The notes under the pieces are model-generated. The model ran no database searches. It worked only from the letters and a program-made list of their open reading frames with translations, and had not been told where the DNA came from. DNA of 36,054 bases from Lachnospiraceae bacterium. GTDB lineage: Bacteria; Bacillota; Clostridia; Lachnospirales; Lachnospiraceae. Both the position numbers and the translations under genes were made by a program. The stretch spans positions 1 to 36,054 of the forward strand of contig JAETON010000026.1 of assembly GCA_021771695.1 (NCBI GenBank). The letters run 5' to 3'. Numbering within the stretch: position 1 is the stretch's first letter; each line of letters begins with the position of its first letter. This document shows, piece by piece, positions 1-36,054 of the stretch.

Positions 1-38
1 ACTTTGTATTCATGATCATATTGCCTGTTTCCTGCCAT
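1..38 (-). CDS. Start of IS3-type transposase OrfA (partial)
   Basis: The minus strand encodes MAGNRQYDHEYKV from an ATG at 38, with AAGGAG nine bases upstream (near 48-53), before running off the window. This N-terminus resembles the OrfA (helix-turn-helix, IS3/IS150-type) proteins of Firmicutes, which start with a short basic stretch followed by Y-D-x-E-[FY]-K. Only 13 residues are visible, so the family call rests on this stretch plus the terminal repeat next to it. The gene would point away from the intron remnant, into the IS. Confidence 0.6.
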   Translation of the reverse strand, partial: MAGNRQYDHEYK

Positions 39-115
39 TTTTGTTCACTCCTTATTCTCTTGATTATATATCAAATCCTTGAGAATGGGATGTCAACTTT
101 TTTTATACCACATCA
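1..115 (-). mobile_element. End of an IS3-like insertion sequence (rest lies left of the window)
   Basis: Read on the minus strand, the segment starts at 115 with TGATGTGG, then an A-run and GTTGACATCC. This is the look of IS3-family terminal inverted repeats, which begin TG and often carry an AAAAAGTTGACA-like stretch. About 75 bases further in comes a ribosome site and the ATG of a transposase-like frame. The homology to group II intron reverse transcriptase on the other side begins right at 116-118, so the IS boundary fits base 115 within one or two bases. Only one end is visible, so the second terminal repeat and the target duplication (3-4 bp in this family) cannot be checked here. Confidence 0.65.
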
Positions 116-783
116 TACTTAGTAACATCATGTTAAATGAGCTAGACAAGGAACTGGAACGTAGAGGGCATAGATTTGTCCGCTACGCAGATGATTGTAT
201 GATTTTTTGCAAAAGCAGAAAGAGTACACAAAGAACCTTGGAAAATATCATTCCATTCATCGAAAGGAAACTTTTCCTGAAAGTGAACCGGAAGAAAACG
301 GGAGAGGCTCATATCAGCAAAGTCAAATACCTTGGATATAGCTTTTATAGGTACAAAGGGAAATGCAGATTTAGAGTACATTCAAAGTCAGTAGCTAAAA
401 TGAGAAATAAAATCAGAGAGCTTACGAACAGAAACAATGGCATGAGCAATACTAAGCGGGAGGGAAAGTATCAGCAGTATGTGAGAGGGTGGGTAAACTA
501 TTTCAAACTAGCTGATATGAAACAGCTGCTCAGGGAAACGGATGAGTGGGCAAGACGAAGAATACGGGCGGTCTATTGGAAACAATGGAAGAGAATCAGA
601 ACTAAGTATCGAATGTTAAAGGCATTGGGGTTGGAACATTGGAAAGCCAAGGAACTTGCTTGTAGTAGAAAAAGTTACTGGAGAATGGCACAAGTGATAA
701 GTTGTGTCTTCACCAACAAAATAATAGCCAAACTAGGATATACGTCCATGCTTGACTATTATCTAGTAGTCTATGAAAACTAA
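116..783 (+). pseudogene. Group II intron reverse transcriptase/maturase, C-terminal half, interrupted by the IS
   Basis: From codon 118 the frame reads LSNIMLNELDKEL, then FVRYADDC (the RT active-site YADD at about 172-201), then IIPFIERKLFLKVNRKKT, LGYSFYRYKG and the GIIM-type maturase region (QQYVRGWVNYFKLADM) to a stop at 781-783. About 220 residues remain of a family usually about 420-600 long; the fingers and first palm motifs are absent. The codon before LSN reads naturally as the end of a Leu codon (TTA CTT AGT), fitting the family's P-L-L-S-N, so the break matches IS insertion rather than decay. In-frame codons between 79 and 115 come from the IS end. Domain V/VI of the intron RNA follow the stop. 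As seen it cannot make an active maturase. Confidence 0.88.
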
Positions 784-863
784 AGAACCGCCTAGTACCG
801 AACGGTATGCTAGGTGGTGTGGGAGGTCGGTAGATAAAATAATTATCTACCTCCTACCCGATT
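784..863 (+). ncRNA. Group II intron domains V and VI (3' end of intron RNA)
   Basis: Bases 787-818 fold as a 9-bp stem (ACCGCCTAG with CTAGGTGGT, one G-U), a two-base bulge TG on the 3' side (808-809), and a 4-bp stem TACC/GGTA closed by GAAC. This is the shape of domain V, the catalytic hairpin, including its bulge. Bases 829-851 form GGTAGATAA/TTATCTACC with an AATAA loop, placed as domain VI. The 3' splice boundary is near 863, after CCCGATT, but is not fixed by the sequence alone. The hairpins look intact although the protein gene is broken, so mobility in trans cannot be excluded if the 5' part survives beyond the IS. Confidence 0.72.
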
Positions 864-917
864 ATTGTCTTTCATATAATATTAGATAGTACTACAGAAG
901 CAAATGGAAAATAGGAA

Positions 918-2003
918 TTATACCGTTAAGATATCTAACAATTTTGTATTTTCTTCTTGTAACCGGATACAGAAACGGATGTATTCACCATCTAATCCTT
1001 CAAAACTACTGCAGTCACGAATCATGAATCCTTCTTTGATGCAGCGTTCAAACATTTCAAAGGACGTGGTGCCGTCTAAAAGTCTTACTAAAATAAAATT
1101 GGCATAAGCCGGATAAACTTTTAATTTACTGCATTTTTTTAGTTTGGTGAGACAGCGTTCCCGTTCTTTGGAAATGTAATCTTTTGTCTGTTTGATATAA
1201 TCGGTGTCCATAAACATAGCTTCCCCTGCCAAAGCAGCCAGCGTATTAATGGTCCAAGGATTTTTGACTGCATTTAATTTTTCAAGAAAAGCGAGACTTC
1301 CGCAGATGCCGTAGCCAAGACGCAGTCCCGGAGAGGCAAAGAACTTGGAAGTTCCTCTAAGAATCATAAAATCATCAAATTCATTGACAAGTGAAACGGC
1401 TGTAACCGTTTGAACATCGGGAGCAAATTCTACATAAGTTTCGTCAATTAGAACAAAAATATGATGTTTTTTACAGTGCTTCAGCAAATTATGAATTTCT
1501 TTTGTGGTTAAAGCACTGGATGTTGGATTGTTTGGGTTACAAAAGGCAAATAAATCTACATCATCTGTTAAATGTGCTTTCAAATCTTCTAAATCTAAAC
1601 GAAAATCATTTTCCTCAGATAGAAAATATTCCTGATAAGAGCCGCCAACGAGAGAGATTTCCCGCATATACTCGGAATAGGTTGGGGATAATAAAATTGC
1701 ATTTTTGGGACGCAGAAGATTCAGGGTTAAGCTGATGAGTTCTGTAGCTCCATTTCCCACAATGATATGTTTCATAGGCGTATTGCAGTACATACTTAAT
1801 GTGGAGCGAAGCGTTTTATAATCCCGGTCTGGGTATTCACAAATAGCTTCGATATGATTTCCCATACTTTTTTTCAATAGTGGGGAAATCCCCAAAGGAT
1901 TAACATTTCCGCCAAAGGGAATAATGTTCTCTTTTTTGATTCCATAAATTTCTTCTATTTTTTCTAAATCACTTCCGTGAAATGCTTGTTTTTTTTCTGC
2001 CAT
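918..2003 (-). CDS. PLP-dependent aminotransferase, HisC/CobD-like
   Basis: A 361-residue fold-type I PLP enzyme of the histidinol-phosphate aminotransferase / threonine-phosphate decarboxylase group. Visible marks are an N-terminal HGSD segment, NVNPLG near 33-38, GNGATELI near 83-90, CNPNNPT at 155-161, the PLP-binding DETY at 187-190, the Schiff-base lysine K220 in GTSK and R228 in PGLRLGYG. Length fits both HisC and CobD. The HG-x-[DN] start is more typical of CobD-like proteins, but no cobalamin or histidine genes are nearby, so the substrate is open. Start: ATG at 2003 with AAGGA six bases upstream. It is transcribed away from the next operon, and its 3' end faces the intron remnant. 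Confidence 0.8.
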   Translation of the reverse strand: MAEKKQAFHGSDLEKIEEIYGIKKENIIPFGGNVNPLGISPLLKKSMGNHIEAICEYPDRDYKTLRSTLSMYCNTPMKHIIVGNGATELISLTLNLLRPKNAILLSPTYSEYMREISLVGGSYQEYFLSEENDFRLDLEDLKAHLTDDVDLFAFCNPNNPTSSALTTKEIHNLLKHCKKHHIFVLIDETYVEFAPDVQTVTAVSLVNEFDDFMILRGTSKFFASPGLRLGYGICGSLAFLEKLNAVKNPWTINTLAALAGEAMFMDTDYIKQTKDYISKERERCLTKLKKCSKLKVYPAYANFILVRLLDGTTSFEMFERCIKEGFMIRDCSSFEGLDGEYIRFCIRLQEENTKLLDILTV

Positions 2004-2040
2004 AGTAATCCTTCTTTTCCTTTAATATTTTGTCGAAATT

Positions 2041-2049
2041 TGCTATAAT
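2041..2049 (+). promoter_or_regulatory. Extended -10 promoter for the DUF5717 operon
   Basis: TGCTATAAT is a perfect extended -10 (TGn TATAAT, hexamer 2044-2049). The -35 at 17-bp spacing (TTTAAT, 2021-2026) is weak, as extended -10 promoters tolerate. It lies in the divergent gap between the aminotransferase and the 1043-residue gene, about 73 bases before its start codon. Confidence 0.55.
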
Positions 2050-2121
2050 GAAATTTAATCAGTGTATATTATACCTTATTGTGTGAAATACGTCCAGCTT
2101 GACAGGCAAGGAGCAGAATCA

Positions 2122-5100
2122 ATGATGACAGAACAGTTACAGAGTTTTATAAATATGGTGAAAGAAGATAAAAAGAGAGCGAAAGCACTCTTTTTTTCAG
2201 AGTCCTTTAAAGAAGATTATCTAGAGGACTGCAAGGAATATAAAGAAATATACCATCAATTGCTGCTGGGGAGAAATAGAGAACAGATTTTAGAAGAGTT
2301 TTTAATAACAATTGGGGGAAAAGAACCAGTTCGTTTATCCGCAGTGAAAGATCGATATACGGTTTCCAAAGAACAATTAGATGAACCGTTGGAGATTTTT
2401 GTGAAAAAAGAAGGATGGGGATACGTGGAAGGGAAAGTTTCCGTGGACAGCAGTTTTTTATCGCTGGAGAAAGATTCCTTTGAAGAAGCAGATTTTGAAG
2501 ATGGGATGATGACTTTATATGTTTATTTAAGTGATCTGCCGGAGGATGGAAGCCAAGCAGAGATTCAGATTGCCTCCATAACGGGAACGCTGGATATTCA
2601 GGTAGTATTTCAGGAAAATCAAGACGTGGATGCACAGCAGGAGAAGTCAAAACGCAAAAAGATGTTCCAGACGTACGTAGATTTTTGTGCCGGAAGAATT
2701 TCTTTGGAAAAATTTCTGGAAAGAGAAAAAAGCATTTTGAAGCAGATGCCGCAGACAGCCCAAAAGAAAAATTTTTATTCGTTGTTTGAACTGCATCTTA
2801 GAATTTTGGGAAAAGAAAAAGATTTGGATTTGGAAATGGAAGCAGCCGGCCCAAATGTAGAAAATGATAGGATTATGTACAGTTATGTTTGTTATTTGTC
2901 TGCGCTTTATGAGAAAACAGAGACTGCAATTTTGGATGCAGTTAGGGAAATTCAGTCTGCCTATGAAACAGAGACGCCAAAAGGCTTTCTTCTGTGGCTT
3001 CGGATGAATTTGGATGCATCCGTTGCATATGATGCAAATGCAGCAATGCAGGAAATCAAAGAAGTATTTATGGAAAACGGCAAAAATTGTCTGCTTCAAT
3101 TTGAAGCCTCCTGTTTATTTGGAGAGACACCGGATCTTTTGCATAGATTAGGCTCTTTCGAGATGGAAATTTTAGAATTTGCAGCAAAGGAAAAACTTCT
3201 AAATGATAAGCTGATTCAAAGAATTTGCTTTTTAGTATCTAAAGAGAAAACATTTTCAGAAGAAATGCTTTGGCTTTTGCTTTGTATTTATAAAGAGTAT
3301 CCGTATGTTAGTGTATTGCAGGGCATATGTGCATTATTGATTCAGGGCAATTGTATGGACGATGACTGCCACCTGTATTTTAAAAGAGCCATTGCGGAAG
3401 GAATTCAGTTGATTGGACTGCAGGAAGCTTTTCTTCGGACGATACCGGATGGAGAATATCCGGTGCTTCCGGAAGAAACCTTGACATATTTCACATACAG
3501 CAATAGTTTGAGCAGACAGGAGCAGAGTGCACTTTATGCCAATGTAGTGAAAAATAAAAACCGGTATCGAAATATTTTTTCAAATTATGAAGAATTGATA
3601 CGCCCGTTTTTGGAAGAAGAATTAAAAAAAGGGCATCTAAACCGTCATCTATTGTTATTATATCAAGCATACTTTGAAGAGTTTTTGGAAGACGAAAAAG
3701 TAAGAGACAGTCTTGGGAATGTTTTATTTTATCGGGAATTGATCTGTGACCAGCAGTTTTTAAAGAAAGTTATGGTTTTTCAAAAACAGAAAAAACAGCC
3801 GGATACAAAATTTTTAAATGGGCAGACCACATATATGGAAATTTATGATGCAGATGCTCTGGCAGTCTTTTTTGACCAAGAAGAAAACCGCTATGTGGGT
3901 TCTGTTTCTTATCAATGGAAATCTATTTGGAAGAAAGAACAGATACGGACATATTGTGAGAAAAATCATTGCCGCAATGAACATTTTCTATTATATAAAA
4001 GTGTAGAATACGGTATTCGGCAGGAACTTTGCAAAGAGGACTTCCCCACTGTTTTGTCCGTCATTGACTGCGGCCAGTTAAATGAAGCATATCAGCAGAA
4101 TATTTTTGAGAAGGTGCTGGAATATTATTGGAAACATGGAGAAGAAGAACAGTTAAAAGAGGCACTTGCCTATGTGGATTGGAAAAAGCTGCCGGTTCAA
4201 AATAGAATTCATATGATAGAATATTTTATCGCAGGCGGATTGTATGATGAAGCACTAAAAGGAATCGGACAGTATGGATATCAGTTTATTCAGCCGGAGT
4301 TGTTAAAAGAGGTTTGTTTATATGCTTTGACAACACTAAGTACCAGACGTTCTGATATGCTGGTGGGAATGTGCAGCCGGGCATTTGAGTGCGGACAGTA
4401 TAACAGTGAGATGCTTGGGTATCTTCAAAAATATTTTAAAGGGACGAAAGACCAGATGCTGGCTTTATGGGAACATGGACAAAAAAGCGGGATGTATCAG
4501 AAAGAATTTATGGAAGAAACCCTGCGCGCATGTATTCGAGATGGTATTGACGGTAAAGAATTTTCGGTTTTCTCTGAATATTTAAAGCGGGCAGACAGGC
4601 AGTCTGGCGTTGTGGATGCGATGCTGGTAGAATATGTGGCTTTTGCTTGGAACCGCCGCCAAAAACTGCCGGAAGAGTTTTATGAATTGATTGGAAAGAA
4701 GCTGGATGCGGGGAAAATGGACCGTTTGTACCAAGGACTTTATTTAGAATATTATAAGGATAAGGAATTGACATTCGTACAAAAACGACGGATTGAAAAA
4801 ATAAAGGAAATGCAGATTTATACAGGAGATATTCTTCCAGTATTGTTTGAATATTCTGAAGAAGTAGAACTGCCCAAATATTTATATGCCAAAACGTTTA
4901 TTGAATATCAGGCAGAAAAAGGGCTGATGCTGACATTTCATTATGCAGGCTCCAGAGGACAGCAGTGGAGAGAACTTTCTATGAAAGAATTGCTGCCGGG
5001 ATACTATGTAACTTCTGCTGTGATTTTTGCAGATGAGATTATGGATTGCTTTATTACAGCTCCGGGAGAAGAAAAGCGGAGAAGAAAAGATATATTTTTT

Positions 5101-5253
5101 GCAGACCATATTGACAAAAGCAAGGGAAGCAGATTTTATGAGCTGAATGAGATGTTAAAGGAAAAACATAGGGATTCAATACAAAGTTCTATGGAACAGT
5201 ATATGATAAAGAAAAGTATGATTGAGTTTATGAAACCAATGACAGGGGATTAA
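2122..5253 (+). CDS. Large protein of unknown function, DUF5717-like (1043 aa)
   Basis: I recognise this from memory as the Lachnospiraceae DUF5717 type; its function is unknown. Residues about 80-180 look like a beta-sandwich (LEIFVKKEGWGYVEGKVSVD... then TLDIQVVF). Roughly 200-900 is helical, with TPR/HAT-like spacing (for example NEAYQQNIFEKVLEYYWKHG, GLYDEALKGIGQYGYQF). The last 140 residues return to beta strands. No signal peptide, membrane segment or catalytic motif is visible, so a cytoplasmic scaffold is likely. Start: ATG at 2122, with AAGGAG at 2108-2113 and eight bases spacing; an in-frame GTG at 2062 lacks a ribosome site. The next gene begins three bases after the stop. Confidence 0.85.
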   Translation: MMTEQLQSFINMVKEDKKRAKALFFSESFKEDYLEDCKEYKEIYHQLLLGRNREQILEEFLITIGGKEPVRLSAVKDRYTVSKEQLDEPLEIFVKKEGWGYVEGKVSVDSSFLSLEKDSFEEADFEDGMMTLYVYLSDLPEDGSQAEIQIASITGTLDIQVVFQENQDVDAQQEKSKRKKMFQTYVDFCAGRISLEKFLEREKSILKQMPQTAQKKNFYSLFELHLRILGKEKDLDLEMEAAGPNVENDRIMYSYVCYLSALYEKTETAILDAVREIQSAYETETPKGFLLWLRMNLDASVAYDANAAMQEIKEVFMENGKNCLLQFEASCLFGETPDLLHRLGSFEMEILEFAAKEKLLNDKLIQRICFLVSKEKTFSEEMLWLLLCIYKEYPYVSVLQGICALLIQGNCMDDDCHLYFKRAIAEGIQLIGLQEAFLRTIPDGEYPVLPEETLTYFTYSNSLSRQEQSALYANVVKNKNRYRNIFSNYEELIRPFLEEELKKGHLNRHLLLLYQAYFEEFLEDEKVRDSLGNVLFYRELICDQQFLKKVMVFQKQKKQPDTKFLNGQTTYMEIYDADALAVFFDQEENRYVGSVSYQWKSIWKKEQIRTYCEKNHCRNEHFLLYKSVEYGIRQELCKEDFPTVLSVIDCGQLNEAYQQNIFEKVLEYYWKHGEEEQLKEALAYVDWKKLPVQNRIHMIEYFIAGGLYDEALKGIGQYGYQFIQPELLKEVCLYALTTLSTRRSDMLVGMCSRAFECGQYNSEMLGYLQKYFKGTKDQMLALWEHGQKSGMYQKEFMEETLRACIRDGIDGKEFSVFSEYLKRADRQSGVVDAMLVEYVAFAWNRRQKLPEEFYELIGKKLDAGKMDRLYQGLYLEYYKDKELTFVQKRRIEKIKEMQIYTGDILPVLFEYSEEVELPKYLYAKTFIEYQAEKGLMLTFHYAGSRGQQWRELSMKELLPGYYVTSAVIFADEIMDCFITAPGEEKRRRKDIFFADHIDKSKGSRFYELNEMLKEKHRDSIQSSMEQYMIKKSMIEFMKPMTGD

Positions 5254-5256
5254 TGT

Positions 5257-6303
5257 ATGCAGACAGGAATACATTTTGAAAATGGACAGGCTTATGCCTG
5301 CCGTATGGATGGACAAAGGACAATTGAACAGGAACCGGAAAGAATGCAGGGAGCATGGACAGATTATATAGCGGAAAATGTATCCCAAGGAGAACTGGGA
5401 AGTGACAGCATTGGTATTGTCATGGATGGAATCACTCCGGAAATTATGGAAGAAGCTGGGAAACTTTGTCAGCAGCTGGGGCTGCCGTCGGGCGGCGTGA
5501 AATTATATACAAAAGAGGAAGCTGTGGTAGGACTGGTAAGACTCCAGAAGGATGAACTGGATCGTGGAAATACGGCAGTGTTTGATTATACCCAAAGTGG
5601 TTTTTATTATTATGAAGTGAAAAAGAGAAATGGGCAGATTTTAGTAAAGCGGCAGGATTATACGTCGGAGATTGCAGAGGCATCTGCAAAAACAGAAAAA
5701 GATCAGGCGTTTGTTCGGATTATTAAAAAAGCATTGGCAAAAGGTGTTACTGCAACGGTTTATTTGTGTGGTGACGGTTTTGACGGACAGTGGTTTCAAG
5801 AATCTACCAGAGTGCTTTGTATGGGAAGAAGAGTGTTTATGGGAAAACATCTTTATGCCAGCGGAGCAGCGTATTTGTCCGGGGAAGAGGTGTTTGAAAA
5901 GAGCTGTGAAGATGCCGTCATTCTTACAGAAACAATGACAATGTGTCAGATCGGACTAACGCTTCATCATCATGGAAGAGATGTATTTTATCCATTGATG
6001 AAGGAGGGAAGACCGTGGTTTGAAAGTAAGGGAGAGATGGAATTGTTTGTTTCTGATATTTCCAGCCTTACTTTTGAGCTTCGCAGTAAAGCAGGGATTA
6101 AGCAGGCAATGGTATGTTTTCCGCTGACCGGAATGATAAAAAATAAAGATATTGTGTATCAGTTGAAAGTACAGGGAGAGTATTTAGCACCGGACCGATG
6201 CAGAATCAAGGTATCTGATCAGGGATTTGGAAATATCCGGCCATCTGGTTTTCAAGTATGGCAGCAGGACATCTATTTAGAAAGAGGTGATTTCCGTGAG
6301 TAA
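5257..6303 (+). CDS. Hsp70/actin-fold-like protein of unknown function, DUF5716-like
   Basis: 348 residues, resembling DUF5716 as I remember it. The layout suggests a degenerate Hsp70/actin ATPase fold. The N-terminal strand pair TGIHFENGQAYACRM stands where Hsp70 has phosphate loop 1. TAVFDYTQSGFYYYEV (about 108-123) stands where the DxGGGT loop would be, and TVYLCGDGFDGQWF (about 166-179) resembles the adenosine GG loop. Key acidic and glycine residues of loops 1 and 2 are not conserved, so it may not hydrolyse ATP. The C-terminal 120 residues look beta-rich (IRPSGFQVWQQDIYLERGD). Start: ATG 5257 with AGGGGA six bases upstream. It is sandwiched between its partner genes with near-zero gaps, implying a complex. 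No membrane segment is seen. Confidence 0.78.
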   Translation: MQTGIHFENGQAYACRMDGQRTIEQEPERMQGAWTDYIAENVSQGELGSDSIGIVMDGITPEIMEEAGKLCQQLGLPSGGVKLYTKEEAVVGLVRLQKDELDRGNTAVFDYTQSGFYYYEVKKRNGQILVKRQDYTSEIAEASAKTEKDQAFVRIIKKALAKGVTATVYLCGDGFDGQWFQESTRVLCMGRRVFMGKHLYASGAAYLSGEEVFEKSCEDAVILTETMTMCQIGLTLHHHGRDVFYPLMKEGRPWFESKGEMELFVSDISSLTFELRSKAGIKQAMVCFPLTGMIKNKDIVYQLKVQGEYLAPDRCRIKVSDQGFGNIRPSGFQVWQQDIYLERGDFRE

Positions 6304-7096
6304 AATTGTATTATGTGAAACTCAGAGAGCGGCAGTGCCTTATCATATTGAAAAAATCAATCAGTCCTTTTCAAGTTATGGAGAATTGTGTTATCTTTTA
6401 GAACACTATTTGATTTTTTTCCTGATTGAGGGATTTGATAAATCTTTTAAAACGTATTTGAGAGAAGAACTTGGAATAGAACTTAGCGGGGATGATCCGG
6501 TCCGGCAGATAAAAGAAATAATAAGTTTTCGGAATTATTTTACTGCAGACGAGAGATTACAATTTCAGCAGAAGATACGAACTGCTTATTTGTATTCTGC
6601 AGCGAAAAAACAAAAGATACTGGCAGATTTATATTTAAAGCATCATTTATATTTAGGAGCTTTGCAGGTATATCAAAACCTTCAAAAAATTTCCGGACAG
6701 CTTCGAGCTGGAGAACAGGCGGAAATTTTGTTCCATATGGGATTATGCCAAAGCAGAATGTTTTGTTTGGATGAAGCAAAAGAATCTTTTCGGAAGGCGC
6801 TGTTGATTCGAGAACGAAAAGAAATTCAAGAAGCATACTTTTTAGTATCTTACTTACAAGGAGATTATCGGACATTTCTTCAAGATGGGGAGAAAATTTC
6901 TTTTTCCAAGGACCGCTGCAAGCTTATTTATGGTAATATAAAGCAGAGAGAAGAAGAAATCAAAGATCAAGAAGAGTTTGTCAAATTGAAGAAAATAGAT
7001 TACCATAGAAAGAAAGCAGATGACATAATGACAAGAAGGCTTACAAAAGCTGTACTGGAGAAGTGGAAAGATGAATACAAAAAAGAGATTATCTGA
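6296..7096 (+). CDS. TPR-like protein of unknown function (GTG start)
   Basis: 266 residues. Residues about 100-190 read as TPR-like helix pairs (KILADLYLKHHLYLGALQVY, then ILFHMGLCQSRMFCLDEAKE and SFRKALLIRERKEIQEAYF). The C-terminal 60 residues are very rich in Lys and Glu and probably form a long helix or coil. Start: GTG at 6296, overlapping the stop of the previous gene by eight bases, with GAGGTGA just upstream; an in-frame GTG at 6287 lies inside that ribosome site and is unlikely. The overlaps at both ends (the next gene starts 26 bases before this stop) imply coupled translation. I see no enzymatic motif; it may adapt the Hsp70-like protein to clients or to the membrane protein. Confidence 0.75.
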   Translation: MSKIVLCETQRAAVPYHIEKINQSFSSYGELCYLLEHYLIFFLIEGFDKSFKTYLREELGIELSGDDPVRQIKEIISFRNYFTADERLQFQQKIRTAYLYSAAKKQKILADLYLKHHLYLGALQVYQNLQKISGQLRAGEQAEILFHMGLCQSRMFCLDEAKESFRKALLIRERKEIQEAYFLVSYLQGDYRTFLQDGEKISFSKDRCKLIYGNIKQREEEIKDQEEFVKLKKIDYHRKKADDIMTRRLTKAVLEKWKDEYKKEII

Positions 7097-8069
7097 GGAT
7101 ATTCAAAATACAAAAGAAATATTACTGGAAGAACGGCTTGTTACTTTGTATGAAGACGAAATTGCTCATTTGCTGGCGAGAAAAGATGACCTTGAGAAGG
7201 TCGGACGTCTGAATGAAGAAGAAGCAAAAGAAGTGGAAGAGGCTGCAAGACTTTATAATCGTGTATTTGCAAGAAATTTTTATGAGACATCCGGAGGAAG
7301 AATTACGGATGAGGAATTTCTTCCGTTATGGGAGCGTGAAGATGAGTTAAAAAAAGGACTTCAGAAAATCCAATCTTTAGAAGGTGAAAAAAAACAGTTG
7401 GAAAAAGAAATGGATATTGTGATTGAGGAAGAGGCAGATTTGATTCAAATGACAAAAAGAGCAGAAGAAAAGCGAGTCAATCAAAAGGCTGTGTTCCGTT
7501 CTTTTGTTATTATGGCATTTGCAGCATTGATTTTTTTTGTGGCAGCAGTATTATACTTTGAATTTCCCATAAGGGAATATGTCTGGCCGGCAGTGGCGGC
7601 CGTATTAGTTGTCATTTTATTTTTGGTCATTTTGTATCATATCCAGAAGAAAGCAGTGGAAAGTGAGAAGCTGTATCGGATGATGAGTAATCACAAATTC
7701 AATTCTAAGTGCCGCTTGGAATCAGATTATCAGAATATTGGAAATGATTTGAAATATTACTATGAGAAATTTGAAGTTTTATTTGGATATATTTCTGAGG
7801 AACAGTGGAAATTATTTGAATTTTGTGCTAAAGTTTCAGCCGGGCTTAAATTTTGCGGAGAGATAGAGGAAAAGGCCAAGGAGCTTCGACAGGTTCTTGA
7901 CAAGTACCATTTGGAGGAGATTGACGCATGGCTTTATTATCCGAAAGCTCTCTATGAAATACCAAAGCGGATTCAGTGTTTAGAACGGCTGAATTACCGG
8001 CAGAATATTTGTGAACAAGCCATGGTAAAACATGAGAGGGAAATTAATCAAAATAGAAATAACGAATAA
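7071..8069 (+). CDS. Coiled-coil membrane protein of unknown function, two TM segments
   Basis: 332 residues. The N-terminal 140 residues are charged and helical with heptad-like stretches (ELKKGLQKIQSLEGEKKQLE, 92-111), probably a coiled coil. Two hydrophobic segments follow, about 141-162 (VFRSFVIMAFAALIFFVAAV) and 171-190, joined by a short loop, so both long arms should face the cytoplasm. The C-terminal 140 residues are again soluble and helical. There is no signal peptide and no known domain that I can name. The start overlaps the TPR-like gene by 26 bases, so it belongs to the same unit and likely anchors it to the membrane. Confidence 0.78.
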   Translation: MNTKKRLSEDIQNTKEILLEERLVTLYEDEIAHLLARKDDLEKVGRLNEEEAKEVEEAARLYNRVFARNFYETSGGRITDEEFLPLWEREDELKKGLQKIQSLEGEKKQLEKEMDIVIEEEADLIQMTKRAEEKRVNQKAVFRSFVIMAFAALIFFVAAVLYFEFPIREYVWPAVAAVLVVILFLVILYHIQKKAVESEKLYRMMSNHKFNSKCRLESDYQNIGNDLKYYYEKFEVLFGYISEEQWKLFEFCAKVSAGLKFCGEIEEKAKELRQVLDKYHLEEIDAWLYYPKALYEIPKRIQCLERLNYRQNICEQAMVKHEREINQNRNNE

Positions 8070-8093
8070 AATATAAATATAGGAGTTTGTGAC

Positions 8094-10733
8094 ATGAAGA
8101 AAGAATTAGAAAAAACTTACAATCCGGGTGCTATTGAGGAGCGCCTGTATCAAAAGTGGATGGATAACAAGTATTTTCATGCGGAAGTAGACCGCACAAA
8201 GAAACCATATACGATTGTGATTCCACCGCCAAATATTACAGGAAAGCTTCATATGGGACATGCATTGGATGAAACGCTTCAGGACATTTTGATTCGTTTC
8301 AAAAAAATGCAGGGATTTAATACTTTGTGGCAGCCGGGAACGGATCATGCAAGTATTGCTACAGAGGTTAAAATCATCAATGCGTTAAAAGAAGAAGGTA
8401 TTGATAAAGAAGATTTGGGACGCGAAAAGTTTTTGGAGCGTGCATGGGAATGGAAAGAAGAATACGGCGGAACGATTGTCAGCCAGTTAAAGAAATTAGG
8501 TTCTGCATGTGACTGGGATCGAGAGCGTTTTACGCTGGATGAAGGATGTTCCAAAGCGGTACAGGAAGTATTTATTAAATTATATGAAAAAGGATATATT
8601 TACAGAGGTTCCAGAATTATCAACTGGTGTCCGGTCTGTCAGACATCTATTTCTGATGCAGAGGTAGAATACGAAGATCAAGCAGGACATTTCTGGCACA
8701 TTAAGTATCCGGTGGTTGGAAGTGACGAATATGTAGAAATCGCAACGACACGTCCGGAAACACTGCTTGGAGATACTGCAGTTGCAGTTCATCCGGAAGA
8801 TGAAAGGTATACTCACCTGGTAGGAAAAATGTTAGAGCTGCCTTTATGTGATCGACAGATTCCAGTAGTAGCAGATGAATATGTTGACCGTGAATTTGGA
8901 ACTGGTGCAGTAAAAATTACGCCTGCCCATGATCCAAATGACTTTGAAGTTGGAAAGCGTCATCATCTGCCGGAAATTAATATTTTGAATGATGATGCTA
9001 CGATTAATCAAAATGGCGGGAAATATGCAGGGATGGATCGTTATGAAGCCAGAGAAGCCATGGTAAAAGATTTGGAAGAACAGGGATATCTTGTGAAAAT
9101 CAAAGACCACGAGCATAATGTAGGAACTCATGACCGCTGTGGAACAACCATTGAACCAATGGTAAAACCACAATGGTTTGTAAAAATGGATGAACTGGCC
9201 AAACCTGCCATTGAGGCAGTGAAAAATGGAGATTTGAAGTTTGTTCCGGAACGATATACCAAAACATATCTTCACTGGCTGGAAAACATTCGTGATTGGT
9301 GTATTTCCAGACAGTTATGGTGGGGACACCGGATTCCGGCATATTACTGTGATGAATGTGGAGAAGTGGTTGTTGCTGCTGAAGCACCGGAGGTATGTCC
9401 GAAATGCGGATGCAAGCATTTGACACAGGATGAAGATACTTTGGATACATGGTTCAGTTCTGCACTTTGGCCTTTCTCAACACTTGGATGGCCGGATAAG
9501 ACAGAGGAATTGGATTATTTCTATCCGACGAATACTTTGGTAACCGGATATGATATTATCTTTTTCTGGGTTGTACGAATGGTGTTCTCAGGATATGAAC
9601 ATACAGGGAAATGTCCATTTGACACTGTTTTAATTCATGGATTGGTTCGTGACGATCAGGGACGTAAGATGAGTAAATCTCTTGGAAACGGAATTGATCC
9701 GCTGGAAGTTATCACTCAATATGGTGCAGATGCATTGAGATTTACACTGGTAACAGGAAATGCACCGGGAAATGATATGCGTTTTTATATGGAACGTGTA
9801 GAAGCCAGCCGAAATTTTGCCAATAAGATTTGGAATGCATCCAGATTTATTATGATGAATATGGAACAGGCAGATTTTTCACAAGTTACATTGGATGATT
9901 TGACAAGTGCAGATAAATGGATTTTATCTAAGCTGAATACTTTGGCAAAAGATGTAACCGACAATATGGAAAAATATGAGCTGGGAATTGCCGTTCAAAA
10001 GTTGAATGATTTTCTTTGGGAAGAATTCTGTGACTGGTATATTGAAATGGTGAAACCTCGTCTGTACAATGACGAAGATGAAACAAAAGCGGCAGCTTTA
10101 TGGACGTTAAATACAGTACTTACAGAAGCTCTGAAACTGCTGCATCCATATATGCCGTTTATTACAGAAGAAATTTACTGCAATCTGACAGATGAAGAAT
10201 CTATCATGCTTGCGAAGTGGCCGGTATTTAAGGAAGAATGGAATTTTGAAAAAGATGAAAAAGCAGTGGAAACGATTAAAGAAGCAGTCCGCGGCATCCG
10301 AAATATCCGTGCAGAAATGAATGTATCTCCGAAGAAAAAAGCACAGGTATATGTCGTATCTGAAAATGTAGAAGTCAGAGATATCTTTGAGCAAGGGAAG
10401 GTGTTCTTTGCAACTCTTGGATATGCAAGTGAAGTAATTATCCAGAACGATCAGCAAGGAATCGGAGAAGACGCAGTTTCTACAGTGATTCCAGAGGCAG
10501 TGATTTATATGCCGTTTGCAGAGCTGGTTAATATTGCAAAAGAAAAAGAACGCCTTGCAAAAGAACAGAAGCGTCTAAATGGAGAAATCAAACGCTGCGA
10601 GGGAATGCTTGGAAATGAAAAATTTGTAAGTAAAGCACCGGCAGCAAAAGTTCAGGAAGAAAAAGATAAACTGGCAAAATATCAGCAGATGTTAGAACAG
10701 GTAGAAGGACAGCTTGCAAGATTAAATAAATAG
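8094..10733 (+). CDS. valS: Valyl-tRNA synthetase
   Basis: 879 residues, the usual length. It charges tRNA-Val with valine in the cytoplasm. The class I signatures are clear: [15 protein letters not shown] at 44-58 (HIGH motif) and KMSKS at 525-529. The editing (CP1) domain lies between them (for example [11 protein letters not shown]), and a C4 zinc knuckle CDECG...CPKCGC lies near residues 421-440. The last 70 residues form the ValRS C-terminal coiled-coil arm ([19 protein letters not shown]). Start: ATG 8094 with TAGGAG eight bases upstream. It begins 24 bases after the preceding operon with no T-box or separate promoter in between, so it is probably cotranscribed with that unit. Confidence 0.98.
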
Positions 10734-10746
10734 TTTGAGAATTGTA

Positions 10747-10772
10747 AAATGGGCGGCTAAGGCCGTCCATTT
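10747..10772 (+). terminator. Hairpin after valS, weak terminator
   Basis: ATGGGCGGC pairs with GCCGTCCAT around a TAAG loop (9 bp, one G-U), extended by A-T pairs. Only two Ts follow before A-rich sequence, so intrinsic termination would be weak. Confidence 0.5.
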
Positions 10773-10786
10773 AAAAATAACGAAAC

Positions 10787-10813
10787 TTGACAAGAGTTTC
10801 AAATTATGATAAT
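10787..10813 (+). promoter_or_regulatory. Possible promoter of the thi operon
   Basis: A perfect -35 TTGACA (10787-10792) is followed by GATAAT (10808-10813) with a short 15-base spacer inside TATGATAAT. The spacing is below optimum, so the call is tentative. It would start a transcript of about 100 bases before thiS. Confidence 0.4.
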
Positions 10814-10835
10814 TTCTATACAGAGTGAATTTGAG

Positions 10836-10893
10836 AAAAAGGTTCACGAAGGGGCACACCACCTCGGGTGTGGTTTTCTTCGTGGACCTTTTT
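10836..10893 (+). terminator. Long leader hairpin upstream of thiS (terminator/attenuator-like)
   Basis: AAAAAGGTTCACGAAG (10836-10851) pairs with CTTCGTGGACCTTTTT (10878-10893) over 16 positions with one G-U. Inside it a second stem CACACC/GGTGTG (10855-10860 with 10867-10872) closes ACCTCG. The T-run makes it a good intrinsic terminator. It sits between the putative promoter and thiS, so it could be a regulated attenuator. No TPP-riboswitch core (CUGAGA and its partners) is visible in the 190-base gap. Confidence 0.65.
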
Positions 10894-10924
10894 CTTTTTA
10901 TATGATGCATTAGGAGGATAAGTA

Positions 10925-11119
10925 ATGAAAGTAAATGGTGAGGCGAAACCTTTAAAAACAGAAATATCCCTTTTGGATTTCCTTATAAAAGAGGGATATC
11001 AAATTTCAAGAATTGCAGTGGAGCGAAATGGCAGGATTATTTCAAACGGCGAATATGCTAATGTAATTTTAAGTGATGCAGATACATTGGAAGTAGTTTC
11101 TTTTGTTGGCGGCGGCTGA
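10925..11119 (+). CDS. thiS: Thiamine biosynthesis sulfur carrier protein ThiS
   Basis: A 64-residue beta-grasp (ubiquitin-like) protein ending in FVGGG. The C-terminal Gly-Gly is the site that is adenylated and converted to thiocarboxylate to give sulfur to the thiazole ring. It begins MKVNGEAKP with I-S-L-L-D-F-L typical of the family. Start: ATG 10925 with AGGAGG eight bases upstream. It is the first gene of thiS-thiG-thiH. No thiF adenylyltransferase gene lies in this cluster, so activation must rely on one elsewhere or on a MoeB-like enzyme. Confidence 0.94.
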
Positions 11120-11163
11120 TCGTTAAGGGAGAAAATAAAATCAGATTTTAAAGGAGAAATAAA

Positions 11164-11934
11164 ATGAAACAGGATAAGTTAGTAATTGGCGGACATGAGT
11201 TTGATTCCAGATTTATTTTGGGCTCTGGAAAGTATTCTTTGGATTTAATCAATGCAGCAGTGCAGAATGCAGGAGCACAAATTATTACACTGGCACTCCG
11301 CAGAACCAATACGGGGGATACAGCAAATATTTTAGATTACATTCCAGAAGGGGTAACATTACTTCCGAATACATCCGGTGCAAGAAATGCAGAAGAAGCA
11401 GTGCGCATTGCAAGACTTGCCAGAGAAGTTGGATGCGGCGATTTCGTGAAAATTGAAGTGATTCATGATTCTAAATATCTGCTCCCGGATAATTATGAAA
11501 CAATCAAAGCAACAGAGATTCTTGCGAAAGAAGGATTTGTCGTTATGCCGTATATGTACCCGGATTTGAATGCAGCAAGAGATTTGGTGAATGCAGGAGC
11601 GGCTTCTATTATGCCTCTTGGAGCGCCAATTGGCTCTAATAAAGGTATTTGTACCAAAGATTTTATTCAGATTTTGATTGATGAAATTGATTTACCAATC
11701 ATTGTAGATGCTGGAATTGGAAAACCATCTCAGGCATGTGAAGCTATGGAAATGGGGGCAGCAGCAGTTATGGCAAATACAGCGATTGCAACAGCAGGAG
11801 ATATTCCGGCGATGGCAGAAGCATTTAAGAAAGCAATTGAAGCAGGAAGAAGTGCGTATCTTGCAGGACTTGGAAGAGTTATCGAAAAAGGCGGAAGTGC
11901 ATCATCACCATTGACAGGATTTTTAAAAGACTAG
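11164..11934 (+). CDS. thiG: Thiazole synthase ThiG
   Basis: A 256-residue TIM-barrel enzyme that condenses deoxyxylulose 5-phosphate, dehydroglycine and ThiS-thiocarboxylate into the thiazole phosphate. Visible are FILGSGKY at 18-24, TLALRR at 42-47, [15 protein letters not shown] (66-80), the imine-forming lysine K96 in FVKIEVI, and the phosphate-binding VDAGIGKPS and MANTAIA regions. Length is standard. Start: ATG 11164 with AAAGGAG upstream. It lies 44 bases after thiS and 9 bases before thiH; ThiG normally complexes with both neighbours. Confidence 0.97.
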
Positions 11935-11943
11935 GAGGGTATT

Positions 11944-13107
11944 ATGAGCAAGCGAATTGATAAAAACACGAACCACATGCAGTATACCGAGGATATGGAA
12001 GCGATTGACTCTGATATCATGGATCAGGTTATTGCAGAGATGGAAGCCTATGATGCTGCAAAATATACAGCAGCAGATGTAAAACGTGCATTGGATGCAG
12101 AAACTTGTTCTCCAGAAGATTTTAAAGCTTTACTTTCTCCGGCAGCACTTCCATTTTTGGAAGAAATCGCTCAAAAAGCACAAAAAGAAACAAGAAAACA
12201 TTTTGGAAATTCTGTGATGATGTTTACACCACTTTACATTGCCAATTATTGTGAGAATTACTGCATTTACTGTGGATTCAACTGCAACAATAAGATTAAA
12301 CGTGCGAAATTAAATACGGAAGAGATTGAAAAAGAAATGCGGACAATTGCAGAAACCGGATTGGAAGAAATTTTGATTCTGACTGGAGAAAGCCCGAATA
12401 TGTCCAGTGTGGAATATATCGGAGAAGCGTGTAAAATCGCAAGAAAATATTTTAAGGTAGTTGGATTGGAAGTATATCCGATGGATTCCAAGGATTATGC
12501 ATATCTCCATGAATGCGGAGCTGATTTTGTAACGGTGTTTCAGGAAACTTATAATTCAGAAAAATATAAAACACTGCATTTGGGCGGAAGAAAAAGAATT
12601 TTCCCATATCGTTTCAATGCACAGGAGCGTGCGGTTATGGGTGGTATCCGCGGAGTTGGTTTTGCGGCACTTCTTGGATTGGATGATTTCCGAAAGGATG
12701 CTTTGGCAACTGGAATGCATGCCTATTTATTACAGAGAAAATATCCTCATGCGGAAATTGCATTTTCTTGTCCGAGATTACGGCCAATTATCAATAATGA
12801 TAAAATTAATCCGAAAGATGTTCATGAACCTCAATTGCTGCAAGTTATCTGCGCCTATCGTATTTTTATGCCATTCGCAAGTATCACGATTTCCAGCAGA
12901 GAATGTGCAAGATTCCGTGATAATATCATTCAGATTGCAGCTACAAAGATTTCAGCAGGTGTCAATGTCGGAATCGGAGGTCATACTGGAGAAGAAAAAG
13001 GAGACGAGCAGTTTGAAATTGATGATGCAAGAAATGTAGAGGAAATCTATCAGATGATTGAAGAAAAAGGAATGCAGCCAGTTATGACGGATTATATTTA
13101 TGTATAG
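11944..13107 (+). CDS. thiH: 2-iminoacetate synthase ThiH (radical SAM)
   Basis: 387 residues. The radical SAM cluster motif CENYCIYC (C103, C107, C110; CX3CX2C) binds the 4Fe-4S cluster and SAM. The enzyme cleaves tyrosine to p-cresol and dehydroglycine, the nitrogen donor for ThiG in anaerobes; aerobes use ThiO instead, so its presence fits an anaerobic host. The ThiH/HydG-type sequence LTGESPNMSSVEYI and the C-terminal ITISSRECARFRD region are present. Start: ATG 11944 with TAGGAGG upstream. It is the last gene of the operon, followed by a clear terminator. Confidence 0.96.
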   Translation: MSKRIDKNTNHMQYTEDMEAIDSDIMDQVIAEMEAYDAAKYTAADVKRALDAETCSPEDFKALLSPAALPFLEEIAQKAQKETRKHFGNSVMMFTPLYIANYCENYCIYCGFNCNNKIKRAKLNTEEIEKEMRTIAETGLEEILILTGESPNMSSVEYIGEACKIARKYFKVVGLEVYPMDSKDYAYLHECGADFVTVFQETYNSEKYKTLHLGGRKRIFPYRFNAQERAVMGGIRGVGFAALLGLDDFRKDALATGMHAYLLQRKYPHAEIAFSCPRLRPIINNDKINPKDVHEPQLLQVICAYRIFMPFASITISSRECARFRDNIIQIAATKISAGVNVGIGGHTGEEKGDEQFEIDDARNVEEIYQMIEEKGMQPVMTDYIYV

Positions 13108-13126
13108 GAAATTATAGTCGGATTGG

Positions 13127-13172
13127 AAAGTCGTTTTGTGAAAAATTGTTTTTGCAAAATGACTTTTTCTTT
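13127..13172 (+). terminator. Terminator after thiH
   Basis: AAAGTCGTTTTG (13127-13138) pairs with CAAAATGACTTT (13155-13166), with one G-U, followed by TTCTTTT. It ends the thi operon. Confidence 0.8.
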
Positions 13173-13217
13173 TGCAAAATTTTTTGGAAATTTAAGAAAA
13201 TGGCATACCTGCGTCCC

Positions 13218-13246
13218 TTGTCCATCCTGCTTTTTCATGGTATGAT
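13218..13246 (+). promoter_or_regulatory. Sigma-A promoter of the pyrimidine operon
   Basis: TTGTCC (13218-13223), a 17-base spacer, then TATGAT (13241-13246). Transcription would start near 13253, which rules out the in-frame ATGs at 13250 and 13256 as translation starts and leaves a leader of about 35 bases, too short for a PyrR attenuator. Confidence 0.72.
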
Positions 13247-13288
13247 AAATTGAATATGAATAGACAGATTTTGAAAAGGAGATTTGCC

Positions 13289-14212
13289 GTGATTAATCAA
13301 TTAGTAAAAAATATTAAAAAACTGGATGCGCCAATTGTTGTGGGATTAGATCCCATGCTTGATTACGTGCCGGAACATATATTAAAAGCAGCTTTTGATG
13401 AGTATGGAGAAACTTTAGAAGGAGCCGCAGAGGCTGTCTGGCAGTTTAACAAAGGGATTATTGATCGTACATACGATTTAATTCCAGCAGTAAAACCTCA
13501 GATTGCCATGTATGAGCAGTTCGGAATTCCGGGACTTATGGCATTCAATAAAACTTGTGAGTATGCAAAGAGCAAAGGACTGGTGATTATTGGAGATATT
13601 AAACGTGGAGATATTGGTTCTACATCCAAAGCTTATGCCATTGGACATGTTGGAAAAGTACAGGTAGGAAATAAAACATACAGTGGATTTTGTGAGGATT
13701 TCGTAACTGTCAATCCTTATCTTGGAAGTGACGGGGTCCGCCCGTTTATGGAAGTCTGCAAAGAAGAAAAGAAAGGCATGTTTATCCTTGTAAAGACATC
13801 CAATCCATCCAGCGGTGAATTTCAGGATCAGGAAGTTCATGGAAAACCAGTTTATGAACTGGTAGCTGAGAAAGTAGCAGCTTGGGGTGATGAGCTGATG
13901 GGAGATTCTTACAGCTATATTGGAGCTGTTGTCGGCGCAACGTATCCTAAGATGGGTGAAATTCTAAGAAAGGTGATGCCAAAGACTTATATTTTAGTAC
14001 CTGGATATGGGGCACAGGGAGGACAGGCCAAAGACCTTGCACCATTTTTTAATGAGGATGGTTTGGGAGCAATTGTAAATTCTTCCAGAGGAATTATCTG
14101 TGCGTATAAGCAGGAACAATACAGCCGGTTTGGAGCCGAAAATTATGCCGATGCGTCCAGACAGGCAGTTTTAGATATGAAAGAAGATTTAAGACAAGCT
14201 TGGGAACAATAA
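13289..14212 (+). CDS. pyrF: Orotidine 5'-phosphate decarboxylase, long (type 2) form
   Basis: 307 residues. It decarboxylates OMP to UMP, the last step of UMP synthesis. The catalytic region reads GDIKRGDIGST (DxKRGDI), typical of the longer PyrF form found in Clostridia and mycobacteria; VVGLDPMLDYVPE near the N-terminus, VNPYLGSDGV and LVPGYGAQGG (phosphate binding) agree. Start: GTG at 13289 with AAAAGGAGA seven bases upstream. The upstream in-frame ATG codons lie at or before the predicted transcription start, so GTG is preferred. It is the first gene of pyrF-pyrK-pyrD-CBS-pyrE. Confidence 0.95.
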   Translation: MINQLVKNIKKLDAPIVVGLDPMLDYVPEHILKAAFDEYGETLEGAAEAVWQFNKGIIDRTYDLIPAVKPQIAMYEQFGIPGLMAFNKTCEYAKSKGLVIIGDIKRGDIGSTSKAYAIGHVGKVQVGNKTYSGFCEDFVTVNPYLGSDGVRPFMEVCKEEKKGMFILVKTSNPSSGEFQDQEVHGKPVYELVAEKVAAWGDELMGDSYSYIGAVVGATYPKMGEILRKVMPKTYILVPGYGAQGGQAKDLAPFFNEDGLGAIVNSSRGIICAYKQEQYSRFGAENYADASRQAVLDMKEDLRQAWEQ

Positions 14213-14224
14213 AAGGAGATGCCA

Positions 14225-14992
14225 ATGAGTAAAAAGCAAGTGATGGCAGAGATTTTAAGTCAGACATCTCTGGCAGATGGAATTTATGATATGACGGTGA
14301 AAGCAGAAGAAATTGCTGTACAAGCAAAAGCAGGACAGTTTATTTCCGTTTATATAAATGACAAAAGTAAGATTTTGCCAAGACCAATCAGTATTTGCGG
14401 GATCAATAAAGAAGAAGGAACACTTCGTATTGTATACAGAGTTGCTGGAGAAGGAACTGCACAGTTATCTTCTTGTGAAGCAGGAGAGAAAATAAAGATT
14501 CTTGGACCTTTAGGAAACGGGTTTACTCAAAAAAAAGAAAAAGCTGTTTTAATTGGAGGTGGAATCGGAATTCCGCCGATGTTAGAATTGGCCAAACAGC
14601 TTTCTTGCGAAAAAACGATTGTGCTTGGTTATCGTGACAGCCGGTTGTTTTTAAAAGATGAATTTGAATCCTATGGAACGGTTGTTGTATCTACAGAAGA
14701 TGGCTCTGCGGGAACCAAGGGAAATGTCATTGATGCCATCAAAGAGCAGGGAGTGGAAGGAAGTATCATTTATGCCTGTGGTCCAACTCCAATGCTTCGA
14801 GGCATTAAAGCTTATGCCGAGGAACATGAAATGGAAGCACAGATTTCTATGGAAGAGAGAATGGCTTGTGGAATCGGAGCATGTCTTGCATGCGTATGTC
14901 AGTCAAAAGATATTGACAGTCATTCTCATGTTCATAATAAACGTGTATGCAAAGATGGACCGGTTTTTGATGCCAGGGAGGTGGAACTGTAA
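14225..14992 (+). CDS. pyrK: Dihydroorotate dehydrogenase electron transfer subunit PyrK
   Basis: 255 residues. It is a ferredoxin-reductase-like subunit passing electrons from PyrD to NAD+ via FAD and a 2Fe-2S cluster. FAD-binding RPISI is at 53-57, the NAD-binding GGGIGIPPML at 111-120, and the cluster ligands are C215, C220, C223 and C242. Start: ATG 14225 with AAAAGGAG six bases upstream; an earlier in-frame ATG at 14219 directly abuts the ribosome site and is unlikely. The stop overlaps the pyrD start by one base (TAATG), which suits equimolar subunits. Confidence 0.96.
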   Translation: MSKKQVMAEILSQTSLADGIYDMTVKAEEIAVQAKAGQFISVYINDKSKILPRPISICGINKEEGTLRIVYRVAGEGTAQLSSCEAGEKIKILGPLGNGFTQKKEKAVLIGGGIGIPPMLELAKQLSCEKTIVLGYRDSRLFLKDEFESYGTVVVSTEDGSAGTKGNVIDAIKEQGVEGSIIYACGPTPMLRGIKAYAEEHEMEAQISMEERMACGIGACLACVCQSKDIDSHSHVHNKRVCKDGPVFDAREVEL

Positions 14993-15894
14993 TGAATTTA
15001 TCTGTAAATATTGCAGGAGTTACCATGAAGAATCCGGTGACCACAGGTTCTGGTACATTTGGCTCCGGGCAGGAATATAATGAATTTGTGGATTTAAGTA
15101 AATTGGGTGCAGTGACAACAAAAGGAGTTGCCAACGTACCATGGCCGGGAAATCCAACAACGAGAGTTGCAGAAGTTTATGGGGGAATGTTAAATGCCAT
15201 TGGACTCCAAAATCCTGGAATTGATGTATTTATTGAACGTGATATTCCGTTTTTAAAAGAAGCGGGAGCATCTATTATTGTGAATGTTTGTGGAAAGTCT
15301 GAGAAAGATTATGTAGAGGTTGTGGAACGTCTTTCAGACCAGCCGGTAGATTTATTAGAAATTAATGTCTCTTGTCCGAATGTGAAAGAAGGCGGAATTG
15401 CTTTTGGACAAGATCCGAAGGCGCTATATGAAATTACAAAAGCAGTAAAAGCAAAAGCCGCGCAGCCGATTATGATGAAATTAAGTCCCAATGTCACAGA
15501 TATTACGGAAATGGCAAAAGCAGCGGTAGAGGGCGGAAGTGATGCTTTGTCTTTGATTAATACGCTTACAGGAATGAAGATTGATATTGAGAAAAGAGAT
15601 TTTGTACTTGCCAATAAGACCGGGGGTATGTCTGGCCCTGCAATTAAACCAGTGGCAGTCCGTATGGTATATCAGGCAGCAAATGCAGTAGACGTACCAA
15701 TTATCGGTATGGGAGGAATTGCAACAGCCCAAGATGCTTTGGAATTTTTGATGGCTGGTGCAACAGCAGTATCCGTGGGAACAGCAAATTTTATGAATCC
15801 AACAGCAACCATGGATGTGATTCATGGAATTGAAGATTACATGAGACGTCATAAAATTGAGGATATTAATGAATTGATTGGTTGTGTAAAATAG
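14992..15894 (+). CDS. pyrD: Dihydroorotate dehydrogenase, class 1B catalytic subunit
   Basis: A 300-residue FMN TIM-barrel enzyme oxidising dihydroorotate to orotate. Class 1B is shown by the catalytic cysteine in NVSCPN (C128), by TTKG (K44), and by the pyrK gene directly upstream with a one-base overlap. The FMN phosphate-binding IIGMGGIATAQDALEF and the VSVGTANF region near the C-terminus are intact. Length is normal. Working with NAD+ through PyrK, it suits a fermentative cell without a quinone chain. Confidence 0.97.
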   Translation: MNLSVNIAGVTMKNPVTTGSGTFGSGQEYNEFVDLSKLGAVTTKGVANVPWPGNPTTRVAEVYGGMLNAIGLQNPGIDVFIERDIPFLKEAGASIIVNVCGKSEKDYVEVVERLSDQPVDLLEINVSCPNVKEGGIAFGQDPKALYEITKAVKAKAAQPIMMKLSPNVTDITEMAKAAVEGGSDALSLINTLTGMKIDIEKRDFVLANKTGGMSGPAIKPVAVRMVYQAANAVDVPIIGMGGIATAQDALEFLMAGATAVSVGTANFMNPTATMDVIHGIEDYMRRHKIEDINELIGCVK

Positions 15895-15926
15895 CAGTCA
15901 AAAGTAAAAAACAGGGGTGATAAGAT

Positions 15927-16349
15927 ATGAATATTTTGTTTTTTCTGACTCCAAAAAAGGAAGTTGCATATATACCTGCGGAGGATACTCTGCGGCAGAC
16001 TTTAGAGAAAATGAAGTATCATGGATATACAGCAGTTCCAATGCTTACAAAAGAGGGGAAATACGCAGGAACAATTACGGAAGGTGATATTCTTTGGACG
16101 ATGCAGGAGCAATGTGGATGGGATTTGCAGATTGCAGAAAAGGTACGAATTCAAGATGTTCATCGAAGAAGAGATTATCAAGAAGTTTCAATTAATACGG
16201 ACATTGATGATTTGGTGGATGTAATAAAAGATCAGAATTTTGTACCAGTGAGTGATGATCAGAAAAATTTTATAGGGATTATTACAAGAAAAGATGTCAT
16301 AGAGTTTTATTATAATGAGTATCAAAAATTAGATCGAAAAGAAAATTAG
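15927..16349 (+). CDS. Small tandem CBS-domain protein inside the pyr operon
   Basis: 140 residues consisting of two CBS motifs, about 12-60 (TLRQTLEKMKYHGYTAVPML, then YAGTITEGDIL) and about 78-130 (FVPVSDDQKNFIGIITRKDV). CBS pairs bind adenine nucleotides or SAM and act as regulatory modules. No catalytic domain is attached. It sits between pyrD and pyrE with gaps of 32 and 18 bases and its own GGGGTGA ribosome site. Its place suggests a nucleotide sensor for the pathway, but that is inference; a stand-alone CBS protein could act elsewhere. Confidence 0.88.
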   Translation: MNILFFLTPKKEVAYIPAEDTLRQTLEKMKYHGYTAVPMLTKEGKYAGTITEGDILWTMQEQCGWDLQIAEKVRIQDVHRRRDYQEVSINTDIDDLVDVIKDQNFVPVSDDQKNFIGIITRKDVIEFYYNEYQKLDRKEN

Positions 16350-16367
16350 GAAGAACAGGAGAAAAAG

Positions 16368-17051
16368 ATGGAACAATATAAAAAAGAGTTTATTGAATTT
16401 ATGGTAGAATCCGACGTTTTAAAATTCGGAGACTTTACGTTAAAAAGCGGCAGAAAATCTCCATTTTTTATGAATGCCGGAGCATATGTTACGGGGAAAC
16501 AGTTAAAGAAGCTGGGAGAATATTATGCCAAAGCAATCTATGATAATTATGGACTGGATTTCGATGTTTTATTTGGACCAGCTTATAAAGGAATTCCTTT
16601 AGCTGTTGCCACAACGATGGCATTTGATGAATTGTATGGGAAAGAGGTAAGATACTGTTCAGACCGTAAAGAATTGAAAGATCATGGTGCGGATAAAGGA
16701 GGATTTTTAGGTGCATCTTTGCAGGATGGTGACCGTGTGATTATGATTGAAGATGTAACAACATCTGGAAAATCTATGGAAGAAACCGTGCCAAAGGTTC
16801 GGAATGCAGCGAATGTAGAAATTAAAGGGCTGATTGTTTCTTTAAATCGAAATGAAAAAGGAAAAGGCGGAAAAAAAACAGCGTTGGATGAAATCAAAGA
16901 TTTATATGGATTTGATACTGCAGCAATTGTTTCTATGCCGGAAGTCATTGAGGCCCTTTACAGGAAAGAATGTAAAGGAAAAGTTATTATTGATGATACA
17001 TTAAAATCAGCAATTGACGCATACTATGAAAAGTATGGCGTAGGGCAATAA
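16368..17051 (+). CDS. pyrE: Orotate phosphoribosyltransferase
   Basis: 227 residues. It joins orotate with PRPP to give OMP, the substrate of PyrF. The PRPP-binding signature VIMIEDVTTSGKS (124-136) is present, as are FTLKSGRKSPFF near the N-terminus and the flexible-loop region DRKELKDHGADKGGFLG (99-115). Length is within the range of the family. Start: ATG 16368 with CAGGAG upstream. It ends the pyr genes proper; the VanZ-like gene begins 15 bases later, so the transcript may continue. Confidence 0.97.
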   Translation: MEQYKKEFIEFMVESDVLKFGDFTLKSGRKSPFFMNAGAYVTGKQLKKLGEYYAKAIYDNYGLDFDVLFGPAYKGIPLAVATTMAFDELYGKEVRYCSDRKELKDHGADKGGFLGASLQDGDRVIMIEDVTTSGKSMEETVPKVRNAANVEIKGLIVSLNRNEKGKGGKKTALDEIKDLYGFDTAAIVSMPEVIEALYRKECKGKVIIDDTLKSAIDAYYEKYGVGQ

Positions 17052-17065
17052 GGATGGTTTTTTCA

Positions 17066-17548
17066 GTGACAATGGAAAAGAAAAAAACAGTTCGTTTTGG
17101 TGTTAGAATACTTTTTTATTTGTATATTATTATTATTTTTTATTTTGTGTTGTTAAGTGAACGATATGGGAGAGAGACAGGATATAATACTTCCCATGTT
17201 AATTTGGTTTTGTTTCGGGAAATACACAGATTTTGGAAATATCGGCATCTTCTTTCTATAGAAGCATTCATTACAAATTTGTTTGGAAATATTTTTGCAT
17301 TTAGTCCCTTTGGATTTATGCTGCCGATTATGACAGAAAAGAGAAGAGGATTTATACGGACAGTATTTGCTACATTTATTTTTAGTTTGATTATTGAAAC
17401 CAGTCAGCTGATTATGAAAGTGGGAGTTTTTGATGTTGATGATCTTTTATTAAATACAATCGGCGGTTTGCTTGGATATATTGCTTATCGTATTTTGTTA
17501 AAAATATATGAGATTCTGGAAAGAAGGTATGGACATGAGAAGAAATAG
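17066..17548 (+). CDS. VanZ-like membrane protein
   Basis: About 160 residues with four hydrophobic segments. The first is LFYLYIIIIFYFVLLS; then come LFGNIFAFSPFGFMLPIM with the conserved N-x-x-x-F-x-P-x-G of VanZ proteins, FIRTVFATFIFSLIIETSQL, and DVDDLLLNTIGGLLGYIAY with the D-[VI]-D-D-[LV]-x-x-N-T-x-G-G signature. The family is named after a teicoplanin-resistance accessory protein; its chemical role is unknown, and most members are not in resistance clusters, as here. Start: GTG 17066 has AAGGATGG eight bases upstream; ATG 17054 and ATG 17072 are in frame and possible. Confidence 0.85.
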   Translation: MTMEKKKTVRFGVRILFYLYIIIIFYFVLLSERYGRETGYNTSHVNLVLFREIHRFWKYRHLLSIEAFITNLFGNIFAFSPFGFMLPIMTEKRRGFIRTVFATFIFSLIIETSQLIMKVGVFDVDDLLLNTIGGLLGYIAYRILLKIYEILERRYGHEKK

Positions 17549-17861
17549 AAAGAAAAAATTTGCATATCGTCCATCGGATAAAGTGATTTCCCGTGAATCA
17601 GCTGCATCCAGTATTATGGGAGCGGTTGGAATCCTAGGGTATATTTTGCTAATCTTTGGTTCATTTCGTGCACAGGGGAATGGAGGAGCGTTTTATGGAT
17701 TAGCAGGATGGGGAATTCTTATATTGTCAGTCTTGGGACTTATGTTTGCCATAAAAAGCTTTCAAGATACAGCGGCTATGGCAGTTTGGAAAATTATAGG
17801 CTGTATTACAAATGGATTAGTACTTGGCTTTTCAGTCGTTATTTTTATTTTGGGGATTTAA
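17535..17861 (+). CDS. Small three-TM membrane protein, DUF6142-like
   Basis: 108 residues. A basic N-terminus (MRRNRKKKFAYRP) is followed by three hydrophobic segments, about 25-45, 55-72 and 88-108, with IMGAVGILGYILLIFGSF, LAGWGILILSVLGLMFAI and ITNGLVLGFSVVIFILGI as cores. I recall similar proteins in Lachnospiraceae as DUF6142; no function is known. Start: ATG 17535 with AAGAAGG seven bases upstream, overlapping the VanZ-like stop by 14 bases, so the two are translationally coupled. It ends 10 bases before the HD-hydrolase gene. Confidence 0.72.
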   Translation: MRRNRKKKFAYRPSDKVISRESAASSIMGAVGILGYILLIFGSFRAQGNGGAFYGLAGWGILILSVLGLMFAIKSFQDTAAMAVWKIIGCITNGLVLGFSVVIFILGI

Positions 17862-17871
17862 GGAGAAATGT

Positions 17872-18459
17872 ATGGATCGTTTAGAACAGCAGATAAATTT
17901 TATTATTGAAATTGATAAGACAAAAGAAATTTTTCGTCAGACTTATATTTCAAACGGAATGAGAAAAGAAAATGATGCAGAACATGCATGGCATTTTGCA
18001 ATCATGGCAGTGCTGCTGGCTGAGTATGCAAATGAGCCGGTGGATGTGTTAAAAGTGGTAAAAATGGCATTGACTCATGACTTGGTAGAGATTGATGCCG
18101 GGGATACATATTTGTATGATGCAGAAGGTACAAAAACAAAAGCTCAAAGAGAGATGAAAGCAGCCAATCGGATTTATCATTTACTGCCGGAAGATCAAGG
18201 AAAAGAATTATTTGAACTTTGGAGAGAATTTGAAGAACGAAAAACACCAGAGGCAAAGTTTGCCGCAACGATAGACCGTCTGCAGCCAATTCTGTTAAAC
18301 GATGCTACCGATGGGAAGGCATGGTTAGAGCATGATATTTCAGAAGAACAAATTTTGGAGAGAAATGTTCATACAAAGAAAGGTTCTGAAAAAATTTGGG
18401 AGTATATGCAGAAAATTTTTGCTGAAAATATAGAAAAAGGAAAAATAAAAAGGAGATAA
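17872..18459 (+). CDS. HD-domain phosphohydrolase (HD_3 / YfbR-like)
   Basis: 195 residues. The metal-binding HD signature is complete: H38 with a preceding ENDAEHAWH segment, H69-D70 in ALTHDLVEIDAGD, and a later aspartate in ATIDRLQPILLND. This pattern and length fit the HD_3 group, which includes the nucleoside 5'-monophosphatase YfbR and many uncharacterised bacterial hydrolases. The substrate is probably a nucleotide, which would suit its place behind pyrimidine genes, but this is inference. Start: ATG 17872 with AAGGAG six bases upstream; it follows the membrane protein by 10 bases. Confidence 0.85.
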   Translation: MDRLEQQINFIIEIDKTKEIFRQTYISNGMRKENDAEHAWHFAIMAVLLAEYANEPVDVLKVVKMALTHDLVEIDAGDTYLYDAEGTKTKAQREMKAANRIYHLLPEDQGKELFELWREFEERKTPEAKFAATIDRLQPILLNDATDGKAWLEHDISEEQILERNVHTKKGSEKIWEYMQKIFAENIEKGKIKRR

Positions 18460-18465
18460 CTCACT

Positions 18466-20493
18466 GTGAATCAAATGTTAATGGAACGACATGAACTAAA
18501 TACCGCTGGGTTAAATGCAGTCCTTTGTGAAGCTGCACAGGGAGGAAAGTATGCAGCATATTTTAAAGAAATTGCAGAAATGCTTTTATATTTAAATGAA
18601 GTATATGATACAACCCCGAAAACATTAGAACAGTTAAAACAGTGGAATCAAGAATGGTATCAAAAAATCCAGCCGGAAATGTATGCAGCATGTTATGGGA
18701 ATCCTCAATATTGTGTACAGAAATTTGGGAAAGATTATGGAAAAATTTTTAGTTTTTTATATGCAGAAATGAGGTGTGGATTTATCTATGCTGTTGAGGA
18801 ACGTTTATTTGATTTAGTAATTCAAAATGAATTATTTTTGGAAATTTATCAGGTGTTCCGAGATGGAGAAGATAGCCGAGAGAAAATCCGGCAGGTTATT
18901 TTTGAGCACATGAGAGATTACAGCAGTGATATTTTTGAATATCGGATTCGAGAGCAGCTGGACTGCAGTCTGCAGTTTGCCACAGATATTGTGATGAAAT
19001 CTGATTTGTCAAATTCTGATTTTTTGTATCAGTATGGCGAATATATTTCTGAAAATGAAATTCGGACTTTAGAGTATTTAAACAGTCTGCCAAAAGAGAA
19101 GATTCAAGAGATTGCCAAAACTTATGTCGATGGATTCCATGAAGGTTTTATTGTAAATAACATTGATATGAGTCCAAAACGGACGGTGAATATTCGATAT
19201 ACGTTAGGTTTTGAGCCTGTGATTCGAGAAGCTGTAAAACAGTTTGCAGAAATTGGTCTGGCACCAATCATATATCGCAGCGGGCATTCAAATTTGATAA
19301 AAACTTCCGTAAAGACAGGATATGTGTCATCTAGTCCAAATCCTCAGTATGAATATGATCATCGTTATGATCAGGCGCTTTATTTTGATCATCGTTTTAT
19401 GCAGCATAAATTGGAATGTTATCGAAATTCCTATGAGCATTGGAAGGAAGAGGCTTATATTTTTGCAGGACCAGCCTGCATGGAAACTTTTGGGGAAGTT
19501 CCGTTTCTGCCGAAAAATAAAGAGGAAAATTTGAAACTTTCTAAAAAGCAGCAGGAATTATCTGTAGAATTTCAAATGAAGGCTTCAGAAATTATGAATG
19601 AATATATCCGGCCAGATCAAAGAAGTTTTACAATTATTGCATATCCAATTCCGGAAATAGGGGATAATTTTGAAGAAATTTTTGAAGAGGTTATTAAAGT
19701 TAATACCTTAGATAAGGTTTTGTATCGGGAAATTCAGCAGCATTTAATTGACGCATTGGACAGAGGTGTGGAGGTGCATATCAAAGGTGCCGGAAAGAAT
19801 CAGACAGATTTATATGTTGCAATGCATGATTTGCAGAATCCTGAAAAGGAAACAAATTTTGAAAATTGTCTGGCGGATGTCAATATTCCGGTTGGTGAAG
19901 TATTTACATCGCCAAAACTTACAGGAACCAATGGAATTTTGCATGTGGGAGAAGTATATTTACGGGATTTGAAATTCATTGATTTAAAATTAGAATTTAA
20001 AGATGGAAAAATTGTTTCTTATTCTTGTAAAAACTTTGATACGGAAGATGAAAACAGGACCTTTATAAAAGAGAATCTTTTATATAACAGAGAGACCCTT
20101 CCAATGGGTGAGTTTGCCATTGGAACAAACACGACAGCTTATGCAATGGCACAAAAATTTAATATTCTCTACAAACTGCCAATTTTGATTGTAGAAAAAA
20201 TGGGACCACATTTTGCTGTGGGAGATACTTGTTACAGTCATAGCGAAGAGACAAAAGTGTATAATCCGGATGGAAAAGAAATTGTAGCGAAGTATAATGA
20301 ATGTTCATTGGAAGGAGAATATTTCCAATGCCATACGGATATTACGATTCCATATGAAGAACTGGATTCCATTACTGTCATTGAGCTTGGCGGAAAAGAA
20401 GTATCTTTGATTGAGAAGGGATATTTTGTATTGCCGGGCTGTGAAAGGTTAAATGAACCATTGACGGAAATTAGTCAAGTGAGTAAAATGTAA
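18466..20493 (+). CDS. Aminopeptidase, M29 (thermophilic aminopeptidase) family, long form
   Basis: 675 residues. The C-terminal 330 residues carry the M29 metallopeptidase core: E478 in PVGEVFTSP, E549 in MGEFAIGTNT, H582 in EKMGPHFAVG, and H623/D625 in CHTDI, which are the expected dinuclear metal ligands. The family releases N-terminal amino acids in the cytoplasm. The usual M29 protein is about 410 residues; here some 260 residues precede the core, a helical extension of unknown role that I believe is shared by other clostridial members. Start: GTG 18466 with AAGGAGA about ten bases upstream; ATG 18475 is an alternative. It begins 6 bases after the HD gene. Confidence 0.87.
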   Translation: MNQMLMERHELNTAGLNAVLCEAAQGGKYAAYFKEIAEMLLYLNEVYDTTPKTLEQLKQWNQEWYQKIQPEMYAACYGNPQYCVQKFGKDYGKIFSFLYAEMRCGFIYAVEERLFDLVIQNELFLEIYQVFRDGEDSREKIRQVIFEHMRDYSSDIFEYRIREQLDCSLQFATDIVMKSDLSNSDFLYQYGEYISENEIRTLEYLNSLPKEKIQEIAKTYVDGFHEGFIVNNIDMSPKRTVNIRYTLGFEPVIREAVKQFAEIGLAPIIYRSGHSNLIKTSVKTGYVSSSPNPQYEYDHRYDQALYFDHRFMQHKLECYRNSYEHWKEEAYIFAGPACMETFGEVPFLPKNKEENLKLSKKQQELSVEFQMKASEIMNEYIRPDQRSFTIIAYPIPEIGDNFEEIFEEVIKVNTLDKVLYREIQQHLIDALDRGVEVHIKGAGKNQTDLYVAMHDLQNPEKETNFENCLADVNIPVGEVFTSPKLTGTNGILHVGEVYLRDLKFIDLKLEFKDGKIVSYSCKNFDTEDENRTFIKENLLYNRETLPMGEFAIGTNTTAYAMAQKFNILYKLPILIVEKMGPHFAVGDTCYSHSEETKVYNPDGKEIVAKYNECSLEGEYFQCHTDITIPYEELDSITVIELGGKEVSLIEKGYFVLPGCERLNEPLTEISQVSKM

Positions 20494-20540
20494 AAGAAAG
20501 AAGCTAAATAACAAAAAATATATACTTAAGGAGAAAAAAG

Positions 20541-21044
20541 ATGGCAAAAGTAGCAATTGTAATGGGAAGTGATTCTGATATGCCTGTTATGAGAAAGGCA
20601 GCAGAATTTTTAGAAGAAATGGGAATTGATTTTGAAATGACGATTATTTCTGCACATAGAGAACCGGATATTTTTTTTGAATGGGCAAAAGGTGCAGAAG
20701 ACAGAGGTGTAAAAGTTATTATCGCCGGAGCAGGAAAAGCTGCACATCTTCCGGGAATGTGTGCAGCATTATTCCCAATGCCTGTCATTGGAATTCCAAT
20801 GAAAACTTCTGATTTAGGCGGAGTGGATTCTTTGTATTCTATTGTACAGATGCCGTCTGGAATTCCAGTAGCGACTGTCGCAATTAATGGAGGGCAGAAT
20901 GCAGGAATTCTTGCAGCAAAAATTCTTGCAGTATCAGATGAACATCTGCTTGCAAAATTAAAAGATTATAGTGAAACTATGAAACAGTCTGTTGCAGCAA
21001 AGGCAGAAAAACTGGATCAGGTTGGGTATAAAGATTATCAATAA
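20541..21044 (+). CDS. purE: N5-carboxyaminoimidazole ribonucleotide mutase, PurE
   Basis: 167 residues. It rearranges N5-CAIR to CAIR in purine synthesis. The class I signature GSDSDMPVM (9-17) and the catalytic SAHREPD segment are present, followed by IIAGAGKAAHLPGM and PVIGIPMKT. A purK gene is not seen here. Start: ATG 20541 with AAGGAG seven or eight bases upstream. The 47-base gap after the aminopeptidase is A-rich with no clear promoter or riboswitch, so it may be read from upstream. It is the first of four adjacent purine genes. Confidence 0.97.
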   Translation: MAKVAIVMGSDSDMPVMRKAAEFLEEMGIDFEMTIISAHREPDIFFEWAKGAEDRGVKVIIAGAGKAAHLPGMCAALFPMPVIGIPMKTSDLGGVDSLYSIVQMPSGIPVATVAINGGQNAGILAAKILAVSDEHLLAKLKDYSETMKQSVAAKAEKLDQVGYKDYQ

Positions 21045-21063
21045 TTTAGGAGGATTTTAACAA

Positions 21064-22089
21064 ATGGATTACAAAAAAGCAGGTGTGGATATTGAAGCAG
21101 GATATAAATCTGTTGAATTGATGAAAAAACATGTAAAAAGAACAATGCGTCCGGAAGTTTTAGGAGGTCTTGGAGGCTTTTCGGGTGCATTTTCTCTGGA
21201 AAAAATAAAAGAAATGGATGATCCGGTTTTATTATCTGGAACAGATGGCTGTGGAACAAAAGTCAAACTTGCAATGATCATGGACAAGCATGATACAATA
21301 GGTATTGATGCGGTAGCAATGTGTGTTAACGATATTGCATGTGCAGGGGGAGAACCATTATTTTTCTTAGATTACATTGCATGTGGAAAGAACTTCCCTG
21401 AAAAAATTGCAACCATCGTAAGCGGTGTCGCAGAAGGATGTGTTCAGTCTGATGCCGCTTTGATCGGAGGAGAAACAGCAGAACATCCAGGATTAATGCC
21501 GGAAGATGAGTATGATTTAGCAGGATTTGCAGTTGGTGTATGTGACCGTAAAAACTTAATTACAGGAGAAAATCTAAAAGAAGGAGATGTCCTGATAGGT
21601 ATGGCTTCTACTGGTGTTCACAGTAATGGATTTTCTTTGGTTCGTAAAGTTTTTGAAATGACAGAAGAATCTCTGAATACATATTATGATGAACTTGGAA
21701 AAACGTTAGGTGAAGCACTCTTAGCTCCAACAAGAATTTATGTAAAAGCGTTAAAATCTATTAAAAATGCCGGTGTGATGATCAAAGCATGCAGCCATAT
21801 TACTGGCGGCGGGTTCTATGAAAATATTCCTAGAATGCTTCCGGAAGGAATTCATGCAGTCGTGCATAAGGATTCTTATGAAGTACCTGCGATTTTTAAA
21901 CTGCTGGCTAAGGCCGGAGATATTGATGAACAAATGATGTATAATACTTATAATATGGGCATTGGAATGATTGTTGCAGTAGATGCAGCAGATGTAGATA
22001 CAACACTTGCAGCATTAAAAGAAGCTGGAGAAACAGCTTATGTGGTTGGGGAAATTAAAGCTGGAGAAAAAGGAGTTACCTTATGTTAA
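21064..22089 (+). CDS. purM: Phosphoribosylformylglycinamidine cyclo-ligase
   Basis: 341 residues. It closes the imidazole ring of AIR from FGAM using ATP. The AIR-synthetase features are the N-terminal [12 protein letters not shown], the ATP-binding [46 protein letters not shown] and the C-terminal [16 protein letters not shown]. Length is standard. Start: ATG 21064 with TAGGAGG upstream. The last seven bases overlap the purN start, so the two are translationally coupled. Confidence 0.97.
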
Positions 22090-22706
22090 AATTAGCTGTG
22101 TTAGTATCTGGAGGGGGAACAAACCTGCAGGCAATTATTGATGGGATTGAAAGTCATACGATTACCAATGCAGAAATTGATGTGGTAATCAGTAATAATA
22201 GGGGTGCTTATGCATTGCAGCGTGCAGCCAACTATGGAATTGATGCTGTAGTTTTATCTCCGAAAGATTTTGAAACCAGAGAATTATTTAATGAAGCTTT
22301 ATATCAAGAATTGGTTGATCGAAAAATCGATTTAATCATACTTGCAGGATATTTAGTTGTTATACCGGAAAAAATTATTAAAACATTTGAAAATAAAATT
22401 ATTAATATTCATCCATCTTTGATTCCGTCATTTTGCGGTACAGGTTACTATGGATTGAAAGTTCACGAAAAAGCACTGGCACGAGGAGTGAAAGTGTCTG
22501 GAGCTACCGTGCATTTTGTGGACGAAGGAACTGATACAGGACCAATTATTGATCAAAGAGCAGTTTATATTGAAGAAGGTGATACGCCGGAAGTTCTTCA
22601 GCAAAGAATTATGGAACAGGCAGAATGGGTAATTATGCCCAAAGCTATTGATGATATCGCCAATGGAAGAATTCAAGTAATTGATGGAAAAGTAAAACGG
22701 GTATAA
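22083..22706 (+). CDS. purN: Phosphoribosylglycinamide formyltransferase (10-formyl-THF dependent)
   Basis: 207 residues. It transfers a formyl group from 10-formyl-THF to GAR. The N-terminal [12 protein letters not shown] binds phosphate. The catalytic N and H lie in [11 protein letters not shown], and the catalytic D in [11 protein letters not shown]. The loop FCGTGYYG replaces the F-P-G-x-x-x of E. coli PurN, a variant I associate with clostridial members. The start codon lies inside the end of purM with no strong ribosome site of its own, consistent with coupled translation. Confidence 0.96.
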
Positions 22707-22750
22707 ATGTTAATTTTGTGGAAGGTTTGGATAGCAGAAAGGAAAAATAA

Positions 22751-24022
22751 ATGAAAGTTTTAATTGTAGGAAGCGGTGGAAGAGAACATGCGATTGCATG
22801 GGCAGTAGCCAAAAGCCCAAAAGCAGATAAGATTTATTGTGCACCTGGAAATGCGGGAATTGCAGAATTCGCAGAATGTGTAGATATTGGAGCTATGGAA
22901 TTTGAAAAGTTAGCTGCATTTGCCAAAGAAAAGGAAATTGATCTTACGATTATCGGAATGGATGATCCATTGGTAGGCGGTATCGTTGATGCTTTTGAAG
23001 CAGAAGGATTAAGAGTTTTTGGACCGCGTAAGAATGCAGCGATTATTGAAGGCTCTAAAGCATTTTCGAAAGATTTAATGAAGAAATACCATATTCCAAC
23101 AGCAGCATATGAGAATTTTACAGACCCAGATGCAGCACTTACATATTTAGAAACAGCAAAGATGCCGATTGTATTAAAAGCAGATGGACTGGCACTTGGA
23201 AAAGGTGTTTTAATTTGTAATACGTTAGAAGAAGCAAAAGCCGGTGTAAAAACTTTAATGTTGGATAAACAGTTTGGAGATGCCGGAAATGAAATCGTTA
23301 TTGAAGAGTTTATGACAGGAAGAGAAGTGTCTGTTCTAGCATATTGTGATGGAAAAACAATCAAATGTATGACTTCTGCACAGGATCATAAACGTGCAAA
23401 AGATGGAGATCAGGGACTGAATACTGGAGGAATGGGAACATTTTCACCAAGTCCATTCTACACAAAAGAAGTTGAAGAATTCTGTGAAAAATATATTTAT
23501 CAGCCAACGATGGATGCTATGGCTGCAGAAGGAAGACCATTTACCGGAATTTTATTTACCGGATTAATGTTGACGGAAGACGGGCCAAAGGTATTAGAGT
23601 ATAATGCACGGTTTGGAGATCCGGAAGCACAAGTGGTACTTCCGCGTATGAAAAATGATATCATTGATGTCATGGAAGCTTGTATTGACGGAAAACTTTC
23701 TGAAGTTGAATTGGAATTTGAAGATAATGCTGCGGTCTGTGTTGTATTGGCATCTGACGGATATCCTGAAAAGTATGACAAAGGATTTGAGATCAAAGGA
23801 TTGGATACTTTTAAAGAGAAAGATGGATACTATGTATTCCATGCAGGAACAAAATTTGACGGGGATAAGATTGTAACCAATGGGGGACGTGTCCTTGGTG
23901 TTGTTGCCAAAGGGAATGATCTGAAAACGGCAAGAGCAAATGCATATGCAGCAACAGACTGGATTGATTTTGCAAATAAATATAAGAGAAATGATATTGG
24001 AAAAGCCATTGACGAGGCATAA
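22751..24022 (+). CDS. purD: Phosphoribosylamine--glycine ligase
   Basis: A 423-residue ATP-grasp enzyme joining phosphoribosylamine and glycine. Visible are the N-terminal VGSGGREHAIAWA, the ATP-grasp LKADGLALGKGV, the metal-binding NTGGMGTFSPSP and YNARFGDPEAQVVLPR. Length is standard. Start: ATG 22751, with AAAGGAA upstream. A 44-base gap separates it from purN. It is the last gene of purE-M-N-D and is followed by a strong terminator; purF, purH and purL must lie elsewhere. Confidence 0.97.
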   Translation: MKVLIVGSGGREHAIAWAVAKSPKADKIYCAPGNAGIAEFAECVDIGAMEFEKLAAFAKEKEIDLTIIGMDDPLVGGIVDAFEAEGLRVFGPRKNAAIIEGSKAFSKDLMKKYHIPTAAYENFTDPDAALTYLETAKMPIVLKADGLALGKGVLICNTLEEAKAGVKTLMLDKQFGDAGNEIVIEEFMTGREVSVLAYCDGKTIKCMTSAQDHKRAKDGDQGLNTGGMGTFSPSPFYTKEVEEFCEKYIYQPTMDAMAAEGRPFTGILFTGLMLTEDGPKVLEYNARFGDPEAQVVLPRMKNDIIDVMEACIDGKLSEVELEFEDNAAVCVVLASDGYPEKYDKGFEIKGLDTFKEKDGYYVFHAGTKFDGDKIVTNGGRVLGVVAKGNDLKTARANAYAATDWIDFANKYKRNDIGKAIDEA

Positions 24023-24051
24023 ATTTTGAAAATTAAATAGAATAGTAATAG

Positions 24052-24096
24052 AAAGTTTTGTTTGGATAGTTAAAAGAATCTAAACAAAACTTTTTT
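24052..24096 (+). terminator. Terminator after purD
   Basis: AAAGTTTTGTTTGGAT (24052-24067) pairs with ATCTAAACAAAACTTT (24078-24093) over 16 positions with one G-U, followed by three more Ts. This is a strong intrinsic terminator. The remaining bases to 24165 are AT-rich with no gene. Confidence 0.88.
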
Positions 24097-24165
24097 ACAC
24101 TATAAAAACATATTGAATAACATATTTTAATATATGTATTCGTTTGGAGGTTTTTCTATAAATAC

Positions 24166-24194
24166 TTGATTAGAAGGGAGCTAAATGGTATATT
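24166..24194 (+). promoter_or_regulatory. Promoter of the D,D-carboxypeptidase gene
   Basis: TTGATT (24166-24171), a 17-base spacer, then TATATT (24189-24194), in the gap after the purD terminator. The leader to the ATG at 24260 is about 58 bases. Confidence 0.6.
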
Positions 24195-24259
24195 ATTCAA
24201 CAATAGTGAAAGATAGAAAATTATCTGAATGAATAAAAAATTACAAAGGGAACTGAAGT

Positions 24260-25390
24260 ATGAAGAAAATATTAGGGATGATAAGTATATTAAGTGTTTT
24301 GTTGACAATACTAATTTCAGAAGTTCCAGTTTTGGCAGAGGAAAATGCACCTAAAATTATAGGAGAATCTGCGATAGTCATGGATGTGGAAACTGGAGAT
24401 GTACTATATGAGAAGAATTCAAGTGTCAGACATTATCCGGCTAGTATTACAAAATGTATGACAGCTTTGGTTGTTCTTGAAAATCGAAATCTTGATGATA
24501 GAGTAGAATATTCTAACGAGGCCTTGTTATCTATTGAATCAGGAAGCAGTGCAGCTTATATCAAACCAAAAGAAATTATGACAGTGGAAGAAAGTCTTTA
24601 TGTTATGATGCTGCATTCTGCTAATGACGTTGCTCATGGGCTGGCCTATGAAGTAGGCGGCGATCTTTCTGGCTTTGCACAAATGATGAATGAAAAAGCA
24701 GTTGAACTTGGATGTATGAATACGAATTTTGTAAATGCCAGTGGATTAAATGATAAAAATCATTACACAACAGCAGCAGATATGGCAAAAATCGCACAGG
24801 CTGCATATCGAAATGAAACACTTCGGAAAATTATGAGAACTGTGCGGTATGAACAGCCGGCAACAAATTTTACCAAGAATGTTCGGACGTGGTTGAATGG
24901 AAATCGGATGATTCGTGAAGAAAGTGAGTATTATTACAAACCTTGTCTTGGCGGAAAAACGGGATATACAATTGCTGCTGGAGGAACTCTGATTACATAT
25001 GCAAAACTTCATGGCAGAGTGCTTGCTTGTGTTGTTTTAAAAAGTCAAAATTCTGCATCCGCTTATGAGGACAGTATCAAATTATACAAATATGTCAATG
25101 AAAATAAAGATTTTTCTGTATATCAGAAAAGAGATTCTTTCTCTCAGAAGAAAACTGTAAGAAGCAATAAAATAACACAACCCATCGTAAAAAAAGATGG
25201 GAGATTGAAATCCATTGTTCAGAATCTGAAGGACCACTGGATTATATGTGTGTTGGTAGTTCTCGTGCTGTTTTATGTGAAAAAAAGAATAGATATTTGG
25301 TTAAAAAGAAGGGCAAGGGCAAAGGCCAGAGAAAAAGCGAAAGCAAAAGCCAGAGCGAAAGAACGGCAAAGACGGAAGAGGTATTATTAA
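24260..25390 (+). CDS. D-alanyl-D-alanine carboxypeptidase (DacF/PBP5 type)
   Basis: 376 residues. It trims the terminal D-Ala from peptidoglycan stem peptides outside the cell. A signal peptide (MKKILGMISILSVLLTILIS, cleaved near AEEN) leads to the penicillin-binding motifs: SxxK at S62-K65 (SITK), SxN at S120-N122 and KTG at 233-235. A membrane segment near 325-341 (WIICVLVVLVLFYV) and an extremely basic Arg/Lys/Ala tail of about 35 residues close the protein. B. subtilis DacA-type enzymes anchor by an amphipathic helix instead, so the TM plus cytoplasmic basic tail is notable. Start: ATG 24260 with AAAGGGA eight bases upstream. It is monocistronic. Confidence 0.92.
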   Translation: MKKILGMISILSVLLTILISEVPVLAEENAPKIIGESAIVMDVETGDVLYEKNSSVRHYPASITKCMTALVVLENRNLDDRVEYSNEALLSIESGSSAAYIKPKEIMTVEESLYVMMLHSANDVAHGLAYEVGGDLSGFAQMMNEKAVELGCMNTNFVNASGLNDKNHYTTAADMAKIAQAAYRNETLRKIMRTVRYEQPATNFTKNVRTWLNGNRMIREESEYYYKPCLGGKTGYTIAAGGTLITYAKLHGRVLACVVLKSQNSASAYEDSIKLYKYVNENKDFSVYQKRDSFSQKKTVRSNKITQPIVKKDGRLKSIVQNLKDHWIICVLVVLVLFYVKKRIDIWLKRRARAKAREKAKAKARAKERQRRKRYY

Positions 25391-25413
25391 ATTCTAAAGA
25401 TGTTAAAAAATCA

Positions 25414-25442
25414 TTGAAAACTTTCTTTAAATCCTGTATAGT
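25414..25442 (+). promoter_or_regulatory. Promoter of the OCD-PII-permease operon
   Basis: TTGAAA (25414-25419), a 17-base spacer, then TATAGT (25437-25442). It gives a leader of about 135 bases before the ATG at 25587. The -10 lies inside the left arm of a 16-bp inverted repeat. Confidence 0.65.
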
Positions 25443-25479
25443 AGAAAACGTAAAAACAAGTATCGTTTTTTACTATACA
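25435..25479. repeat. 16-bp inverted repeat over the -10 element (candidate operator)
   Basis: TGTATAGTAGAAAACG (25435-25450) is matched by CGTTTTTTACTATACA (25464-25479), 15 of 16 positions complementary, with a 13-base spacer. It overlaps the -10 hexamer and extends past the likely transcription start. No T-run follows, so it is not a standard terminator. An operator or DNA-looping site is more likely. Confidence 0.6.
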
Positions 25480-25491
25480 TAAAGTGATGTC

Positions 25492-25509
25492 TGTGATAAC
25501 ATAATCACA
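25492..25509. promoter_or_regulatory. Dyad TGTGAT-N6-ATCACA (candidate operator)
   Basis: A perfect 6-bp dyad with a 6-base centre, about 50 bases downstream of the -10. It resembles Crp/Fnr-type sites, but the TGTGA half-sites are 8 apart rather than 6, so the regulator is unknown. Confidence 0.45.
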
Positions 25510-25532
25510 TTAAAAAATTAACAAGTTCAGTC

Positions 25533-25565
25533 AAAGGTGTCTGTATGGTATGCAGGCACCTTTTT
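25533..25565 (+). terminator. Terminator-like hairpin in the operon leader
   Basis: AAAGGTGTCTGTAT (25533-25546) pairs with ATGCAGGCACCTTT (25550-25563) around GGT, 14 positions with two G-U pairs, followed by further Ts. It lies between the promoter and the first gene (ATG 25587), so full expression requires passing it; an attenuator is likely. It would also stop read-through from upstream. Confidence 0.75.
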
Positions 25566-25586
25566 ATCATCTTGAAGGAGGACATC

Positions 25587-26717
25587 ATGGACACAAAAAT
25601 CAAATTTTTATATTTAAGTGAACCAGATATAATTAAGGCTGGTGTAAAGGATATGGATCAGTGCATTGAAGTTATGGAAAAAATGCTGATTACTCTTAAT
25701 GAGGGAGATTATGTAATGGCAGGAAATAATCACAATTCTCATGGAGCAATGGTAACATTCCCAAATCATCCGAAATTCCCAAGTATGCCTAAAAATGCAG
25801 ATGACCGCCGTTTCATGGCAATGCCGGCATATCTTGGAGGCGACTGTCAGATGGCTGGTATGAAATGGTATGGCTCTAATGTAGAGAATAAGAAAAAAGG
25901 ATTACCAAGATCCATTTTAATGATGATGTTGAACGATAAGGATACAGGAGCACCATTAGCTATGATGTCTGCCAATCTCATCAGCAGTTATCGAACAGGA
26001 GCGATTCCGGGTGTTGGTGCAAAATATTTAGCGAAAAAGGATGCTGAGACCGTTGGAATTATCGGTCCTGGCGTTATGGGAAAAACCTCTTTAAGAGCAT
26101 TTGTAAGTGCCTGTGCAAATTTGAATACATTGAAAGTGAAAGGGCGGGGAAAAAAGTCTATGGATTCTTTTTTGGATTTTGTAAAAAAAGAGTGTCCACA
26201 GATTCAGAAAGTTACAGTATGTGAAACTGTAGAAGAAGCAGTTCGAGGCAGTGATATTATCTGTACCACAACAACGGCTCCCGTGAAAGAAAAAGATTTT
26301 CAATACATTGATAAAGCATGGGTAAAAAAAGGAGCATTGGTTTGTATGCCGTCTGCGGCAAGATTTGATGATGATTTTTTAATAAATGATTGCAAACTTG
26401 TAGTGGATAATTATAAGTTGTATGAAGCATGGGCAGAGGAATTTCCATATCCAAGCTATGAGCTGGTTCAGATTATTGGCTCTAAATTTACAGATCTTAT
26501 GCATGAAGGAAAAATACAAAGGGAAGACATTATAGATCTTGCGGATATCATTACTGGAAAATGTCTAGGAAGAGAAAATGATGATGATATTATTATTTAT
26601 TCTGTAGGAGGAATGCCGGTAGAAGATATTGCATGGGGAAAGGTTGTTTACCAAAATGCACTAAAACAGGGGATTGGTATAGAACTTCCTCTTTGGGATA
26701 CTCCGGAAATGGCGTAG
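25587..26717 (+). CDS. Ornithine cyclodeaminase/mu-crystallin family protein (tyramine oxidase subunit B-like)
   Basis: 376 residues of the OCD/mu-crystallin fold. The NAD(P)-binding loop GPGVMG is at 160-165, preceded by the family segment SANLISSYRTGAIPGVGAKYL and the substrate-side MKWYGSN. From memory, relatives are labelled tyramine oxidase subunit B in databases; no oxidase subunit A is in this window, so that name should not be taken as function. Family members deaminate, reduce or bind small amino acids and imines. Start: ATG 25587 with GAAGGAGG at 25574-25581; an upstream GTG in the same frame at 25545 lies within the terminator hairpin. It is the first gene of an operon with an AraC regulator, PII and an amino acid permease. 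Confidence 0.85.
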   Translation: MDTKIKFLYLSEPDIIKAGVKDMDQCIEVMEKMLITLNEGDYVMAGNNHNSHGAMVTFPNHPKFPSMPKNADDRRFMAMPAYLGGDCQMAGMKWYGSNVENKKKGLPRSILMMMLNDKDTGAPLAMMSANLISSYRTGAIPGVGAKYLAKKDAETVGIIGPGVMGKTSLRAFVSACANLNTLKVKGRGKKSMDSFLDFVKKECPQIQKVTVCETVEEAVRGSDIICTTTTAPVKEKDFQYIDKAWVKKGALVCMPSAARFDDDFLINDCKLVVDNYKLYEAWAEEFPYPSYELVQIIGSKFTDLMHEGKIQREDIIDLADIITGKCLGRENDDDIIIYSVGGMPVEDIAWGKVVYQNALKQGIGIELPLWDTPEMA

Positions 26718-26740
26718 ATTCTAAATGGGAGAGGATGCTT

Positions 26741-27574
26741 ATGAGAAAAGATATACCATGCAATATTATGGTACAGCCTTATATGGCAATGTATGCCAAA
26801 AATTATCATTCATTAATACAAAAAAGTTATGGGATATCTCATTTCTATGAATTTACGATAGATGAAATGAAGAATCAGATTCAGGCAGTACCAGATGGAA
26901 GTGTGGATTTACTTTTTGAAATAGGAAGTCAAAAAATCCGAACCTATATTGGCGGGACAGTTTTAAAAGCAAAACAGTGGCCGTTTATGATAGGTGAAAG
27001 ATACTTTGGTATTCGATTTCAACCTGGAAGATGTGTTCTTCCGGAGGGATTGAAAATTCAGCAGATTATTGACTGCGATTTGGAAATTGATGGGAATAGT
27101 TTTGGAAGCCGTCTACCGGAATTAATCGCAGAAAAAAACACTTTGCAGGAATGTGCATCTGTTTTTTTGAAAAATTATCTGCAAAAAAATCAAAAAGATG
27201 CGGAAACGAAGTATAGGGTTTCGCTGGAAGGTTATATCCAAAAACGAATATGTGAAAGCAGGGGAAATATTACTATCCTTGAATTAGCAGAAGAAACTGG
27301 TTATACGGAATGTTATATACGAAGGGTTTTTAAAAAAATTCATGGAATTAGTCCAAAAGTATTTGCACGATTTGTACGATTCCAAAATTTATTAAAGCAG
27401 ATGGAGCATTTTGCAGAAATTAATCAAATGGAGGAAATGGCATTATCCTGCGGATATTATGATCAATCTCACATGATTAAAGATTTCAAATGTTTTGCGG
27501 GAATGACCCCGGAATCTTATCTGCATCTTATCAGGCAAAACAACAGAAAAATGTATAAACACAGGAGGTTTTGA
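26741..27574 (+). CDS. AraC-family transcriptional regulator
   Basis: 277 residues. The C-terminal 100 residues form the double helix-turn-helix: ITILELAEETGYTECYIRRVF, then EMALSCGYYDQSHMIKDF and FAGMTPESYLH. The N-terminal part (VDLLFEIGSQKIRTYIGGTV, FGIRFQPGRC) resembles the DUF6597-type sensor domain rather than the arabinose cupin. Start: ATG 26741 with GAGAGGA seven bases upstream. It lies 23 bases behind the OCD-family gene and its stop is just before the PII start, so it is an internal operon member and the likely activator of the promoter at 25414. Confidence 0.9.
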   Translation: MRKDIPCNIMVQPYMAMYAKNYHSLIQKSYGISHFYEFTIDEMKNQIQAVPDGSVDLLFEIGSQKIRTYIGGTVLKAKQWPFMIGERYFGIRFQPGRCVLPEGLKIQQIIDCDLEIDGNSFGSRLPELIAEKNTLQECASVFLKNYLQKNQKDAETKYRVSLEGYIQKRICESRGNITILELAEETGYTECYIRRVFKKIHGISPKVFARFVRFQNLLKQMEHFAEINQMEEMALSCGYYDQSHMIKDFKCFAGMTPESYLHLIRQNNRKMYKHRRF

Positions 27575-27576
27575 AA

Positions 27577-27921
27577 ATGAGCTTATCAAAAATTGAAATT
27601 ATTACAGGAATGTCTAAGCTGCCAAATTTAAAATCCGTTTTAAGTAAAGCAGGTGTCCGGGGAATGACGGTGATGCAGGTGCTGGGATGCGGGATTGAGA
27701 AAGGAACCCGCGAGTATGAAATGGAGGGTGAATATGAAATGGAACTTCTGCCGAAACAGCAGATTAATATTGTTGTTGAGACAACAAAAGTAAATGAGAT
27801 TATTGAAGTGGTAAAGCAGGAATTATATACAGGACATATTGGAGATGGAAAGATTTTTACTTACCATCTGGATAATGCAATTAGAGTAAGAACTGGCGAT
27901 GAAGGCCTGGATGCACTGTAA
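27577..27921 (+). CDS. PII-family signal protein without the canonical Tyr51
   Basis: 114 residues with the PII fold. It has a T-loop region (KGTREYEMEGEYEMELLPK, 42-60), a B-loop TGHIGDGKIF (85-94) and a C-terminal IRVRTGDEG. Aligned without gaps to E. coli GlnB (KGHTELYRGAEYMVDFLPK), the uridylylated Tyr51 corresponds to E48, with a tyrosine one place earlier. Regulation by uridylylation is therefore doubtful, while ATP/ADP and 2-oxoglutarate binding remains plausible. Start: ATG 27577 with AGGAGG eight bases upstream. Its partner is probably the amino acid permease encoded 14 bases downstream, in place of the usual AmtB. Confidence 0.9.
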   Translation: MSLSKIEIITGMSKLPNLKSVLSKAGVRGMTVMQVLGCGIEKGTREYEMEGEYEMELLPKQQINIVVETTKVNEIIEVVKQELYTGHIGDGKIFTYHLDNAIRVRTGDEGLDAL

Positions 27922-27935
27922 CAGGAGGAATTCAT

Positions 27936-29342
27936 ATGGAAGATGAAAAGAAACTTGGATTAAAAAGTGTTGTTTCTGTTTCTGTAGGGCTGGTAATTGC
28001 TACCAGCTGTCTAGTGTCGCTTGGACAAGGTGCAGGGACCATAGGCATTGTATTTATATTTGCGATGATTATTGCCTGTATTCTGAATATGATAACAGTG
28101 GCTTCGCTTTCCGAATTAAATGCTTTAATGCCAAATACGACAGGAGGTTTGGCACAGTATACTTTGACAAGTATGGGGCCTTTTCCTACGCTGATTTCTA
28201 TGGTTGGCGGGTATCTTTTATGTAATGTACTTTCTTCCGGTGTAGAAGCTTCTATTTTTGCCTATGCCATGGAACAGACATTTCATTTACCGATACCGCG
28301 GATTACCTATACCATTGTGATGACTGTGATTTTATTGATCGCAAATTTAAGAGGAGTAGATATGTTTGCCAAAATTCAGGATTTGGTGTCTTATCTTTTG
28401 ATTGGCTCTATGGCAATTATGGGTATTATCGGAGCCATTGGAATAGGAACTGGAAAAATGGTAAAACAGCCGTTTTATATGACATTGGATATTCCTACTA
28501 TTGTTTCCATGACAGCGGTTGCATTCTGGTTATTTATTGGAGCAGAATATGCAATTCCAATTTCAAAAGAAGTAAAAAACGCTAAACGTAATGTTCCTTT
28601 GGGGATGATGCTGGGGTTAGCATTGATTTGCATCGTGCAGTCAATTCTTGTGTTTGGTTTTCATAATTATACAGACTGGGGAGAACTTGCAGATTCTGCT
28701 GCACCGCATTTACTTTATGGGGCAAATTTATTAGGACAGTCAGGAAAAATCTGGATGGCATTTGTTGCAGCACTGGCAGTTATCAGTTCACAAAATTCCG
28801 GTGTTCAAGGATTATCCAGTATTTGCCAGGGAATGGCAAAGATGAATATGATTCCGCAATGTTTTGCAAAAACTAATAAAAATGGAGTACCATATATTGG
28901 TGTTTGGTTTGTAAGTATTTTAATTACTGTGTTTGCAGTTGTAAGTAATGGGTCCACAGATGCCATTAGTTTTCTGATTCTGGTAGGTTCTGTGTTTTGG
29001 ATGTTTTCTTATATTTTTGCACATATTGATGTCATTATTTTAAGGAGACGTCTTCCGAAGGCACCAAGATCCTTTAAAACACCGGGAGGTTATCTGCTTC
29101 CGGTAATAGGAATTCTTGGGACCGTATATATGATTTTAAATATTTCAACGGATCCTGTGGAGCGTCATACTATTTGGATTTTAACAGGAGTAGTGTTTGC
29201 AATCTTGGCAGTTTATTCATTTTTCTGGATTAAATTTAAAATGAAGATGCCTGTGTTTCAAAGTGTTCCATTGGAAAAGGTAATGGCAATGGAAAACAGC
29301 ATGTATTATCAGGTTCGGAAACGGCGGGGAATATGCCAATAA
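27936..29342 (+). CDS. APC-family amino acid permease
   Basis: 468 residues with about 12 hydrophobic segments. TM1 carries the helix-breaking substrate-binding region (VIATSCLVSLGQGAGTIG), and TM6 the FWLFIGAEYAIPISKEVKNA segment; both are typical of amino acid-polyamine-organocation transporters. The substrate cannot be read from sequence. Start: ATG 27936 with AGGAGG upstream. It is the last gene of the operon; the PII gene just before it suggests control of uptake by nitrogen or energy state. Confidence 0.93.
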   Translation: MEDEKKLGLKSVVSVSVGLVIATSCLVSLGQGAGTIGIVFIFAMIIACILNMITVASLSELNALMPNTTGGLAQYTLTSMGPFPTLISMVGGYLLCNVLSSGVEASIFAYAMEQTFHLPIPRITYTIVMTVILLIANLRGVDMFAKIQDLVSYLLIGSMAIMGIIGAIGIGTGKMVKQPFYMTLDIPTIVSMTAVAFWLFIGAEYAIPISKEVKNAKRNVPLGMMLGLALICIVQSILVFGFHNYTDWGELADSAAPHLLYGANLLGQSGKIWMAFVAALAVISSQNSGVQGLSSICQGMAKMNMIPQCFAKTNKNGVPYIGVWFVSILITVFAVVSNGSTDAISFLILVGSVFWMFSYIFAHIDVIILRRRLPKAPRSFKTPGGYLLPVIGILGTVYMILNISTDPVERHTIWILTGVVFAILAVYSFFWIKFKMKMPVFQSVPLEKVMAMENSMYYQVRKRRGICQ

Positions 29343-29349
29343 AAAAGGG

Positions 29350-29381
29350 AAAAAGTCATGGATTTTGGTCTATGGCTTTTT
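29350..29381 (+). terminator. Terminator after the permease gene
   Basis: AAAAAGTCATGGA pairs with TCTATGGCTTTTT around TTTTGG (13 positions, two G-U), followed by CTTTCTTTTTC. Confidence 0.85.
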
Positions 29382-29392
29382 CTTTCTTTTTC

Positions 29393-29430
29393 TTGACATG
29401 CTGTGCCTTTTATTATAGCCTATGTATAAC
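29393..29430 (+). promoter_or_regulatory. Promoter region and possible operator of gntR-clpC
   Basis: A -35 TTGACA lies at 29393-29398; the -10 is unclear (TATAGC at 29414 is the best, 15-base spacing). ATTATA (29412-29417) and TATAAC (29425-29430) form a near dyad seven bases apart, placed where YtrA-type GntR proteins autoregulate. Confidence 0.38.
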
Positions 29431-29471
29431 AAGGTAAAAAGATGAATTATATCAGAAAGAAGGAATTGCAT

Positions 29472-29849
29472 ATGATATTGGAGATTGATTTCAATAGTGA
29501 TGAGGCAATCTATGTCCAGCTTCGGAATCAAATTATTTTAGGAATTGCATGTGAAGAATTTGTGGATGGGGAATCTTTGCCGTCTGTACGTCAGCTGGCG
29601 CAGATTCTTGGTGTGAACATGCACACGGTAAATAAAGCATATGCTATTTTAAGGGAAGAAGGATATTTGAAGTTAGACCGAAGAAAAGGTGCAGTGGTTA
29701 GTGTAGAAACTCTGGAGAAGCAAAAAGAGCTGGAAGCAGTGGGTGAAGGATTACAGATGCTGGTTGCAGAAGCCATTTGCAAAGGGGTTACCAGAGAGGA
29801 GATGTATCAGCTGGTAGATCATATGTATCAAAAACTAGACAAAAATTAG
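29472..29849 (+). CDS. GntR-family regulator, YtrA type
   Basis: 125 residues. The winged helix-turn-helix spans about 10-78 (IYVQLRNQIILGIACEEF, LPSVRQLAQILGVNMHTVNKAY, LREEGYLKLDRRKGAVV), followed by only about 45 residues. The short C-terminal helix pair is the YtrA subfamily, which usually controls adjacent transporter operons and responds to poorly known signals. Here its neighbour is instead a ClpC-like unfoldase, starting 8 bases after its stop. Start: ATG 29472 with GAAGGA eight bases upstream; an earlier ATG at 29442 is in frame without a good ribosome site. Confidence 0.9.
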   Translation: MILEIDFNSDEAIYVQLRNQIILGIACEEFVDGESLPSVRQLAQILGVNMHTVNKAYAILREEGYLKLDRRKGAVVSVETLEKQKELEAVGEGLQMLVAEAICKGVTREEMYQLVDHMYQKLDKN

Positions 29850-29857
29850 GAGGGATT

Positions 29858-32320
29858 ATGAACAGATTACCGTTTACTAAATTCGCAGTCAGAGCCTTGG
29901 AGGAAGGCAGAGAAATTGCAAAATTTTTTGGATTTCGGGATATCAGCAGTATTTTTTTGATTCTTGGGTTATATGGCGTGGATGGTTCTATGGCAAGTGA
30001 AGTCTTGAAAATGCATGGACTGACTAGAGAAATGATAGAAGATTATATACAAAAAAAAGCACAGCGGCCAAAAGATGGAAGAAAGAAAAGTGCTTATACA
30101 CCAAAATCGGAAGCAATTCTTGAGATGTCAGGGGAACTTGCATTAAAATATGGATGTGATGCGATTGGATCAGAACATATTTTAATGGCAATCATACGTG
30201 ATGGTGATAACGAGGCATTGGAAATTCTCAAAAAAAATAAAATAGCATTAGACGGCATTTATACAGACATTCTAGTAACTGCGGGTATGGATTATAAAAC
30301 AGCGAAAGCAGAATTCAGTGAAGCAATGAATTTGGATATGTATGATGGGGAAGACAGTTCAGATTCTATGTTGGAACAGTTTAGTACAGATTTGACGGAA
30401 AAAGCTGCTGAGGGGCAGTTAGATCCGATGATTGGCAGAGAAGAAGAGATGGAACGTCTGATGCAGGTGCTTTGCCGCAGAACAAAGAATAATCCATGTT
30501 TGATTGGAGATCCGGGGGTTGGGAAAACAGCTATCGTAGAAGGATTAGCACAGAAAATTGCAGATGGAACAGTTCCAGCTCTGCTTCAGAATAAAAGGCT
30601 GCTTTCTTTGGATTTAACACGAGTTATTGCAGGGACGAAGTATCGCGGCGAATTTGAAGAACGGATGAAGCGGATTGTGACAGAAGCAACAGAAGATCCG
30701 TCTGTGATATTATTTATCGACGAAATTCATACGATGATTGGTGCCGGCGGTTCTGAAGGTGCGATGGATGCATCAAATATTGTAAAACCTGCTTTGGCAA
30801 GAGGTGATTTTCAATTGGTTGGTGCGACAACCAGCGAAGAATATACGAAGTATTTTGAAAAAGATGCAGCATTGGTCCGAAGATTTCAGCCGGTACGGAT
30901 TGACGAACCTTCTGTGGAACAGACAGTGGATATTTTAAATGGATTAAAATATCGATTTGAAGACTATCATAAAGTTTTAGTGTCAGAAGATGTCATTCGA
31001 GATATGGTTGTATTATCAGACCGCTATATTAGTGACCGATTTCTGCCGGATAAGGCAATTGATTTATTGGATGAAGCTTGTGCCAGAAAGCGTATGGGGC
31101 TTTTAAAGATTTCAGGGGATTTTCAAAAAGAAACAAAAGAGCTGAATCATATAATATCATTGATTGAAGATGCGATTTCTGATGGAGATATGAGAAAAGC
31201 CAGAGAGCTGAAAGAGCAAAAGCAGAAACAGCAAAAAGCTTTGGAACGAAAGAAAAACAGAATGTTAAAACAGCAGAATACAGTTCCTCAGCTCGAAGTG
31301 GAGGATGCAGAAAATATTGTTTCCTTATGGACGAAAATACCGGTGAATCAGCTGAAAAAAGGAGATATGGAACGACTTCGCAATTTGGAAAAAGAACTTC
31401 ATAAGCAGGTGATTGGACAGGATCAGGCAGTTGAAGCAGTGGCAAAAGCAATTAAGAGAAGCAGGGTTGGATTAAAAAATCCACGGCGTCCAATAGGCTC
31501 TTTTCTGTTTCTTGGACCAACGGGTGTTGGGAAGACAGAATTGTCCAAGACATTAGCAAAAGCGATGTTTGGAAGGGAAGAGGATTTGATTCGTGTCGAT
31601 ATGTCTGAATATATGGAAAAACACAGTGTATCGAAGATCATCGGTTCTCCTCCGGGTTACGTCGGATTTGGGGAAGGCGGACAGTTAAGCGAACAAATCA
31701 GGCGGCATCCATATTCTGTTATTTTGTTTGATGAAATCGAAAAAGCACATCCGGATGTATTTAACATTTTACTGCAGGTTTTGGATGACGGGCATATTAC
31801 AGATTCTAATGGGCGTTTGGTAGATTTTAAAAATACTGTGATTATTATGACGTCCAATGCAGGAGCTAATCGGATCATTGCACCAAAACAGCTTGGTTTT
31901 ACAACGGTAACGGACAAGGCAAAAAATCATGAAAAGATGACGAAAGGAGTTATGGAAGAAGTCAAACAGATTTTCCGTCCGGAATTTTTAAATCGAATTG
32001 ACGAAACGATTGTATTTGCAGTTTTAACGAGAGAAGAAGTCCGTCAGATTGCAAAATTGTTTTTAGAAGAGGTAAAAGGGAGATTAAAAGATAATTATCA
32101 TGTATCATTAAAAGTGACGGCAGGTGCCATAGATTGGCTGTCTCAAAAAGGATATGATGAGAATTATGGGGCAAGACCTCTGCGCCGTGTGATTCAAAAT
32201 GAGATTGAAGATGTGCTGGCAGATTGGATTTTAACAGAGAGATTAAAGTATGGGGATCAGCTGACGATTGGAAAGAAAGATAAAAAACTGACATTTTCCG
32301 TAAAGGAAGCTAGTAAATAA
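29858..32320 (+). CDS. ClpC-like AAA+ unfoldase, ATP-binding subunit of a Clp protease
   Basis: 820 residues with two AAA+ modules. Walker A1 GDPGVGKT is at 217-224 and Walker A2 GPTGVGKT at 553-560. Walker B motifs are ILFIDEIHT and ILFDEIEKAHP, with arginine-finger regions after each. The N-terminal 150 residues resemble the Clp N-domain pair, and a short middle region with UVR-like charge (DAISDGDMRKARELKEQKQ, near 436) fits ClpC rather than ClpB. LGF at 679-681 in APKQLGFTT is the ClpP-docking loop, so it should feed substrates to ClpP. Start: ATG 29858 with TAGGAGG upstream. There is no ctsR-mcsA-mcsB; a GntR gene takes their place. Confidence 0.93.
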   Translation: MNRLPFTKFAVRALEEGREIAKFFGFRDISSIFLILGLYGVDGSMASEVLKMHGLTREMIEDYIQKKAQRPKDGRKKSAYTPKSEAILEMSGELALKYGCDAIGSEHILMAIIRDGDNEALEILKKNKIALDGIYTDILVTAGMDYKTAKAEFSEAMNLDMYDGEDSSDSMLEQFSTDLTEKAAEGQLDPMIGREEEMERLMQVLCRRTKNNPCLIGDPGVGKTAIVEGLAQKIADGTVPALLQNKRLLSLDLTRVIAGTKYRGEFEERMKRIVTEATEDPSVILFIDEIHTMIGAGGSEGAMDASNIVKPALARGDFQLVGATTSEEYTKYFEKDAALVRRFQPVRIDEPSVEQTVDILNGLKYRFEDYHKVLVSEDVIRDMVVLSDRYISDRFLPDKAIDLLDEACARKRMGLLKISGDFQKETKELNHIISLIEDAISDGDMRKARELKEQKQKQQKALERKKNRMLKQQNTVPQLEVEDAENIVSLWTKIPVNQLKKGDMERLRNLEKELHKQVIGQDQAVEAVAKAIKRSRVGLKNPRRPIGSFLFLGPTGVGKTELSKTLAKAMFGREEDLIRVDMSEYMEKHSVSKIIGSPPGYVGFGEGGQLSEQIRRHPYSVILFDEIEKAHPDVFNILLQVLDDGHITDSNGRLVDFKNTVIIMTSNAGANRIIAPKQLGFTTVTDKAKNHEKMTKGVMEEVKQIFRPEFLNRIDETIVFAVLTREEVRQIAKLFLEEVKGRLKDNYHVSLKVTAGAIDWLSQKGYDENYGARPLRRVIQNEIEDVLADWILTERLKYGDQLTIGKKDKKLTFSVKEASK

Positions 32321-32333
32321 CTAGGAAATATTA

Positions 32334-32339
32334 TATAAT
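32334..32339 (+). promoter_or_regulatory. Possible -10 element for the 138-residue gene
   Basis: TATAAT lies in an AT-rich stretch after the clpC-like stop; the -35 at 17-base spacing (TAGTAA) is poor. The leader would be about 45 bases before the ATG at 32390. Confidence 0.3.
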
Positions 32340-32389
32340 AAAAAAGTATAAAGTGGTGTGTAACCCAACATTAATAGGAGGATAAAACG

Positions 32390-32806
32390 ATGGCAGTGGT
32401 AACTGAATTATTTCGCAGTGAAGAGAATGGAACCCTTTGCTTTGGTGATTATACATTAGCAGCAAAAGCAAAGAAAGGAGATATCGAATTTGAAGGAGAC
32501 ATCTACAAGATTAAGACATTTAAAACGATGACAAAATTAGATAAGAACGGGCAATTGATTTTTGAATCTGTACCGGGTTCTGCTGTGCATAACTTTGCAG
32601 CTACAACAGATGGAGTTGCATTCGATATTGAGTCTAACGGGGATGTTCAGGTAACATTAGAAGTAGAACCACAGCAGGAATATAAGGTATATATCAATAA
32701 TATCAATATTGGAACAATGAAAGCAAATCTGGCAGGAAAACTGACATTGAGTGTAGAATTAAGTGAAGGTACAGCAGCATCTGTCAGAGTAAAGAAACAG
32801 AAATAA
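32390..32806 (+). CDS. Small beta-rich protein of unknown function
   Basis: 138 residues, soluble, with no signal peptide or cysteine pattern. The N-terminal 55 residues (NGTLCFGDYTLAAKAKKGD, IYKIKTFKTMTKLDKNGQLI) and the C-terminal 60 (VQVTLEVEPQQEYKVYINN, LAGKLTLSVELSEG) alternate like beta strands, suggesting a small beta-sandwich. I recall close relatives in Lachnospiraceae carrying the database label endosialidase, but nothing here is long enough or has the motifs for a glycosidase. Start: ATG 32390 with TAGGAGG upstream. It lies 69 bases after clpC and 19 before radA; no functional link is obvious. Confidence 0.82.
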   Translation: MAVVTELFRSEENGTLCFGDYTLAAKAKKGDIEFEGDIYKIKTFKTMTKLDKNGQLIFESVPGSAVHNFAATTDGVAFDIESNGDVQVTLEVEPQQEYKVYINNINIGTMKANLAGKLTLSVELSEGTAASVRVKKQK

Positions 32807-32825
32807 AAAAGAGCGGGGAGAATCT

Positions 32826-34181
32826 ATGGCAAAGCAAAAGACAGTCTATTTCTGCAGTGAATGCGGTCATGAATCTTCTAAATGGATGGGACAGTGCCCA
32901 GCATGTAAGCAATGGAATACTTTTGTAGAGGAAAAGATAATACCAGCCAAAAAAGGAGGGGCGAAGCCGTTAAAGACTTCAGCCTCTCCTATGAATATAT
33001 CAGAAGTCAAAGTTCAGAATGAAAAACGGATTTCTACAGGAATTCATGAGCTGGATAGAGTTTTAGGCGGAGGGATTGTAACTGGCTCCCTATCCTTGGT
33101 CGGAGGGGATCCGGGTATTGGAAAGTCAACTCTGCTTTTGCAGGTATGCAGAAATTTGGCGAACAGCAGAAGAAAAGTTTTGTATGTTTCCGGTGAGGAA
33201 TCTATGCACCAGATTAAGATTCGTGCAGAGAGAATTGGAACTTTTGAACAGGAGATGCTGTTATTTTGTGAGACAGATTTGGATGAAATCTGTCACGCAG
33301 TTTTAAAGGCAAAGCCGGAATTTGTTGTAATTGATTCGATTCAGACCATGTATAGTGAAGAGCTATCTTCTGCAGCAGGAAGTGTGTCTCAGGTGCGGGA
33401 AGTAACATCGAAAATGATGCGTATTGCAAAAGAAGAAAATATAGCAGTATTTATTGTAGGACATGTTACCAAAGAGGGTGTTGTTGCCGGACCGAGAACA
33501 TTGGAACATATGGTAGATACAGTATTATATTTTGAAGGAGAGAGAGAAGCAGCTTATCGGATATTAAGGGGCGTCAAGAATCGTTTTGGTTCCACGAACG
33601 AAATTGGCGTTTTTGAAATGTGTTCCAATGGATTGATGGAGGTCGAAAATCCATCCAAAACAATGTTAAGCGGAAGACCTTTGGATGCTTCTGGTTCGGT
33701 TGTTGTATGTTCTATGGAAGGAACCAGACCGATTTTGATTGAAATTCAAGCATTGGTTTCACCAACCAGCTTTCAGATGCCAAGGAGAACAGCAGTAGGA
33801 ATTGATTATAATCGAGTGAATTTATTAATGGCTGTATTAGAAAAAAGAGTTGGACTTCAGTTAGGCGGTTGTGATGCCTATGTGAATTTGGCTGGAGGAA
33901 TGCGTTTGGGAGAGCCGGCCATTGATCTTGGGATTATTATGGCCATTGCATCCAGCTATAAAAATGCTACCATTCCGGAAGATACGATTATTTTTGGTGA
34001 AGTTGGATTGGTCGGTGAAGTCCGGGCAGTATCTGGAGGAGAAGCGAGAATTAAAGAAGCAGAGAAGTTAGGATTTAAACGATGTATTCTGCCTAAGGCA
34101 AATGTAGAAGCTTTAAAGACTTCTAAGCAGATACATTTATTGGGAGTATCCAACGTAAGGGATGCATTAGATTTGATATAA
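32826..34181 (+). CDS. radA: DNA repair protein RadA
   Basis: 451 residues, the standard length. It is a RecA-like helicase/branch-migration factor in recombination. The C4 zinc finger is C10, C13, C24, C27; Walker A GGDPGIGKST is at 93-102; the RadA-specific KNRFG is at 251-255; and the C-terminal Lon-protease-like domain (GCDAYVNLAGGMRLGEPAIDL) lacks the catalytic serine, as in all RadA. Start: ATG 32826 with CGGGGAG upstream. It follows the 138-residue gene by 19 bases, so it may share its transcript. Confidence 0.97.
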   Translation: MAKQKTVYFCSECGHESSKWMGQCPACKQWNTFVEEKIIPAKKGGAKPLKTSASPMNISEVKVQNEKRISTGIHELDRVLGGGIVTGSLSLVGGDPGIGKSTLLLQVCRNLANSRRKVLYVSGEESMHQIKIRAERIGTFEQEMLLFCETDLDEICHAVLKAKPEFVVIDSIQTMYSEELSSAAGSVSQVREVTSKMMRIAKEENIAVFIVGHVTKEGVVAGPRTLEHMVDTVLYFEGEREAAYRILRGVKNRFGSTNEIGVFEMCSNGLMEVENPSKTMLSGRPLDASGSVVVCSMEGTRPILIEIQALVSPTSFQMPRRTAVGIDYNRVNLLMAVLEKRVGLQLGGCDAYVNLAGGMRLGEPAIDLGIIMAIASSYKNATIPEDTIIFGEVGLVGEVRAVSGGEARIKEAEKLGFKRCILPKANVEALKTSKQIHLLGVSNVRDALDLI

Positions 34182-34198
34182 TCATCAAATTTTCAGGG

Positions 34199-34227
34199 TG
34201 GACGAGTTTGACATGATAAGGTATTAT
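34199..34227 (+). promoter_or_regulatory. Possible promoter of glnS
   Basis: TGGACG (34199-34204), a 17-base spacer, then TATTAT (34222-34227). The leader is about 25 bases, with no room for a T-box. Confidence 0.42.
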
Positions 34228-34258
34228 ATAGAGAAGAAATATCATATGGAGGACAGAC

Positions 34259-35920
34259 ATGGAAGAAACCATTTCAAAAAACTTTATTGAGCAGATTATT
34301 GAGAAAGATATAGAAGAGGGACGTTATCAAAAAATTGTAACCAGATTTCCACCAGAACCGAATGGATATCTGCATATTGGACATGCAAAGTCTATTTTAT
34401 TAAACTATGGACTGGCAGAAGAATACGGCGGAGAATTTCATTTTCGTTTTGATGACACCAATCCGGCAAAGGAAGAAAAAGAATATGTACAATCCATAAA
34501 GGCTGATGTGGAGTGGCTTGGAGCAGATTATAAAGGGCATATTTATTTTGCGTCTAATTATTTTGATAAGATGTACGAGTGTGCAGAATTTTTGATTAAA
34601 AAAGGAAAAGCATACGTGTGTGATTTGACACCGGACGAAATTCGAGAGTATCGAGGAACATTGACAGAACCTGGAAAGAACAGCCCATATCGAGACCGTA
34701 CTCCGGAAGAAAATCTTCAGTTATTCCGTGATATGCGGGATGGAAAATTCCCAGATGGAAGTAAAGTGCTTCGTGCAAAGATTGATATGACATCTGGAAA
34801 TATGAATATGAGAGATCCGATTCTTTATCGCATTGCCAGAATGGAACATCATAATACTGGAAATAAATGGTGTATTTATCCGATGTATGATTTTGCACAT
34901 CCGTTGGAAGATGCATTTGAAGGAATTACGCATTCCATTTGTACACTAGAATTTGAAGATCATAGACCATTGTATGAATGGGTGGTAAATGAATGTGAAT
35001 TTGAAAATCCGCCAAAACAGATTGAGTTTGCAAAATTGTATTTGACAAATGTAGTAACAGGAAAACGTTACATTAAGAAATTAGTGGAAGATGGCATTGT
35101 CGATGGATGGGATGATCCTCGTTTGGTTTCTTTATCTGCACTAAGAAGAAGAGGATATACTCCGGAAGCAATTCGTAAATTTATGGAGTTGGTTGGTGTT
35201 GCCAAAAGCCACAGCTCTGTGGACAATGCAATGTTAGAATATTGTATCCGTGATGATTTAAAATTAAAAAGACCTCGTATGGCAGCAATTTTAGATCCAG
35301 TTAAATTGGTGATTACCAATTACCCGGATGAACAGATAGAATATGTAGATGTGCCGAATAATCAGGAAAACGAAGAAATGGGTACAAGACAGGTTCCGTT
35401 CTGTAAAGAACTGTATATTGAGCGGGAAGATTTCAAGATTGAGCGTCCAAAGAAGTACCGTCGTTTATATGTAGGAAATGAAGTACGTTTGATGAACGCA
35501 TATTTTGTTACTTGTACAGGTTATGATGCAGATGAAGATGGAAATGTCACAACTGTTTATTGTACCTACGATCCTGCATCCAGAGGCGGAAACAGTCCAG
35601 ATGGAAGAAAAGTGAGAGGAACGATTCATTGGGTAGCAGTTCCGACGGCAAAACAGGTGGAAGTTCGTTTATATGAGAACATTGTAGATGAAGAAAAAGG
35701 TGTTTACAATGAAGAAGACGGTTCCATGAACATCAATCCAAATTCTTTGACTGTGATTGAAAATGCTTATGTAGAACCGGCACTGTCAGATTTTAAGCCA
35801 GGAGACAGTTTCCAATTTATGAGAACCGGTTATTTTTGTATCGATACAAAAGATACAACGGAAGATCATATGGTATTTAATCGAATCGTAAGTTTGAAGA
35901 GTTCCTATAAACCGAATTAA
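34259..35920 (+). CDS. glnS: Glutaminyl-tRNA synthetase
   Basis: 553 residues, the usual length. It charges tRNA-Gln directly. [15 protein letters not shown] (31-45) with NGYLHIGHA is the class Ic HIGH region, and GWDDPR followed by [14 protein letters not shown] is GlnRS-specific. The KMSKS-type loop, VMSKRKL in E. coli, reads VVTGKRY (265-271): the lysine-arginine pair is kept but Met-Ser are replaced by Thr-Gly. The anticodon-binding beta-barrels (for example [19 protein letters not shown]) are complete. Start: ATG 34259 with TGGAGGA upstream. Confidence 0.95.
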
Positions 35921-35923
35921 GGC

Positions 35924-36004
35924 ATAAAATCCACATGTTTCTCGGAACGCTTCCCTCGCTGACGCTCAGTCCAGATGTGTCCGAGTGCACATGTGGGATT
36001 TTAT
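35924..36004 (+). repeat. Structured inverted repeat after glnS, possible terminator or dispersed element
   Basis: ATAAAATCCACATGT (35924-35938) pairs with ACATGTGGGATTTTAT (35989-36004) with one extra G. Inside are CTCGGA/TCCGAG (35941-35946 with 35980-35985) and CTGA/TCAG. A 50-base structured loop is far longer than a simple terminator needs. The GC-rich loop stands out from the AT-rich surroundings. Confidence 0.65.
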
Positions 36005-36048
36005 AACAAGAAAGTTGAAATGAGATGCCTTGTAAAAAGGAGAAATTT

Positions 36049-36054
36049 ATGCTG
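36049..36054 (+). CDS. Start of a further gene (two codons visible)
   Basis: AAAAAGGAG lies seven bases before an ATG at 36049, followed by CTG at the window end. The ribosome site makes a real start likely; the product cannot be told. Confidence 0.5.

Follow-up and report, generated by a model that had tools for sequence, protein, structure and literature searches.

What are the four closely packed genes that precede valS in the window (the whole 36,054-nucleotide stretch of a Lachnospiraceae contig analysed here), and from what did they evolve? The genes, designated A to D (Table 1), were described in the initial annotation as a four-gene unit encoding a membrane-linked, chaperone-like or scaffold complex around an actin-fold subunit; neither a multi-Hsp70/GrpE relative nor an association with the flagellum is mentioned there. 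We favour, with a probability of roughly 0.6, the reading that the unit descends vertically, in reduced form, from a multi-Hsp70 machine and now acts as a membrane-tethered pseudo-Hsp70 scaffold. The four genes look like a stripped-down form of a chaperone machine that in relatives includes four Hsp70-type proteins, and D is mostly found in bacteria having a flagellar gene (fliG). Two Pfam families that lacked annotation and occur in every tested genome of the family, presumably Lachnospiraceae, thereby acquire a definite identity and ancestry. It is unusual for a pseudo-enzyme to outlast the catalytic siblings linked to it, and the case makes a non-ATPase role of the Hsp70 fold testable; the link between D and the flagellum suggests a possible new motility accessory factor in a dominant family of gut bacteria.

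Table 1. Features of the locus in the window (positions in nucleotides).
Feature	Position	Strand	Basis
Promoter-like site 5' of A, TTAATA-16-TATAAT, TG before second hexamer	2022..2049	+	consensus scan
Gene A, DUF5717 protein, 1043 aa	2122..5253	+	ORF call, Pfam, predicted fold
A residues 67-168, PapD-like (Ig-like) beta sandwich	2320..2625	+	
Gene B, DUF5716 protein, 348 aa, degenerate Hsp70	5257..6303	+	ORF call, Pfam, tree, motifs, fold
B residues 1-221, what is left of the Hsp70 nucleotide-binding domain; phosphate-1/phosphate-2 motifs, IB and IIB missing	5257..5919	+	
B residues 226-348, Hsp70 substrate-binding beta domain, kept	5932..6300	+	
Gene C, TPR protein	6296..7096	+	ORF call, Pfam
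Gene D, two-TM hairpin, coiled coils on both sides, 332 aa	7071..8069	+	ORF call, hydropathy and reading
D first transmembrane segment, residues 144-163 (about)	7500..7559	+	hydropathy and reading
D second transmembrane segment, residues 173-191 (about)	7587..7643	+	hydropathy and reading
valS, 24 bp 3' of D	8094..10733	+	ORF call; usual neighbour of D in other families

The unit is not a chance arrangement, since the Pfam family of B or A is present in all 68 distinct genomes examined from its own family (37/37 with PF18980 and 33/33 with PF18984, two genomes being common to both sets) and the order A-B-C-D is kept in 71 of 80 named loci. Among the nine exceptions, L140 and L160 stop at a contig end, L136 is without a visible D, and in several an overlapping spurious ORF displaces a gene in the gene caller (e.g. 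L088, L143). In a separate reading of loci, L186 ends after B, and L180 has no B from the gene caller, yet 1.3 kb lie between A and C. The four genes are not always found together. A-B-C is one cassette and D a separate gene, which occurs without A in 39 of the 111 D-bearing genomes outside the family and is absent from 18 of 44 genera inside it; the arrangement is better described as 3+1. The ORF calls reproduce the spacing given originally, with gaps of +3 (A/B), -8 (B/C) and -26 (C/D) bases. AAGGAG stands just 5' of the ATG of A at 2122, with an in-frame GTG also upstream at 2062; the ORF of C opens at GTG 6287, and it is the in-frame GTG at 6296 that gives the 8-base overlap with B. Our consensus scan found 28 promoter-like sites against 26.5 expected by chance, so the site upstream of A is weak on its own. 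Control by a T-box was rejected for the window because Rfam gives no T-box leader there at the gathering threshold; in relatives, a T-box lies between D and valS in four of the seven searched (L066, L207, L209, L211; none in L063, L042 or L054).

Protein B matches DUF5716_C in Pfam over the curated cut-off (3.4e-64), and HSP70 is not among its own Pfam matches. A direct sequence search against the PDB returned nothing useful, nor did a profile built from the family only; the link to Hsp70 becomes visible through B1, a motif-poor Hsp70 of related loci, through profile-profile comparison or through fold. Profile comparison and a fold search of the predicted B model both bear out the Hsp70 fold proposed for this protein, and the actin-fold description can be sharpened to that of a degenerate Hsp70 retaining its substrate-binding beta domain. 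At the phosphate-1, K70 and phosphate-2 positions of the ATP site, B has GIHFENGQA, a gap and DYTQSGFY instead of GIDLGTTNS, K and DLGGGTFD. K70 and the GGGT of phosphate-2 are absent in 20/20 family B rows, and the GTTN of phosphate-1 in 19/19 rows reaching that position (row L079 lacks the gene start; of the B2 rows, L067 is truncated at a contig end). Subdomains IB and IIB, with boundaries set by shifted E. coli numbering, have 3 and 9 residues in the rows from the genus of the window against 52 and 83 in its own DnaK; IIB is deleted in family B rows and IB in the genus. Where the lid would follow the beta domain, the genus rows have 16-17 residues, compared with 94 and 136 in the two DnaK-like proteins. 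Of the two functions suggested earlier, pseudo-ATPase agrees with this loss of motifs, and nucleotide binding gains no support.

The same locus in other families of the order is a larger operon, encoding a split A, three motif-complete Hsp70s, of which one carries a VWA domain, a GrpE-domain protein (X), the motif-poor B1 and a TPR protein; in L066 the nine products include Hsp70s, GrpE, VWA and TPR. B groups with B1 in a tree of 58 rows, for which 14/26 family and 6/11 genus B rows were taken and one broken B3 row was left out. X accompanies HSP70 at the locus in relatives and was found in 0/33 genomes of the family, and we infer that the change was one of loss, the motif-complete Hsp70s and the GrpE protein having disappeared from the locus in this family and the pseudo-Hsp70 having been kept. 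That B is a pseudo-Hsp70 descended from the multi-Hsp70 operon is, in our judgement, very probable. The larger operon as a relative of the A-B-C locus is new here; no description of it was found in the open-licence PubMed Central literature searched by DUF names, operon and parts.

Pfam confirms the family names initially proposed for A and B, A matching DUF5717_N (1.4e-158) and DUF5717 (1.4e-36) over the curated cut-off. Its fold is predicted to be a TPR-like solenoid into which an Ig/PapD-like beta domain is set, along with two more beta regions, in agreement with the beta and helical repeats first noticed. Sequence profiles gave no useful relative of A in the PDB (a single match at E 0.96), and the Foldseek matches are generic solenoids (best E 1.2e-5, TM mostly 0.1-0.2), so the solenoid is assigned to no specific family. 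In C, Pfam places one TPR, below the curated cut-off (2.5e-4); beyond the family, relatives are longer proteins carrying additional repeats. D has no Pfam family over the cut-off; hydropathy and reading uphold its two transmembrane segments and coils, and its profile matches coiled coils of many kinds in the PDB (best E 0.0016). Its length of 332 aa in the window compares with about 390-440 aa in most other genera. None of A, C and D has a DnaJ match in Pfam.

Outside the family, fliG is present in 107/111 D-bearing genomes, and inside it 40 of 44 genera have either both D and fliG or neither of them, the genus of the window being an exception that has D without fliG. Among the 31 genomes in the matches listed for one further family (f11), FliG occurs in 7/7 genomes with D and 1/24 others. 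A phylogeny-corrected test of the association was borderline, on a tree that left out L056 and L079 (stretches without A). Outside the family, Spo0A and D are not associated (p 0.86), and sporulation was rejected as a linked trait, Spo0A being present there in 71/89 A-bearing and 100/124 other genomes; inside the family it is present in 14/33. On some contigs D lies 10-36 kb from fliG, which had suggested a place near flagellar genes; the idea was dropped because valS follows D in 15 of the 20 loci read outside the family and no flagellar gene is among the neighbours scanned (in L199, L200, L205, L209, L212, L214, L216), which belong to housekeeping families or have no match, apart from one sigma-70 protein in L199. 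We regard the chances that D is functionally tied to flagella as evenly balanced, and it is doubtful that A-B-C act on flagella through D.

Sequence and fold establish the kinship of B with B1, the loss of ATP-site motifs, IB, IIB and lid, and the kept beta domain, and they support the scaffold and pseudo-ATPase proposed initially; the cellular role is what we infer. B, derived from the sole motif-poor Hsp70 of the relatives' operon, would bind peptides or proteins passively and serve in assembly, and A (PapD-like domain and TPR-like solenoid) and C (TPR) would hold it. D would tether A-B-C to the inner face of the membrane, its two transmembrane helices forming a hairpin from which both coiled-coil arms reach into the cytoplasm; such a membrane-tethered scaffold is somewhat favoured. 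Since D and the flagellum tend to occur together throughout the order, in flagellated relatives the client or site is most probably the flagellar apparatus or a structure built along with it; in the genus of the window, which is without fliG, the trimmed A, B and D may persist for a second role. More tentatively, an order-wide machine at the membrane may link the flagellum with Hsp70 chaperones, its parts being the split A, the three Hsp70s with complete motifs (one of them fused to VWA), a GrpE-domain protein as dedicated exchange factor, the pseudo-Hsp70, the TPR protein and hairpin D, mostly encoded elsewhere, beside valS. The family locus would then have been reduced to a pseudo-Hsp70 scaffold joined to D and reused in genera lacking a flagellum.

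The strongest competitor, with a probability somewhat short of even, is a scaffold for proteostasis in general, associated with the membrane and without a flagellar role; the joint loss of D and fliG would then simply reflect the many genes that lineages turning to a sessile life in the gut shed together. The presence of A or B in all 68 family genomes regardless of FliG, the housekeeping neighbours of D and its position beside valS, its retention without FliG in the window genus and the borderline corrected test all agree with this, but Spo0A, another dispensable trait, is not associated with D outside the family, and the D-FliG link recurs in families of differing history, such as f11. Decay is improbable: A, B and D are trimmed in the window genus, where a relic without present function would be clearest, and genome G030 retains B alone at its locus (L056), but all four ORFs are open in 11/11 genomes of that genus, which shares invariant residues of the unit with the family.

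An equally slim chance attaches to a role in biological conflict (defence), as in systems of the GAP1-N2/HSP70-GrpE type. Kaur et al. (2020; PMC7159879) describe gene neighbourhoods in firmicutes and actinobacteria that contain HSP70 and GrpE, in some cases another, reduced HSP70, and FNIII-DnaJ/TPR fusions, which the Hsp70s, GrpE, VWA and TPR of the L066 operon recall. Neither a GTPase nor a known effector domain occurs in the nine L066 products or A-D, however, and the families give one match per listed family genome and are present in every genome tested, whereas defence islands are patchy. Least probable of all is a B that still cycles as an active Hsp70 with the help of the cell's DnaJ and GrpE. 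Its model keeps the actin-like fold of the nucleotide-binding domain, a glycine stretch (YLCGDGF) occupies the expected position of the adenosine motif, and some family rows outside the window genus keep the GxDLG of phosphate-1; against these stand the uniform absence of K70, GGGT and GTTN and the subdomain deletions described above.

We return, then, to the reduced pseudo-Hsp70 scaffold and its place among known systems. B and A are members of Pfam DUF5716 and DUF5717, whose names carry no function; for DUF5716, open-licence PubMed Central gave one mention, in a paper titled on an unrelated subject. The GAP1-N2 GTPase theme outlined by Kaur et al. (eLife 2020, PMC7159879) combines HSP70 with GrpE and with a beta-domain protein bearing DnaJ or TPR, some members adding a further, reduced HSP70, and the multi-Hsp70 relatives are much like it. 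They differ in having three motif-complete Hsp70s and one motif-poor, and no GTPase, of the TRAFAC class or other, was seen in the nine L066 products or A-D, with profiles that are not GAP1-specific; the unit itself differs in occurring in every family genome tested, the GrpE protein being absent there. With Hsp70 (DnaK; Pfam HSP70 PF00012), B shares the fold of both domains, the kept substrate-binding beta sandwich and kinship via B1, but it is without the ATP-site motifs, IB, IIB and lid, and the window has no linked GrpE or DnaJ. Ssz1, from the ribosome-associated complex of yeast, is an atypical Hsp70 that does not hydrolyse ATP, has no lid and acts as the partner of another protein. B is more degraded than Ssz1, which still binds ATP (title of 4gni), and the unit lacks by Pfam the J-domain protein of that complex, but Ssz1 structures are among the fold and profile matches of B.

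The window genome carries a degenerate, Hsp70-like protein (B, of the DUF5716 family) with an intact-looking peptide-binding domain, and its gene is tightly linked to those of two helical-repeat proteins (A, of the DUF5717 family, and C, a TPR protein) and, in the window, to that of a two-pass membrane hairpin with coiled coils (D). Junctions are +3 (A/B), −8 (B/C), −26 (C/D) and +24 (D/valS); none of the four proteins has an above-cut-off match in NCBIfam, and Rfam at its gathering threshold matches nowhere in the window. Elsewhere, a group II intron reverse transcriptase/maturase fragment lacking its N-terminal part lies at 79-783, its open reading frame beginning at position 79, and the scanned parts of 11164-32320 hold ordinary metabolic and housekeeping genes: thiG, thiH, those for a permease, a Clp-type ATPase and a D-Ala-D-Ala carboxypeptidase, and orotidylate, dihydroorotate and purine genes.

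Features of the window and of the larger operon at locus L066, with the matches that identify them (A1 and A2, split A; B0, B2 and B3, motif-complete Hsp70s; B1, motif-poor kin of B; X, GrpE-domain protein)
Locus	Feature	Position	Strand	Assignment
Window	CobD/HisC-like aminotransferase	918-2003	opposite	upstream of A
Window	A	2122-5253	+	DUF5717 (Pfam)
Window	B	5257-6303	+	DUF5716_C (Pfam)
Window	C	6296-7096	+	single weak TPR (Pfam)
Window	D	7071-8069	+	no Pfam family above cut-off
Window	valS	start 8094	+	TIGR00422 above cut-off
L066	A1, A2			two parts of DUF5717
L066	B0			HSP70 1.8e-77
L066	X			GrpE 1.4e-14, C-terminal
L066	B1			DUF5716_C 1.6e-25; HSP70 1.7e-16
L066	B2			HSP70 2.5e-57
L066	B3			HSP70 2.2e-95; VWA 1.2e-10
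L066	C			many TPR

Gene order identifies A-B-C as a stable cassette. All four genes are consecutive in 71 of the 80 named loci examined (from 510 found), the other nine comprising two contig ends, several gene-calling failures and L136, where no D is seen. Within the window genome's own family, A, B and C adjoin in 35 of the 37 genomes having PF18980, one of the two Pfam families by which A or B was traced; the exceptions are L056, from a small and incomplete genome, where B is the only one of the four genes in the 20 kb fetched, and L079, where the stretch starts within B. At L061 (9245-11386) B and C form a single 713-aa open frame joined by a linker, a fusion which supports direct contact between the two proteins.

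PF18980 was found in 48 of 61 relatives (own family 37/37, other families of the order 11/24). Its companion, PF18984, occurs in 122 of 246 genomes sampled across the order (own family 33/33, others 89/213), in 7 of 196 across the class (six own-family, plus one weak, partial, sub-cut-off match) and in 5 of 398 across the phylum, every one own-family, and the system therefore looks restricted to a single order. The titles of the 80 named loci, of the 510, are those of Lachnospiraceae or other Clostridia/Bacillota, except that two say no more than 'bacterium' and a third is a Gastranaerophilales MAG; on these titles the own family is taken for Lachnospiraceae.

The cassette is far larger in other families of the order than in the own family, running A1, A2, B0, X, B1, B2, B3, C, D at L066. 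GrpE scored above cut-off in X of all three further relatives scanned; searched genome-wide at a 1e-20 cut, X is absent from all 33 own-family genomes, and in the other families 83 of the 89 genomes with A have it, as do two that lack A. At L066 11595-13676, and in its counterparts, a VWA domain occupies the usual lid position of Hsp70. In the window's own genome PF00012 has three matches, a weak 340-aa protein, taken for MreB, and two DnaK-like proteins which pair together in the tree, apart from B0, B2 and B3; in other family members the genome-wide search covered X alone. The second of the DnaK-like proteins (L081; 585 aa as called) lies near DnaK in the tree.

The presence of D is associated with that of the flagellar marker FliG. 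Among 68 own-family genomes in 44 genera, one set of them, G000 and G032 excepted, scored for D at the locus only, D and FliG are both present in 25 genera and both absent from 15, three having FliG only and one, the window genus (11 genomes, all without FliG), D only (Fisher 5e-8 over the 44 genera). Four FliG-only genomes (L050, L052, L182 and L183, from G023, G025, G520 and G620) have FliG at E about 1e-38 against 1e-43 to 1e-46, and FliG scores are lower in the three genera concerned than in any other own-family genome with FliG; perhaps their flagellum is a different one. Corrected for descent within the family, 4-6 of six independent pairs are concordant and none opposite (p 0.03-0.125), and from the FliG side 5-6 of eight, again with none opposite (p 0.03-0.06). 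Of 213 genomes outside the family, 111 have D at E 1e-5 or better, and FliG is present in 107 of these 111, compared with 33 of the 102 that lack D (Fisher 2e-25, kinship ignored); Spo0A shows no association of this kind with D there. FliG also accompanies A outside the family (78/89 with A, 62/124 without), and the two are not associated inside it. At L199 a sigma-70 family protein (11574-12248) immediately follows D, fliG being some 10 kb away.

D also keeps company with valS, which lies at most three open reading frames downstream in 15 of the 20 D loci from other families that were read; the window's CobD-like gene recurs upstream in three of the 20. A T-box leader separates D from valS in four of seven relatives searched (L066, L207, L209 and L211), and none was found between them in the window (24-bp gap, 8069-8094), L063 or L054. 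Since the last two also lack it, this arrangement is not peculiar to the window genus; in the window valS now seems to be part of the A-D transcript. A-C and D stand together in families f1, f4 and f7 of the order, and the simplest history would be that the A-B-C cassette entered a site flanked by the CobD-like gene and D-valS before those families split.

We propose that A and C would bring B and its clients together, and that D would anchor all of these at the membrane, the client side in flagellated relatives being related to the flagellum. In the window genus A, B and D are shortened and FliG is absent, so the complex must there have another or more general task.

Searches of the open-licence PubMed Central literature for the DUF names, and for the operon or its parts, returned no description of it. 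The nearest published system found is the HSP70-GrpE theme of GAP1-N2 neighbourhoods (PMC7159879), which is set apart from the A-D system by its GTPase core.
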